A stretch of DNA of 64,000 bases from Pyrococcus sp. NA2 (GTDB lineage: Archaea > Methanobacteriota_B > Thermococci > Thermococcales > Thermococcaceae): contig NC_015474.1 in the NCBI RefSeq assembly GCF_000211475.1, forward strand, positions 372,001-436,000. Reading direction: 5' to 3'. Of the stretch, positions 1 to 64,000 are shown piece after piece. The translations under genes were made by a program, and so were the position numbers. The notes under the pieces are model-generated. The model ran no database searches and was not told where the DNA came from. It was given only the letters and a program-made list of their open reading frames with translations. How positions within the stretch are numbered: the stretch's first letter is position 1; each line of letters opens with the position of its first letter.

Positions 1-815
1 CAGGGATTCACGAGAAAGTAAACGCCATTAGTGTGTTCACGGGACTTGGAGGCTCTGCTGGTAATACTGCAACATGGCTAGCTCACCTTGGAATGAAGGT
101 TGGATTTATAGGAGCTGTCGGTAATGATGACTTTGGAAGACTCCATTTAGAGTTCTTCAAAAAAATAGGAGTTGATACAAGGGGGATTAAGGTAGTTGAT
201 GAACCAACTGGAATAGCCGTGACAATGGTCAGGGGAGAGGATAAGAGAATAGTGAAATATCCTGGGGCCAATAGATTTAAGGAGATAAACATGGATTACC
301 TAAAGCTCGCAAAACACCTACATCTATCCTCAAATCCAGTTGAATTGATAAGGGATGCAGTAAATAAAGCAAAATCCCTTGGATTAACGGTCTCCTTTGA
401 TCCAGGAGAGATGGAGGTTCCCCAAGACATAGAGGAGAAGATTGATATCCTAATGATGAATGAGGATGAGTTTAAGGCAAAATATGGGAGCCTAAAGAAC
501 ATCAAAAATATAAGATCAAAGATCGCAATAGCAACGTTAAACGGAGGAGGAGCACTGGTTAAGGATGAAATAAGAAACGTCCATGAAGTTAGAGGCCTTT
601 CAGCAGAAGCTGTGGACACTACAGGGGGAGGAGACGCTTTTAATGCTGGATTTATATACGGGTTCCTAAATGGATGGGACGTCGTTAGCTCGGCCAAGCT
701 TGGAATGTTATTGGCCTACCTAACGGTTCAAAAGGTTGGAGCCAGAACTGCAGTGAGACCAATTAGCGATATAAGGAAGATTGCCAAGGAATTAAATCTT
801 AGCATACCTCTTTAA
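1..815 (+). CDS. PfkB-family sugar kinase (5' end outside window)
   Basis: ATP-dependent phosphorylation of a sugar or nucleoside by a ribokinase/PfkB enzyme; the substrate cannot be told. The frame is open from base 3, so the true start lies upstream; the GTG at 33 falls inside the conserved GGSAGN substrate-binding region and is not a credible start. The second PfkB signature, DTTGGGDAF, is encoded at about 614-640; its last Asp (632-634) is the catalytic base of the family. About 270 residues are visible, so only a few dozen are missing. The stop overlaps by four bases the stop of the convergent ABC permease gene. Confidence 0.88.
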
Positions 816-1630
816 TAAGCCTTCAACCCTATTTCTCTTGCCCTCCTTTCACTCCACCTGTAGGTTAAGAAACCCAAAACTGCATAGACCATTGATATCA
901 AGGTTAGGTAAATTATCTCATTAAGGCTACCTCCAAAACCATATACAACGACCCTTCTAACGGCTGAGGTAGTCGGGGCGTAAGGGAGTAAGTTTGCCAA
1001 TATTTGCAGGGGTCTTGGCAATATTTCCAGGGGATACATTGCACCACTCAATGCGAATACTAGCATCTCAAGTATATTTATGAAGGGCCCTGGATCTCTC
1101 AAGTAGAGCACTATCCCACTCGCCATCAATCCAAGTCCAATCATCCCAACGGTGCCTATTAATAACACGACCAAACCCTTAAGCAAACCCACCAAGTTAA
1201 GGTTCAGTCTAAAGAGAATATAGAATATCGGGATGTATATTGCCATGTAAAGAAAGCTCAGGACTAGTCTAACTAGGATGTTCCCAAGGAAGAATGTTAT
1301 TCTTCTCATAGGGGATGCAAAGGAATATTCAAGTGTTCCAGCGTATAACTCATCAACGATTGTCCAAGCAAAGCCACTTAAAAATGTTAAACCAAAGCCC
1401 AGAACCATAAAGCCAAGGACGGCAAATGTTAAGTAATCTGAATATCCAGTTAACTTAGCTAAAGCCTCAGAAGTTCTCTTCCCGGTTAGTCCTATTCCTA
1501 TCAAAAGGGCATTACCAACGAAGAACAAGCCCATTAACAACTCACTCACAAACCATGCTCTATAACTCAGAAATATCTTCCAATTCTTCCTGGCAACTCC
1601 GAGGAGAGCCCTAATCTCAGTAACCTCCAT
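812..1630 (-). CDS. ABC-2 type transporter permease (second of pair)
   Basis: Integral membrane subunit of an ABC exporter, 272 residues with about six hydrophobic segments and the ABC-2 pattern: a charged N-terminal amphipathic stretch, a helix pair, and the conserved region before the fifth helix ([10 protein letters not shown]). It lies last in a three-gene operon behind a second permease (14-base overlap) and the ATPase, so it probably forms a heterodimeric channel with the other permease. The layout matches DrrA/DrrB-like exporters of drugs or lipids; the substrate is unknown. Clear family match, unknown cargo. Confidence 0.88.
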
Positions 1631-2420
1631 AGCCCATCATCCTCGCTATTCTCTCAGCCCACTTAAAGATAATCAAGCTTATGATCCAATATATCGCAAG
1701 GAGTGCAAGCATCATCGCCATGTCTCCCAAAACAGCTGAGTATCCAAGGCCCATGAATATCTTCCTAACCGCATTTGAAGCGTGAGTTAGAGGAATTAGC
1801 ATTGACAAATCTCTAATTGGCTTTGGAAGAGTCGAGAGTGGGAAGAACACACCTGAGAGAAACAGAATTGCAAACTCAACGATATTTGCCATTGGACCTA
1901 TGTTCTTCAACATCATGACCAAGCCTGAGAATATCAGTCCGAATCCAAGGAACGTCAAGAATGATATTGCAAGTATTGGAATTGCCTTAATTATCGTGAG
2001 AAGAGATAGTGGGATTGAGAACATCCAAACTCCCAATGCGAACACTATGCCCATTAGTACGGAGTCCATTAACATCCATGCCAAGGCAAGGCCTATGACC
2101 ATCTTAAGTATTCCTGTGGGGGAAGCAACGTTGCTTTCAAAGGTTCCCCTTTGAAGTTCCCTTCTAATTCCCCAAACGGATGCCTCCATAGGGGAAACTG
2201 AGACCCACCAAAGGGTGTATCCAATTAACACATAGGTGGGATAGTCACCCATTCCCGTTGAGGCCTTTAAAAGTTGTGAAAATCTCCCACCCAGGATCGC
2301 CTGTCCAAAATAGACGAACTGAATCAGGAAGACTATCCCAACTAACACGGAGCTTATGACCCTTAAAGGATACCTAAAGAACATTCTGAACTCCTTGTCA
2401 ATTATTGCGATTATGCTCAA
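1617..2420 (-). CDS. ABC-2 type transporter permease (first of pair)
   Basis: A 267-residue membrane protein with about six transmembrane segments. It is paralogous to the next gene: both share the N-terminal arginine-rich segment, a Gly-rich helix and a motif before helix 5 (here SGVFFPLSTLP). Its ATG overlaps the ATPase stop as ATGA, which implies translational coupling and a complex in fixed proportions. Probable role: one half of the membrane channel of an exporter powered by the upstream ATPase. Confidence 0.88.
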   Translation of the reverse strand: MSIIAIIDKEFRMFFRYPLRVISSVLVGIVFLIQFVYFGQAILGGRFSQLLKASTGMGDYPTYVLIGYTLWWVSVSPMEASVWGIRRELQRGTFESNVASPTGILKMVIGLALAWMLMDSVLMGIVFALGVWMFSIPLSLLTIIKAIPILAISFLTFLGFGLIFSGLVMMLKNIGPMANIVEFAILFLSGVFFPLSTLPKPIRDLSMLIPLTHASNAVRKIFMGLGYSAVLGDMAMMLALLAIYWIISLIIFKWAERIARMMGYGGY

Positions 2421-3373
2421 TCCCTCAGCCCCCTACCCGTAAGCTTTATGAAAACATCCTCTAGGGTTGGCTCCTTGACTTCCACAGATACAACTTTGGC
2501 CCCTTTCTTAACTAAGAATTCAACCACTCTTGGAATGTCTTCTTCATCAAGAGAACCCCTAAAAACAATGATTCCATTGTTCTCAGAAACCTTTGCCAAC
2601 CCAGATGGGTTCTCACCACTATAATTCTTCACCTTTACCTCAACTATGGTGTCCTTTTTAACGAGCTTTTTTAGCCCCTCTGGAGTATCCATCGCTATTA
2701 TTCTGCCATGGTCTATTATGGCAATTCTATCACAAAGTTCCTCAGCCTCCTGCATGTAATGAGTTGTCAGGAGAACTGTCTTTCCCTCTTCATCGACAAG
2801 TTTCCTTATTAATTCCCTAACGAAGACTGCACTTTGAACATCTAAGCCGAGGGTTGGTTCATCCAGGAAGAGAACCTCTGGATCATTTATCAAGGCTTTA
2901 GCTATTGCAAGCCTCTGCTTCATACCCCTTGAGTAGTTCATCACCAGATCATCCTTTCTCTCCCAAAGGCCAACCAATTTTAGCAATTCCTCAATTCTCT
3001 TCTCAGCCTCCTTTTTAGGTACGTAATATATACTTGCGAAGTACCTAAGGTTTTCATATCCCGTCAATCTCCAGTACAAAGTTCTTTCCCCTTCGGCAAC
3101 GAGATTTATCCTTTTCCTAACTTCTCTCGCCTCTTTAACAACATCAAAGCCAAGAACCCTCGCCTCTCCAGATGTGGGTTCGAGCAATGTAGTTAGTATC
3201 TTTATCGTTGTCGTCTTTCCCGCTCCGTTTGGGCCCAAAAGACCAAATAGTTCCCCTTTCTTGACGGTAAAGCTAACCCCCTTCAAGGCCTCAACCCATT
3301 CAACCTTCCTGAAGGGAAGGGGAATCCTCTTAGGATAGAGCTTCCTTAGATTTTTAACCTCAATGGCCTTCAT
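2417..3373 (-). CDS. ABC transporter ATP-binding protein (DrrA-like)
   Basis: Cytoplasmic ATPase that drives the two ABC-2 permeases encoded behind it. Walker A GPNGAGKTT lies at residues 47-55, the signature is YSRGMKQ at about 147-153 (LSGGQ is replaced, as is common in this subfamily), and Walker B VLFLDEP at 167-173 is followed by the H-loop TTHYMQEAEE. The 318-residue length includes a C-terminal extension of about 90 residues typical of DrrA/CcmA-like exporters. First gene of the operon; the start has a short A-rich leader. Substrate not predictable. Confidence 0.92.
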   Translation of the reverse strand: MKAIEVKNLRKLYPKRIPLPFRKVEWVEALKGVSFTVKKGELFGLLGPNGAGKTTTIKILTTLLEPTSGEARVLGFDVVKEAREVRKRINLVAEGERTLYWRLTGYENLRYFASIYYVPKKEAEKRIEELLKLVGLWERKDDLVMNYSRGMKQRLAIAKALINDPEVLFLDEPTLGLDVQSAVFVRELIRKLVDEEGKTVLLTTHYMQEAEELCDRIAIIDHGRIIAMDTPEGLKKLVKKDTIVEVKVKNYSGENPSGLAKVSENNGIIVFRGSLDEEDIPRVVEFLVKKGAKVVSVEVKEPTLEDVFIKLTGRGLRD

Positions 3374-3391
3374 GGCAAAACTTAATGGGCA

Positions 3392-4201
3392 TTAGACATT
3401 TTTGTTGTTTTTGTTGTTCTTTTTACCTATCCTCTTGAAGTCAAGCATGTGAGAGCCAGTGCCAGTTGACATTACCCTAAATTCGTAACTCGTTGGTTCA
3501 AACTCTGGATTCAATGATTTAACCACTGTCATCCTCTCAATTAACTCCCCATCCCTCTCCTCCTCAAGTGATTTGAACATTATCACGATATCAGACAATC
3601 CAGATGTCCAAGCTATGAACTTCTTAGAGACCATGTCCATGTTTAAGAGCAGTATTGTCATTACATTCCTCTTCCCGTACATCCTTGCTAACCAGGCAAG
3701 TTCACCGTTAAGCAATTTTATCCCAACTTCCTCCCCAAACATTGTAACAACTCCATCTAGGGTATACACGAGCTTGATTATCCTTCTATCTCCAGCTACT
3801 GGAAATATTTTCTCCTCATACACACTCTCAATTTTTGGATTCAACGTTTCTGGAGTTGGATTCTGAACCTGAACAACGTAGTCATCGTATGGAGGAATCT
3901 CGTACTTTGAGCCGAATACATCAACGATCATCAATTGCTTCTTCTTTCCAAGTTCATGTATATTTAGACCAACGAATGTTGCCCTTGATATTAGCTTTAT
4001 CGTGGGTAAATTATAGTTGTGAATTACACCAAAGGAATCCTTAAAGATCAAATTTTTTAGTATCTCAAACCCCAGGGCCCACCCCAACGAAAAGGCATCA
4101 TACATTATAGATATTGTAGCTCCCCTAATTAAACCTCCTCCAAATGCCTTATCAAGTTCCTCTATGTCAACAGGAATAAAAGTAAAGAACTCAGACTGCA
4201 T
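3392..4201 (-). CDS. KaiC/RecA-like protein lacking a P-loop
   Basis: 269 residues. The N-terminal part (IEELDKAFGGGLIRGATISI) reads like the start of a KaiC/RadA domain, where the family has GG-ipxGs ahead of the P-loop, but the GxxxxGK[ST] motif is absent, so ATP binding is doubtful. Later strands (QLMIVDVFG, NVMTILLLNMDM) fit the RecA fold. The last ten residues are Lys/Asn-rich, coded by a short repeat. It lies four bases behind the chemoreceptor gene in the same operon, so a role in its signalling is likely. I infer a catalytically dead KaiC-like partner; no named function. Confidence 0.6.
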   Translation of the reverse strand: MQSEFFTFIPVDIEELDKAFGGGLIRGATISIMYDAFSLGWALGFEILKNLIFKDSFGVIHNYNLPTIKLISRATFVGLNIHELGKKKQLMIVDVFGSKYEIPPYDDYVVQVQNPTPETLNPKIESVYEEKIFPVAGDRRIIKLVYTLDGVVTMFGEEVGIKLLNGELAWLARMYGKRNVMTILLLNMDMVSKKFIAWTSGLSDIVIMFKSLEEERDGELIERMTVVKSLNPEFEPTSYEFRVMSTGTGSHMLDFKRIGKKNNKNNKNV

Positions 4202-4205
4202 TTGA

Positions 4206-6381
<2,176 letters not shown>

Positions 6382-6629
6382 CTTTGTTTCACCCTCATTA
6401 ATAATTTAATGATATTGGGACTATTTAAAACATTTTGTGTGTTCTTTTAAAAATTAATTATAACATGATGTTCCATTTTTATTTAAATCTAGCTATTTTA
6501 TGTTACGAAGTTTTGAAAAGTGTGTATTTGACCTGAATCACGTGCATTTATGGACAGATTTAGACTTTCAAGTTTCAAACTCTGACTCTGGACTTTCCGA
6601 GATGCACAGAATATAATACAAGATTTATC

Positions 6630-7076
6630 CTATGAACCTTCAAGTAATATTCCAATTAAATTTTTAAAAAATTGTTTATACTTGTTAATTTTATTGTACA
6701 GCCTATACGTCTTTGATTTATTTGTTCCTAGAACTTTTGATATTGAAGACGGAGGTAATTTAACAACTGTTGCAAAATATGCAATTAAAATGTATTCCTT
6801 AAGGGAATGAACACCCTTTAATGGTGTTGCATCTAACTCCGTAAATGTTTTGCCACATCTTTTACATTTGAACCTTTGAATCTTTAAATTATTTTTTCTA
6901 TTGATAAACCCAATTTTAAGAATATCACTTGACCCACAATAGGGGCAAGTAACCTTCTTCCTTGTCTTCCTAAGAGCAATTAATATCTCCCTCTCGTCAA
7001 GAGATAAGAGCCTATGAACGTCCAATATGACTTTCTTAATGTCCCTTTTCATTTCTCTGGACTTCACCACCCTCAA
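6630..7076 (-). CDS. Zinc-ribbon/HTH protein resembling a transposase N-terminus
   Basis: 148 residues, very rich in Lys, Ile and Asn. A zinc ribbon (CPYCGSSD ... FKCKRCGKTF, roughly residues 44-80) is followed by a predicted helix-turn-helix (PPSSISKVLGTNKSKTYRLYNK). This arrangement is that of the DNA-binding N-terminus of IS1/InsA-type and related transposases, but no catalytic DDE domain follows; the frame ends in A+T-rich sequence. It may be a transposase remnant or a gene kept as a DNA-binding regulator. The start is uncertain: the first codon is TTG, GTG codons follow, and the first ATG is at 7052. A+T-rich gaps of about 250 bases lie on both sides. Confidence 0.5.
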   Translation of the reverse strand: MRVVKSREMKRDIKKVILDVHRLLSLDEREILIALRKTRKKVTCPYCGSSDILKIGFINRKNNLKIQRFKCKRCGKTFTELDATPLKGVHSLKEYILIAYFATVVKLPPSSISKVLGTNKSKTYRLYNKINKYKQFFKNLIGILLEGS

Positions 7077-7327
7077 TTTCCTTTACCTGCCTATACTAAA
7101 TTCAAAATTTTTAAACCATTTCTCTCAAGCTCCTTAAATATAACTGTAACAATTAGTAACAAAAATTTAATTGATTAGATCAGATTTCCCAATGAATCAA
7201 AAATTGTTTATTTATAAATAAAACAATGTAGATTATATTATAGCATGGGGATTTTTCAGATTCAAAACCTATAAGAATACACAGTATTTGGGAAGTTAGC
7301 CAAAGTATGCCACACCACGTCCCACAT

Positions 7328-7846
7328 CTAGGATGAAACTATCCTAATTAGTCTTATTATATCTTTCACCTCAAGAATTCCATACACCTTCCTATCCTTA
7401 TCAACTACCGGGAGGTGATGCTTCCCGGTTTCAACCATCAACTTTATTGCTTGGCCAAGATTTTCATTGACATCGATTACAATTGGCTTCTTTATCATTA
7501 TATCCTCAACCCTTGTCGCCCTGCTCAATATGTATTTCTTTAGCATTCCAAAACCCGCTATCGAGTACTTCCTGGGAGGAACAAAATAATGGAGGAGATC
7601 CTTCATGGTGATAAATCCCACCAATTTCCCCTCCTCATCAACAACCACTGCAGATGTCTCCTCACTAGTGAACATGGAAATCAGCTCAAAGAGGGGTGTC
7701 TCAGGCCTAACTTTCAAAAACTCCTTATCCATGACTATTCTCACGGGGACTTTCGAAATATACTTTATATTATGACTTAACTCTTCCTTTCTTGCAGATA
7801 GCACCAATTTTCTTTTCCCAATTATCCTACAGATCTTTCTATTCAT
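7328..7846 (-). CDS. CBS-domain protein
   Basis: 172 residues with two CBS modules. The first is VRIVMDKEFLKVRPETPL through LVGFITMKDLL, the second VEDIMIKKPIVIDVNENL through VYGILEVKDII. Together they form a Bateman module that usually binds adenosine nucleotides. There is no attached enzymatic or channel domain, so it is a stand-alone sensor. I chose the ATG at 7846, which overlaps the nreA stop as ATGA and has GGGGGT upstream; an upstream in-frame start would add 19 residues inside nreA. Co-transcription with nreA is likely; a functional link is not shown. Confidence 0.82.
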   Translation of the reverse strand: MNRKICRIIGKRKLVLSARKEELSHNIKYISKVPVRIVMDKEFLKVRPETPLFELISMFTSEETSAVVVDEEGKLVGFITMKDLLHYFVPPRKYSIAGFGMLKKYILSRATRVEDIMIKKPIVIDVNENLGQAIKLMVETGKHHLPVVDKDRKVYGILEVKDIIRLIRIVSS

Positions 7847-9072
7847 CGGGAGACCCCCAGGAAGGAGGTAATTTGACGCTGAGATAGTTGTCTTAGCAAC
7901 CAACTTCTCTCTATATATTTGTTTAGAGGATGATATAAAATCCCTCTTATTTTATTTAAAGCTTCTGTAAGGCTCTCAAATTTTTCTGGACTCTTTTCTA
8001 GAGCCTTTTTAACGCCAATTCTTATCTGCCAGACTCCAACGGGGGCATAGTATGCAGGGGTTACCTCTCTAAAAACTATTGCGCTTGCCTGTTTTTTCCT
8101 CTTCATAAGGTGTTCAAGAACGCTCAAGCGTGCTGCATAATAAGCTCCACTTGTTTCATTGGCATATCCCTTTATTCCCCTGAAATCTTCGTAATCATGT
8201 ATAACACTTGGCTCATCACTTCCAAAGATCGAGCCCCTCAGCCAGACCTCAAGTAGCTCAAAGGAGTATCTCCTCGGTATCAAAAGTATAATGTATCTAT
8301 TTCCCAAGAACTCGTAGTTGTAGACCTCATAATTGTCAATTACATCGAAATTCAGGACTTTCCTCCTAAGATAATTCCCTATCGTATCTTGGACTGCAGT
8401 TATGCTCCACCTAGTGGGAACTAACTTTGGCTTGACTCCAAGTAATCCTGCGGACAGAAGTCTTATTATATAATATTCGTCGAATCCAGCCTCATAAAGC
8501 GTTATTATTGCCTCTCTGGCCTTAATTTCATCTCCTACGATCTCTTCAACTTTCCTGGGAACTGAAGGATTTTCAGTGATCTCGAATTTTTTAAGCTCCC
8601 CTCTAGGCCCCAAAGGGGGTGCAAATTCACTCGGGACAATTTTTAGTACTGGCCTGTTCTTAAGAAACATCTCGGTATCCACTGGTTTTTTAGCCATTGC
8701 AAGCTCCTGTATTGCCTCTACTAGTTTAGTGCTCCTTCTCAAGTCAACGTGTGTTTTTAATTGACCCAAAACTAGGAGAGAGCGGAATTTTATGATATCC
8801 CTAATGCTAATGTTTTCCCAACTTAACGGATTGTCCAAGTAGATGGTGTCCCCCTCTATTGGTGGTATTAGAGGACCTATCCTAACTTTAGGATAGCCAT
8901 ACTCCCCAACAAAAATACTTGGTGGAGATGATCCGAATATTTCACTCCGCTTTAATAAGGGGGTTACCTCCTTTACAGCCCTAAATCTTTCCAATATTGG
9001 ACAAACTGGTCTACCACAAAGTAATTTACGACCTTTGCAAATGGCACATAGTTTCGAGTTAACCTTAATCAT
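7843..9072 (-). CDS. nreA: DNA repair protein NreA
   Basis: Archaeal Nre-family protein, implicated in tolerance of DNA damage through PCNA. A four-cysteine N-terminal motif (C9, C12, C19, C24) probably binds zinc. The conserved core follows (residues from about 38, EVTPLL, onward; LGPRGELKKFEI in the middle). The extreme C-terminus holds a PCNA-interacting box: Q398-x2-I401-x2-F404-L405, four residues before the end. Length 409 is normal for the family. It is followed by a CBS-domain gene in an ATGA overlap. Expected to act at stalled or damaged replication sites. Confidence 0.88.
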   Translation of the reverse strand: MIKVNSKLCAICKGRKLLCGRPVCPILERFRAVKEVTPLLKRSEIFGSSPPSIFVGEYGYPKVRIGPLIPPIEGDTIYLDNPLSWENISIRDIIKFRSLLVLGQLKTHVDLRRSTKLVEAIQELAMAKKPVDTEMFLKNRPVLKIVPSEFAPPLGPRGELKKFEITENPSVPRKVEEIVGDEIKAREAIITLYEAGFDEYYIIRLLSAGLLGVKPKLVPTRWSITAVQDTIGNYLRRKVLNFDVIDNYEVYNYEFLGNRYIILLIPRRYSFELLEVWLRGSIFGSDEPSVIHDYEDFRGIKGYANETSGAYYAARLSVLEHLMKRKKQASAIVFREVTPAYYAPVGVWQIRIGVKKALEKSPEKFESLTEALNKIRGILYHPLNKYIERSWLLRQLSQRQITSFLGVSR

Positions 9073-9190
9073 CTCAACCGTTTATTAGTTAAATTGAGAT
9101 TTAACGTTTATGAAAAAGCTAACGTAACGGAAAATGATATAAGAGAGACAAGCAAACTTTCTATTGTCGAAACTGAAAAGGTGGTGAAGA

Positions 9191-9436
9191 ATGGTTAGGG
9201 CATACGTGTTGTTGACAATTGAAATTGGGAAGGTGGAGAAGGTTATTGAAGAACTAAAGAAGATTCCAGGAGTCACAAGAGCCGATGCAGTAACTGGCCC
9301 ATATGATGCAATAGTTCACATAGAAGCAAATGACCTTGGAGAGCTGACGAGAAAGATATTGCATGACATACATAACATTGATGGGGTAATTGATACGACA
9401 ACGGCTATAGTTGTAGAGATTGAGGAAGAAAGTTAA
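9191..9436 (+). CDS. Stand-alone Lrp/AsnC-type RAM (SAM) domain protein
   Basis: 81 residues forming only the ligand-binding beta-alpha-beta-beta-alpha-beta domain of Lrp/AsnC regulators, with no DNA-binding domain. The strand AYVLLTIEIGK and the turn TGPYDAIVHIEA are family hallmarks. Such proteins form ring-like oligomers that bind amino acids and can pair with full-length Lrp proteins. The start ATG has GGTGG upstream, and an A+T-rich promoter (GATATAAGAG near 9137) lies before it. The end overlaps the convergent SRP19 stop by four bases. Confidence 0.88.
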   Translation: MVRAYVLLTIEIGKVEKVIEELKKIPGVTRADAVTGPYDAIVHIEANDLGELTRKILHDIHNIDGVIDTTTAIVVEIEEES

Positions 9437-9732
9437 CGTCCTTTTCTAAGTTCCCTAACTTTCTGAGCAATAATTTTCAGGGTTTTTCCTTTCCCATATG
9501 GGCTCTCTATTATTACCCTTCCGTACGTTCGAAGCTCCTCGTCAATCCCCGAAAGCCTTGGATTTAACTTATCCATCTCAACCTCAATCACCTTAAAACC
9601 TAAGACTTCAACGGCCTTAACGATCTCTTCAACAGAGGGCTTTTCAATGGCAAGTGTTTTTGGAACAATTCGTCCATATCGCCTACTAATCCTTGAATCA
9701 AGTTCACAAGGCCAAACAACGAATCTTGGCAT
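9433..9732 (-). CDS. srp19: Signal recognition particle subunit SRP19
   Basis: RNA-binding subunit that helps assemble SRP54 on the 7S RNA for membrane targeting. 99 residues from the ATG at 9732; an alternative ATG four codons upstream is less likely because SRP19 normally begins with M-x-x-FVVWP. Family landmarks: VVWPCELDSRISRRYGR near the N-terminus and GKGKTLKIIAQKVRELRKG at the basic C-terminus. Transcribed divergently from the following DUF257 gene over a short A+T-rich region with TATA-like elements for both directions. Confidence 0.93.
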   Translation of the reverse strand: MPRFVVWPCELDSRISRRYGRIVPKTLAIEKPSVEEIVKAVEVLGFKVIEVEMDKLNPRLSGIDEELRTYGRVIIESPYGKGKTLKIIAQKVRELRKGR

Positions 9733-9788
9733 TATTCTCCCCAAACTTTAAAAAGTTAGGAGATTTAAAAATGCTTTGGGGAGATGCT

Positions 9789-10403
9789 ATGAAACCCAAT
9801 TATATAGATAAAATGCTTGTTGATAAAATAAAAAATGGTGATATAGTTATAATTGAGTACCCAAGCACGTTTCCAATTCATGAATTTCTATGGGGAGAAT
9901 TGGTAATGACGCTTATAGATGATTTTGACATAGTAATAGATGATTTTTTTGGACTCGGAGATGTACTTTTCAGGACATACCTTAGAAGGGTTCCTCCAAA
10001 GATGTATTCGGAGATAGTCGAAAAGATAATGGGAAAGGTAAAAGCAATTAAGATAGGACCAGGTAAAATAAGCTATACTGGATTCATTGAGGAGATTCCC
10101 TTAACCTATGACCTATCAGAGTTTATAAAGCTCTACTATCCTGGAATAAGAGAGATACTCACAAAGGCCTCCAAGAGGGTCATATTTATAACCGTTGGAC
10201 TGGCCGAATACTTATATTTCGGCGGAGATGAAGCTCTAAAGACGCTCCTCCTTAGTAGGAGTATACTGCCAATTGAAGACTGGACATCTGTTTACCTACT
10301 GAACACTAATCTAGCTCCAGAAAAGAGTATTGCAGCGTTAGAGGAGATAAGTCCCCTAGTGGTTTATCTTTCAAAAAAAGGAACCTTGGTGAAGAAGGAA
10401 TGA
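9789..10403 (+). CDS. DUF257 protein B
   Basis: 204 residues, second DUF257 member in the window; function unknown. It shows the family features: an N-terminal strand IVIIEYPST, the mid-protein KAIKIGPGKISYTG corresponding to VKVGG-I-TG in the paralogues, and RVIFITVGLAEYL later. I chose the ATG at 9789 (GGGGAG upstream; TATA TTTAAAAA near 9747-9754 puts the transcript start close to 9775); an in-frame ATG at 9771 is the alternative. It overlaps trmI by four bases (ATGA), so the two are coupled. Confidence 0.78.
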   Translation: MKPNYIDKMLVDKIKNGDIVIIEYPSTFPIHEFLWGELVMTLIDDFDIVIDDFFGLGDVLFRTYLRRVPPKMYSEIVEKIMGKVKAIKIGPGKISYTGFIEEIPLTYDLSEFIKLYYPGIREILTKASKRVIFITVGLAEYLYFGGDEALKTLLLSRSILPIEDWTSVYLLNTNLAPEKSIAALEEISPLVVYLSKKGTLVKKE

Positions 10404-11161
10404 TCAAAGAAGGGGACAAGGTAGTTCTGATAGATCCTAGAGGAAAAAAGTATTTAGTGACAATAACAAAGAAGGAGTTCCACACTGATCTCGGCGTTTT
10501 AAAGCTTGAAGAGGCAATAGGAAAAGAATTTGGAGAAGGGATAAAGAGCCATAAGGGGCATGAGTTCAAGATAATTAAACCTAGAATAGTTGATTTCCTT
10601 GATAAGATGAAGAGGGGGCCCCAAATAGTTCATCCCAAAGATGCAGCATTGATAGTAGCATATGCCGGTGTTTCTCCTGGAGACTTTATAGTTGAAGCAG
10701 GAGTTGGGAGTGGAGCATTAACACTGTTCTTGGCAAATATCGTTGGACCCGAAGGGAGAATAGTCAGCTATGAGATAAGAGAAGACTTTGCCAAGCTTGC
10801 CTGGGAAAATATCAAGTGGGCTGGTTTTGACGATAGAGTTACCATAAAACTAAAGGACATATACCAGGGAATCGATGAAGAGAATGTTGATCATGTTATT
10901 CTAGACCTTCCAGAGCCCGAAAGAGTTGTCGAACATGCTGCCAAGGCTCTAAAACCTGGAGGATATTTCGTTGCCTATACACCTTGTGCAAACCAGGTTA
11001 TGAGGTTACATGAGAAGCTAAGAGAGTTTAGAGATGTATTTCTAAAGCCAAGAACCATAGATGTCGTTGTGTTTGAACAGGAGGTTAAAAAGGATTGTAT
11101 AAGACCGAGAACAACAATATTGGCCCATACAGGATACATAACGTTTTCAAGAAAGAAATGA
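10400..11161 (+). CDS. trmI: tRNA (adenine-N1)-methyltransferase TrmI
   Basis: S-adenosylmethionine-dependent enzyme that makes m1A in the T-loop of tRNA; in Pyrococcus it is known to act on positions 57 and 58. 253 residues: an N-terminal beta-barrel-like domain, then a Rossmann methyltransferase with SAM motif I VEAGVGSGALTLFLA (about 98-112), acidic YEIRED after strand 2, and motif IV VILDLPEP with the conserved Asp. Coupled to the DUF257 gene by ATGA. A C/D guide RNA on the opposite strand begins right after the stop codon. Confidence 0.93.
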   Translation: MIKEGDKVVLIDPRGKKYLVTITKKEFHTDLGVLKLEEAIGKEFGEGIKSHKGHEFKIIKPRIVDFLDKMKRGPQIVHPKDAALIVAYAGVSPGDFIVEAGVGSGALTLFLANIVGPEGRIVSYEIREDFAKLAWENIKWAGFDDRVTIKLKDIYQGIDEENVDHVILDLPEPERVVEHAAKALKPGGYFVAYTPCANQVMRLHEKLREFRDVFLKPRTIDVVVFEQEVKKDCIRPRTTILAHTGYITFSRKK

Positions 11162-11219
11162 TCAGTTGAGAGGGGGCTCATCATCGAGGAGACTCTCAGG
11201 GTACCGTGAAGATCATCAC
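11162..11219 (-). ncRNA. Box C/D guide RNA (between trmI and tRNA-Val)
   Basis: Read on the minus strand: C box GTGATGA (11219-11213), 13-nt guide TCTTCACGGTACC, D' box CTGA (11199-11196), 11-nt spacer, C' box ATGATGA (11184-11178), 12-nt guide GCCCCCTCTCAA, D box CTGA (11165-11162). All four boxes match consensus and both guides have the length usual in archaea. The D' guide complements GGTACCGTGAAG, similar to the GTACCGTGA segment of 23S rRNA as I recall it, so rRNA 2'-O-methylation is likely. The only atypical point is the D'-C' spacer, longer than the usual 3-6 nt. Confidence 0.72.
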
Positions 11220-11234
11220 CAACCTTTAATTTCC

Positions 11235-11248
11235 CGAAAGGTTTATAA
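11235..11248 (+). promoter_or_regulatory. BRE/TATA promoter of tRNA-Val
   Basis: CGAAAG (BRE, purine-rich) directly followed by GTTTATAA (TATA), about 27-34 bases upstream of the first tRNA base, the spacing expected for an archaeal promoter. Confidence 0.8.
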
Positions 11249-11274
11249 CAATTGATAGTCCCCTCTACATCGGA

Positions 11275-11351
11275 GGGCCCGTGGTCTAGTTGGTTATGAC
11301 GCCGCCCTTACGAGGCGGAGGTCCGGGGTTCGAATCCCCGCGGGCCCACCA
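11275..11351 (+). tRNA. tRNA-Val (anticodon UAC)
   Basis: Complete cloverleaf: acceptor GGGCCCG pairs with CGGGCCC, D stem GTC/GAC, anticodon stem CCGCC/GGCGG with loop CTTACGA giving anticodon UAC, T stem CGGGG/CCCCG with TTCGAAT loop, discriminator A and an encoded CCA. No intron. Confidence 0.95.
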
Positions 11352-11409
11352 GTTGCCGATTTGGAAAGATTTTTATTTCAATCCTTAGATTACACCTAGG
11401 GGTGGAAAA

Positions 11410-11671
11410 ATGAGGAGGGATCGACTTTGCTAATCTCCCAAGATCAGCGATATTTGTTCTGAATGCATTAAGAGAAAAGCCAATGTCTTCAAAGGAAATA
11501 GCAAGAACAACAAACCTTTCTGAAAGAACCGTTAGATACGCCTTGAAAATTCTTAGAGATCAGGGGCTTGTGAGAGAGATATTTCTACTTGAAGATGCAA
11601 GGAGAAGGGTTTACACCTTAAATTTAGGATTTGAGAAGTTCGATGAACCCATCAAGGTCGGTAGCTTTTAA
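11410..11671 (+). CDS. Winged-helix transcriptional regulator, apparent frameshift at the start
   Basis: Small MarR/TrmB-like winged-helix protein: ALREKPMSSKEIARTTNLSE then RTVRYALKILRDQGLV (recognition helix) and a beta-wing REIFLLEDARRRVYTL. The reading frame is open from 11414 (GGIDFANLPRSAIF...) but has no start codon before ATG 11483, which lies inside the first helix. A well-placed ATG at 11410 (GGTGG upstream) is one base out of frame and stops after seven codons. Removing one G from 11417-11419 would give MRRIDFANLPRS and an intact protein of about 86 residues. Either a sequencing/assembly error or a recent loss of function. The 3' end overlaps the convergent gene by 48 bases. Confidence 0.6.
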
Positions 11672-12127
11672 CTCTTCCTCAAATTTTGTCCCAAGTTTTA
11701 ATATATCCTCGGGGGTTATTACATCTCCATCCTCTTCATTTATCCCTGGGCAATTTTCATCGTAGTATAGCCAAAACTTCTTTCCCTGAAACTCTATCTC
11801 TTTCTCTCCTTCAACCCCTAGAGGCTTTTTGGATACCATGAAGGGATAAATTCTACATATGAGGGGCCTATGAGGATGGGCTCTACACAATCCTGTCTCA
11901 GGATCCTGAAAAACGCAACCAAGATCCCATTCCCTTACGGAGAGCACAAACCTAATTTTTCCACCTTCAATTGAGATTGTAACGAATTCTTGAGGATCAT
12001 AGCCAGCATCAATTAACCTTCTTATGTCATTTAACGTTAGGTAAACATGTCTGCCCTTGCAACATTCTAGACAGAATTTACATTTAAACTTAACAGGTTT
12101 TGTAAAGGGTTTTGGAAGGAATCTCAT
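11624..12127 (-). CDS. YkgJ-family cysteine-cluster protein
   Basis: 167 residues with the zinc/iron-chelating cysteine pattern of the family: C16-x2-C19-x2-C22-C23 near the N-terminus and C71, C81, C91 in GCVFQDPETGLCRAHPHRPLICRIYPF. The biochemical role of the family is not settled; metal binding or Fe-S chemistry is assumed. Its 3' end overlaps the regulator gene on the other strand. Start ATG at 12127, 14 bases behind the upstream DUF257 gene, so probably co-transcribed with it. Confidence 0.85.
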   Translation of the reverse strand: MRFLPKPFTKPVKFKCKFCLECCKGRHVYLTLNDIRRLIDAGYDPQEFVTISIEGGKIRFVLSVREWDLGCVFQDPETGLCRAHPHRPLICRIYPFMVSKKPLGVEGEKEIEFQGKKFWLYYDENCPGINEEDGDVITPEDILKLGTKFEEELKATDLDGFIELLKS

Positions 12128-12141
12128 GTAGCGTTAAGTGT

Positions 12142-12855
12142 CTATCCAGCTTTTAAATATTCCTGGAGTCTACTTGCAGAAACCTTAAACTCCTCTCCAT
12201 ACTCTTCGAACACTATCGATTTTACTATCTTAAAACTCAGGCTCTTCTCGACGCCTGCTTCTCCCTCAAGCTTTAGCTCAAACACTCTAGTAGCAAGTTC
12301 AATGAACTCAGCTAAGGCTTTCTCTCCAATCAATGAGGTATTTATGAATACTATCCTCGAATACTTTTCATTGCCAAGTGTTGCCCTACCCATTAGAGAG
12401 AAGAAAGTCTCCAAGTCAGGCTCCGATCTTTCGAGCATCCTTATTATCTTTTCAGAACCAACTCCTATTATTATCACGGGCTTTCCATGGGTCTTGCTAA
12501 TCTCATTAATCAATTCGTTTAATTGTTTTCCAAAAACAAATATCTCCGAATCAAAGTTTATCCTCTTCACTACCTTTCCGGTTTCAATGAAGCCCCCAAC
12601 CTTCATTACTTCAGCGTTGTCTATCACGCTTGTATCTATCCCTGCAAGTTTTAGATTAACTTTGAATAAGTGCAACTGGTCGAGTATGTCAATGATTAAG
12701 AATGGCAAATTTTTTTCAACGAGGTTCCTTATTAAGATGAAGAATGCCAGATGAACTGGTTCCTCAGATGTGTATGTGATCAAGTAAAGTTCCCCAGGGT
12801 TTATACTGCCAAGATATCCAAAAACACCAGACTCAAACTTCTTAGCTGCCTCCAT
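12142..12855 (-). CDS. DUF257 protein C
   Basis: 237 residues, third DUF257 member in 7 kb. The sequence NAEVMKVGGFIETGKVVKRI aligns with KAEVIKVGGKISTGNVVYKI in protein A, and alternating strands and helices (FLIIDILDQLHLF, PVIIIGVGSEKIIRML, RIVFINTSLIGEKA) suggest a RecA/KaiC-like alpha/beta fold without a P-loop. No function is known. Start ATG at 12855 with AAGGTGA upstream. Likely an operon with the YkgJ-type gene 14 bases downstream. Confidence 0.8.
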   Translation of the reverse strand: MEAAKKFESGVFGYLGSINPGELYLITYTSEEPVHLAFFILIRNLVEKNLPFLIIDILDQLHLFKVNLKLAGIDTSVIDNAEVMKVGGFIETGKVVKRINFDSEIFVFGKQLNELINEISKTHGKPVIIIGVGSEKIIRMLERSEPDLETFFSLMGRATLGNEKYSRIVFINTSLIGEKALAEFIELATRVFELKLEGEAGVEKSLSFKIVKSIVFEEYGEEFKVSASRLQEYLKAG

Positions 12856-12957
12856 TCGGCCTCACCTTGAATAAAAGAATAACCATTGAATATATAACAT
12901 TTATTGTATATTTTCCCGCAAGTATAACAATTTGTTGATAAAAATGCAATGTTTTAA

Positions 12958-14718
12958 TCAAGTATTTAGATGAGCATCAAACTTGTCACTCTTCCCATAA
13001 TCTGCATAGCTCCTGTCCAACCTTTTGCTCACATAAGGACCATCTTTCCTATATCCAAATTTCCTATAGTATTCTCTCACCCCAACACCACTAATGACTA
13101 GTATCTTCTTCGCATCAAACTCCTCTCTAGCAATTCTCTCAGCCTCAGCTAAGAGCTCTCTTCCATAACCGCGATGTTGCCATTCGTATTTTGGCTTCTC
13201 TCCAATGGGAACCAGAGGACCATAAACATGGAGTTCCCTGACTATTGCAGAGGGACAACAATTTATCTCCTTTCTGTGGGCCTTTTCACTCGGTATTCTA
13301 AGCCTTAAAAAGCCTATTAGAATATCATTCTTAACGTCCTCGAAGCTGAGGAATATCTCCAGTCCTTCAGATGCCTCATAATCCTCCCTGAGCAACTTTA
13401 TGTGCTCAACCTCAGGAACCTTGCCAAATTTCTGCATCTGATGCCCTACTTCCCTAAACCTTATTTCCCTTGGCCTTATTCCCCTCCTTACAAGTTCATT
13501 GAACACTAATTGCCCTAGATTTGAGTGCTTAACCCCAGCAACTATAAGATGAGCTGGAATATCCCTTTGAATCCTCATCACCCTTACCCACTTCGGGAAG
13601 AATTTGTATGCTTCAACAATTAATTTAACAGCTTCTTCAGTGGTATAAGGCCTATATAGACCCGCTTTATACCAAGCATAGAGAGGGGCATCCCTCGTTA
13701 CTAGAGTTGGATATATCTTAAGCATGTCAGGTCTAAACCTCGGATCCTCAAATATCGTCTTGAAGGTGTAAAGATCTCTCTCAAAGTTGCTCCCAGGGAG
13801 ACCTGGCATTATGTGATAGTTAATCTTAAGCCCGGCGTCCTTTAGGAGTTGAGTTGCCTTCACGATCTCCTCAACACCATGTCCCCTCTTGGTTCTCTCA
13901 TGAATGAAGTTGAATATAGTTTGAACGCCGAGCTCAACCCTTGTAGTTCCGAATGAGAGCATTCTATCGATCTGTTTCTCAAAGGCCCAATCAGGTCTCG
14001 TTTCAATCGTTAATCCAACCATTCTAACCTTTGCCTTCTCGTTTTTCCTCTGCTCGTCCTCCAGATAATAGTAGGGTTTCCTATGAGTTCTCTCCCAGGC
14101 CTTTCTAAACTCAGGATCTTCGTCAAGAACAGATCTATCACCCTTAAGGATTAGGCGCACGAGCTTTTCCTCGAGGTTGTCTATGTCCTTGAAGTAGTGA
14201 AAGTCGTTCATAGCTTTAAATGCACACTTTATGAACCACTCCTGATAATCTAAGTCAACAGCTGGAAACGTTCCTCCTTGGATTATTACTTCAACCTTAT
14301 CTATTGGATGTCCTATATCATAGAGCTGCTTAAGTCTGGCCATCATGATTATGTAAGGATGATAGCCGTACTGGGAAGCCCTCAAAGCCGATGGCTCCTT
14401 CCCAGTGTAGCTCTGGGGTGAACCAACACTTGGCCCACCAGGACAGTAAATGCAACGCCCATGAGGACAGGGAAACGGCTTTGTCATCATTGCAACTACA
14501 GCTACGCCGCTGATAGTCCTAGTTGGTTTCTTCTTCAGGAGGTCTCTAAACTTCTCCCTCACGTCCTTAGGTAGAGCCCTCCAGATATCGGAATTCTTTG
14601 GTAACCTAGGTAAATGGTACTTCCTGGCAACTTCAATTTTTATCTTATTTAATTCTTCCCTATTCCTTATCTTTCCCGAGAGTAAGGCATTCACAATCTC
14701 ACGAACAGCCTCTTCCAT
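12958..14718 (-). CDS. elp3: Elp3-type tRNA uridine(34) acetyltransferase
   Basis: Radical-SAM/acetyltransferase that starts formation of the cm5U side chain on wobble uridine of tRNA. Radical SAM cysteines C84, C89, C92 (CPHGRCIYC, numbered from the start chosen here) are followed by the Elp3-specific core (GGTFPAVDLDYQEWF, VGLTIETRPDW) and a C-terminal GNAT domain (QHRGYGRELL ... YYRKFGY). Stand-alone as in other archaea without Elp1/2. I chose ATG 14718 (GGTGTGGAG upstream; 586 residues); ATG 14751 would add 11 residues but lies within a box C/D guide RNA that occupies the leader. Confidence 0.92.
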   Translation of the reverse strand: MEEAVREIVNALLSGKIRNREELNKIKIEVARKYHLPRLPKNSDIWRALPKDVREKFRDLLKKKPTRTISGVAVVAMMTKPFPCPHGRCIYCPGGPSVGSPQSYTGKEPSALRASQYGYHPYIIMMARLKQLYDIGHPIDKVEVIIQGGTFPAVDLDYQEWFIKCAFKAMNDFHYFKDIDNLEEKLVRLILKGDRSVLDEDPEFRKAWERTHRKPYYYLEDEQRKNEKAKVRMVGLTIETRPDWAFEKQIDRMLSFGTTRVELGVQTIFNFIHERTKRGHGVEEIVKATQLLKDAGLKINYHIMPGLPGSNFERDLYTFKTIFEDPRFRPDMLKIYPTLVTRDAPLYAWYKAGLYRPYTTEEAVKLIVEAYKFFPKWVRVMRIQRDIPAHLIVAGVKHSNLGQLVFNELVRRGIRPREIRFREVGHQMQKFGKVPEVEHIKLLREDYEASEGLEIFLSFEDVKNDILIGFLRLRIPSEKAHRKEINCCPSAIVRELHVYGPLVPIGEKPKYEWQHRGYGRELLAEAERIAREEFDAKKILVISGVGVREYYRKFGYRKDGPYVSKRLDRSYADYGKSDKFDAHLNT

Positions 14719-14731
14719 TCTCCACACCGTA

Positions 14732-14781
14732 TCAGCGCTGATAGATTTCATCACTCATTCAGCTCCCCGATTCCTCATCAT
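14732..14781 (-). ncRNA. Box C/D guide RNA in the elp3 leader
   Basis: Minus strand: C box ATGATGA (14781-14775), 12-nt guide GGAATCGGGGAG, D' CTGA (14762-14759), 4-nt spacer, C' GTGATGA (14754-14748), 12-nt guide AATCTATCAGCG, D CTGA (14735-14732). Every box is perfect and the 12/4/12 spacing is ideal for a Pyrococcus sRNA. It lies 14 bases upstream of the chosen elp3 start, so it is probably processed from, or transcribed together with, the elp3 mRNA. The guides complement CTCCCCGATTCC and CGCTGATAGATT; I cannot assign the target RNA. Confidence 0.78.
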
Positions 14782-14853
14782 CAAGACTCACTTTAAATAT
14801 GTAACCTCAAAATTTTTTTGCAAACCTAAGTCAGTTATCCCTAGGTGACTAAA

Positions 14854-16026
14854 ATGGCAAAGTTCTACATTGCAAGTGAAGAGGATATAAAGGCTGGTAA
14901 AACAACTGACGTGTACTTCATAAGAACGAAGAAGATACTTGAAGAGAAGGGAATAAGAAAGAAAGTTCTTGCCGATGTAACAACAACGAGTTTACCTAAA
15001 AATTGGAAATGGGGAGTCCTCGTTGGAGTTGAAGAAGTTGCAAAGCTTCTTGAAGGATTACCAGTTAACGTCTATGCAATGCCAGAAGGAACAATATTCC
15101 ATCCATATGAACCCGTACTCCAGATAGAAGGAGATTATGCCGAGTTCGGTATATATGAGACAGCTCTGCTTGGCATGTTAAGTCAAGCTAGTGGAATAGC
15201 CACCGCTGCACTTAGGATTAAGATAGCTGCAAAGTTCAAACCTGTTTATTCCTTTGGAATAAGGCATATGCACCCAGCAATTGCTCCAATGATAGATAGA
15301 GCGGCTTTCATAGGAGGGTGTGATGGTGTTTCTGGAGTTCTTGGGGCTGAAATGATTGGAGAGAAAGCCGTTGGAACAATGCCTCATGCATTAATAATTA
15401 CAATTGGAGATCAAGTGAAGGCCTGGAAGTATTTTGACGAGGTTATAGATAAAGAAGTTCCCAGGATAGCATTAGTAGATACATTCTATGATGAGAAAGT
15501 TGAAGCCGTGATGGCCGCTGAAACCCTTGGGAAAAAGTTATTCGCCGTTAGACTTGACACACCAAGCTCAAGAAGGGGGAACTTCAGGAAGATAATTGAA
15601 GAGGTAAAATGGGAGTTAAGTGTTAGAGGTTATGAGTGGGTTAAGATTTTCGTATCAGGAGGATTGGATGAAGAGAAAATAAAGGAGATAGTTGACGTTG
15701 CTGATGCATTTGGTGTCGGTGGTGCCATAGCCAGCGCAAAGCCCATTGACTTTGCCCTAGACATAGTGGAGGTAGAAGGCAAACCAATTGCAAAGAGAGG
15801 AAAACTCAGCGGCAGAAAGCAAGTTTATAGGTGTGAAAATGGCCATTACCACATTGTTCCAGCTGATAAAAAACTTGAGAGATGCCCAGTGTGCAACAGC
15901 AAGGTTGAACCCTTATTAAAGCCCATAATAGAAAATGGCGAAATCGTGGCTGAATTCCCGAAGGCCAGAGAGATAAGGGAATATGTACTCGAACAAGCTA
16001 GAAAATTCAATTTAAGTATAGAATAA
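14854..16026 (+). CDS. pncB: Nicotinate phosphoribosyltransferase
   Basis: NAD salvage: joins nicotinate to PRPP to give nicotinate mononucleotide. About 390 residues; landmarks are ASGIATAALRIKIAA, the SFGIRHMHPAIAPMIDR segment with the phosphoribosyl-site His/Arg residues, RLDTPSSRRG and the phosphate-binding FVSGGLDEEKI / FGVGGAIASAKP. A C-terminal zinc ribbon (CENGHYH ... CPVC) is added, as in the archaeal subfamily. I chose ATG 14854 with GGTGA five bases upstream, in preference to the GTG nine bases before it. A TATA near 14790-14797 is shared with the divergent elp3. Confidence 0.9.
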   Translation: MAKFYIASEEDIKAGKTTDVYFIRTKKILEEKGIRKKVLADVTTTSLPKNWKWGVLVGVEEVAKLLEGLPVNVYAMPEGTIFHPYEPVLQIEGDYAEFGIYETALLGMLSQASGIATAALRIKIAAKFKPVYSFGIRHMHPAIAPMIDRAAFIGGCDGVSGVLGAEMIGEKAVGTMPHALIITIGDQVKAWKYFDEVIDKEVPRIALVDTFYDEKVEAVMAAETLGKKLFAVRLDTPSSRRGNFRKIIEEVKWELSVRGYEWVKIFVSGGLDEEKIKEIVDVADAFGVGGAIASAKPIDFALDIVEVEGKPIAKRGKLSGRKQVYRCENGHYHIVPADKKLERCPVCNSKVEPLLKPIIENGEIVAEFPKAREIREYVLEQARKFNLSIE

Positions 16027-16036
16027 AAGAAAGGAA

Positions 16037-16246
<210 letters not shown>

Positions 16247-16270
16247 TCACCGATTCTAGGTTGGGGAAAA

Positions 16271-16287
16271 TAAATATAAATCTTTCG
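16271..16287 (-). promoter_or_regulatory. Strong BRE/TATA promoter of the ferredoxin gene
   Basis: On the minus strand CGAAAGA (BRE) runs directly into TTTATATTTA (TATA), 31 bases before the start codon, giving a very short or nearly leaderless transcript. The near-ideal match fits the high expression expected of ferredoxin. Confidence 0.85.
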
Positions 16288-16352
16288 TCTCATTTTCGGA
16301 TTTCCAGGAAAATTAGGGGGACTTAATATAAAATGGAGAAGTAGAGTCAGTG

Positions 16353-17783
<1,431 letters not shown>

Positions 17784-18653
17784 TCAAACCACCCCTTTAG
17801 CTTTAAGCTCCTCCAAATATCTTTCCAACGCTAACTTCTCCAACTTAGAATAGAAACCAACTCTATGAATTAACTCATCCCAATTAACTTGATATGCATC
17901 GAATTCTGGGCCGTCAACGCAGGCAAACTTTATTTCACCACCGACTGTAACTCTACAGGCCCCACACATCCCCGTACCATCGACCATTATTGGATGGAGA
18001 TCTACTCTCATTGGAACTCCATATTCCTTAACGATTTCAAACACAGCCTTTTGATCACCAGGTGGACCGACCATGAATACCAAATCCCAATCTTCCGCCT
18101 CGAGTAACTCTCTAACTTTCTCCCTTAGGGTCTTGGTAACGTTCTTCATATTTTCAGGGAAGCTTTTCGTCTGATCTATCTTGACGGGCTCAATTATGTG
18201 TCTTGAAACTGCCTTCTCAAAATATTCCTTTAGTATCACCATGGGTTCAAAGGTTACATGGAGGGTTGTAACATCATTCCCTATCTCCTGCCATGCTTTT
18301 GCTATTGGATAAACCTCAACTATTCCCGTATAGGCTCCTATTGCAAGAATCTTTCCAAATTTCTCCATTGGAGCTGGATTTCCAAGCGGACCTGCGACGT
18401 TTAAGAGATAATCTCCCTCCCTAAGCTCCATGGCCATTCTCATAGTCGTCTTCCCTCTGGTGAATACTATCAGGACTATCCATCCTTCTTCCCTGTCCCA
18501 CATTACAGAAGTTAGAGGAATTCTTTCTCCGTTTGAGAAGGCCCTCACTATAACAAATTGACCAGGTTTGACCTTTTTAGCTACATGAGGCGCCTGAACC
18601 TTGTACCAGGTGTTCCTCATTGCAATTTCCTTCTTCTCAAGTATCTTGTACAT
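17784..18653 (-). CDS. Ferredoxin-NADP reductase-type small subunit (NfnA/SudB-like)
   Basis: Partner of the large subunit behind it. 289 residues: a flavin-binding barrel (RIPLTSVMW), an NAD-binding half (ILAIGAYTGIVEVYPI, LVFMVGPPG) and a 2Fe-2S region with C230, C233 and C245 (GMCGACRVTVGG ... FACVDGPEFDA). The complex moves electrons between ferredoxin, NAD(H) and NADP(H). I chose ATG 18653, with GGAGGT seven bases upstream; an upstream in-frame start would add nine residues. A TATA lies near 18712-18722, with a SurR-like site just behind it. Confidence 0.9.
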   Translation of the reverse strand: MYKILEKKEIAMRNTWYKVQAPHVAKKVKPGQFVIVRAFSNGERIPLTSVMWDREEGWIVLIVFTRGKTTMRMAMELREGDYLLNVAGPLGNPAPMEKFGKILAIGAYTGIVEVYPIAKAWQEIGNDVTTLHVTFEPMVILKEYFEKAVSRHIIEPVKIDQTKSFPENMKNVTKTLREKVRELLEAEDWDLVFMVGPPGDQKAVFEIVKEYGVPMRVDLHPIMVDGTGMCGACRVTVGGEIKFACVDGPEFDAYQVNWDELIHRVGFYSKLEKLALERYLEELKAKGVV

Positions 18654-18726
18654 GGTGAACACCTCCAATCTCGTGAACATTTTTGGACATTACGGTGAGT
18701 TCTGAACATTCATTTTTTATAAACTT

Positions 18727-18743
18727 ATTGTGAACTATTAGTT
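18727..18743 (-). promoter_or_regulatory. SurR-like binding site upstream of the Nfn-type operon
   Basis: ATT-N3-AAC-N5-GTT on the plus strand, one base from the published SurR consensus GTT-N3-AAC-N5-GTT. It lies just upstream of the TATA of the oxidoreductase operon. SurR is the redox regulator of sulfur and hydrogen metabolism in Pyrococcus; a position upstream of TATA fits activation. The assignment rests on motif match only. Confidence 0.4.
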
Positions 18744-18797
18744 ATGTACATAAGCGAACATTAGTGAATGGGATAAAAGTTCTTAAAGGTATTGAAA

Positions 18798-20087
18798 ATG
18801 CTTCACTCGATGGTCAAAGTTTACATAGAAAATTATGGATGCGCGAGAAATAGGGCAGATGGAGAGATCATGGCAGCCCTCTTGCATTTAGCTGGACACG
18901 AGATAGTCTATGATCTTGACGAAAGTGAGATAGTAATAGTGAATAGTTGTGCCGTTAAGGATCCTACCGAGAGGAAGATAGCAAGGAGAATAAGGGAGTT
19001 ACTTGATGAGGGGAAAAAGGTCATAGTCACGGGATGTTTGCCCCATGTTAATCCCGAAGTAATAGATGAGAGAGTCTCAGCAGTCCTCGGGGTTAAAAGT
19101 ATCGACAGGATAGTTCAAGCAGTTGAATATGCTATTAGAGGGGAAAAGCTCATCAGTGTTCCAGATTGGAGAAAGAGAAATCTCGATAAATTAGATCTCC
19201 CTAGACTCTCCTTAAGAACAGTTTACTTTATAGTTCCAATAGCAGAAGGTTGCTTAAACGCTTGTACTTATTGTGCGACAAGGTTTGCTAGAGGTGTCCT
19301 TAAAAGCTACTCCCCAGAAAAAATTGTAGAATGGGTAAAATGGGCAATTAAACAAGGCTACAAGGAGATATGGCTTTCCGCAGAGGATACGGGGTGTTAT
19401 GGGTTTGATATTGGAACTAACTTGGCCAAGTTACTTGACGAAATAACAGCTATAGAAGGGGAGTTCAGGATAAGAGTTGGAATGATGAATCCCAACCATG
19501 TCATAAAGTTCCTAGATGAACTTATTGAAGCTTATCAAGACGATAAGGTTTACAAGTTCCTACATCTTCCAGTCCAGAGCGGAGATAATGAAATTTTAAG
19601 GAGAATGGGCAGAAATTATACCGTGGAAGAGTTTGAAGAGATCGTTAACGCCTTTAGAAAGAAGTTTCCAGATTTAAACTTACACACTGACATAATCGTT
19701 GGATTCCCAGGAGAAAGCGAAGAAGCATTTCAAAAGAGCGTTGAACTGATAAAGAGAATCAAGCCCGACAAAGTTAATGTCTCAAGATACTCTCCAAGAC
19801 CAGGAACTATAGCTGCAAAATGGAAACAACTTCCAGGATGGTTAATAAAAGAGAGATCGAGATTGTTACATAGGCTCAGGTTACAAATAAGCTATGAGAT
19901 CAACCAGAAATATATAGGGAGGAAGATGGAAGTACTCATACATGGGGAAGGTAAAAAAGGAAATGTAGATGCCGTTACAATGAATTATAAGCATATAATC
20001 CTGCCTAAAGGCGAAAAAGGAAAATTTGAAGTTGCTAAAGTGAAAAATGCAACTTCAACATACCTTCTCGGCGAGATAGTTACATAG
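18798..20087 (+). CDS. MiaB-like tRNA methylthiotransferase (archaeal MtaB/e-MtaB type)
   Basis: Radical-SAM enzyme expected to convert t6A37 to ms2t6A37 in ANN-decoding tRNAs. From ATG 18798 the N-terminal (UPF0004) cluster cysteines are C15, C51 and C80, the radical-SAM cluster C152, C156, C159 (GCLNACTYCATR), and a C-terminal TRAM domain follows (YIGRKMEVLIHGEGKKGNVDAVT). Length about 429. Of three possible starts (TTG 18792, ATG 18798, ATG 18810), 18798 has AAAGGT at a good distance. Transcribed divergently from the Nfn-type operon. Confidence 0.9.
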   Translation: MLHSMVKVYIENYGCARNRADGEIMAALLHLAGHEIVYDLDESEIVIVNSCAVKDPTERKIARRIRELLDEGKKVIVTGCLPHVNPEVIDERVSAVLGVKSIDRIVQAVEYAIRGEKLISVPDWRKRNLDKLDLPRLSLRTVYFIVPIAEGCLNACTYCATRFARGVLKSYSPEKIVEWVKWAIKQGYKEIWLSAEDTGCYGFDIGTNLAKLLDEITAIEGEFRIRVGMMNPNHVIKFLDELIEAYQDDKVYKFLHLPVQSGDNEILRRMGRNYTVEEFEEIVNAFRKKFPDLNLHTDIIVGFPGESEEAFQKSVELIKRIKPDKVNVSRYSPRPGTIAAKWKQLPGWLIKERSRLLHRLRLQISYEINQKYIGRKMEVLIHGEGKKGNVDAVTMNYKHIILPKGEKGKFEVAKVKNATSTYLLGEIVT

Positions 20088-20129
20088 ATTTTTTAAATAA
20101 GAAAATCCAATTTCATTAAGGGGGTGTTC

Positions 20130-20594
20130 ATGGCTAGGAGGCTTCAAGCTCACAACATTAGGATTAGAACATTCATTCATGCCACGGAGGATCCAGAGAA
20201 GGTGTTGGAAGCTCTTGAAACTTTATTCCCTGAAGATATATCGCCAAAAGATGTTGACTTCGAAGTTATAGAAACGGAGGGATACTTTGGAAATCCAATC
20301 CTTGTGGTCGATGCCGAGATAAGGCATTCAAGAAATATAAGGAAATTCCTCGAGAATCTGAGAAATCTCCTAAGTGAGGAGGACAGAAGGTATCTCTGGG
20401 AACATGCTGAAGAGAAAGTAGATGAGACTGGAACGTTCTACATAAGGTTTGACAAGCAAAAGGCATATCTCGGAGAGGTCAAGGTTAGTGAAGGAGAAGA
20501 TGTCATCCATGTAAGGATAAAGGTAAAAGCTTTTCCAATGAAGAAAGAGACTGTAGTTAACGCCGTGAGAGAATGGCTGGAGGGTGAGGAGTGA
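20130..20594 (+). CDS. RNA-binding protein, predicted exosome-associated (COG1325)
   Basis: 154 residues beginning [21 protein letters not shown]. The family has an RNA-binding fold related to ribosomal L5 and in archaea nearly always sits beside genes for RNase P or exosome subunits, as here, where it overlaps rnp3 by four bases. Role in RNA processing is therefore inferred from context. ATG 20130 is preferred over GTG 20124 because GGGGGTG lies just upstream. Confidence 0.85.
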
Positions 20595-21214
20595 AATTCA
20601 TTGAAATGGATGTCAGAGGTGAGAAAGCCTACAGATTAGCGAGTGAATGGTTTGATGAAGTTATATTCTCAATTGAGATCAAAGACGGTATTGATAAGGA
20701 CAAAATTAGGGAAATTGAGAAGGAATACAAGAACATTGCAATAGTCCTCGTCAGTCCAAAGCCTTCCCTTATAAAGGAGGCACTTCAAAAGCTTAGAGGT
20801 AAATATCTAATTTATGTCGAGAGCAGTGATCTTAGGGTTATAAGGTATGGAATAGAAAGAGGTGTTGATGCGATAATCTCTCCCTGGGTCGGAAGAAAGG
20901 ATCCAGGAATCGATCATGTCCTAGCTAGAATGATGGCAAGGAAAGGTGTGGCACTTGGGTTTTCTCTAAGACCCTTGCTCCACTCAACAAATTATGATAG
21001 GGCTAACATGATAAAGTTCATGATGAAGGCTTGGCAATTAGTGGAAAAATATGGGGTCAGGAGGTTTCTAACTACATCAGCCAAGGAGAAATGGGAAGTT
21101 AGATGGCCAAGAGATCTAGCTAGTTTAGGTGTAATTTTAGGAATGGACATTTCCCAGGCAAAGGCTTCTCTCTCTTTCTATCCCGAACTTATTCTGAAAA
21201 GGCTTAAATATTAG
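20591..21214 (+). CDS. rnp3: Ribonuclease P protein component 3 (Rpp30)
   Basis: Protein subunit of archaeal RNase P, which removes the 5' leader of tRNA precursors with the catalytic RNA and Pop5. 207 residues, TIM-barrel fold of the PHP type; landmarks are [27 protein letters not shown] near the middle, and the region [14 protein letters not shown]-coupled to the upstream RNA-binding protein gene. Confidence 0.92.
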
Positions 21215-21257
21215 GGAAGTGTTAAAACAATTAAGTTCAAGTAAGGAGGGTAGGGTA

Positions 21258-22448
21258 TTGGACATTGACATGCTCTTGTCATCACCTGAGGAACTCGAGA
21301 GAGAGGGGTATGAACATATTAAAGAGGGAAAATTAAAGGACGGGATAAAACTATTGGTTAGAGCGGCAAAGAAATATGAGGAGGTTAGGGAACTCAGAAA
21401 GGCGGCTAACCTGTATAAGGAAGCAGGTTTAATTCTTAAAGATAAATTGGGTCTCAAGGAACATGCAAAGCCATTAATGAGGAGAGCAGCATATCTATAT
21501 ATAAGGTTAATAGAAAATGAAGTTGATAAGGAGGAAGTAAACCTTGGAAGGCTTACAATGTGGTGCATTAACGTCATAGAAGCTTTCACATTTCTCAAAG
21601 ATGAAGAGAACACAAAGAAGTATGCAAGAGAATTCGCCAAAATGTTCGAAGATCTTGGAGCTAATTATCTAGAGGCCGGTGAAACTGACTCTGCTGTTGT
21701 AGCTTATGAATCTGCCTACCGTTATTATGATCTAATAGGCGACAAGGATGGAATTCAAAGAACCGCCGGTAAACTTGTTGAAATATTTGGAGAGATAGCT
21801 GAAGAGGCAATATCCGATGAGAGATATGAAGATAGCGGGGAAGCATTCGAAAAGGTTGCAAATTACATTAAGGCAATATTCGGATATGACGAGAGATACA
21901 TGGAGCTTATGGAGACCGCCGGAAAGCACTATGAGAAAGCAAGTAAACTCTCATATGCTGAGGGCAATCTTGAAGATTTAACAAGGCTTCTTCTAAAGGC
22001 TCAATATTCCTACCTCCTAGCTAGAAACTTCAGCAGAGCAAATCTAATTGGACTGAACCTAGTGAAAATGTTAAACCAACTGGTGAACTCTCTCAGGAGT
22101 GAGGGATCATTTGAGAAAGTTGGAGAAAAACTTATGGAATTCGCGGAAACATTGATAGCCCTTGGAAAGATAGAGAACGCAATTAAAGTTTACAGAGAAG
22201 CCCTTGAAGAAAGCGGCGGGTTAATAGATTTAAGGGCAAGAATTAGGGTGAGCATAATAAAATACTTAGCTGCAAAAGAGAGAAGCCTCAAACTTTTAAG
22301 AACCCTAGATGCCATAGACTTCCTAATTAAGCATGCGAAGTTTCTGGATGCCATAGATTTGGCCGAGAAAACGATAATGGAACATGAAGAAGGCGAAAAA
22401 ATACTAAAAGACATCTACAAAGCAGAGGGCATAGAGTTTTCTGAGTGA
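21258..22448 (+). CDS. TPR-like helical repeat protein
   Basis: Cytosolic protein of about 396 residues built almost wholly of paired amphipathic helices with TPR-like spacing (AAKKYEEVRELRKAANLYKE; DSAVVAYESAYRYYDLIGD; IENAIKVYREALEE). No enzymatic motif. Archaeal proteins of this kind are often taken as SNAP-like or scaffold proteins; no partner can be named. I chose TTG 21258, with GGAGGG seven bases upstream; the longer GTG start at 21219 has no ribosome-binding site and an unlike N-terminus. Directly behind rnp3. Confidence 0.78.
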   Translation: MDIDMLLSSPEELEREGYEHIKEGKLKDGIKLLVRAAKKYEEVRELRKAANLYKEAGLILKDKLGLKEHAKPLMRRAAYLYIRLIENEVDKEEVNLGRLTMWCINVIEAFTFLKDEENTKKYAREFAKMFEDLGANYLEAGETDSAVVAYESAYRYYDLIGDKDGIQRTAGKLVEIFGEIAEEAISDERYEDSGEAFEKVANYIKAIFGYDERYMELMETAGKHYEKASKLSYAEGNLEDLTRLLLKAQYSYLLARNFSRANLIGLNLVKMLNQLVNSLRSEGSFEKVGEKLMEFAETLIALGKIENAIKVYREALEESGGLIDLRARIRVSIIKYLAAKERSLKLLRTLDAIDFLIKHAKFLDAIDLAEKTIMEHEEGEKILKDIYKAEGIEFSE

Positions 22449-22453
22449 TGCAC

Positions 22454-23602
22454 TCAACCAAACCATCTCTCAATCAGGTATCCTTTCTCCTCAATGAATA
22501 CCCTAGCCCTCTTTCTCACTAGCTTCTCAGCCTCAATTGTTGGCATGTCCCAAGTTTTAATAACAAAATCGGCAGTTTTTGCGAAGTATAATGGAATTAG
22601 AGACTCTGCGTTCTTTATTACTCCATTTTTATACGCAACCGCCCCATCGAATAGAACCCTAGCCCAAAGATCATCTGGGAACTCAAAGCTTTTAAGAGCT
22701 CTTTCAACTTCTTCGAACACCTCACTAGTTAAAGCTTTCTTAAGAATGTCCCTATTCTTCTCAAATAGCTCCCTGGATCTCTGTTTTAGTAAGTCAAGGC
22801 TCACCTTTACCTCCTCAGGTTCTCCTTTAACCTCTTCTCCCCAAGTTTCAGCTGGTCTTATTTCCCTAACATCCCTCCAGATATCCTCATACTTTTTCAT
22901 TAGCATGAAAAGTGTTCCAACAACCTGATTGAACATTGGTCCCAAAGAAGCAGCTGGATCCTTTGGATTGTGTATCTTCATGCCTAGACTTACCTGAACA
23001 ATCTTCTTTTTCCTAGCTATCGCTGTGGTTGTTAAAAAGATGTCAACGCCAAATCTTGCAACATCGGTCTTCCAAATCTCTTCATCTTCAAGGTATATGT
23101 CAATCATTCTGGCACTAATTCCAAAGTCGCCCCCTATTGGTTGCCTAACGTCAAGGCCGTAGAGAGAAGCTGTCATTGGATAAGCTATATTATTCGTTAT
23201 CGTTCCATCCCACTTATGCCTCAAATAGAGGGGAGCAACGAAGTCATAACCTTCCTCTATGGGCTTCGCAAATTTGTATATCCATTCAGGTGTAATGCTC
23301 CTAAGGTCACTATCAACGAAGACAACTGCCTCAGCGTCTTTTTCCTTGGCAAACTCCATTATCTCCTTCATTGCACTCCCTTTTCCAGGAATTGGCCATT
23401 TATAGACGAAGCTATACACCTCAACGCCTTCAGGAACCTTAGTTGAAAGAACGACATCCCTAGTTCCATCCGTACTTCCACCGTCAGAATTCACTATTAT
23501 TCCCCCACCAAAGTATCTCTTTAGGCCCTCGGCAGCCATCCTCACTACATGACCAATTGTGTCAGCGTTATTGTAGCTTGGGATTCCCACAACGACCCTC
23601 AT
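22454..23602 (-). CDS. GT-A fold glycosyltransferase (glucosylglycerate-synthase-like)
   Basis: 382 residues. N-terminal GT-A domain: VVGIPSYNNADTI, NSDGGSTDGT and a metal-binding DxD in VVFVDSDLRS, then acceptor-side HKWDGT and IGGDFGISARM. This pattern resembles GT81 glucosyl-3-phosphoglycerate synthases, so synthesis of a glycerate-based compatible solute or of a glycolipid is possible, but acceptor specificity cannot be read. No signal peptide or membrane segment. Convergent with the TPR gene (5-base gap), divergent from the oxidoreductases. Confidence 0.82.
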   Translation of the reverse strand: MRVVVGIPSYNNADTIGHVVRMAAEGLKRYFGGGIIVNSDGGSTDGTRDVVLSTKVPEGVEVYSFVYKWPIPGKGSAMKEIMEFAKEKDAEAVVFVDSDLRSITPEWIYKFAKPIEEGYDFVAPLYLRHKWDGTITNNIAYPMTASLYGLDVRQPIGGDFGISARMIDIYLEDEEIWKTDVARFGVDIFLTTTAIARKKKIVQVSLGMKIHNPKDPAASLGPMFNQVVGTLFMLMKKYEDIWRDVREIRPAETWGEEVKGEPEEVKVSLDLLKQRSRELFEKNRDILKKALTSEVFEEVERALKSFEFPDDLWARVLFDGAVAYKNGVIKNAESLIPLYFAKTADFVIKTWDMPTIEAEKLVRKRARVFIEEKGYLIERWFG

Positions 23603-23707
23603 CTTTCATCCCTTCAAAAGACTTGTGGAAATCGTATTTAAAGGTTTAGACGTGACCGTCACTTTTTTAATGGTTTTGGAACCAAATTAAACGATAGGTG
23701 ATGAAAT

Positions 23708-24733
23708 GTGCCCGAAAGACTAAAGGTAGGAGTCATAGGATGCGGTAACATCTTTAATTTAGCCCATAAACCTGCTTTAAAATCTCTAAGGACAATCGCA
23801 AAGGTAATGGCCGTTATGGACATAGATGAGGAAGCTGCCAAGAAGGCTGGAAGAGAATTAAATGCGAAGGTATTTACCAGTTTAGATGAGTTCCTCGAGC
23901 AAGATCTTGACGTTGTTGAAATTCTAACACCAACGTATACCCATGCCGAACTTGCAATAAAGGCATTAAGGGCCGGAAAACACGTTATAGTTGAAAAACC
24001 AATAGCATTGACGGTTGAGGAAGCCGAAAAGATGATCAAAGAGGCCGAAGAACAGGGGTTGAAACTCTTTGTGGGTCACGTCAGGAGATTTGATAAGAGA
24101 TGGATCCAAATAAAGCAGGTAATAAAAACGAGGAACATCTTACCAATGCAAATAAGGAAGATAGAAGTTCAGCATCTACCATTTCCAGCGGATTATTGGT
24201 ATTGGGATGAAAGCAAGAGCGGGGGAGTTGTAATAGACCTGGGAGTTCACGTTACCGACTTCCTGAGATGGTTCTTTGAAAGTGAGCCCATTGAAGTATT
24301 TGCGATAGGAAAGGCGATCAGAGGTGAAGCCCGAGTTAATAAAACTCATGACCATGTTGTAATGTTCATAAAGTTTGATGAAAATAGAACAGGAATCGGA
24401 GAAGTTAGCTGGAGTTATCCAATGCCACCAAAGTATGGAGTATTTTATCACCACTTGGACATAATAGGGAAGAATGGCAGGATAAGGTACACGCCTCTCG
24501 ATACTCCAGTCGTTGGTGTAGTTAAGAGCTCATTTGAAATGCCAAGGTTCTCTCCAATGTTGTCAACTTTCCCACAGGCATTTGAAGCCGAGTTAAGGCA
24601 TTTCTTTGAGTGTATAAAATCAGATTGCGAGCCTGCAGTAACCGCAAAGGACGCATTAATAGCATTGAAAATAGCCGAAAAAGCAAAGGAGAGTATTAGG
24701 AAAGGAGAACCAGTAAAGTTGGAGGTGAATTGA
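23708..24733 (+). CDS. Gfo/Idh/MocA-family oxidoreductase 1
   Basis: NAD(P)-dependent sugar or inositol dehydrogenase family; 341 residues. Rossmann motif VGVIGCGNIFNLAH at the N-terminus, the conserved EKPIALTVEEAE near 97-108, and the C-terminal alpha/beta domain with DLGVHVTDFLRWF as substrate-side motif. GTG start with AGGTGATG upstream. The second member of the family follows after one base, so both are surely co-translated and may form a mixed complex or do successive steps. Substrate unknown. Confidence 0.88.
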   Translation: MPERLKVGVIGCGNIFNLAHKPALKSLRTIAKVMAVMDIDEEAAKKAGRELNAKVFTSLDEFLEQDLDVVEILTPTYTHAELAIKALRAGKHVIVEKPIALTVEEAEKMIKEAEEQGLKLFVGHVRRFDKRWIQIKQVIKTRNILPMQIRKIEVQHLPFPADYWYWDESKSGGVVIDLGVHVTDFLRWFFESEPIEVFAIGKAIRGEARVNKTHDHVVMFIKFDENRTGIGEVSWSYPMPPKYGVFYHHLDIIGKNGRIRYTPLDTPVVGVVKSSFEMPRFSPMLSTFPQAFEAELRHFFECIKSDCEPAVTAKDALIALKIAEKAKESIRKGEPVKLEVN

Positions 24734-24734
24734 G

Positions 24735-27750
<3,016 letters not shown>

Positions 27751-27767
27751 TTAAACCTTTTAATTGT

Positions 27768-28064
27768 TTACTGGCTCTTGATTATTCTTGCCAGTTCCTT
27801 TGATAGGTCTTCTAAGAATTTTATAAATGCCTCTTCGTCATACATTACGAGGTTTTTGTTTTCTTCAATTAATTCTTGGAGTTTCAGTATCTCTTCTGTG
27901 ACCTTTCCCTCTTTTTTCATGATATCTATTAGCCTTGAAGCCGCATCAATGAGTCTGAATGGCCCGTAGAGATGTGGTTCGTCAACACATCCTCTGGCAC
28001 TGGTTATCAAAAAGGCTAGCAATTTAAAGTGGTCATCCTTCAAAATGTCTTCCAAACTTACCAA
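27768..28064 (-). CDS. DUF6092-like small protein
   Basis: 98 residues, all helical by appearance, with the conserved segment LITSARGCVDEPHLYGPFRLIDAASRL in which Cys, Glu-Pro and Tyr-Gly-Pro-Phe-Arg stand out. I recognise the pattern as DUF6092, function unknown. The start (TTG 28064) lies inside the end of the nitroreductase gene, with a 32-base overlap, so the two are coupled. Confidence 0.7.
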   Translation of the reverse strand: MVSLEDILKDDHFKLLAFLITSARGCVDEPHLYGPFRLIDAASRLIDIMKKEGKVTEEILKLQELIEENKNLVMYDEEAFIKFLEDLSKELARIIKSQ

Positions 28065-28560
28065 CGTGAACCACCTCCTCTAAGGGCCTTCTTTTTGGAG
28101 GTTTAGGCCAAAATTCAGGATATCCAAAAATTAACATTAAAACAGGCTCAACATGTTCTGGAATGTCTAACAACTCTTTTAGTGCAGTCTTATTGAATGA
28201 GACTACAGGACATGAGCCTATTCCAAGTGAGTAAGCCATGAGCATCATGTTCTGAGCTGCCATGGAAATGTCCATGAGTGCCATTAGTTCACCGAGTCGT
28301 CCACCTCTTTTGGCTCTTTCCTTATTAATGCATAAGATAACTAATGCAGAAGGATTTCCGAATAGACCTGGGGATACAAGTTTTATTTTCTCAATCATGT
28401 CCTTTTCAGTGACTAGAATGAACTCCCAAGGTTGAATATTGCTACCACTTGGTGCCCAAATACCTGCCTCTAGTATTTTCTTTAGGTCTTCAAGAGGTAT
28501 TTGCTTATCCTTAAACTTCCTCACAGCCCTTCGACCCTTGATCACATCCATTATTTCCAT
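28033..28560 (-). CDS. Nitroreductase-family flavoprotein
   Basis: 175 residues, FMN-binding. The opening MEIMDVIKGRRAVRKFKDKQIP is the usual nitroreductase start with the FMN-phosphate arginines; APSGSNIQPWEFILV and SLGIGSCPVVSF are the other hallmarks. Physiological substrate unknown. ATG 28560 has GGGGTG upstream. It ends the region before the large catabolic operon that comes from the right on the same strand, but with its own A+T-rich leader. Confidence 0.87.
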   Translation of the reverse strand: MEIMDVIKGRRAVRKFKDKQIPLEDLKKILEAGIWAPSGSNIQPWEFILVTEKDMIEKIKLVSPGLFGNPSALVILCINKERAKRGGRLGELMALMDISMAAQNMMLMAYSLGIGSCPVVSFNKTALKELLDIPEHVEPVLMLIFGYPEFWPKPPKRRPLEEVVHVGKFGRHFEG

Positions 28561-28600
28561 AACATTACACCCCTTCAAATAATTTAAAAATAAAACACAA

Positions 28601-29644
28601 TTAATAAAATATAACTTTCTTTGCCAATTTTCTTAATTTAGGATGTACGTATTCTCCATCCTCAATTATCTTCTTTCCATCCCCGATTACTGTGGGAGTT
28701 AAAGAAATACCATCCGTGTGGCTCTTCGCTGAGCCAATATTACCCTTGAAACTTGTAGCTTGGTTTCCAAGCCCCCATTCTACTACTCCCCAGACTCTCT
28801 CATCCTCTAATATGTTTCCTGTTAGTTTTGCTCCTGGATTACATCCATAAGAGAGGTGGGCTATTTTGAACATATTCGGATCTTTAAAACTTTTCAACCA
28901 CCTTTCAAATATCTTTGCCTCCTGTCCTCCTTTTATCTTGATAACAGTACCCTGTTCAACTTCCAGGATTATTGGATTTTTTAGTAATCCAAGTTCCTGA
29001 GGAGGCCATACTGAGCCATCAAATACTATTGTTCCATTGATAGTCTCTTCTACTGGTGCCCAGTCAACCTGTCCAATTAGCATATAATCTCCAGGTCCTT
29101 GGACATCTCCCTCTGTGAATACTGGTCTCTCAGGATCATTCTCAAATTCAACATTGGTTCCAGCAGGAGTTGTAATTTTCATTTTCCTGGTTTTTCTCGT
29201 TATATCAGCTAGAACTCTTTGAAACTCGAGCAGTTTTTGAATGTTAACTCTTCCTATGGTCCTAACCATCATCTCTGAATTCATACCTACTAAACAAATA
29301 TATCTAACCCTTCCCTCTTCAATAACATGATCCCAGGGTGTAGAATAAAGTAGCCAACTCTTGTTGAATTCTATCCATACGTCCGCATTCCTTAGTGCCC
29401 CTTCTAATGGTTTCAAAGGTAAATAAGGATCAGCAGCTTTACCTACATGAGGAGGCATTGGATACCAAAGAACAAGTGGTTTTGCGCCCAAAAGCTTACT
29501 TGCTTTAACTGTAGCCTCAACGACATTGAAATCACTCCCAGTATCTGCAGTTATAACGACTGTTTCATCCTTTTGAACCTTCATAATATCTCTCACCAGT
29601 TTATATGCACTCTCAAGAACTTCTATTGAGAGGTATCCTGACAT
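28601..29644 (-). CDS. M29-type aminopeptidase homologue A
   Basis: 347 residues of the aminopeptidase-T/M29 family, metal-dependent N-terminal exopeptidases. Metal-site candidates: Glu in NILEDERVWGVVEWGLG and the His-x-Asp of KSHTDGI. It is closely related to homologue B at 38524, and more distantly to C at 41199. Last gene of the operon that starts with the solute-binding protein; GGAGGG precedes the ATG. Expected to act on imported peptides or peptide-like amides; M29 relatives include ring-opening dioxygenase-like enzymes, so hydrolysis is not certain. Confidence 0.8.
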   Translation of the reverse strand: MSGYLSIEVLESAYKLVRDIMKVQKDETVVITADTGSDFNVVEATVKASKLLGAKPLVLWYPMPPHVGKAADPYLPLKPLEGALRNADVWIEFNKSWLLYSTPWDHVIEEGRVRYICLVGMNSEMMVRTIGRVNIQKLLEFQRVLADITRKTRKMKITTPAGTNVEFENDPERPVFTEGDVQGPGDYMLIGQVDWAPVEETINGTIVFDGSVWPPQELGLLKNPIILEVEQGTVIKIKGGQEAKIFERWLKSFKDPNMFKIAHLSYGCNPGAKLTGNILEDERVWGVVEWGLGNQATSFKGNIGSAKSHTDGISLTPTVIGDGKKIIEDGEYVHPKLRKLAKKVIFY

Positions 29645-29664
29645 GGAATTTCCCTCCAGTAATC

Positions 29665-30342
29665 TTATGAGAAGTACCTCTTCTTGCTGTGGGTCAATTT
29701 AAGTGTGACCAAGTTTTCGGCGATTTTAATGGCCGCACCCACTGGATCGATAATTGGAATTTCTATATGCTTTTGAAGTTCTCTTGCAAGACCAGCTAAT
29801 CCAGTGCATCCAAGAAGAATAACTTCAGCCCCTTCTTTTTCTGCTTCTTTACACTCTTTCAACAGTAAATTTATGGTTCTGTTAACATCTTCCTCAATCT
29901 CCGGCACTGAAATATCTATTGCCCTTATTGACACAACAAGTTTTTCAAAGTTTAGTTTTCTTATATGCTCCTCAAATATTGGAATGCTTGTCTTTGAGAC
30001 TGTCACTATTCCTATCTTTTTTCCCAAAACTGTAGCTAGAGCCAATGAGGCTTCACATGGCCCTATCACTGGTTTGTCAAGAATAGACCTAATTACATCC
30101 ACACCAGGATCTGCACAGCAGTTTACTATTATTGCATCATAGTCCTTTCCATATCTGAGTGCTATTTCCACAATTTGAGGTACAACTTCCGCCTTCGCCT
30201 TTCTTGTTTCAATGGAAATTGGCCCTTCCTCTAAGTTCACCACTTTAATTTCTGTATTTGGGGAGGAAAAGCTCTCGTATATCCTTTTATCACTTTCATT
30301 CCACCGAGATGTCCCAATGGGATTTATAACAAGAATCCTCAA
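29665..30342 (-). CDS. Asp/Glu/hydantoin racemase homologue 1
   Basis: Racemase family using two cysteines as acid/base pair. From TTG 30342 the catalytic cysteines are in IVNCCADPG (C75/C76) and LLGCTGLAG (C179). About 225 residues. The TTG start is favoured because GGAGGGAG sits just upstream and the protein then opens RILVINPIGT, the normal start of the family; the ATG at 30360, overlapping the DUF917 stop, would put the ribosome-binding site inside the coding region. PVIGPCEASLALA is the hydantoin-racemase-like middle segment. Probably inverts an alpha-carbon in the pathway substrate. Confidence 0.85.
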   Translation of the reverse strand: MRILVINPIGTSRWNESDKRIYESFSSPNTEIKVVNLEEGPISIETRKAKAEVVPQIVEIALRYGKDYDAIIVNCCADPGVDVIRSILDKPVIGPCEASLALATVLGKKIGIVTVSKTSIPIFEEHIRKLNFEKLVVSIRAIDISVPEIEEDVNRTINLLLKECKEAEKEGAEVILLGCTGLAGLARELQKHIEIPIIDPVGAAIKIAENLVTLKLTHSKKRYFS

Positions 30343-30356
30343 AGTTTCTCCCTCCT

Positions 30357-31451
30357 TCATGCCCGTTTAGAATACTTCTTTTCAATTGGAGTATACTCTA
30401 TGTCAAGTCCAAGGTATTTTGGCCCAAATATTTCAAGTCCCTTTGGACTTCTCCAGATTTCAGGCGCTGGAAATCCAACGATCACATACTCTTTCCCTTC
30501 TTGGACATTTGGATTTGTAACTGGTTCACCTTCAGGAGTTAATACTGAGATAAGATCAGGTATCGTTACATCAATTTCTCCATTTCTCCAAGAGGCTAAG
30601 TTCTCATTTTTAAAGAAGACCTTATACTCCTGATCTTTAAAATCCTCAATCCCCTCGAGCTCAAATTCTCCAATCGTAAATCCTCCCTCATCTTTCCATG
30701 TTGATTTCACAGCAATACCCTTAAATAACAGGAACCCATTCCCAGCCTTAATAACAGCCTCTATTGGATCCTCATTATTTTCTTTTGCAATCCTTAGAGC
30801 TCTTCCTATTATGAGAGCATGAGTTATTGCATTAGGAACTACGGAAGTTCTGAGTATCTTTCCCCTAATAGGATGGGAAGTGACTCCAACGGTTACTCCA
30901 CCCGTAGCAGTAACGATTGATCTAACTATCTTTTCGGCATGAATGTCATCCTTTATCCTTGTCACTACTATCTCATCTCCAAATGGAGTTACCACAGAGA
31001 AAGGAGTCATATCCAATCCAAGAATATAGTAGGTAGTATGCTGCAGTTCAGGAACAGCCCTTCCAGCAGGATCCCCATCTACAATTGGTTTTTCCAGAAG
31101 AGCTGACGTTACCAGAGCGACTGCAGTATTTGCCCCTCCCAGTTCCGTTGATATAACTCCCTCAAATTTCTCAGCCATGTATTCTTCAAGTAGCTCATAA
31201 GAACGTACTGCCTCTCCCTGAGGGTATATTGATTTAACTTTCTTTCCAGAAACTGAACCCACAAAGTATGGCATTGGTACTATGCCTTCTGGAGGCACTT
31301 CATCGAGTTTAACTAGTCGAAATTCTTTCCCTTCTTTTAGAGCCTTCTTTATCATTTCCCAGCCTTCTTCTGGATCTCCTCCACCTCCTGTTCCTAGGAT
31401 TGTGCACCCTACTATAATATCCTTTAATTCTATTTCACTTAGAATTTTCAT
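30357..31451 (-). CDS. DUF917 protein A
   Basis: 364 residues. N-terminal Gly-rich loop GCTILGTGGGGDPEEG and conserved ELGGANTAVAL and DGDPAGRAVPELQ, the pattern of DUF917. The family is uncharacterised, but it is often encoded beside hydantoinase-type enzymes and racemases. ATG 31451 has GGAGGTGG upstream, so the long N-terminal extension of the open frame is rejected. Overlaps racemase 2 by 17 bases and racemase 1 by a few, so all three are tightly coupled. Confidence 0.83.
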   Translation of the reverse strand: MKILSEIELKDIIVGCTILGTGGGGDPEEGWEMIKKALKEGKEFRLVKLDEVPPEGIVPMPYFVGSVSGKKVKSIYPQGEAVRSYELLEEYMAEKFEGVISTELGGANTAVALVTSALLEKPIVDGDPAGRAVPELQHTTYYILGLDMTPFSVVTPFGDEIVVTRIKDDIHAEKIVRSIVTATGGVTVGVTSHPIRGKILRTSVVPNAITHALIIGRALRIAKENNEDPIEAVIKAGNGFLLFKGIAVKSTWKDEGGFTIGEFELEGIEDFKDQEYKVFFKNENLASWRNGEIDVTIPDLISVLTPEGEPVTNPNVQEGKEYVIVGFPAPEIWRSPKGLEIFGPKYLGLDIEYTPIEKKYSKRA

Positions 31452-32133
31452 TTTTTCCACCTCCTGAAAACAAACCTTTCTTTCCATGTCTAAAAATGAA
31501 AAACAAAGAGCGTGCAACTGAATACGTTGTTAATAAAGGTTCCAAAACAGGTATTTGAAATTCCTTCCAGATTTCCTCTCTCAATTTCTCAGCGATTGTC
31601 ATGAACCCAGTACAGCCCAAAACAATGACATCTGCACCCTCATTGATGGCCTCTATGCATGCTTTCTTAGTTGCCTCATAGATCTCTACCGTTGGGTTTA
31701 GTATGTCATTAACGGAAAATTTAATTTCGTGAACAGAGACTAGCTTATCAAACAACCCATATTCTCTTGCCTGTATTCTAGTCCATGAAGATATATTGCT
31801 TCCTGGACCAATAACTGAAAATTCTCCCAGCATGGCAGCTACATGCATAGTTGTTTCTCCAGCTCCAAACACTGGAATTGAAAGATTTTCCCTGAGCTCA
31901 AAAAGACATGGATCAGCAAAACAGTTAATTACTATAGCATCAGCCCTCTTCAAAGGTTCTAATTTATTAAGGAGACTTGAACATGCCAACGTTTTATCAG
32001 TAAAACTTTCTATCGTTTTTGGACCCTCTTCTAAGGATATAACAAGAAGTCTATCCATTGGAAAGTATTTCTTTATGTATTCTCCCGTTATTCCTTTAAT
32101 GTCCTCCTTTATTGGATCGACAATAATTATCAT
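31435..32133 (-). CDS. Asp/Glu/hydantoin racemase homologue 2
   Basis: 232 residues from ATG 32133, one base behind the ABC ATPase stop. Catalytic cysteines C71 (VINCFADPC) and C174 (VLGCTGFMTI). VFGAGETTMHVAAMLGEFSVIG corresponds to the substrate loop. It is divergent from homologue 1, and the pair flanks a DUF917 gene. The C-terminus has a basic, Gly-rich tail (KKGLFSGGGK). Function in the pathway inferred from family and operon only. Confidence 0.83.
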   Translation of the reverse strand: MIIIVDPIKEDIKGITGEYIKKYFPMDRLLVISLEEGPKTIESFTDKTLACSSLLNKLEPLKRADAIVINCFADPCLFELRENLSIPVFGAGETTMHVAAMLGEFSVIGPGSNISSWTRIQAREYGLFDKLVSVHEIKFSVNDILNPTVEIYEATKKACIEAINEGADVIVLGCTGFMTIAEKLREEIWKEFQIPVLEPLLTTYSVARSLFFIFRHGKKGLFSGGGKNENSK

Positions 32134-32134
32134 C

Positions 32135-33094
32135 TCAAATCTCCCCCACAAGATGACATCTAACGAAATGTCCTTTCTCAACCTCTATCATTTCAGGCTC
32201 CTTCTTTCTACAGATATCCTTTGCATATGGACATCTTGGATGAAATCTACATCCAGATGGTGGATTTAGTGGACTAGGGATTTCCCCATACGCTACATCC
32301 TGCAAACGTAGTAAACGAAGTTTAGGGTCTGGAATTGGAATTGAACTTAGCAACATCTTTGTGTAGGGATGTTTTGGATCGTTGAACACCTTATCTATAG
32401 GCCCCATCTCAACGATTTTTCCCAGATACATCACAGCAACTCTATCTGCTAAATATCTGACAACCGCAAGGTCATGAGAAATGAAGAGATACGTGAGTTT
32501 GAATTTCCTTTGAAGGGTTTCCAGAAGGTTTAGAACCTGAGCCTGGACGGAAACGTCTAGTGCTGAGGTTGGCTCATCAAGAACTAGAAATTCTGGGTTT
32601 AATGCAAGGGCTCTAGCTATTGCAACCCTTTGGCATTGTCCCCCACTAAGTTCGTCCGGATATTTGCGTGCATGCTCTTCAGTAAGACCGACGGCCTCTA
32701 AAAGTTCTAAAACTCTGTCCTCTAGATTTTCATGGCCATATTCCTTTAGCGGTTCAGCAATTATGTCAAATATCGTAAGCCTTGGATTTAAGGAGGAATA
32801 AGGATCTTGGTATATCATCTGCATCTTTGGTCTTATTTTCTTCAATTCAGACTTTGGAAGAGAAGTTATCTCAATGTCTCCAAAGTACACCTTACCAGAA
32901 GTCGGTTCATAGAGCCTTAGAATAGTCCTACCAAGCGTAGACTTTCCACTACCGCTTTCACCAACAAGTCCAAAGGTTTCTCCCTTTTTTATTTCAAATG
33001 AGACGTCATCGACAGCTCTTAGCCACAGGGTTCTTTTTCTTAATATCCCGCGCTTTATAAGGAAGTACTTTTTTAAATGTTCCACTCTAATCAT
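32135..33094 (-). CDS. Peptide ABC transporter ATP-binding protein (OppF/DppF-like)
   Basis: 319 residues. Walker A GLVGESGSGKST near 44-55, signature LSGGQCQRVAIARAL, Walker B FLVLDEPTSALD, and the C-terminal oligopeptide-type domain with CRFHPRCPYAKDIC that may bind an Fe-S cluster. It overlaps the OppD-like gene by eight bases. Together the two ATPases power the OppB/C-like permeases. Confidence 0.92.
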   Translation of the reverse strand: MIRVEHLKKYFLIKRGILRKRTLWLRAVDDVSFEIKKGETFGLVGESGSGKSTLGRTILRLYEPTSGKVYFGDIEITSLPKSELKKIRPKMQMIYQDPYSSLNPRLTIFDIIAEPLKEYGHENLEDRVLELLEAVGLTEEHARKYPDELSGGQCQRVAIARALALNPEFLVLDEPTSALDVSVQAQVLNLLETLQRKFKLTYLFISHDLAVVRYLADRVAVMYLGKIVEMGPIDKVFNDPKHPYTKMLLSSIPIPDPKLRLLRLQDVAYGEIPSPLNPPSGCRFHPRCPYAKDICRKKEPEMIEVEKGHFVRCHLVGEI

Positions 33095-34061
33095 CCAACG
33101 TCCCTCCTTTATACAAATGACATGCTACGAAGTGTCCCGGAGAATATTCCGATAACTTGGGTTTCTCCTTTGTACAAATTTCGGTGGCATAGTTACATCT
33201 TGGGTGAAATCTACATCCACTCGGGGGGTTAATTAAGCTTGGAACACTACCTCGTAAGGGCTTAAGCTTCTTCTTATACCTAGGATCTGGCACAACAGAG
33301 AGCAAACCCTTTGTATATGGATGAAGGGGATTCTCAAAGAGCTCCTCTGTGGAAGCTATTTCTACGATATTCCCTGCATACATAACTCCAACTCTGTCAC
33401 ATATTTCAGCGACAACGCCCAAATCATGAGTTATGAAAAGGACCGAGAAGTTGTAAGTTTCTTTTAGCTCGAGTATCAGATTAAGTATCTGTTTCTGCAC
33501 GGTAACATCAAGAGCGGTAGTAGGTTCGTCAGCAATGAGTAAAGAGGGGTTTGAGGAGAGAGCCATTGCTATCATCACTCTTTGTCTCATCCCTCCGCTG
33601 AGCTCATGAGGATAGGAGTTAAGAATTCTATCCGGATCTGGAAGACCTACACTTTTTAAGAGATCCTTTGCTCTTTCTTCAGCTTCTTCCTTTGATACAT
33701 TATTGTGTAAAGTTATAATATCAATCATTTGATCCCTTATCTTGAATAATGGATTTAGAGATGTCATTGGATCCTGAAATATTATTGAAATTTCTTTGCC
33801 CCTAATTTTACGCATCTCTTCCTCAGACTTCTCAAGAAGATTCTCTCCCTTAAAGATAATCTTCCCTGAAACTTCTGCATTTGGAGGTAAAAGTCTAAGG
33901 ATAGTACTGGCTGTTACACTCTTCCCACATCCCGTTTCTCCGACAAGTCCAAAGATTTCTCCTTCTTTTATCGTGAAGTTTACCCCATTCAGAACCTTAG
34001 CAACTCCCCAAAGGGTTCTAAAGTTAACGTACAGATCCTCAACTCTCAATAACTCTTTCAT
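33087..34061 (-). CDS. Peptide ABC transporter ATP-binding protein (OppD/DppD-like)
   Basis: 324 residues. Walker A GLVGETGCGKSVT, signature ELSGGMRQRVMIAMAL, Walker B LLIADEPTTALD, C-terminal CRFHPRCNYATEIC. ATG overlaps the permease stop by four bases and GGAGGT precedes it. The full importer has two ATPases, two permeases and a lipoprotein binding protein, which is the arrangement of dipeptide/oligopeptide systems; some Pyrococcus relatives carry oligosaccharides instead. Confidence 0.92.
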   Translation of the reverse strand: MKELLRVEDLYVNFRTLWGVAKVLNGVNFTIKEGEIFGLVGETGCGKSVTASTILRLLPPNAEVSGKIIFKGENLLEKSEEEMRKIRGKEISIIFQDPMTSLNPLFKIRDQMIDIITLHNNVSKEEAEERAKDLLKSVGLPDPDRILNSYPHELSGGMRQRVMIAMALSSNPSLLIADEPTTALDVTVQKQILNLILELKETYNFSVLFITHDLGVVAEICDRVGVMYAGNIVEIASTEELFENPLHPYTKGLLSVVPDPRYKKKLKPLRGSVPSLINPPSGCRFHPRCNYATEICTKEKPKLSEYSPGHFVACHLYKGGTLDD

Positions 34062-34912
34062 AAGAACCTCCTCCTTAATCTCGGATCAATAACCTCCCTG
34101 ATAGCATCTCCAAGTAAATTGAAAGCTATGACAGTGATGAATATGGCAAGACCAGGGAATACCGGGTACCACCAATAATTGAGGAGATAGTTCTTACCTT
34201 CACTTATCATAAGTCCCCAATCCGGAGTGGGAGGTTGTACACCTAGGCCAAGAAAGCTTAAAGCAGCAGCCTCTAAGATTGCTGAGCCAATATCCATCGT
34301 AGCCTGCACAATTAGAGGGGATATTGAATTTGGCAAGATATGTCTGAGTATTATCTTCCAATCAGCTATTCCCATGGCCTTCGCGGCCTCAACATAGGGA
34401 CGATTCTTAACTGAGATCGCCATTCCTCTAGCTAATCTTGTATACCAAGGCCACCAACTTACTGCGAGTGCTAGAATAGCATTTACCAATCCTCTTCCAA
34501 GTGTACTCGCAATTAATAATGCCAGGAGGAGAGGAGGAAATGCCAAGAATATATCAGTTATCCTCATTATTAGTAAGTCTAATTTACCTCCAAAATAACC
34601 AGCAATAAGCCCCAGAAACAACCCTATTATTAATGCAATACTAACCACGGAGAATCCTATAAGGAGAGAAGTTCTGGTTCCATAGATGACCCTACTAAAT
34701 ATATCCCTTCCCATGTGATCTGTTCCAAATGGATGTCTCCAGCTTGGTGGTTGCAATCTCTCCTTAAGATTTGGTTCGCCTTTAGCCTGCTCAGGATAAG
34801 GAGCCAAAAAGGGCGCAAAGATTGCCACAAATATTAGCAAACATATGATTACTAGCCCAACTATTGAGAGCTTATTTTTAAATAGTATCCTGATATATTC
34901 CCCTTTTCTCAT
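34058..34912 (-). CDS. Peptide ABC transporter permease (OppC/DppC-like)
   Basis: 284 residues from ATG 34912, eight bases behind GAGGTGG. Cytoplasmic N-terminus, helix 1 (IVGLVIICLLIFVAIFAPFL), then HPFGTDHMGRDIFSRVIYG, the DppC hallmark, five more helices and the EAA loop (YVEAAKAMGIADWKIILRHI). Confidence 0.92.
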   Translation of the reverse strand: MRKGEYIRILFKNKLSIVGLVIICLLIFVAIFAPFLAPYPEQAKGEPNLKERLQPPSWRHPFGTDHMGRDIFSRVIYGTRTSLLIGFSVVSIALIIGLFLGLIAGYFGGKLDLLIMRITDIFLAFPPLLLALLIASTLGRGLVNAILALAVSWWPWYTRLARGMAISVKNRPYVEAAKAMGIADWKIILRHILPNSISPLIVQATMDIGSAILEAAALSFLGLGVQPPTPDWGLMISEGKNYLLNYWWYPVFPGLAIFITVIAFNLLGDAIREVIDPRLRRRFL

Positions 34913-34925
34913 AATTAATCCCACC

Positions 34926-35951
34926 TCACAGTTCTATTCTCGGATCTAGATAGACCTGGATTAAATCGACAATCAAGTTGATGAAGACGTAAGCAACTGC
35001 AGCAATTATTGTTACACCTAGGATTGCTGGATAGTCCATGCTGAGAATTGAATACGCAGCGTATCTTCCAAGTCCTGGCCAGTTAAATATAAGCTCAACT
35101 AAAAATGCTCCTATTAACGTGTATGCGAATGATAAACCAACCGTTATCAAAGCTGGAGCTATGGCATTTTTAAGGGCATATTTAAAGTAGATCTTCCTGG
35201 GAGGAATACCATAAGCCCAAGCCGTTCTGATATAGTTTTCCTGGAGAACCTCTATCATCATTGAACGGACCTGTCTGGTTATTAGCCCTATTGGATACAT
35301 TGCAAGCGTTATTGCAGGTAAAATGATATGCCTTAGGGCATCTATGAATACAGGGAGGTTACCTGTAATTAGTGAATCTAATAGATAGAACCCGGTTATA
35401 ACCTTCAGAGGATGCTCAAGAATAACAACACTATCAACCCTTCCAGCTAAGGGAAGTATGCCCAGATATTTAAAGAATATTAGCTGTAAGATCATTCCAA
35501 ACCAAAATGTTGGAAGGGATACTCCGCTTATTGCAACTATTCTTGTTAAATTATCGAGCCATGAATCCTTCTTTACCGCTGAGTATACTCCAAGTATTGT
35601 TCCAATGATTATCGCTATAAACTCAGAAACCAAAATTAGCTCAAAAGTCGCTGTAAATGCAGATTTCAAGTCCTGTGCAACAGGATTGTGGGTTCTTATT
35701 GAGGTCCCTAAATCTCCGTGAAGGAGGGATGAAAGATAATAGATGTATTGTTTTATTATTGGTTCATTTAGGTGTAGCTCTTCCCTAGCCTTTTCAATGG
35801 CCTCTTTCGTTGGATGAGCCCCAACCCATAATGCGGCAGGATCCGAAGGAATTACCCTTGAAACGAAAAACACGATAGTTACAACTCCCAAGATAACGAA
35901 TATTGATAGAATCAACCTATATACAATGTATTCCCAGAATTTTCTCGCCAT
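34926..35951 (-). CDS. Peptide ABC transporter permease (OppB/DppB-like)
   Basis: 341 residues with six transmembrane helices, N-terminal RLILSIFVILGVVTIVFF, the OppB landmark LHGDLGTSIRT, and the EAA loop YIRTAWAYGIPPRKIYFKYAL. Second gene of the operon, 41 bases behind the solute-binding protein. Confidence 0.92.
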   Translation of the reverse strand: MARKFWEYIVYRLILSIFVILGVVTIVFFVSRVIPSDPAALWVGAHPTKEAIEKAREELHLNEPIIKQYIYYLSSLLHGDLGTSIRTHNPVAQDLKSAFTATFELILVSEFIAIIIGTILGVYSAVKKDSWLDNLTRIVAISGVSLPTFWFGMILQLIFFKYLGILPLAGRVDSVVILEHPLKVITGFYLLDSLITGNLPVFIDALRHIILPAITLAMYPIGLITRQVRSMMIEVLQENYIRTAWAYGIPPRKIYFKYALKNAIAPALITVGLSFAYTLIGAFLVELIFNWPGLGRYAAYSILSMDYPAILGVTIIAAVAYVFINLIVDLIQVYLDPRIEL

Positions 35952-35991
35952 TTATTTTACCCCCTTATAAAAGAAATAAGATGAATAAGGA

Positions 35992-37608
35992 TCATTTCTT
36001 TCTCAGTTCATAGAAGAATACAACCTCTGGATAAGCTGGATAAGCCTTGAATCCCGTGACACTCTTGTGTACTGCATAAATGTAATTAGGCGAATAGAAG
36101 AATATTGCTGGAGCATCATCAATAAGTATTTCTATTGCCCTCCTGTATAACTCCTCAGCCTTTTTCGGATTAGATGCTTCTAACATTACAGCCTGATCTA
36201 TCAATTTATCAAAGGTTGGATTGCAGTAGTAACAGAGATTGAACAATGTTTCATTTTCACAATGGAACATGTTGAATAGATAATCATATGGAGTTGGATA
36301 TGTGGGCCACCAGTAGAATAAGAGGACATCCTGAGCATTTTGAGGATCGCTTCTAGCTAATGCCCATTGTTGTTCCCAATTCATTGGCCTAATTTCAACA
36401 TCAATTCCTAACTTTTGCCACTCAGCTTTTAAAATTTCCGCGACTTTCCCTTCAGCTTCATCACCTTGCGTATAAGTTAAAACTAGTTTGAATCCACCAT
36501 TTGGATATCCAGCTTCATTCAGAAGTTGCTTGGCCCTTTCGATGTCATATGTATATGTTGGGAGGTCTTCAAAGTATCCCATCATCCCCTTTGGAATTGG
36601 ACCTTTTGCCACATATCCATGTCCGCCAAGGACGTAGTTCACTATATCTTTATATGGGACAGCATAGCTCAATGCCTTCCTGACTAGTTTATTATTTAAG
36701 GGTGGTTTTTTAGTATTGAGCATTCCATAAAGGACACGGAAAGATGGTTCTTCATAAATAACTACATTAGGATTCTGCTGGAGTTTTGGAATATCATCCA
36801 GCGGAAGATTCTTAGCTATATGTATCTCTCCACTCGTTACCATCTGCTCTCTTAGAGCTGGGTCTGGAATTATTTTTATTATCGCTGTGTCAAATTGATC
36901 CTTACTCCATCCTCCCCAATATTCATCAAACTTTTTGAGAACTACCTCCGTCTTGGGATCATACTTAACTATCATATATGGCCCTGTTCCTGCATCATGC
37001 CCCTGATTGAGATAATCACTAATAGCCTTATCATCCCCGATTTTTGAGAGGAATTTGCTGTCCATTATATATGCCCCATACGCAGAGGAGGCTATTAGTG
37101 GGAGATTTGCTGGGTACTTTAGCTTGAATTTTATCGTGTATTTGTCTATTATCTCTATACTCTCCACTGGATCCCAGATAAAGGCCGGTCCCATTCCCAT
37201 TCTAATCGTTCTTTCAATGCTCCATTTTACGTCTTCAGCTGTTAATTCATTTCCTGTATGGAACTTAACTCCCTTTCTTAGATGGAAAATCCATTCTGTA
37301 CCATTCTCATTTGATTCCCAGGAAGTAGCAAGCCATGGTTCTAATCCCTTGTCTGTATACTTTACAAGGCACTCATACACGTTTGCTAACGTTACTATTG
37401 AGTTTGAGAACTCGATGCTCGGGTCCAATGTTATCATTTCACTATCATATCCGTATATTACTACATTTGAAACTTGACTCTCTTCTTTTGGAGAAGGGGA
37501 GGAAGTAGTTGAAGGTTTAGATGTTGTTTTTCCTCCAATGCATCCAGCGGCTATCACTACCCCCAACATTAAAAACACTAACAATGCTCCAAACCACTTA
37601 TGTTTCAT
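35992..37608 (-). CDS. Extracellular solute-binding lipoprotein, family 5
   Basis: Substrate receptor of the ABC importer. From ATG 37608: a signal peptide (KWFGALLVFLMLGVVIAA) with a lipobox-like Cys (AAGC) followed by a Ser/Thr/Pro-rich linker (SKPSTTSSPSP) that tethers it to the membrane, then the family-5 fold with YDSEMITLDPSIEFSNS and WIFHLRKGVKFHTGNELTAEDV. 538 residues. First gene of the long operon to 28601. The binding pocket does not reveal the ligand. Confidence 0.93.
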   Translation of the reverse strand: MKHKWFGALLVFLMLGVVIAAGCIGGKTTSKPSTTSSPSPKEESQVSNVVIYGYDSEMITLDPSIEFSNSIVTLANVYECLVKYTDKGLEPWLATSWESNENGTEWIFHLRKGVKFHTGNELTAEDVKWSIERTIRMGMGPAFIWDPVESIEIIDKYTIKFKLKYPANLPLIASSAYGAYIMDSKFLSKIGDDKAISDYLNQGHDAGTGPYMIVKYDPKTEVVLKKFDEYWGGWSKDQFDTAIIKIIPDPALREQMVTSGEIHIAKNLPLDDIPKLQQNPNVVIYEEPSFRVLYGMLNTKKPPLNNKLVRKALSYAVPYKDIVNYVLGGHGYVAKGPIPKGMMGYFEDLPTYTYDIERAKQLLNEAGYPNGGFKLVLTYTQGDEAEGKVAEILKAEWQKLGIDVEIRPMNWEQQWALARSDPQNAQDVLLFYWWPTYPTPYDYLFNMFHCENETLFNLCYYCNPTFDKLIDQAVMLEASNPKKAEELYRRAIEILIDDAPAIFFYSPNYIYAVHKSVTGFKAYPAYPEVVFFYELRKK

Positions 37609-37728
37609 TTTTAAACCCTCCACATCTCCTAACTGGGATTTCATTTAAGGACATCATACTCACTTTTACATTTTTGTAAAATGATTTGCTATTGCTACAT
37701 ATCTTTTTCATATGTGTTTAGCATTTTT

Positions 37729-37842
37729 AAAAATATATAAGGATTCCCATTAAAATTTGTCAAATATTGACGAAAAAATATTTCAAAAAATTTCTCAAAC
37801 ATCCTACCTCAACGTTAATCGGTGTCCTAAATTTTTCGTCAA
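37729..37842 (-). promoter_or_regulatory. Promoter and operator region of the transporter/racemase operon
   Basis: On the minus strand a TATA (CTTATATATTTTT, about 37741-37729) lies ahead of the binding-protein gene. Upstream of it is the palindrome GTCAA-ATA-TTGAC (37759-37771), and an 11-base inverted repeat TTGACGAAAAA / TTTTTCGTCAA at 37767-37777 and 37832-37842. The position upstream of TATA fits an activator site. The same GTCAA/TTGAC element stands before the second operon at 45547, and an Lrp-type regulator is encoded next to it. Confidence 0.6.
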
Positions 37843-37863
37843 TGATAATGTTGAATCATGTAC

Positions 37864-38424
37864 TCACCAATAGTGTACATTAGTGTGTTTGTATTTCATC
37901 TTCTTTGAGAATAACTTCGGGCTTGAAACGACTGGCAGGATTATATATTTTTCTATTATCGTTCTACCAGATAAAAACGAATCTATGGTTCGCTTAAGTT
38001 CCTTGAAACTCTTATCAAAGAATTTTATTATTATGTCGTACTCTCCAATGTACTCGTCAATCTCAAAAACTTTAGGATTGTCACTTGCCTCCTTTATGAA
38101 GTTTATTATATCTTCTCTCCTTGCATTTTTCTTGAACTTTATTATTACATCCGCCGATGCCATTCCAAATTCCTCAAAGAGTAATAAACCTATTATCTGA
38201 AGTCCTTTTTCTTGCAGTGCTAACCGCCTTCTTCTTGCAGTCGGAACTGAAACTCCTACGATACTAGCGAGGTCAGTATCTGACAATCTTCCATTTTCCC
38301 TTAATGCCAGATATATCATCACATCAATGTCGTCAAGCTTACCCCCACTCACATCTTTCCAAAACTTTATCTCCTTTTCATCCCACTCAAAATTTATTTT
38401 CTTTTTCCTTTGATTCTTTACCAT
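37864..38424 (-). CDS. Lrp/AsnC-family transcriptional regulator
   Basis: 186 residues from ATG 38424 (GGTGA upstream). Winged HTH: LRENGRLSDTDLASIVGVSVPTARRRR, then a RAM-type effector domain (ADVIIKFKKNARREDI ... GEYDIIIKFFDKSF) and a His/Trp-containing tail. It sits between the two catabolic operons and is the natural candidate for binding the GTCAA-N-TTGAC operators in front of each, with an amino acid or pathway intermediate as effector. That link is inferred. Confidence 0.85.
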   Translation of the reverse strand: MVKNQRKKKINFEWDEKEIKFWKDVSGGKLDDIDVMIYLALRENGRLSDTDLASIVGVSVPTARRRRLALQEKGLQIIGLLLFEEFGMASADVIIKFKKNARREDIINFIKEASDNPKVFEIDEYIGEYDIIIKFFDKSFKELKRTIDSFLSGRTIIEKYIILPVVSSPKLFSKKMKYKHTNVHYW

Positions 38425-38523
38425 AATTGTCACCATACTGAAAATGACTCTCAAACCTTATTAAGATACGGGAAAATTAATTTCATAAGAACATTATAAA
38501 AATGAAAACATGGCAAAACACAA

Positions 38524-39573
38524 CTAACACCTAAGTTCCTTAGCTAACTTTGCCAGTTCAGGCGGATAGATAACGTTTCCCTTATCCATTATTTGCACAT
38601 CATCAATCCAGACCGATGAGTTCAAACAAATCCCATCAGTATGCGATGCTGCGGATACTCCACCAGGGATGTCAGGAACTAGCCTGGGCCCTATGTTCCC
38701 TATCCCCCATTCAGTTGCTCCCCACACCCTCTCATCTTCAACGATATTTCCGGTGAGTTTTGCTCCTGGATTAAAACCATATGACACGTGGGCCAACTGG
38801 TACATGTTGGGATCATTAAAGCTTTCAAGCCAATCGGCAAACTCTTTTGCTTCCCTTCCTCCCTCTATGTTGACTATTTTTCCTTTTTCTACCTCCAGTT
38901 TAATAGGCTCCCTTAAAAGTCCTATTGGGGGATATACTGACCCATCAAAGACGATTGTACCATTAATTGTTTCAAGCTTTGGAGTCCAACTTATCTGACC
39001 CGGAAGCATTTCATAGGCACCCTTAGGAACGTGTCCAGAATGAACTAGCAAAGGCCTTTCTGGATGATTTTCAAACTCAACCTCTGTTCCCGCTGGAGTT
39101 GTAATCTTGACATGTTTCCCTTTTTTAGTTATTTCAGATATCTCCGCGAGAAACTCGGAAAGCTTTTCTATATCAACTCTTCCTATCGTTCTAATCATCA
39201 TATCTGGAGTCATGCCCACCAGACAGATATACCTAAGATCCTTGTTTTCCCTGATAACGGTATCGAAAACCGTCGAATATAGTAACCACTGATAATTGAA
39301 TTCTATCCATACATCCACATTCGTCAATGCTCCAATTAATGCTTTCTGAGGCAACATTGGATCTGCAGCCTTTCCTACACCACTTGGACTTGCAATCCAG
39401 ATAACAAGTGGTTTCGCTCCCGCTTCATAAACTGCTCTGGCAGTTGCATTGACAACTTCCTCACTTGAGAGCGTATCCGCGGTAATTCCAACGACTTCAT
39501 CCGGTTGCACATCTAAGATATCTCTCACAAGCTTTCTTGCAGCCAAACCTAGCTCAAACTCATAAACCTTCAT
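38524..39573 (-). CDS. M29-type aminopeptidase homologue B
   Basis: 349 residues, strongly similar to homologue A at 28601 over its whole length (AADPMLPQKALIGAL; ICLVGMTPDMMIRTIGRV; NPGAKLTGNIVEDERVWG). Metal-site candidates Glu in EDERVWGATEWG and His-x-Asp in ASHTDGI. Last gene of the second operon, 34 bases behind the OPT transporter, with GGAGGG before ATG. The A/B duplication, one copy in each operon, ties the two operons together. Confidence 0.8.
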   Translation of the reverse strand: MKVYEFELGLAARKLVRDILDVQPDEVVGITADTLSSEEVVNATARAVYEAGAKPLVIWIASPSGVGKAADPMLPQKALIGALTNVDVWIEFNYQWLLYSTVFDTVIRENKDLRYICLVGMTPDMMIRTIGRVDIEKLSEFLAEISEITKKGKHVKITTPAGTEVEFENHPERPLLVHSGHVPKGAYEMLPGQISWTPKLETINGTIVFDGSVYPPIGLLREPIKLEVEKGKIVNIEGGREAKEFADWLESFNDPNMYQLAHVSYGFNPGAKLTGNIVEDERVWGATEWGIGNIGPRLVPDIPGGVSAASHTDGICLNSSVWIDDVQIMDKGNVIYPPELAKLAKELRC

Positions 39574-39607
39574 CCCTAACCCTCCAAAAATTATAAGGAA
39601 AGGGGAG

Positions 39608-41188
39608 TCACTTCTTACCGAGCTTGAGCGTTGATGTGAAGAAGCTAACTAATGTGGATCCTGCAATGAGACCAGCACCGAGGACATAGAGTGCATTTTG
39701 TCCCTCTTCTTTGTACATGCGAACCACTGCAAGTCTAATACCAATTGCTATAAGCACAGTTATTCCCGCAATTGGATATTTTATTAATAGTCCTGTAGCA
39801 AACAGTATACCAAGTTGCCTGTCTGGACCTCCAATGGCCTGAACTATCGCTCCTGGAATTGCCCACAATAGTAAATATTTGGCTATCTCGGGATTTGCGC
39901 CAGCCTTAATAGTTGCCACGTATACCCTATCCACCGGTGGCACTAGGTCTTGAACCAGGTAAGTCTTTGCAAGCAACACTACCATAAGAGAAGCAACGAT
40001 CAATCCTGTAAGCTCTGCAAGGTACTGTTGTCTTCTTCCCTCTATTTCAAACTCCTTATCCTTCCCTTCTCCCCTTATTATCCATCCCGTCTTTAAGTCA
40101 TACCCCATATCAGCGAATGCAGGCCCAGTTGCAGCTGTGAATCCAACGAGAAGTCCTAATGCAGGAGCTGGGAATCCCATCAGCACTCCCAGGATGAGGA
40201 ATATTAAGGCGGTCGCAAAAGCTGGAAACCACCCAGCGTGCATTGCCGATAATCCCACGATTAGCTCGGATACCAAAGCTGCTATTGCTGCAAAGATGAA
40301 CCACCACACAAACATTCCAGCTGACATTCCAGTATAAAGACCTCCTATGAGAGCGAGGACCAATGCGACTGCAGTGTAAAATGCAAAACCCTTTGTAAGT
40401 GCAGATTTTATGTCCTCTTCAGTTCTCGTGAATTCATACTCTCCCTCAACTTTCAACGCTTTTCTCTTCTTGGAAATTATGAGGATTATCTGTATCAAAG
40501 CAACCAATCCAGCTCCTATCATTATACCATGAGGAGCGTAGTACTTGTTTATGTCCACTCCAAAGAGCTGTGGAGAATAACCCCTGACTATGAGACCAAT
40601 TCCAAACATTGTCAGCGCCCAGATGTTTCCGATCCATGCAACTCCAGCTATGTCCGCTGGAATTCCAAGATATCTCACTATACCTCCCGCAATCATTCCA
40701 TAGAGTAACAGCATTGCTCTCTTACCTTTTTTAGCTGCTGCTATGAGTGTTTCAGCGGTAGCTATCCCTGGGGGCCAAGGATTCTTAGCTGGGAAGATTC
40801 TTGTATCGAAAAGCCAGTAAATCATCGTCATATCAATGAAAGCTGCCAAAGTTGCACCGATCCACATTGGGATTAAAAGATCCTGCCTTCCAAGGAGCCA
40901 TGTTACACCCACTGGTAGGAAAATTGCATTTGCAGCTCCAAAAGTTGCTCCTGAAATTGCCGTTTGTACTAAATTCTGCCTGTTTAAATCTAAGAATGCC
41001 TTCAAAGCTCTTAGAGGAATCCTAGCCAGTAGTATTGCTATCAACGCACCAATTATCGAAGTATTCGTTGTGATTCCTAAACGTGTAATTAGTTCTAGTC
41101 CGATAATTGCACCAAGTATTGCCATTAGGATGTTTAGGGCTAATACGCCGGCCTCAAATGCTGAAGGGTGTCTCCTCTTTACTTCCAT
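39608..41188 (-). CDS. OPT-family oligopeptide transporter
   Basis: Proton-coupled transporter of the OPT/YSL superfamily, 526 residues with about 14 hydrophobic segments. Landmarks: the NPWPPGIATAETL motif near residue 140 and GGLYTGMSAGMFVWW. Cargo may be short peptides or metal-chelate compounds. ATG 41188 has GAGGTG six bases upstream. Its place among peptidase and racemase homologues argues for peptide-like uptake, giving the system a second entry route beside the ABC importer. Confidence 0.85.
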   Translation of the reverse strand: MEVKRRHPSAFEAGVLALNILMAILGAIIGLELITRLGITTNTSIIGALIAILLARIPLRALKAFLDLNRQNLVQTAISGATFGAANAIFLPVGVTWLLGRQDLLIPMWIGATLAAFIDMTMIYWLFDTRIFPAKNPWPPGIATAETLIAAAKKGKRAMLLLYGMIAGGIVRYLGIPADIAGVAWIGNIWALTMFGIGLIVRGYSPQLFGVDINKYYAPHGIMIGAGLVALIQIILIISKKRKALKVEGEYEFTRTEEDIKSALTKGFAFYTAVALVLALIGGLYTGMSAGMFVWWFIFAAIAALVSELIVGLSAMHAGWFPAFATALIFLILGVLMGFPAPALGLLVGFTAATGPAFADMGYDLKTGWIIRGEGKDKEFEIEGRRQQYLAELTGLIVASLMVVLLAKTYLVQDLVPPVDRVYVATIKAGANPEIAKYLLLWAIPGAIVQAIGGPDRQLGILFATGLLIKYPIAGITVLIAIGIRLAVVRMYKEEGQNALYVLGAGLIAGSTLVSFFTSTLKLGKK

Positions 41189-41198
41189 AAACAACACC

Positions 41199-42167
41199 TC
41201 AAATCACAAGATTCCCATCTCTAAACAGGTATTCTCCATCAATCAAAACAGTTGGGCTTCTTATTATGCCATCCAAATGGATGGGAGCTTTTACACGTCC
41301 TCCAAAATCGTAGTTGCTTCCTAGGGCTATGTGAACCGTTCCAAAGACTTTTTCATCTTCAAGGATATTTCCACTTATCCTAGCCTTTGGATTTGTTCCT
41401 ATTCCAAATTCAGCCAAGTTTCTTGCTTCTCTTCCATATCTTGACAAGATTTCCTCAAGTCTCCTTGCCTCATCACCTCCCTCAACTTTTTCAACGAACC
41501 CTTCACGAATCACGAGCTTAATTGGTTCCTTTAACATCCCAATTCCAGCCATAGAACCATCAATAACTGCAATTCCATTTCCTGTTCTCTCAACGGGTGC
41601 TATATAAGCCTCAGCTCCAGGTAAGTTTCCACATTCGCCTGGATTCCTGTAAACTCCTGTACTTCTCCTTGCTTTCCTTCCCTCTATTGAGAATTCCAGG
41701 TTTGTTCCAAGGGGAGTTATTATTTGAACCGTGCTTCCCCTATCAAGAACATCTGCTATTCTATTTGTGAGCTCAACTATCTCGTCATAATTAGCATTCA
41801 ATGTCCTGATGAATATCTCCTCAGTTATACCAGGTAAAGTTGCTACCCTCACTCCTCTTTCACAGGCCTCTTTCTTTGCAAGAGTATGAGTTATTGACTT
41901 TGAAGTTGGTGCAATTACAACATCCGCTGCTTTCATAGCTTCAGCTACAGGTTTAGGAGGTTCCTCTCCATGCATCTTCCTTGGAGTTATTTCTATGTAG
42001 ATGGCCTCTGCATTCAACTCCTTGGCCTTCATCCAGAGGTGATACCCAATTCTGCGTTCCGGTTCGTCTGTAATTACAACAACAGATTCCCCCTCTTTGA
42101 CTCCAAGGCACTGCTTCAATGCTATTTCGCATGCCTTATACAACTGGGGATCTATTTTGAACTCCAT
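41199..42167 (-). CDS. M29-type aminopeptidase homologue C
   Basis: 322 residues, more distant from A and B. Opens with ACEIALKQCLGVKEGESVVVITD, has NILEDEKVFGTVHIALG and the metal-site His-x-Asp in APIHLDGII, closer to the classic AmpT pattern. ATG immediately follows the AroM stop with GGAGGT upstream. Probably the true aminopeptidase of the set, with A and B specialised. Confidence 0.83.
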   Translation of the reverse strand: MEFKIDPQLYKACEIALKQCLGVKEGESVVVITDEPERRIGYHLWMKAKELNAEAIYIEITPRKMHGEEPPKPVAEAMKAADVVIAPTSKSITHTLAKKEACERGVRVATLPGITEEIFIRTLNANYDEIVELTNRIADVLDRGSTVQIITPLGTNLEFSIEGRKARRSTGVYRNPGECGNLPGAEAYIAPVERTGNGIAVIDGSMAGIGMLKEPIKLVIREGFVEKVEGGDEARRLEEILSRYGREARNLAEFGIGTNPKARISGNILEDEKVFGTVHIALGSNYDFGGRVKAPIHLDGIIRSPTVLIDGEYLFRDGNLVI

Positions 42168-42827
42168 TTACACCTCCTCCAGAAGTTCTCCGATAACTCT
42201 CGCCATCAGAGTTCTCGGCAAAATAACAGGTTTCTTTGTGATTCTCTTTACAATCCTCTTGGCGTTGAGACTGTATCCAATGCAATCCAGGACAATGATG
42301 TCACGATCTTTTAGCATTCCAGCTGCCTTTATCAGCTCTTCCTCTCCTCCTAGATAGGGAGAGACGCTTTGAACCTCAACATCATTGCTTATCCTTTCCC
42401 ATTTTCTCTTGGCCATCTCTATCTGATCCGGATCTGGAATTATAACTCCAAGTTTTGAGATGTTCAGTGCTTCCACGGTTTTCAGGAGAAGTAAAGAAGG
42501 TTCGACGAGCAATTTTTTAGAACTCAGCTCTGGAAATTCTCCAGTGCAGAGAACTCCAATTATATCAACCTCTTCTTCAAGCTTCCTTATGCATTCTTGA
42601 AGCCTCCTAACTATCTTCTCTCGACTCAATCTAACCTGAGAGCCATCTCTGAGCCTGCTAACTAGCACCTCCTCTCCCTCTTTTGGAGCCATATCTCTTA
42701 TCTCCTCTAGAGTTAGATCGTCCAAAGCTCCACACTCAATTATCTCTGCACTCCCAAGGTAGGGCCTCATCTCGGGAACGACGTCGGTTCTTGGTGATTG
42801 CCCAATTGTTACAAGCCCAATTCTCAT
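42168..42827 (-). CDS. AroM family protein
   Basis: 219 residues matching the AroM family (MRIGLVTIGQSPRTDVVPEM at the start is characteristic). E. coli aroM lies near aroL, but its function is unknown. Two cysteines stand in positions like those of the neighbouring racemases: C94 in GVLCTGEFP and C182 in VLDCIGYS. ATGA overlap with the DUF1177 gene. Likely an isomerase or racemase-fold enzyme; inference from motif layout and context. Confidence 0.85.
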   Translation of the reverse strand: MRIGLVTIGQSPRTDVVPEMRPYLGSAEIIECGALDDLTLEEIRDMAPKEGEEVLVSRLRDGSQVRLSREKIVRRLQECIRKLEEEVDIIGVLCTGEFPELSSKKLLVEPSLLLLKTVEALNISKLGVIIPDPDQIEMAKRKWERISNDVEVQSVSPYLGGEEELIKAAGMLKDRDIIVLDCIGYSLNAKRIVKRITKKPVILPRTLMARVIGELLEEV

Positions 42828-43762
42828 TCCTTCATCCTCCCCAAAGTTTGAAGGTGTTTCATTGATCCATAGAGCTCTACTAAACGCCTAAATTCTTCTT
42901 CATCATAGAACTTGACGGTTCCTTTTCCAAATCCCTTTGCAACTTCTACACAGAATCTAGCTGCCTGTTCAATGTCAACAATTTGACTTGCTCCAGTTGC
43001 ACATCCAGGAACGGGAACTTCAGAAGTTATTGCCACCCCAACGACGGGAGCATCTGTGGCCGTTGCTGGTTGCATCATGCTATTTAGATGATAAACGCCG
43101 TTTCCATAGGGAGTTATGTCCTGCATTGTTATTGGAACGACTACCGGCATCTTCCCAGTTACGTACTGCATTATGTCGAGTAGGTCATCACTAACCTTTA
43201 GTATCCACCCCTCCTTCACCGTTGGAGTTATAGCAAATCCCCTAACGTTAATTATCCTGTTTCCCCTTGTGGTATCTACAGAAAGGATGGCATCCATCTG
43301 CGGATCAACTTCATACCTATTCATTGTTGCGATATCAACTGGAGATCCCATGAAAGGTACCGGATCATGGGGTTGCGTTGGAGCATTCGGGCAGATGTGA
43401 GTCGTTATTATAACATCCCCATCCAGAACATCTCCATTTTTCCTCATGTCAGCAAGTTTCAATGCCACAGCTATCGCAGTAATTGCGCCGTCAGCATCCG
43501 AGACCAAGCCTATCATTTCAGGCCTAGCACCTATTCCTCCGAGTCTACCTATGATCCCTAGGGTTGGTGCATCCCCTCCATTTAACTTTCCATTTTTTCC
43601 AGGAATCAGGACTTTTATGAAATCTGTAGAGCCTCTTTCCCCTTCAATTGTCTTAACATCAACGTTCTCAATTCCCCTTTCCCTTAAAACCTCAGCAACC
43701 TTGTACCCATCTATCTTCGCACTATCTAATAGTTCATAAGCCTCTATCACCTGTTTCATCAT
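42824..43762 (-). CDS. DUF1177 protein
   Basis: 312 residues from ATG 43762 (GGGGGTG six bases upstream, one base behind the DUF917 stop). Conserved DUF1177 segments: GGIGARPEMIGLVSDADGAI, ITTHICPNAPTQPHDPVPF, VPGCATGASQIVDIEQAARF. The Asp-Ala-Asp-Gly-Ala run before a helix and the acidic and His residues resemble M20/M42-type dimetal peptidases, so a hydrolase is plausible, but the family has no assigned function. Overlaps aroM by four bases. Confidence 0.82.
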   Translation of the reverse strand: MMKQVIEAYELLDSAKIDGYKVAEVLRERGIENVDVKTIEGERGSTDFIKVLIPGKNGKLNGGDAPTLGIIGRLGGIGARPEMIGLVSDADGAITAIAVALKLADMRKNGDVLDGDVIITTHICPNAPTQPHDPVPFMGSPVDIATMNRYEVDPQMDAILSVDTTRGNRIINVRGFAITPTVKEGWILKVSDDLLDIMQYVTGKMPVVVPITMQDITPYGNGVYHLNSMMQPATATDAPVVGVAITSEVPVPGCATGASQIVDIEQAARFCVEVAKGFGKGTVKFYDEEEFRRLVELYGSMKHLQTLGRMKE

Positions 43763-43763
43763 C

Positions 43764-44810
43764 TTAGACACCCCCAATAACTTCTTCCACAGTTTTTAGG
43801 ACTTCAGGATCTTTGACACCGGCCCCAAGAATTAGATTCTCCTTTGGAACGACTAAGATCCCTATTTCTATCCCTTTTCTAATTTCAGCAGAGGTAAGAG
43901 GAATCCCAGATTTCATGTCTATCGTAACTATTAAATCTGGGAAGAACGCCAATCTCTCACCATTCTTGCTTAGTGTCATGTACTCATTCCAGAATTTTAT
44001 CTCATACCCCCCAGAGACAAGTATTCTACCGATGTCAAAGCCTCCTTTGGTTTCCAACTTTACATCAACAACCTCCCCAATGCCAATTACTTTACCTCCA
44101 AGGTGTTCCCCAAGCTTATGCATCATCTCCCTGGGATCTGACATGTTCTCCTTGATTATTCTACCAACTTCAATCGCCTTTGAAATTGCACCAATAGCTG
44201 CATTTTCCTTGATGAAATCTGGAGAAACTGGATTTCTAGTCACGGCAACTAGACCACCAGCTTGGACTGCAGCTTCTCTAATGACCCTTGTTGTCCTCTC
44301 AAGGTTACCCCTTATAACAACCTCAACGTACCTCTCTTTATATCCACCAACCGCAACTTGCATCGAAATATAGTCCTTTAATTTATGAAGACCCATTGAG
44401 CCCATGATTCCTGTGGGGTGAGCTCGACCATCAGCTGGAGCATCTATAATAGGGATTTCCAGGACTGCACTTTGAATCCATCCGTTTATCGTTGAGTATC
44501 CACCATTTTCTGATGATATAATTCCTCCAATTTCGACATCAAATATTTCGATCATGAGATTCGTTGATCTAACCATGTGACTAGGGGTAACATACTTCTC
44601 TTTTGAGGCAGGAGCACCAACCAATGAGGCAGTTACAACCTGTTTATCCCTGGATACACTGTCAATGTCCACTATTATTACATCTCCGAGTTCCACGGCA
44701 AGTTTTGCATGCTTCAACCCGAGCTTTAAGTCACCGCCTCCTCCACCCCCAAAGAATGCACCTCCAAGAACGGCCAACTCAGCTATTTCTTCATTAACTC
44801 TTATCTTCAT
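43764..44810 (-). CDS. DUF917 protein B
   Basis: 348 residues from ATG 44810 (GGGGGGAG upstream). The N-terminal loop is extremely Gly-rich (FFGGGGGGDLKLG), the counterpart of GTGGGGDPEEG in protein A; ENGGYSTINGWIQSAVLE and DAPADGRAHPTGIMGSM follow. Second DUF917 in the system, again directly behind a racemase gene, overlapping it by 17 bases. Such racemase-DUF917 pairing in both operons suggests the two proteins act on the same compound. Confidence 0.83.
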   Translation of the reverse strand: MKIRVNEEIAELAVLGGAFFGGGGGGDLKLGLKHAKLAVELGDVIIVDIDSVSRDKQVVTASLVGAPASKEKYVTPSHMVRSTNLMIEIFDVEIGGIISSENGGYSTINGWIQSAVLEIPIIDAPADGRAHPTGIMGSMGLHKLKDYISMQVAVGGYKERYVEVVIRGNLERTTRVIREAAVQAGGLVAVTRNPVSPDFIKENAAIGAISKAIEVGRIIKENMSDPREMMHKLGEHLGGKVIGIGEVVDVKLETKGGFDIGRILVSGGYEIKFWNEYMTLSKNGERLAFFPDLIVTIDMKSGIPLTSAEIRKGIEIGILVVPKENLILGAGVKDPEVLKTVEEVIGGV

Positions 44811-45474
44811 CAATCTCCCCCCATACGTCTCTTCCCCTGAGAATATTCAATACAACAGCTCCAGAAGCCAATACGGGGTCTATAACAGGAATTTTTACTG
44901 CATCCTCGAGAATTGGGGCTATTTTTATTGTTGACATACCTGTACAGCCTAGTACAATGACCTCAACTCCCCTCTCTTTAAGCCTCCTTGCAGCCTCTAC
45001 TATTTCAGTTTTCTTTTCCATTAAGTCTAACGTATTTTTAACACCTTCAGGATGCTCTTCCGCAATAAGATGATCACCGAGAACTTCTTTAATCACCTTA
45101 GGGGTTTTCTCTGTAAGATTTAGAACACCCACCTTTCTTCCCTGAGCCAATGCTAGTGATGCAACTGCAGAACCAGCGCCAACAACTGGTATGGAAACTT
45201 CTCTTCTGGCCTCCTCAACCGCTGGATCTGCAGCACAACTGATAATTATAGCGTCAACTCCTCTTTTTTCGAATTCTTTGGCAAGCCTTAATATCTTTGG
45301 TTTTGCTATTCTCTCGCTTTCTTCATCATATATTCCGAAAGGTTGGTCTTCTATGCATGCACTTATGACCTTAAGCTCCGGAAATGCTTTTTCTATTAGT
45401 TCACCATGTAAGTTCAGCAACCTTTCATCATCTATTGTCAGCACCCTAATCAATCCTATGGTGTACTCCTTCAT
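44794..45474 (-). CDS. Asp/Glu/hydantoin racemase homologue 3
   Basis: 226 residues from ATG 45474. Catalytic cysteines C80 (IISCAADPA) and C177 (VLGCTGMST); substrate loop VVGAGSAVASLALAQGRKVGVLN. First gene of the second operon; an upstream in-frame extension of 23 residues is unlike the family and is rejected. TATA GAATATATTC at 45507-45516 places the transcript start close to the ATG, and an operator palindrome lies about 30 bases further up. Confidence 0.85.
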   Translation of the reverse strand: MKEYTIGLIRVLTIDDERLLNLHGELIEKAFPELKVISACIEDQPFGIYDEESERIAKPKILRLAKEFEKRGVDAIIISCAADPAVEEARREVSIPVVGAGSAVASLALAQGRKVGVLNLTEKTPKVIKEVLGDHLIAEEHPEGVKNTLDLMEKKTEIVEAARRLKERGVEVIVLGCTGMSTIKIAPILEDAVKIPVIDPVLASGAVVLNILRGRDVWGEIDEDKS

Positions 45475-45546
45475 TGTTTTAGCACCAAGGTTGGTATTTA
45501 ATGCAAGAATATATTCATTATTGAACCATTGCATTAAGTACATAGT

Positions 45547-45558
45547 GTCAAGTTTGAC
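45547..45558 (-). promoter_or_regulatory. Operator palindrome of the second catabolic operon
   Basis: GTCAA-GT-TTGAC, a perfect five-base inverted repeat with a two-base spacer, about 30 bases upstream of the TATA of the racemase 3 operon. The same half-sites with a three-base spacer occur in front of the transporter operon at 37759-37771. Confidence 0.5.
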
Positions 45559-45740
45559 TAAATTCTCATCATGAAAATAGTCTGACGAGACAATGGTATG
45601 TTAACTCATAGCTCGTTACAATAATGTACCATTATGAACATCTATGAAAATTCTCAACTTTTAACATCTATTTAGGTTAAGTGTCATGCATTACAAAAAG
45701 TTATATATTTAAGGTAGATATTCTTTTTTGGTGCAAAGTA

Positions 45741-46412
45741 ATGCCTGAGGAAAAAATAAGTATTGCAAAGGCTGTTAAAGAACTAATTTCTTCCAGGCCA
45801 GCAATTAGAGAATGCCTAATTTTAGATATTGTAAACTATAGTGCTTTAGCGAGAACCCTAGTAGAAGAACTAGAGAAAAAACACATTAAAACTTCAGTTG
45901 GAGCAGTGAAGATGGCTCTGATAAGAGTTGGAGAAGAATTAAAGAAAGAAAAAGCATTCTTTGAGAAAAATATTAAGAATGTAGTTGCGAAAACTGTTAT
46001 TGAGCTTCAGTCTGACTTAAGCGTTATAACAGCAGAAAAAAGAGCTGTTTTGAGTAGAATTGAAAAACTTTCAAAAATCATGGAAAAAGCAAGATTTTTC
46101 CAGCTTACTCAAGGCGTTGAGACATTCACAATTGTAGTTTCCAATGAAGAGAAAGATGAGATAATCAAGATGCTAGGAAATAACATAATTGATGTTATCG
46201 AAGAGCAAACGGCAATAGTTCTAATCAGCCCCGAAGACATAATAAAAACGCCTGGAGTCGTTGCTTTCATTACATCAGCTCTCTCCTTCAGTGGAATAAA
46301 TATAACCCAGGTAATTTCCTGCCACAAAGATACAATATTTGTCCTTGATAGAAGAGAGGCTCCAAAAGCATATCAAATTCTTGAAGATCTAATTTTGAAA
46401 ATGAGAAAATGA
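45741..46412 (+). CDS. ACT-domain regulator of amino-acid metabolism
   Basis: 223 residues from ATG 45741, which has GGTGC upstream; the longer open frame is rejected. N-terminal helical region that may bind DNA (ECLILDIVNYSALARTLVEEL), a coiled stretch, then an ACT-like domain (TFTIVVSNEEKDEIIKML ... GVVAFITSALSFSGINITQVIS), matching archaeal ACT proteins annotated as predicted amino-acid regulators. It lies divergent from the racemase operon and upstream of argG, so it could control either; the same orientation favours the arginine genes. Confidence 0.75.
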   Translation: MPEEKISIAKAVKELISSRPAIRECLILDIVNYSALARTLVEELEKKHIKTSVGAVKMALIRVGEELKKEKAFFEKNIKNVVAKTVIELQSDLSVITAEKRAVLSRIEKLSKIMEKARFFQLTQGVETFTIVVSNEEKDEIIKMLGNNIIDVIEEQTAIVLISPEDIIKTPGVVAFITSALSFSGINITQVISCHKDTIFVLDRREAPKAYQILEDLILKMRK

Positions 46413-46503
46413 AGTCCCAACTTAAATTTCATAAAAAGTTCTAAGAGTTTTTGATTGTTGCATTTGTAACAAATTTTTTCGTTTTTGATACATTGATTAC
46501 AAA

Positions 46504-46514
46504 AAATATAAAAG
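46504..46514 (+). promoter_or_regulatory. TATA promoter of argG
   Basis: AAATATAAAAG, about 33-43 bases before the GTG start, predicting a short leader of about ten bases with GGGTGA as ribosome-binding site. Confidence 0.6.
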
Positions 46515-46546
46515 ATGTTCCTTTTCTTCCACCCTGGGTGATTCCA

Positions 46547-47728
46547 GTGAAGGTAGTTTTAGCGTACTCAGGTGGCTTGGACACGTCAGTCATCCTTAAA
46601 CTAATGCAAGAGAAGCTGAATGCTGAAGTGATAACGGTTACAGTAGATGTTGGACAAAAAGATGATTTCAAGAAGATTGAGGAGAAAGCCCTAAAGTTAG
46701 GAGCCGTAAAACACTATACAATTGATGCAAAAGAAGAATTTGCCAAAGAATACATAGCTAAGGCAATTAAAGCTAATGCCCTTTATGAAGGGGCTTATCC
46801 ATTAGCTTCTGCCTTGGCAAGGCCCTTGATCGCAAAAAAGGTTGTTGAAATCGCTAAGAAAGAAAATGCCGATGCAATAGCCCATGGATGTACTGGAAAA
46901 GGAAATGACCAGGTGAGGTTCGATTTAACGATTAAAGCACTTTGTCCAGAAATCAAAATAATTGCTCCAGTAAGGGAGTGGGGTCTAACAAGGGACTGGG
47001 AAATTGAATATGCAAAGAAGAATGGCATTCCAGTTAAGGAAAAGATATACAGCATTGATGAGAACCTTTGGGGAAGGAGCATAGAAGGAGGAATTTTAGA
47101 GGATCCATCTGAAGAACCACCAGAAGAGGTTTTTGAGTGGACACTTTCACCAGAGAAGACACCAGAAAAACCCGAATATGTAACAATCGAATTTGAGAAA
47201 GGAATTCCAGTTGCCTTAAATGGAAAAAGAATGGACTTAGTTGAACTTATAGAGACTCTGAATTTTATTGCTGGAAAGCATGGAGTTGGGAGGATAGACC
47301 ACATTGAAGATAGAAGCATTGGAATAAAGAGCAGGGAAGTTTATGAAGCACCAGCAGCAATGACCATACTCAAAGCCCATAAAGATCTCGAGAAATTTAC
47401 CCTCACAAAATGGGTTCTTGAATTCAAGGAGATCGTTGATTCAAAGTGGTCATGGCTTGTCTATAATGGCCTTTGGTTTGAGCCACTTAGAGAGGCCCTT
47501 GATGCATTCATAGATGAAGTAGAGGAAAATGTGAACGGAACTGTCAAGATAAAACTTTACAAAGGAAATGTAACTGTTGCCGGAAGGGAGTCTGAAAATG
47601 CCCTCTACGACATTGACTTGGTAACGTTCGAAAAGTCCAAGTATGATCAAAAACTTGCCATAGGCTTCATTGAACTCTTTGGAATGCAGAGTGTCTTAGC
47701 CTACAGAACAAGCAGCAAGCTCCACTAA
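46547..47728 (+). CDS. argG: Argininosuccinate synthase
   Basis: Joins citrulline and aspartate with ATP in arginine synthesis. 393 residues from GTG 46547; the PP-loop AYSGGLDTS lies at residues 5-13, so the 32 residues upstream in the open frame are leader, not protein. [13 protein letters not shown] and [15 protein letters not shown] are further hallmarks. Precedes argH by 46 bases. Both, with carAB, form an arginine operon. Confidence 0.95.
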
Positions 47729-47774
47729 TGAATGTGAAAGCTTAATGCAAGAAGATCACTAACTGGGTGGGAGT

Positions 47775-49118
47775 ATGTACAGGGAAAATTTACTCGGAAA
47801 TGTGAATTCTAAAGTTCTCTCCTACATATCCTCAATGGAAGAGGACAGGGAGTTTGTTGAGGAGGTCATCGAGAGCCTGATAGCTCACGTAGAAGCTCTA
47901 ATTTCTCAAAATCTGATCCCAAAGGAGAAGGGTAACAAAATACTAAAAGAGCTAAAAGACCTCATTAAGAACCCCTCTCCATTATTTGAAATCAAGGCCG
48001 AAGACATCCACGAGGCAATTGAGATTTACTTAAAGGACAGACTTGGCAGAGATGGAGGGTATCTTGCCCTAGGAAGGAGTAGGAATGATCACGTCGCTTC
48101 TGCTTTAAGGTTAAAGGCAAAGAAACTCTTGATTGAACAGATAAAGGAGTTATTAACATTTAGAAAGATCCTCTTAGAGAAAGCTAAGAGTTATCTAAAC
48201 ACGGTGATGCCAGCGTTCACACATCTACAACCCGCACAACCATCAACGTTTGCTCACTATCTATGCTATATAGAAGAAACCCTTGCCACATACACGAAGG
48301 CCCTGTTCTTTGCCCTTGATATAGTTGATAGATCACCTCTAGGTGCCGGAGCTATAGGGGGAACTAGTGTTCCACTAGATAGGAAGAAACTTGCTAGAAA
48401 AATTTTCAGGGGGATGGTATTTAATTCAATAAATGCTACAAGCAATAGGGACTTCCTAGGAATAGCTTGCTCAATTGATGTGAATTTGTCTATATTCCTC
48501 TCAAGGATAGCTGAAGACGTGATTGTTTTTTCCACACCCCAGTTTAATTATCTTAAGCTTCCAAACGAGCACCTAGCAACAAGTAGTATGATGCCTCAAA
48601 AGAGAAATCCAGTGACAATGGAAATAGCAAGAGCTTGGGGGGCTGAAAGTATAGGGCATCTGGTTGCATTGCTGACAATCTTAAAGGGCCTCCCCACAGG
48701 CTACAACTTAGATATGCAAGAAGCCAACAAGCATGCTTTTAAGATATTGAAGGGAACTCTCGAAACGCTTAGGATTTTCAGTGATCTCTTTGCTAAGATT
48801 GATGTCACTGAAGAGAACATGCTAAGGGATGCTAGCCTCTTCCCAATCTTAGCAACAGACATTGCTGAAAAAGTTGCCCTAATAAGTGGAAAACCTTACA
48901 GAGAAGTTTATGGTGAGATTGCCAAGCTTGTGAAGGAATCTAGGAGTGCCAAGGAATTCTATGCCAAAGTTGAGGAGAAATACGGGATTAAAATTGACCT
49001 AGAAATTGGGATCAGAAAGCCAGTTATTGGTTCTCCAAATCCCGAAAAAGTCAAAGAATATATTGAAATTGCAGAAAAAACGCTCAAAGAAGATCAATCG
49101 AGGCTCCAGGTGATGTAA
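47775..49118 (+). CDS. argH: Argininosuccinate lyase
   Basis: Last step of arginine synthesis, releasing fumarate. 447 residues; GRSRNDHVASALRL near residue 100 and the fumarase/aspartase signature SSMMPQKRNPV near 272-282 carrying the catalytic serine loop. THLQPAQPSTFAHY holds the catalytic His. The stop codon is followed at once by the carA GTG. Confidence 0.95.
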   Translation: MYRENLLGNVNSKVLSYISSMEEDREFVEEVIESLIAHVEALISQNLIPKEKGNKILKELKDLIKNPSPLFEIKAEDIHEAIEIYLKDRLGRDGGYLALGRSRNDHVASALRLKAKKLLIEQIKELLTFRKILLEKAKSYLNTVMPAFTHLQPAQPSTFAHYLCYIEETLATYTKALFFALDIVDRSPLGAGAIGGTSVPLDRKKLARKIFRGMVFNSINATSNRDFLGIACSIDVNLSIFLSRIAEDVIVFSTPQFNYLKLPNEHLATSSMMPQKRNPVTMEIARAWGAESIGHLVALLTILKGLPTGYNLDMQEANKHAFKILKGTLETLRIFSDLFAKIDVTEENMLRDASLFPILATDIAEKVALISGKPYREVYGEIAKLVKESRSAKEFYAKVEEKYGIKIDLEIGIRKPVIGSPNPEKVKEYIEIAEKTLKEDQSRLQVM

Positions 49119-50240
49119 GTGAAGGCCTATCTACTTTTGGAGGATGGAACCATCATAAAGGGAAGAGGATTTGGAGCTGAGGGAATTAAATTTGGAGAAG
49201 TTGTCTTCACAACAGCAATGGTTGGTTATCCAGAGTCATTAACGGATCCATCGTACAGAGGGCAGATTCTCATCATGACCCATCCTCTAATTGGGAACTA
49301 TGGGGTGCCAAGTAAAGAAATCAGGGAAAACGGTATTCCCCTTCACTATGAGTCGGACAAAATTCAAGTTGAAGGCTATGTGATTTCAAGACTCATGCGG
49401 CCAAGCCACTGGGCGAGTGAAATGGGATTGGATGAATGGCTCAAAAAAGAAGGAATTCCAGGAATGGAAGGTGTTGATACAAGGGCATTGGTCAAGAAAA
49501 TAAGAGAAAAAGGAGTTATGATGGGGGCTTTGGTCGTTGGGGATTATGAGAAGGAAGATCTTGAGGAAATAATGAAACAAATCAGGAAGCTAAGTTACGA
49601 TAGGATAAATTTCGTAGATGAAGTTACTCCAAAGGATATAATAATCCACGAGCCTAAGAAAGTTGACAGAACAGTTGTTGTGGTTGATTGTGGGATTAAA
49701 TATGGTATTTTGCGAGAATTACTAAAGAGGAACCTTAGAGTTGTGAGAATACCTTACACCTATGACCCAATAAAAGCCTTTGAGGAATTTAATGCCAGTG
49801 GAATTGTTCTAAGTAATGGTCCAGGGAATCCAAGCTTGTTAAAAACATTGGTAGAGAATGCCAAAGCTATAATTGAGTACAACGTTCCAACAATGGGAAT
49901 ATGCTTAGGGCATCAGATATTAGCCTTAGCCGATGGTGCAGAGATTTACAAGCTTAAATACGGCCATAGAGGAATTAACAAACCAGTTAAGGATTTAAAA
50001 ACGGGGAAAGCCTTTGTAACGACACAGAATCATGGTTATGCAATAAAACCCGAAAGCTTGAACGAATTTAGGGTTTGGATGATTAATCTTGACGATAGGA
50101 GCGTTGAAGGGATATATCATCCAAATAAACCGATTATAGCAACCCAATTCCATCCTGAGGCTTCTCCTGGACCTTTAGACTCAACTTGGATCTTTGATCT
50201 CTTTGCAAAACTAATTAGAGGGGGTGTTCATGGTTTCTAA
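49119..50240 (+). CDS. carA: Carbamoyl-phosphate synthase small subunit
   Basis: Glutamine amidotransferase subunit that passes ammonia to CarB. 373 residues, GTG start directly after the argH stop. The N-terminal CPSase domain (FTTAMVGYPESLTDPSYRGQI) is followed by a class-I amidotransferase domain with nucleophile C262 (GICLGHQ) and the His-x-Glu pair in FHPEASPGP. Overlaps carB by 11 bases. Confidence 0.95.
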   Translation: MKAYLLLEDGTIIKGRGFGAEGIKFGEVVFTTAMVGYPESLTDPSYRGQILIMTHPLIGNYGVPSKEIRENGIPLHYESDKIQVEGYVISRLMRPSHWASEMGLDEWLKKEGIPGMEGVDTRALVKKIREKGVMMGALVVGDYEKEDLEEIMKQIRKLSYDRINFVDEVTPKDIIIHEPKKVDRTVVVVDCGIKYGILRELLKRNLRVVRIPYTYDPIKAFEEFNASGIVLSNGPGNPSLLKTLVENAKAIIEYNVPTMGICLGHQILALADGAEIYKLKYGHRGINKPVKDLKTGKAFVTTQNHGYAIKPESLNEFRVWMINLDDRSVEGIYHPNKPIIATQFHPEASPGPLDSTWIFDLFAKLIRGGVHGF

Positions 50241-53200
50241 AGTCTTAGTTTTGGGTTCCGGTGCAATAAAGGTTGGAGAAGCTGCTGAATTCGATTATAG
50301 CGGGAGTCAAGCATTGAAAGCTCTAAAGGAGGAAGGCATCGAAACTATCTTAGTAAATCCAAATGTTGCTACAATTCAGACCAGTCATGAGATGGCAGAT
50401 AGAGTTTATCTTCTTCCACTGGATGTTAAATTTGTTGAGAAAGTAATAAAGAAAGAGAAGCCTGATGGAATTTTATTAGGATTTGGCGGGCAAAGTGCTT
50501 TATCTTTAGGCGTGGCATTGTATGAGAGTGGTATTTTGGACAAATACGGAGTTAAAGTTCTTGGAACACCTATAGAAGGCATAAAGAAAGCCCTAGACAG
50601 AGGAAAATTCAGGAAAACAATGATGAAAGCTGGCCTTCCAATACCACCAAGTGGAGCGGCTAAAAGCGTTGAAGAGGCAATTGAGATAGCAGAAAAAATT
50701 GGATTTCCTGTCATCGTTAGGGTTAGCTTTAACCTTGGAGGCAGGGGATCTTTCGTCGCTTGGAATAGGGAAGAGTTTGAGAACTACATCATTAGAGCCT
50801 TTGCTCAAAGTGAAATTGGCAAAGTTTTAGTGGAGAAATATCTTTATCACTGGAAAGAAATAGAGTTTGAGGTCGTAAGAGATAAAAAGGGGAACGCTGT
50901 TGCCGTTGCATGCCTTGAAAATTTTGATCCAATGGGGGTTCATACTGGAGATTCCATAGTCATCGCTCCATGTCAAACGCTCACTAACAGAGAGTACCAG
51001 ATGTTGAGAAATGCAGCAATAAAGGTTGCCGAGGCAATAGATCTAATTGGTGAGTGTAATGTTCAACTTGCCTTAAATCCAAAATCCGAAGAATTCTATG
51101 TAATTGAGACAAATCCAAGAATGAGTCGCTCTTCTGCATTAGCAAGTAAGGTTACAGGTTATCCCTTAGCATATATAGCGGCAAAACTTGCTTTAGGTTA
51201 TACTCTCGATGAACTCTTGAACGGTGTAACTGGAGTCACAACAGCCGCCTTTGAGCCCAGCTTAGATTATGTTGTCGTTAAAGTTCCAAGGTGGGACTTG
51301 GAGAAGTTTGAAAACGCGAACAGAAGGATAAATTCAGAGATGAAAAGTATCGGAGAGGTCATGGCAATAGGCAGGAACTTGCATGAGGCATTTCAAAAGG
51401 CAATTAGGATGGTAGATATTGGAGATGAACTAATAGGTGAATACTATGAGAAGAAAGAAAGCCTTGAGGAGGTCATGAAGAGGATAAGAAACTATGAACC
51501 ATACATGCCAATGCACATAGCTAAAGCATTAAAGCTTGGAGCAAGTGTTGATGAAATTCACAAAATCACTGGAATAGATCGCTTCTACCTCTATATAATT
51601 GAAGATCTTGTTAAAGTGGCAGAGAAATTAAAGGAAAATCCAACTAAAGAGCTCATAGATGAAGCAAAAAAACTTGGTTTTAGTGATAAACAGATAAAAA
51701 AGTTAGCAGGCAAAAAGTTGAGAAAGTTTACAAAACCAAAGATCTATGTAAAGCAGATTGACACTTTGGCCGGAGAATTCCCAGCAAAGACAAACTACCT
51801 CTACATGACGTATGATGCTCAAGAAAATGATATAACTCCCCATACGGAAAAACCGAAAATATTGATTCTAGGTGCTGGGGTCTTTAGAATAGGAGTTAGT
51901 GTTGAGTTTGACTGGGCAGTTGTGAATTTTGCAAATTCGGCAAAAAAGAGGGGCTATGAGGTTATCGTACTCAATTATAATCCCGAAACAGTGTCAACTG
52001 ACTGGGACATTAACGATAAGCTATATTTCGAGGAAATAACCCTCGAAAGAGTACTAGATATCTACAATTTTGAGAAACCTGAAGGTGTCATTGCTTTTGC
52101 TGGCGGACAACTAGCAAACTCCTTAGCTAAGAAGCTTGAACAAAATGGTGTTAGACTCTTGGGAACGAGAGGAACAAGTGTGGATATAGCTGAAAACAGG
52201 GCAAAATTTTCCAAGCTCTTAGAAGATTTAGGAATAAAACAACCTCCCTGGACAACTGCAAAGAGCATCGAGGAAGTTTTAAGGTTTACAGAGGAAGTTG
52301 GATATCCAGTTATGATAAGGCCAAGCTACGTTCTAAGTGGAACTGCAATGAAAATCGCCTATAATGAAAAAGAGCTAAAAGAATACCTATCCCAGGCAAC
52401 AAAAGTATCTCCAGAACATCCTGTAGTTGTTTCTAAATTCTTAGATGCTATGGAAGCCGAGATAGATGCAGTGTCAGATGGAAAAAAGGTAGTAGGCGTC
52501 ACTCTAGAACATATAGAGAAAGCTGGTGTTCACAGTGGAGACTCTACAATGGTGACACCTTATCGCAATCTAAAACCCCGACAAGTTAGAAAAATGCAGG
52601 AAATAGCTTTAGAGCTTGCTTTGGCTTTGGGAATTAAAGGGCCATTTAACGTCCAATTCTTAATAGGGGATGACGTCTATGTTCTTGAACTAAACCTAAG
52701 GACAAGTAGATCAATGCCATTTTCAAGCAAGGCAAGAGGAGTGAATTTAATGGAACTTGCAGCTCAAGCAGTATTCGATGGGAACCTATCAATTGGCGAA
52801 GAATATGAATACTATGAAATACCACCAAGAGCTTTTGCAGTGAAAAGTCCACAATTCTCCTGGTCCCAGATTCAAAACGCTTACCCATTTTTAGGCCCAG
52901 AAATGCGCTCTACAGGAGAAGTTGCAGCTCTTGGTAGTGAATTCGAGGATGCACTACTTAAGAGTTGGCTCTCAGTAAAGCCAAATAGAATACCTGAAAA
53001 GAGTATACTGATTTACGGATATGGGAGAGAAAAAGATAAGCTAACTGAAACAGCTAAAATTTTAGAATCCCTCGGCTACGAAGTACTCACGCTAGAGGAT
53101 ACTCTAAACATTGGAAATACTATAAGCAAAAAGGAAGCCATGGCGTTAATGAAAAGCGGTTGCATAGACCTAGTTATGACTTCTGGATATGCAAAGGACA

Positions 53201-53409
53201 AAGACTATAAAATAAGGAGAACTGCTGTAGACTTGAACATTCCAATTGTCTTGGATGCAAACTTAGCCTATGAGCTTTCAAGAGCCTTCGTTTGGGCTAG
53301 AGAAAATGAGTTCGAGATCAGAGAGTTAGGTGAATATTATATTACAGGGGTTCAAAAAGAAGCTACTAGCATTTCTTATGAGGGTGCGTACCTAAGTCTC
53401 TCAGATTAA
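50230..53409 (+). CDS. carB: Carbamoyl-phosphate synthase large subunit
   Basis: 1059 residues; two homologous ATP-grasp halves (KVLVLGSGAIKVGEAAEFDY and KILILGAGVFRIGVSVEFDW start them) that make carboxy-phosphate and carbamoyl phosphate, an oligomerisation region between, and a C-terminal MGS-like regulatory domain. ATG 50230 with GGGGGTG upstream preferred over GTG 50224. Placement with argGH points to arginine supply, though pyrimidine synthesis can use it too. Not every Pyrococcus species carries carAB, as far as I recall, so its presence is a strain marker. Confidence 0.95.
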   Translation: MVSKVLVLGSGAIKVGEAAEFDYSGSQALKALKEEGIETILVNPNVATIQTSHEMADRVYLLPLDVKFVEKVIKKEKPDGILLGFGGQSALSLGVALYESGILDKYGVKVLGTPIEGIKKALDRGKFRKTMMKAGLPIPPSGAAKSVEEAIEIAEKIGFPVIVRVSFNLGGRGSFVAWNREEFENYIIRAFAQSEIGKVLVEKYLYHWKEIEFEVVRDKKGNAVAVACLENFDPMGVHTGDSIVIAPCQTLTNREYQMLRNAAIKVAEAIDLIGECNVQLALNPKSEEFYVIETNPRMSRSSALASKVTGYPLAYIAAKLALGYTLDELLNGVTGVTTAAFEPSLDYVVVKVPRWDLEKFENANRRINSEMKSIGEVMAIGRNLHEAFQKAIRMVDIGDELIGEYYEKKESLEEVMKRIRNYEPYMPMHIAKALKLGASVDEIHKITGIDRFYLYIIEDLVKVAEKLKENPTKELIDEAKKLGFSDKQIKKLAGKKLRKFTKPKIYVKQIDTLAGEFPAKTNYLYMTYDAQENDITPHTEKPKILILGAGVFRIGVSVEFDWAVVNFANSAKKRGYEVIVLNYNPETVSTDWDINDKLYFEEITLERVLDIYNFEKPEGVIAFAGGQLANSLAKKLEQNGVRLLGTRGTSVDIAENRAKFSKLLEDLGIKQPPWTTAKSIEEVLRFTEEVGYPVMIRPSYVLSGTAMKIAYNEKELKEYLSQATKVSPEHPVVVSKFLDAMEAEIDAVSDGKKVVGVTLEHIEKAGVHSGDSTMVTPYRNLKPRQVRKMQEIALELALALGIKGPFNVQFLIGDDVYVLELNLRTSRSMPFSSKARGVNLMELAAQAVFDGNLSIGEEYEYYEIPPRAFAVKSPQFSWSQIQNAYPFLGPEMRSTGEVAALGSEFEDALLKSWLSVKPNRIPEKSILIYGYGREKDKLTETAKILESLGYEVLTLEDTLNIGNTISKKEAMALMKSGCIDLVMTSGYAKDKDYKIRRTAVDLNIPIVLDANLAYELSRAFVWARENEFEIRELGEYYITGVQKEATSISYEGAYLSLSD

Positions 53410-53490
53410 TTTCAAATCACGATATCTTAATTTTTATGAAATTTATGTTTTATTTGCAACATAAAATGGATATTTAGAAACAAATATTAC

Positions 53491-53504
53491 AAAAAGTATT
53501 TAAG
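53491..53504 (+). promoter_or_regulatory. BRE/TATA promoter of lysW-lysX
   Basis: AAAAAG (BRE-like) followed by TATTTAAG, about 33 bases before the lysW ATG, so lysWX can be transcribed independently of carB, whose T-rich downstream region looks like a terminator. Confidence 0.6.
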
Positions 53505-53536
53505 TTTTTCCAAATGTTGAGCAAAAGGTGATGCAT

Positions 53537-53704
53537 ATGCCAAAGATTGTGTGTCCTGTTTGTGGTGGGGAGTTTGAGGTTGGGAGTGTGGAGTTGCATG
53601 AGGTTTTGGAGTGTCCTGTTTGTGGTGTTGAGCTTGAGGTTGTTAGTTTGGATCCTCTAGTGGTTGAGGAGGTTCCTGAGGTTGAGGAGGATTGGGGGGA
53701 GTGA
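53537..53704 (+). CDS. lysW: Amino-group carrier protein LysW
   Basis: 55 residues. Carrier protein whose C-terminal Glu side chain is joined to alpha-aminoadipate or glutamate to protect the amino group in lysine/ornithine synthesis. The zinc ribbon has two CPVCG pairs (residues 6-9 and 27-30), followed by an acidic tail ending EDWGE, the conserved attachment motif. GGTGATG precedes the ATG; a second ATG two codons earlier is possible. Seven bases upstream of lysX. Strongly G/T-rich codons unlike the neighbours. Confidence 0.92.
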   Translation: MPKIVCPVCGGEFEVGSVELHEVLECPVCGVELEVVSLDPLVVEEVPEVEEDWGE

Positions 53705-53711
53705 GGTTGGG

Positions 53712-54533
53712 ATGAGGATTGGGGTGACTTACACTATACTCAGGAAGGAGGAGTTGATGATTAGGGATAGGGCTAGGGAGTATGGTGAAGTGGTAATGCT
53801 CCACGAGGACGACCTAACATTCCCCAAAAAATACGACCTAGACGTAGCAATAATCAGAAACATAAGCCACTACAAAGCCCTATACATAACAAAACTACTC
53901 GAAGAACAAGGAACACCAACAGTGAACTCCTTTCGCATAATACTTGAAGCAGGAGACAAACTCCTCGCAACTTTAAAGCTTAGTAAGAAGGTTAAGGTTC
54001 CAAAATGGGGCGTTGCCTTTGATGAAAAAGGTGCCAGAAAAATTGCCAAGGCTCTTGGTTATCCTATGGTTTCAAAACCAGTTTTTGGGAGTTGGGGAAG
54101 ACTATTAGCTAAGATAAACGATGACGATGGATTGGAGGGAGTGATAGAACATAAAAAGTGGCTGAATAACCCCCTTCACAAAATTTATTACTTCCAGAAG
54201 TTTATTGACAAACCTGGAAGAGACATCAGAAGCTACGTTATTGGGGGAGAATTTGTTACCGCAATTTATAGATATTCTGACCATTGGATAACAAATATGG
54301 CCAGAGGAGGAAAAGCTGTTCCATGCGTCGACGAAGAAGTTAAAGAGGTTTCCATTAAGGCTTGGGAAGCGTTTGGAGAAGGCGCATTGGCAATAGATAT
54401 TTTCGAGAGCGAGGAAGGGTTGCTAGTTAATGAAGTTAATGCCACAATGGAATTCAAAAATACAGTTAAGGCCACTGGGGTAGACATTGCCAAGAAAATA
54501 GTTGAATATGCAATTAGAATTGCCAAAAGCTGA
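53712..54533 (+). CDS. lysX: LysW-glutamate/aminoadipate ligase (LysX/ArgX)
   Basis: ATP-grasp enzyme of the RimK family, 273 residues, that couples the substrate amino group to LysW. ATP-grasp features: GYPMVSKPVFGSWGRLLAKI, YYFQKFIDKPGRDIRSYVIGG and the metal-binding EVNATMEFKN. In Thermococcus the homologue serves both lysine and ornithine synthesis; beside argGH an arginine role is likely. The partner genes (lysY, lysZ, lysJ, lysK types) are not here. Composition switches within the gene: T/G-ending codons to about 53790, C/A-ending from 53797 to about 53970, then normal. Confidence 0.9.
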   Translation: MRIGVTYTILRKEELMIRDRAREYGEVVMLHEDDLTFPKKYDLDVAIIRNISHYKALYITKLLEEQGTPTVNSFRIILEAGDKLLATLKLSKKVKVPKWGVAFDEKGARKIAKALGYPMVSKPVFGSWGRLLAKINDDDGLEGVIEHKKWLNNPLHKIYYFQKFIDKPGRDIRSYVIGGEFVTAIYRYSDHWITNMARGGKAVPCVDEEVKEVSIKAWEAFGEGALAIDIFESEEGLLVNEVNATMEFKNTVKATGVDIAKKIVEYAIRIAKS

Positions 54534-54560
54534 CTTCCTCCCCACCCTAAAGGGGAAGGC
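54534..54560 (+). repeat. IS200/IS605-like terminal hairpin remnant
   Basis: Directly after the lysX stop comes CTTCCTCCCC-ACCCTAAA-GGGGAAGG, an imperfect palindrome of C-rich and G-rich arms (CCTCCCC with GGGGAAGG, one bulged A). It closely resembles the right-end hairpins found beside tnpB in archaeal IS200/IS605 elements. No tnpA or tnpB is left, so this would be a remnant or solo end. Resemblance is from memory of such ends, not a search. Confidence 0.4.
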
Positions 54561-54702
54561 TTTCAGAAGAGATAATGCAATAGCACTATTCCTTTTTCTT
54601 TGAACCTTCCTTTAATGCTATGTAAAGATTTCACCAAGAAAGTACTCACCAATAAACATCTCCAACACAATTCACAAATTTAACAATGCATTAGTATGGA
54701 AC

Positions 54703-54999
54703 ATGTCCAAACAAAAAGATTACATTGACAGAAAGTATTATAGCACAACTTCGCATATCCCCACTGTATACTATGAGGAAAATTACCAGGGATTTAACAA
54801 GAAGCTAATAGTGATAAAAGTGCCTGAAGAAAAAGAAGAGCATATATACAAGAGGCCTATACGAATTAACAAACATTCCAAATATTACTATATTACAATA
54901 ACTGACGTAGTTGATAGGCTTGGATTGAAACATCGAGAACTATTGGAATATGTTATCCGCAAGGACTTCATGGTAATTGCATTTTATCCAATTTCTTGA
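54703..54999 (+). CDS. Uncharacterised small protein
   Basis: 98 residues, not recognised. Rich in Lys, Tyr and Ile, no signal peptide or membrane segment. The C-terminal half (YYYITITDVVDRLGLKHREL) faintly resembles the swapped-hairpin AbrB fold with its V-x-x-LGL core, which could mean a DNA-binding protein, but this is weak. It lies in an A+T-rich stretch between the IS605-like hairpin and tRNA-His, a setting typical of acquired DNA. Confidence 0.5.
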   Translation: MSKQKDYIDRKYYSTTSHIPTVYYEENYQGFNKKLIVIKVPEEKEEHIYKRPIRINKHSKYYYITITDVVDRLGLKHRELLEYVIRKDFMVIAFYPIS

Positions 55000-55165
55000 G
55001 AAAATGAACAAATGGTAAAACACAGAGGCTCTCATTATTGAAATCTTTTTTATTATTTTTTAGGAAGTTGTTGCTGTGAGAATCTTAGTTGAGTTTGCAA
55101 AGAGTAGGATGGCGTGTCTATTAAAATTTGTTCTAGAAGCATTTTGTTGTTGAAAAACAGTTCTC

Positions 55166-55243
55166 TGGGGCCGGGGCCGGGATTTGAACCCGGGCCAGGG
55201 GATCCACAGTCCCCTGTGCTAACCAGGCTACACCACCCCGGCC
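55166..55243 (-). tRNA. tRNA-His (anticodon GUG)
   Basis: Minus strand. Acceptor GCCGGGG with an encoded extra 5' G (G-1) facing discriminator C, the hallmark of tRNA-His; anticodon stem CAGGGGA-side pairing with TCCCCTG around loop CTGTGGA gives GUG; T arm CCGGG/CCCGG with TTCAAAT; CCA encoded. Confidence 0.95.
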
Positions 55244-55268
55244 ACTCACTCGAATGCTTTTGAGGTAT

Positions 55269-55284
55269 ATTTATAAAGTTTTCG
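55269..55284 (-). promoter_or_regulatory. BRE/TATA promoter of tRNA-His
   Basis: On the minus strand CGAAAA (BRE) runs into CTTTATAAAT (TATA), about 30 bases upstream of the tRNA 5' end. The A+T-rich region also serves the divergent taw3 gene. Confidence 0.8.
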
Positions 55285-55315
55285 CCAGAATCTCGAGTTA
55301 GAGGAGGAACAGTCC

Positions 55316-55936
55316 ATGAAAGCTAAAAGGGAGGCTTTAAAAAGCTTATTTCAAGCAATAAAGAATGGAAAAGTAGATGAAGATATAATTGAGCTTTTGT
55401 TACTTATAAATTCAATAAAGGGAATTTACACAACGTCATCTTGCTCTGGAAGAATTGGAATTATTGAGGAACCTTCCTTGGGAGCAAAGCCACTTTCCAA
55501 ATGGCTAATTAAGGTTCATAGACCCATTACATTTGAAGAGGCAAAAGATGCACTCAAAAATGCAAAAGCCGGAATAATATTCCTGAAGAGCCAACCCCCT
55601 ATTTTCCACGTTGTTGCAGAGAGCCTTGAAAATGCAAAGAAAGTTCATGAAGTTGGGCTTGCAAGTGGCTTCAAGTACACTACATTCAGGGCAATATCTT
55701 CAAGATATCTAGTTGAAATAAATGGAACCGAATACTTAACAGTCCCCCTTGGAAGGGACGGCAAAATTTTAGTCAGCGATGACTATTTGAAATTCGCCAT
55801 AGAGATAGGAAATGAAATGCTCATTAGGGGAAAATCTAGGCTAAGCAGACTATATGATAATTTTAGAAAGTTGAAAGAGACACTTGGTGAGGATCCCCTC
55901 TTCAATCAACTGAAAAGGGAGATGCTTGAGATTTGA
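55316..55936 (+). CDS. taw3: tRNA wyosine-derivative methyltransferase Taw3
   Basis: TYW3 family, S-adenosylmethionine-dependent N-methylation of the wyosine-type base at G37 of tRNA-Phe. 206 residues; the family signature YTTSSCSGRIGI is near residue 40 and FRAISSRYLVEI, TVPLGRDGKILVSDDY further on. ATG has GGAGG upstream. Its 3' end overlaps the convergent RaSEA gene by 35 bases. Confidence 0.9.
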   Translation: MKAKREALKSLFQAIKNGKVDEDIIELLLLINSIKGIYTTSSCSGRIGIIEEPSLGAKPLSKWLIKVHRPITFEEAKDALKNAKAGIIFLKSQPPIFHVVAESLENAKKVHEVGLASGFKYTTFRAISSRYLVEINGTEYLTVPLGRDGKILVSDDYLKFAIEIGNEMLIRGKSRLSRLYDNFRKLKETLGEDPLFNQLKREMLEI

Positions 55937-56891
55937 GAAGTTGCCAATCAAGAAGATTTTCTTCAAGTATGTACCTCCACTCCTCCATGCATTCCCCCTC
56001 CACCTCCAAGAACTTTACATCTTGGGTCGCTGAGAACTTTCTTATCGCCCTCTCAATTGGCCTATCCCTGGATCCTCCGCAATTGTGAGGTCCTCTGACT
56101 GAACCAGCTCCCACTGGATCTGAGAGGAATCTCTTTCCAGGGAACTTTTTCTTTGCCCATTTAAGAACTTCAACGATACTCCACAGCCAGGGAGTTCTGT
56201 ATTCCCCCCTTTCCCAAATCTTCTCATAAAGAGTTCCCTTCTGAATGTTTGTTATGTTTATTGAGAATGTATCTGTATAGGGCTCGGCCTTCTTTATGCT
56301 CTCCTTTAAGTCCTCAATTGCATCCCTCTCAGATAAGAAGATTGGCTTAAAGAGTAGGTATGTCTTAACCCTTGCTCCAGTTCTTCTGATTATCTCGCTA
56401 GCCCTCACAAAATCTTGGAATGTGGATCCCTTGTTTATGGAGATCTCCGCTATATCATCGTTCGTCGTTTCAAGGCCAATTGCAACTTCAAACCATTTAT
56501 CATTAATAATTTCGGCAAGTTCCCTTACCCAGTCCTCCCTTATTATCTCACTTCTTGTCTCAACCACAACCTCAAAAACGTTGTCAAGCTTTGCTATCTC
56601 CTTAAATATCCTTATCCTTGTGTCTCTTCTAACTTCGGCAGAGTCAAAGAAGGAACCTGAGGTAAATATTCTAATCCCAAATCTCCCTTCTTTATCCTTT
56701 ATCTTTTTAATAGCCTCCAGAAAGTGCGAAAATATCCTTTCCTGGGAAGTTTTCCTGGGAGCCTGAGCCGGATAAGAGCACATATAGCATGGTTTTCCGA
56801 TTCTGTACCTATAGCATCCTATAGTAGGCAATATGACATACAGAACTTTTCCTGGTTCTCCCGCAACATTGTCCTCTCCGATCCAGTACAT
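55902..56891 (-). CDS. Archaeosine synthase radical-SAM subunit RaSEA
   Basis: Radical-SAM protein (COG1244) that with ArcS turns the lysine adduct of preQ0 into archaeosine at G15 of tRNA. Cluster cysteines lie in GCYRYRIGKPCYMCSYP (C-x8-C-x2-C, an unusual spacing typical of this family). Late motif DPVGAGSVRGPHNCG. I chose ATG 56891 (329 residues): on the minus strand AAACCCTTTTAAG at about 56914-56926 is a BRE/TATA at the right distance for a leaderless transcript beginning at this ATG. An in-frame TTG at 56912 would add seven residues. Confidence 0.88.
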   Translation of the reverse strand: MYWIGEDNVAGEPGKVLYVILPTIGCYRYRIGKPCYMCSYPAQAPRKTSQERIFSHFLEAIKKIKDKEGRFGIRIFTSGSFFDSAEVRRDTRIRIFKEIAKLDNVFEVVVETRSEIIREDWVRELAEIINDKWFEVAIGLETTNDDIAEISINKGSTFQDFVRASEIIRRTGARVKTYLLFKPIFLSERDAIEDLKESIKKAEPYTDTFSINITNIQKGTLYEKIWERGEYRTPWLWSIVEVLKWAKKKFPGKRFLSDPVGAGSVRGPHNCGGSRDRPIERAIRKFSATQDVKFLEVEGECMEEWRYILEENLLDWQLLKSQASPFSVD

Positions 56892-57138
56892 GAGCTTCAA
56901 TAAGTTTGCCAACTTAAAAGGGTTTTTATCTTAGGAACCATAACTCACTAGGATAACGTATTATTTTCAAAAAAATTTGATTTAAGATTAAAAGACTAGA
57001 ATAGAGCAATGTCTAATTTGATTCAAGTTGTGAAGGTGATGCCACACTTATTCTCACCACAATCAACTTTTATCGCTATCCTTAGTTATCGAAAAATATA
57101 TAAGAAATATAGTTAATTTTAAACATAGATGATTAGTA

Positions 57139-57549
57139 ATGAAATTAATAGGAACAGAGAATAACATAAAAACCAGGAAAAGGAAAATAGCAATACTAAT
57201 TGCACTTATCGTTCTTGGATATTTTGTAGGAGAGGGTACTATAGGAGCTCAAGAACTTGGAAATATGCAGTTAGTGCTTGTAGATGAAAAAGGAACACCC
57301 TTAACAGAGATTTCAAGCGATGTAGAAGTTCAAGTTCAGATCGATGCTCTCGTACCAACAAGAGAAGTGTACAAGACAGTTTTCTATGGTGTCCTTAAAA
57401 AGCCATCACCCCTAAAGTTTTGGGACCATGGAAGCACAGTCAAAATTCCGTTAACGGATTTCAAACTTCAAGATGTACTGTCAAAATGGGAAAACAAAGA
57501 TATTAAGGCTTCGTTTAAAAATGATATCTGTATGGGTTCTAGATTATGA
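57139..57549 (+). CDS. Secreted protein, N-terminal part (probably frameshifted)
   Basis: 136 residues: basic N-terminus and a hydrophobic signal segment (IAILIALIVLGYFVGEG), then a beta-rich region (MQLVLVDEKGTPLTEISSDV). The reading ends in ICMGSRL, but the next frame over the same bases (57527-57556) reads SVWVLDYEAK, and the third continues KIYRGFAVINY. One extra base near 57523-57526 and another near 57557 would explain this, so this gene and the next are probably one secreted protein of about 470 residues. BRE/TATA (CGAAAAATATATAAG) at 57090-57104. Function unknown. Confidence 0.65.
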   Translation: MKLIGTENNIKTRKRKIAILIALIVLGYFVGEGTIGAQELGNMQLVLVDEKGTPLTEISSDVEVQVQIDALVPTREVYKTVFYGVLKKPSPLKFWDHGSTVKIPLTDFKLQDVLSKWENKDIKASFKNDICMGSRL

Positions 57550-58550
57550 GGCAAAGTAAAATTTACAGAGGATTTGCCGTGATAAATTACTCACCTAAGA
57601 ACATCAAAGAAAGGGGATTTAAGAAAACCGTAAGAATTAACATTCATCAATTTTCTCCAGAGCCTCTTCAAAAGAGATTCACAATTCAGGGATCTAACAG
57701 GCAGTTCTACTATTGGAAAGTTGATTGGAGTCTCTCATGGGTTCCTCAAGATTACATTGAGGTTCCTGTTTTAATTGTAGACAACAAATACTCTTCTTCA
57801 GGCGTGATAAATGCATGGATCGACATTACAGAGGAACACTATACCGAATTTGGACTTACGGTAGCTTATGGTTATAAAATCTCGGAAAAGGAGTCACCAA
57901 GTTTGGACATCTATGAGAAAGATTCATCAATCCAAGGGAAGTTTTACTTTTCTCGTAGTCTCCTATTAAAGCCAGAGGAAAAGGGATATATCTACATCTA
58001 TGCAAAGCCATATCATCTTCATGAAAAGGAGTATTACTGCACAGCGGGCCTTGAAAATTGTGTTCCTACAGGCAAAGAAAGAATTCTAGAGGGTGTCAAT
58101 GACATAAAGACCGTTGGAAATAAGGAGATTGTGGGAGGAAGTAGTGAGGGGCTCCCCAGTTCAGATATCATGAAGTTGATTTATAAAGGAACAGCAATGA
58201 GATATTCCGATTCCCTGGGAGTTGATGAATCAAAGAGTTTAGCTTTGCTAATTTCAGACGCCTCTGGTTCCTGCTTGATAGATTTCGGTATAGGAATTCC
58301 CATAGGAGCACTTGCAGTAGCACTAAGTGGAGGTACAATTCCAGCTTGGGTTGCTGGACTGAGCATAGGAATACATTACGATTCATCGAGCTCTCTTAAC
58401 ATATACGGGGGAATTCAAAATTACGGAGAATGGGGTGGTATAGGCGAGGACATTTCAGAGTATATTTATGTTGGTGTTAGTGACTACACCTACCACGTAG
58501 GAGCATGTGATACCCAAGTGCCAATTGGGATATACATAGAAGCCCTCTGA
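57546..58550 (+). CDS. Secreted protein, C-terminal part (probably frameshifted)
   Basis: 334 residues if started at ATG 57546, which overlaps the preceding stop as ATGA. It has no signal peptide of its own yet looks extracellular: beta-rich, many Tyr/Trp/Ser, repeated WKVDWSLSW-like strands, a Cys pair (CTAGLENC), and a hydrophobic Gly-rich stretch near residues 237-278 (DFGIGIPIGALAVALSGG) that may insert in a membrane. This supports its being the rest of the preceding protein rather than a separate coupled gene. Family not recognised. Confidence 0.6.
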   Translation: MRQSKIYRGFAVINYSPKNIKERGFKKTVRINIHQFSPEPLQKRFTIQGSNRQFYYWKVDWSLSWVPQDYIEVPVLIVDNKYSSSGVINAWIDITEEHYTEFGLTVAYGYKISEKESPSLDIYEKDSSIQGKFYFSRSLLLKPEEKGYIYIYAKPYHLHEKEYYCTAGLENCVPTGKERILEGVNDIKTVGNKEIVGGSSEGLPSSDIMKLIYKGTAMRYSDSLGVDESKSLALLISDASGSCLIDFGIGIPIGALAVALSGGTIPAWVAGLSIGIHYDSSSSLNIYGGIQNYGEWGGIGEDISEYIYVGVSDYTYHVGACDTQVPIGIYIEAL

Positions 58551-58656
58551 TATAATTTTCACTTTCTCACTTCAAAATTTTTCACTACAACAAGCATTTT
58601 TGCTCAAAATGAATCACTAAAGGTTTTTAAAGAAAGAGCCTCAAAGAACTTATTTG

Positions 58657-58809
58657 ATGATTGAAGGGCAGTACGTCAGCTTTAACGAATTAGTAAAAGC
58701 AACAAAGCCCTTTGATTTTTCGGAGCCTTCAGGTTTGTCTACCGAAATATTTTTGAATTTTAAGGAAAGGCTCAAAAGAAACTCCATGGAGGTGATTAGG
58801 AATGGCTGA
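58657..58809 (+). CDS. Small ORF coupled to the NhaC antiporter gene
   Basis: 50 codons (MIEGQYVSFNELVK at the start), ending eight bases inside the antiporter gene; its 3' end carries the GGAGGTG ribosome-binding site of the antiporter. A TATA (TTTTTAAAG at 58624-58632) would start transcription about at 58652, just before this ATG, making it the first reading frame of the transcript. No hydrophobic segment. May be a small regulatory or leader protein; conservation unknown. Confidence 0.5.
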   Translation: MIEGQYVSFNELVKATKPFDFSEPSGLSTEIFLNFKERLKRNSMEVIRNG

Positions 58810-60403
58810 CTTTGGTGTGTTATCCCTATTGCCACCCTTAGTGGCAATAGTCCTAGCGATATGGACGAAGAGGGTGGTGTTTGCACTATTCTCCGGTGTC
58901 TGGATCGGTGGAGTAATGGCAACAGGTTGGAATCCAATAGCCGGAACAGTGAAGACATTCGAATGGGTAATAGCCAACGTTACAGACAGTTGGAACGCTA
59001 CAATACTTGTATTCGACTTCCTCATCGGTGCCGGCGTTGGGTTGATCTACAAGTCGGGAGGAGTTCACGCCGTCGCTAGTGCAATAACGAAGAGAATTAA
59101 GACTAGTAGAGATGCATCGCTATTGGGCTGGCTACTTGGAGTTCTAATATTCTTCGATGATTACACCAACACAATAATCGTTGGTAACACGATGAGGCCA
59201 ATAACGGATAAGATGAGAGTATCTAGGGAGATGTTGGCTTACATAGATGACTCGACGGCAGCCCCAGTTGCTGGAATAGCAATAGTTTCAACCTGGATTG
59301 GATATGAGCTAGGTCTTATAAAAGAAGCATTCGAAAAGCTCCACATCACTATGGGAGAATATTATGCTTGGCTTCACAGTGTTCCATACAGATTCTATTC
59401 GATATTTGCGATAATCCTCGTATTCATAGTTGCCTATACGCACAGGCATTATGGTGCTATGCTTAAAGCCGAGATGCGCGCAAGAACTACTGGAAAAGTT
59501 GTAAGAGATGGAGCGAAGCCATTGATGGCCACAGAAAGTGATTTAGGCTCTCCAATGGTCGAAAAAGGAAGTGTACACTTCTTCATATGGCCGGTCTTGT
59601 CCCTAATCTTCGTGACCTTACTTGGCTTATACTACACAGGTAAGGGAGCTTGCGAAGGACCATGTGGGATTATGGACATTCTTGGTAATGCAGATTCAGC
59701 TACATCTTTGCTTTGGGGTTCATTTGCCATGGTAATAGTCGCACTGGCCCTCATACTTGGAACGAGAACTATGACCGTCGAAGAGGCCGAAACTGCGATA
59801 ATCCAGGGAATGAAGCAGATGATGATGGCAACAGTAATCCTAGTTCTGGCATGGAGCATTAAGAGTGCAACAGAAGCCGTTGGGACTGCCGACTACGTTG
59901 TAGGATTGGCACAGAGTGCAAAGGTTCCAGCCGGAATAATTCCGCTGATAATATTCCTAACCGCAATGTTCATATCATTCACAACTGGAACATCATGGGG
60001 AACCTTCGGAATCTTAATGCCAATAGCGATACCTCTAGCTTACAAGTTAGCTCCCAATGATCCGCACATACTATTCGCGAGCATAGGTGCAGTATTCGCC
60101 GGTGGTATCTTTGGAGACCACTGCTCGCCAATAAGTGATACAACGATTATGAGCTCGATGTTCTCTGGAAGTGATCACATAGATCACGTTACAACCCAGA
60201 TCCCATACGCTGTAACTGCGGCCTCAGTGGGGATAGTCCTGTACCTGGTCTTCGCTGCTGGAGTTAGGAGTCCAGTAATACTCCTACCAATAGGATTGGT
60301 CCTACTAATAGCGGCATGGTACTTCCTCAGTGAATGGTATGGAAGGAAATATGGAGTCCCACATGGAAGGGTACCAATTTATCCCACCGAGATCTCCGAG
60401 TGA
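58802..60403 (+). CDS. NhaC-family Na+/H+ antiporter
   Basis: 533 residues, about 12-13 transmembrane helices. Landmarks: FFDDYTNTIIVGNTMRPITD, DDSTAAPVAGIAIVSTW, ITFTTGTSWGTFGILMP-like segment (FTTGTSWGTFGILMPI) and GGIFGDHCSPISDTTIMSS. Exchanges sodium for protons, or an amine/organic acid couple in some relatives. GGAGGTG precedes ATG 58802. Followed by T-rich sequence that looks like a terminator. Confidence 0.92.
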   Translation: MADFGVLSLLPPLVAIVLAIWTKRVVFALFSGVWIGGVMATGWNPIAGTVKTFEWVIANVTDSWNATILVFDFLIGAGVGLIYKSGGVHAVASAITKRIKTSRDASLLGWLLGVLIFFDDYTNTIIVGNTMRPITDKMRVSREMLAYIDDSTAAPVAGIAIVSTWIGYELGLIKEAFEKLHITMGEYYAWLHSVPYRFYSIFAIILVFIVAYTHRHYGAMLKAEMRARTTGKVVRDGAKPLMATESDLGSPMVEKGSVHFFIWPVLSLIFVTLLGLYYTGKGACEGPCGIMDILGNADSATSLLWGSFAMVIVALALILGTRTMTVEEAETAIIQGMKQMMMATVILVLAWSIKSATEAVGTADYVVGLAQSAKVPAGIIPLIIFLTAMFISFTTGTSWGTFGILMPIAIPLAYKLAPNDPHILFASIGAVFAGGIFGDHCSPISDTTIMSSMFSGSDHIDHVTTQIPYAVTAASVGIVLYLVFAAGVRSPVILLPIGLVLLIAAWYFLSEWYGRKYGVPHGRVPIYPTEISE

Positions 60404-60449
60404 ATACTTTTTAATTTCCTCCCTTTTTATTTACCTTTAGGTGCAGATC

Positions 60450-61028
60450 ATGGGATTGATTGAAGATAAGGCCCTTGTCGAAGCAGCACTCTTCGTTGCA
60501 GGAAGGCCCCTAAGCTTAAAAGAACTGTCAAAGGCCCTAGGAATAAAATCGCTTGAATATCTTGAAAAGCTTATAGAACTAATAGCGAGTGAATACGCTG
60601 AAAGGAAGAGTGCCATAGAGGTAGTGAAAGTTGCAGGAGACAAATGGGTAATGCAAGTTAAGCAGGAATACTCCCAGAGGGTTATTCACCTAATGCCAAA
60701 GCCCGAACTTACAACGGGAGAACTTAAAACTCTAGCTTTGATAGCCTACCTACAACCCGTTGAGCAGAGCAAAATAGTGAAACTCAGGGGTAGCCAAGCC
60801 TATGAGCATATAAAAAGATTGCTTGAAATGGGTCTCATATATGCTGAACCTTACGAGAGAACCAGATTGCTTGGAACAACAGACAAGTTTGCCGAACTTT
60901 ATGGATTTCCTGAGAATGATCCTGATTTAATTAAGAAGACTTTTAAAAAGGTAATTCACGCTGAATACGAGGATCTTGTGAAGAAACTCGAAGAAACTGA
61001 AAAGAGTGAAAACGCTTCTACTACCTAA
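60450..61028 (+). CDS. scpB: Chromosome segregation/condensation protein ScpB
   Basis: Kleisin-associated subunit of the SMC complex, two winged-helix domains. 192 residues; ALVEAALFVAGRPLSLKELSKAL and LTTGELKTLALIAYLQPVEQS are family hallmarks. ATG 60450 has AGGTG at six bases; the GTG nine bases earlier is the alternative. scpA is not in the window. Confidence 0.9.
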   Translation: MGLIEDKALVEAALFVAGRPLSLKELSKALGIKSLEYLEKLIELIASEYAERKSAIEVVKVAGDKWVMQVKQEYSQRVIHLMPKPELTTGELKTLALIAYLQPVEQSKIVKLRGSQAYEHIKRLLEMGLIYAEPYERTRLLGTTDKFAELYGFPENDPDLIKKTFKKVIHAEYEDLVKKLEETEKSENASTT

Positions 61029-61088
61029 CCCAGTAGAGTAGTAAATGTTAAAAACATCGACATATTAACGGATTTAAAGGTGGGTAAA

Positions 61089-62177
61089 ATGAGAGTGTTG
61101 ACGAAAGAGAAAATCATTGAGATTATAGAAGAAAAAACTGGAATGAGTAGGGAGGAGATCGAGGAAGAAATAAGAAAGATCATGGAGGAAAATCCCATAA
61201 TGAGCGAACAAGGAGCAGCTGCATTTCTAGCGGATAGATTAGGGATAGATTTGACTAGACTAATAAAAGGCGAGGAAACTACTAGTTTAATGAAGATCTC
61301 AGACCTGTATCCAGGAATGGATCCAAGGGAAGTGAACATAGTAGGAAGGGTGCTCAAGAAGTATCCCGTGCGAGAATACACAAGGAGAGACGGATCCGTT
61401 GGAAGGGTTGCAAGTTTGGTCATCTATGACGATTCTGGAAGAGCAAGGGTAGTCCTATGGGATGGCAAGGTCACGGAATATTATAACAAGATTGAGGTTG
61501 GCGATGTTATAAAAATCCTCGATGCACAGGTCAAGGAAAGTCTTTCAGGAATGCCAGAACTACACATTAACTTCAGAGCAAGAATAATATTGAACCCAGA
61601 AGATCCCAGAGTGGAAACGATCCCTCCATTAGAAGAGGTCAGGATTGCAACCTACACAAGGAAGAAGATTAAGGATATTGAAGCGGGAGATAGGTTCATA
61701 GAGCTCAGGGGAACAATAGCAAAGGTATACAGGGTATTAACTTACAATGCCTGCCCGGAGTGCAAGAAGAAGGTTGATTACGATGAAGAAACTGGGACGT
61801 GGATATGTCCCGAGCATGGAGAAGTCGAGCCGATAAAGATAACTATTCTTGACTTTGGCCTCGATGACGGAACGGGTTATATAAGAGTTACATTATTTGG
61901 GGACGATGCAGAAGAGCTGCTTGGAGTTAGTCCGGAAGAAATCTCTGAAAAGATAAAGGAAATGGAAGAAATGGGCTTAACAACAAAGGAAGCAGCAAGA
62001 AAATTAGCTGAAGAGGAGTTCTATAAAATAATTGGAAAGGAGATTATTGTTAGAGGAAATGTCATTGAAGATAGATTCCTTGGCCTTATTTTAAGAGCAT
62101 CTTCTTGGGAGGAAGTTGACTATAGAAAAGAAATAGAGGAAATTAAAGAGGAACTCGAAAAGCTTGGGGTGATGTGA
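61089..62177 (+). CDS. rpa41: Replication protein A, 41-kDa subunit
   Basis: Main single-strand DNA-binding subunit of the heterotrimeric Pyrococcus RPA. 362 residues: OB folds (LYPGMDPREVNIVGRVLKKY; ELRGTIAKVYR), a zinc finger CPECKK ... WICPEHGE (C-x2-C-x13-C-x2-H) and an N-terminal helical region. AAAGGTGGG precedes the ATG. First gene of the rpa operon; one-base gap to rpa14. Confidence 0.95.
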   Translation: MRVLTKEKIIEIIEEKTGMSREEIEEEIRKIMEENPIMSEQGAAAFLADRLGIDLTRLIKGEETTSLMKISDLYPGMDPREVNIVGRVLKKYPVREYTRRDGSVGRVASLVIYDDSGRARVVLWDGKVTEYYNKIEVGDVIKILDAQVKESLSGMPELHINFRARIILNPEDPRVETIPPLEEVRIATYTRKKIKDIEAGDRFIELRGTIAKVYRVLTYNACPECKKKVDYDEETGTWICPEHGEVEPIKITILDFGLDDGTGYIRVTLFGDDAEELLGVSPEEISEKIKEMEEMGLTTKEAARKLAEEEFYKIIGKEIIVRGNVIEDRFLGLILRASSWEEVDYRKEIEEIKEELEKLGVM

Positions 62178-62178
62178 G

Positions 62179-62532
62179 ATGGAAGTTGTTAGGAGAAGAA
62201 GACCTGCCGTTGAGAGAAAAATCAGTGAAATTAAGGAGGATGATACCAGAGTTTCACTCATAGGTAGGGTAATCAAGGTGGACAAGATGGACTACATGTT
62301 CTGGCTCGACGATGGAACTGGAATAGCGATAATTGAGAGTGAAAGTGACTTGCCGAAGGTTGGACAAATAGTGAGGGTTATAGGGAGAATAATAAGGAAC
62401 GAAGAGGGAATACACATCTACGGTGAGATAATTCAGGATTTCAGTGATGTTGATCTCGAGGCTCTTGAAGAAATTAGGGAGCTCGAGAGGAAGATATTGC
62501 CAAAGCTTGAAACCGAATTGACGTGGTGGTAA
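62179..62532 (+). CDS. rpa14: Replication protein A, 14-kDa subunit
   Basis: 117 residues, a single OB fold (VSLIGRVIKVDKMDYMFWLD ... RIIRNEEGIHIYGEII) with a C-terminal helix that joins the three-helix trimer core. Sits between the 41- and 32-kDa genes as in other Pyrococcus genomes; GGGGTGATG in the end of rpa41 is its ribosome-binding site. Confidence 0.94.
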   Translation: MEVVRRRRPAVERKISEIKEDDTRVSLIGRVIKVDKMDYMFWLDDGTGIAIIESESDLPKVGQIVRVIGRIIRNEEGIHIYGEIIQDFSDVDLEALEEIRELERKILPKLETELTWW

Positions 62533-62534
62533 AG

Positions 62535-63341
62535 ATGAAGAAGAGGTTACCCGCAACTAGAGTTTACATTAAGGACATTCTTGAAGGATACTTCGTTAAA
62601 AGCGAGGGGGATTTTGAGCCTAATTATTTAATAACGAAGTACGCTAGGAAGATATACAGGGCCAAAATAGTGGGAACCGTCGTCAGGGAACCCTTAATAG
62701 CTGAAGATGAAACCTATGGAAAGTTCCAAGTTGATGATGGAACTGGAGTCATCTGGGTTCTTGGATTCAGAGATGACACAAAGTTTGCAAAGCTTGTAAA
62801 GAAGGGAGATCTTGTTCAAGTAATAGGAAAGATCGCCGAGTGGAGAGATGACAAACAGATACTCGTTGAAGGGGTCGCAAAGGTTCACCCAAACATGTGG
62901 ATCCTTCACAGATACGAGACCCTTAAAGAAAAGATCGAGCACATAAGGAAAGCAAAGATAGCCTTTGAGATATACAACCAGTACGGAATAACGGCTAAGT
63001 CCAAGGTGATAGCAAAGAATAAGGGAGTTCCAGAGGAACTACTAGAGGTTGTTGATGAGCTCTATGGAATAATGATGGAAGAGAGAAGCATGGAGGAGCC
63101 TGTAGAGGAACTACTTGAAGAAGAGGTTCCAGAGAGAAAGGAGAAGAATGAGTTAATCGAAAAGGCCAAGGAGGACATCCTAAATATTCTCAGACAGAAG
63201 AAGATAGCTGTTTCTAGGAAGTATATAATTAAAAAGCTCGCAAACAAGTATGATGAGGAAACGATAGATGATGCATTAACAGAACTGTTGGCCCAAAGCG
63301 AAATTTATGAGCCAGAAACAGGTTACTATAAGTTGCTGTAA
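62535..63341 (+). CDS. rpa32: Replication protein A, 32-kDa subunit
   Basis: 268 residues from ATG 62535, two bases behind the rpa14 stop. N-terminal OB fold (AKIVGTVVREPLIAEDETYG ... VQVIGKIAEWRDDKQI), a trimerisation helix, an acidic linker (PVEELLEEEVPERKEK) and a C-terminal winged helix (VSRKYIIKKLANKYDEETID), the usual protein-docking domain of RPA32. Confidence 0.94.
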   Translation: MKKRLPATRVYIKDILEGYFVKSEGDFEPNYLITKYARKIYRAKIVGTVVREPLIAEDETYGKFQVDDGTGVIWVLGFRDDTKFAKLVKKGDLVQVIGKIAEWRDDKQILVEGVAKVHPNMWILHRYETLKEKIEHIRKAKIAFEIYNQYGITAKSKVIAKNKGVPEELLEVVDELYGIMMEERSMEEPVEELLEEEVPERKEKNELIEKAKEDILNILRQKKIAVSRKYIIKKLANKYDEETIDDALTELLAQSEIYEPETGYYKLL

Positions 63342-63391
63342 AGGGAAAACATTAAGTTTGGGAGCACCCTAGAGGTATGAAGGTGAACTTT

Positions 63392-64000
63392 ATGGAGGGT
63401 AACCAGGCAAACCAACTTGTGAACAAATTCGTCATCTCACTCCCAGAGGGAAGGATCATTGGGTATGCAACTGACATAAATGTTGAGGTCTCTGGAGATG
63501 AATACTACTTCATACTCAAAATTAAGGCCCTAGAAAACGTCTCAAGAGGAGAATTTCATTCAGGAATGTTTTCATCGGAAAAGAAAATAAAAATAAAACC
63601 ATCCGAAATCGTGAACGTTGGCCCGGACGTTATAATTCTGGGTGGGGGAAGGGTTCCTCCGTTAAGGGAAATTGAAAGGCTAGGTCAAGTTGTTGAGGAG
63701 TACAATGCACTTGTAAAAGAGCTCGAAGAGAAAGAGAAGCATATAAAAAGGCTCAAGGAGGAGAAGGAAAAACTAGAAAGAGAACTTGAAGAGCTCAAGA
63801 GAAAAATCAGAAGATTAGAAGTTTTAGAGGATGACTTTGATCACTTGAAAGAGCAGTTGATAAAGCAGGAAGGACAACTTGAAATGGCAAGAGAATACAT
63901 AAAATTGCTGGAGGGAGTTAGGCACGATATAGATAGCATCAAGGCGAATGTAGAAACATTATTATCAGGTTACCTTGAGGATATCGTGAGAAAGATTGTC
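63392..64000 (+). CDS. Beta-domain plus coiled-coil protein (3' end outside window)
   Basis: Open to the end of the window, about 203 residues visible. N-terminal beta-rich domain (KFVISLPEGRIIGYATDINV ... KPSEIVNVGPDVIILGG) resembling a PRC-barrel, then a long heptad coiled coil (KELEEKEKHIKRLKEEKEK onward). I chose ATG 63392 with AAGGTGA upstream; ATG 63377 would add five residues. No function assigned; the architecture suggests a structural or scaffold role, and the position just behind rpa32 may mean co-expression. Confidence 0.75.
   Translation, partial: MEGNQANQLVNKFVISLPEGRIIGYATDINVEVSGDEYYFILKIKALENVSRGEFHSGMFSSEKKIKIKPSEIVNVGPDVIILGGGRVPPLREIERLGQVVEEYNALVKELEEKEKHIKRLKEEKEKLERELEELKRKIRRLEVLEDDFDHLKEQLIKQEGQLEMAREYIKLLEGVRHDIDSIKANVETLLSGYLEDIVRKIV

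Follow-up and report, generated by a model that had tools for sequence, protein, structure and literature searches.

A box C/D sRNA of family sR33 directly upstream of elp3 in Pyrococcus sp. NA2, with apparent loss of the elp3 promoter

Introduction

The arrangement of a C/D sRNA before a gene has already been documented in Thermococcales. In T. kodakarensis, 5'-UTRs contain 11 snoRNAs and 5'-coding regions a further 12, and 5'-UTR sRNAs that need to be released by processing have been reported (PMC4247193). A review covering six archaea gives a 5' overlap for 7% of the C/D sRNA genes, and transcription of a downstream reporter was lowered (PMC7994747). A k-turn in the 5'-UTR of its own mRNA lets L7Ae repress that mRNA in S. 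acidocaldarius (PMC5539422).

Here we describe an sRNA found upstream of elp3 in the window, a 64-kb stretch of the Pyrococcus sp. NA2 genome. Like the C/D sRNAs of 5'-UTRs and 5'-coding regions, it lies before the start of a same-strand gene and would be released by processing (PMC4247193, PMC7994747), but the downstream gene in the window has apparently lost its own promoter, as judged against 80 orthologues. With the L7Ae autoregulatory leader (PMC5539422) it shares an L7Ae-type binding motif near a Shine-Dalgarno element and a start codon; however, where that leader has one k-turn the window has an entire C/D RNA with two guides, and any repression would be hypothetical here. The locus combines a known sRNA family with a known kind of location, and its uncommon detail is the apparent loss of the promoter of elp3 itself.

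Materials and methods

Distribution was surveyed in 94 Thermococcaceae genomes, including that of Pyrococcus sp. NA2 (G000) and leaving out P. furiosus. Promoter-like elements were scored with a BRE/TATA matrix built from 23 tRNA promoters of Pyrococcus sp. NA2. For target searches, both guides were compared with 16S rRNA, 23S rRNA and the 44 tRNAs found, taking the fifth base from box D or D' and using shuffled guides as controls. A general Pyrococcus model supplied 30 C/D sRNAs of the genome, and the elp3 sRNA was added to these (31 in all).

Anatomy and distribution of the sRNA

The minus strand of the window reads, from 14781 to 14732, ATGATGA-GGAATCGGGGAG-CTGA-ATGA-GTGATGA-AATCTATCAGCG-CTGA, an exact 12-4-12 C/D layout. 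Its parts, with boxes and spacer taken from the sequence, are the following, G006 being the second genome that carries the sRNA.

14732–14781, minus: core of the box C/D sRNA sR33, bounded by boxes C and D (by Rfam and box pattern)
14775–14781, minus: box C, ATGATGA (GTGATGA in G006, keeping the consensus RTGATGA)
14763–14774, minus: D' guide, GGAATCGGGGAG, 12 nt (identical at 12/12 positions in G006)
14759–14762, minus: box D', CTGA (same letters in G006)
14755–14758, minus: D'–C' spacer, ATGA, 4 nt
14748–14754, minus: box C', GTGATGA, holding the in-frame ATG 14751–14749 (ATGATGA in G006)
14736–14747, minus: D guide, AATCTATCAGCG, 12 nt (5/12 bases differ in G006)
14732–14735, minus: box D, CTGA (same letters in G006)

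The 12-4-12 pattern occurs once in the 64-kb window, even when up to two mismatches are allowed, and in none of 100 shuffled windows. A cmscan search against Rfam matched RF01120 (sR33) at 14785–14730 on the minus strand with 50.6 bits (gathering threshold 37; E 5.5e-7 for the window), covering the model from end to end (1–55 of 55), and the genome holds one copy. On these sequence grounds the stretch is confirmed as a genuine C/D methylation-guide sRNA of family sR33, in agreement with the preliminary description, which had taken it for a 12-4-12 C/D RNA. Its D' guide and boxes agree with the family consensus, whereas its D guide, AATCTATCAGCG, differs from the consensus AAUcCGccAGcG and its D'–C' spacer is one base longer.

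Three neighbouring features are needed for what follows.

12958–14718, minus: elp3, start ATG at 14718 (TIGR01211, 896.6 bits; start aligned with orthologues)
14725–14728, minus: GGTG, Shine-Dalgarno-like element of elp3 (by sequence; GAGGTG at the same place in orthologues)
14854–16026, plus: divergent nicotinate phosphoribosyltransferase gene (NF006415, 603 bits)

Only two of the 94 genomes scored above the sR33 cut-off, namely Pyrococcus sp. NA2 and its congener G006, which we take to be P. horikoshii OT3, and in both the sRNA lies upstream of elp3. A search for box C and box D' together with the D' guide between them, allowing up to three mismatches, returned these two genomes with no mismatch and, besides them, three isolated matches with three mismatches. 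Weak sR33 matches in four other genomes had different guides and were set aside as other C/D sRNAs or chance. DNA alignment suggests that the same divergent nicotinate phosphoribosyltransferase gene flanks the sRNA on its other side in both carriers. Between these two genomes, at a divergence that has brought synonymous changes to 278 of 586 elp3 codons, no base of the D' guide differs and all four boxes keep to the consensus, while the spacer and the D guide change. Because the two carriers group in a tree of elp3 DNA, with a modest support of 0.73, the placement of sR33 before elp3 is likely, though not certain, to have arisen once, in their common ancestor.

The preliminary description had looked to conservation of the boxes in related elp3 leaders. 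The boxes are indeed kept between G000 and G006 but are absent from nearly all other elp3 leaders, and with 2/94 genomes carrying it we reject sR33 as a general or conserved element of the elp3 leader.

Candidate guide targets

The best fit of the D' guide is to the T arm of tRNA-Asn(GUU) and tRNA-Tyr(GUA), with C50 as the predicted nucleotide, and is equalled by 12.7% of shuffled guides. For the D guide no target in 16S, 23S or the 44 tRNAs rose above the shuffles, 45% of which did as well, and neither guide had an rRNA target above shuffles (best 23S fit 8.4, shuffled mean 8.2). The target search with both guides that had been proposed for this sRNA therefore left neither ahead of shuffled guides on rRNA or tRNA. 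The procedure can see targets, since it gave 0–5% for many guides of the other sRNAs of the genome. Genome-wide, the sole exact match to the sequence targeted by the D' guide was the sRNA's own complement, and matches with one mismatch were no commoner than for the reversed pattern.

We nevertheless argue that the D' guide probably has a target, because it is conserved; more generally, we infer a guide function for sR33 from conservation between the two genomes. TIGR01211 names Elp3 as acting on U34 tRNAs, a class to which the D' candidates tRNA-Asn and tRNA-Tyr do not belong.

Promoters and a probable shared transcript

Beside the elp3 start of the window the highest-scoring site reaches −6.1 bits, against 1.4 to 14.4 bits (median 6.4) for the 80 other orthologues, so that by this computational measure elp3 of the window stands alone among 81 orthologues in having no promoter-like element close to its start. 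The orthologue sites listed predict short elp3 leaders, mostly of 0–13 nt. In G006, a TATA element (TTCCAAATATTTATAAGC, 5.5 bits) lies in the 43-nt spacer between box D and elp3; the corresponding spacer of the window, from the end of box D to ATG 14718–14716, measures 13 nt and is 30 nt shorter, with the reading frame unchanged. The simplest reading would be a deletion, in the lineage of the window, of 30 bp that included the elp3 promoter. A gain of the promoter in G006 appears less likely, since a proximal site is present in every other orthologue.

Two sites lie upstream of the sRNA.

14805–14822, minus: weak BRE/TATA-like site, position −41 relative to box C, which may be the promoter of an sRNA–elp3 transcript (1.4 bits)
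14791–14808, minus: another TATA-like site, position −27 relative to box C, which would start transcription inside the D' guide (2.9 bits)

The −41 site has a counterpart in G006 at −42 from box C (2.1 bits), and in many other C/D sRNAs of the genome the highest-scoring site falls within the range −36 to −47, which supports the position, not the strength, of the candidate promoter; about 9% of random 34-base stretches reach its 1.4 bits. The bases at 14791–14808 score 3.4 bits on the plus strand, towards the divergent gene, which the −27 site may serve instead.

As the proximal elp3 promoter is missing in the window, a single sRNA–elp3 transcript is likely in Pyrococcus sp. NA2. This part of the linkage put forward in the preliminary description, in which making the sRNA from the elp3 transcript would couple guide-RNA processing to Elp3 expression, is retained. 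The functional link itself is unsupported: G006 keeps a separate elp3 promoter, neither guide points to U34 tRNAs, and several unrelated genes of the genome show the same layout, as do genes of a relative.

Proposed mechanism and alternatives

The explanation we favour, with a probability of about 0.62, is that sR33 is retained mainly for its D' guide and that the sRNA promoter also serves elp3, both being made from one processed transcript. Transcription would start a few bases before box C, thereby setting the 5' end of the sRNA directly, and would continue into elp3. L7Ae, Nop5 and fibrillarin would assemble on the boxes and shield the sRNA, which a cut or trimming just 3' of box D, near the GGTG element, would then free. 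The leader remaining on the elp3 mRNA would be at most about 13 nt, close to the 0–13 nt predicted for most relatives. Each transcript would yield the sRNA together with a short-leader mRNA, or the sRNA alone if the mRNA end is unprotected. As a passenger of the sRNA promoter, Elp3 would not require dedicated regulation.

It is possible, though in our judgement unlikely, that the two genes form separate units, with elp3 read from the 14791–14808 element, starting near 14770 inside the sRNA gene, and the sRNA read from 14805–14822, so that the RNAs overlap and share no common precursor. The −27 site does score slightly above the −41 site (2.9 and 1.4 bits), and in G006 the sRNA and elp3 each have their own promoter. 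However, the elp3 mRNA would then carry a leader of about 52 nt containing D', C' and D, unlike every orthologue, and read in the opposite direction, towards the divergent gene, the bases at 14791–14808 reach an equally high score.

An improbable alternative is that the boxes act in cis, with L7Ae or the whole C/D particle masking the Shine-Dalgarno element, so that Elp3 falls when free sRNP proteins are plentiful. Precedents are the repression of L7Ae in S. acidocaldarius by its own product through a 5'-UTR k-turn (PMC5539422) and the lowered reporter downstream of a 5'-overlapping C/D sRNA (PMC7994747), and only 13 nt separate box D from the ATG. Against such a switch, the elp3 leaders of nearly all relatives are without the sRNA, the predicted elp3 mRNA of G006 begins after the sRNA element, and the conserved D' guide would be unneeded by a pure k-turn switch. 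We have little confidence in a further proposal, confined to this lineage, according to which promoter loss tied elp3 to sRNA maturation: whether a stable guide RNA or a translatable short-leader mRNA results would depend on particle assembly, and the level of Elp3 would track the supply of C/D sRNP proteins.

G006 has separate promoters for the sRNA and elp3, and Pyrococcus sp. NA2 apparently does not, so these two related archaea offer a natural comparison. With it one could test whether embedding a guide RNA in the mRNA leader of an ancient enzyme of tRNA modification alters the expression of that enzyme, and in what way such layouts come about.

Start codon of elp3

The elp3 reading frame stays open upstream of ATG 14718 to GTG 14754 and ATG 14751, both inside box C' (598 aa ORF). 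All 81 placed orthologues, that of the window included, start within a few codons of the position of ATG 14718, and a GAGGTG-type element often precedes their start. The orthologues thus support ATG 14718 rather than 14751 as the start, which would fix it for Pyrococcus sp. NA2. The preliminary description had also placed the start about 14 bases past box D and the upstream ATG within C', as observed (ATG 14751–14749 inside 14748–14754).

Over the D guide, the window has the codons AAA TCT ATC AGC where G006 has AGA TCC GCC AAC (K/R, S/S, I/A, S/N), and G006 has ten further codons between these and the elp3 start. Within elp3, 278 of the 586 codons differ by synonymous changes only and 35 by non-synonymous changes. 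The stretch 14754–14719 is best read as RNA, with no visible protein constraint, because the in-frame peptide and the D guide diverge while the boxes and the D' guide are kept; a start of Elp3 at 14751 with coding constraint, the case that was to speak against the sRNA, finds no conserved upstream peptide.

A start of Elp3 at 14751 or 14754, with boxes that arose by chance within its N-terminus, is hardly credible and we reject it: the frame is open through the boxes and is kept in G006 despite spacers differing by 30 nt, but three of the four differing D-guide codons change the amino acid (against 35 of 586 in elp3), G006 has ten extra residues, the orthologues start at the homologue of 14718, and the box pattern appeared in no shuffle.

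Other C/D sRNAs and additional observations

Among the 30 C/D sRNAs picked from the genome, eight are accompanied on the same strand by a gene with Pfam support whose start falls within about −30 to +25 nt of the model end (9/31 with elp3). The eight genes encode an XPG nuclease (FEN-1-like), a Cas4-like protein, a PrsW protease, a cation efflux protein, a NUDIX protein, BtuR, a diphthamide synthase and a phosphodiesterase. The C/D sRNA at G000:C1:6047-6104 (plus strand; L231) ends 9 bases before the ATG of the XPG/FEN-1-like nuclease gene with GGTG between them, a layout like that of elp3, and has a perfect 12-base match to 23S. In the C/D sRNA at G000:C1:1718636-1718694 (plus strand; L256), the segment from C' through the D guide to box D overlaps, in frame, the opening codons of the diphthamide synthase gene (PF01902), and this stretch may double as guide and coding sequence.

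On the minus strand of the window, 14725–14762, comprising C', the D guide and box D, can fold as a hairpin (z −2.5) that would reach the GGTG element and would compete with C/D folding. This hairpin is not predicted in G006 and was chosen after inspection, so it is not relied on here.

The window holds a second C/D sRNA, sR42 (RF01127, 79.9 bits), at 11160–11223 on the minus strand. Its 3' end abuts that of a methyltransferase-like ORF (10400–11161, plus), and its 5' side faces a tRNA-Val gene (11275–11351, plus) about 50 bases off.
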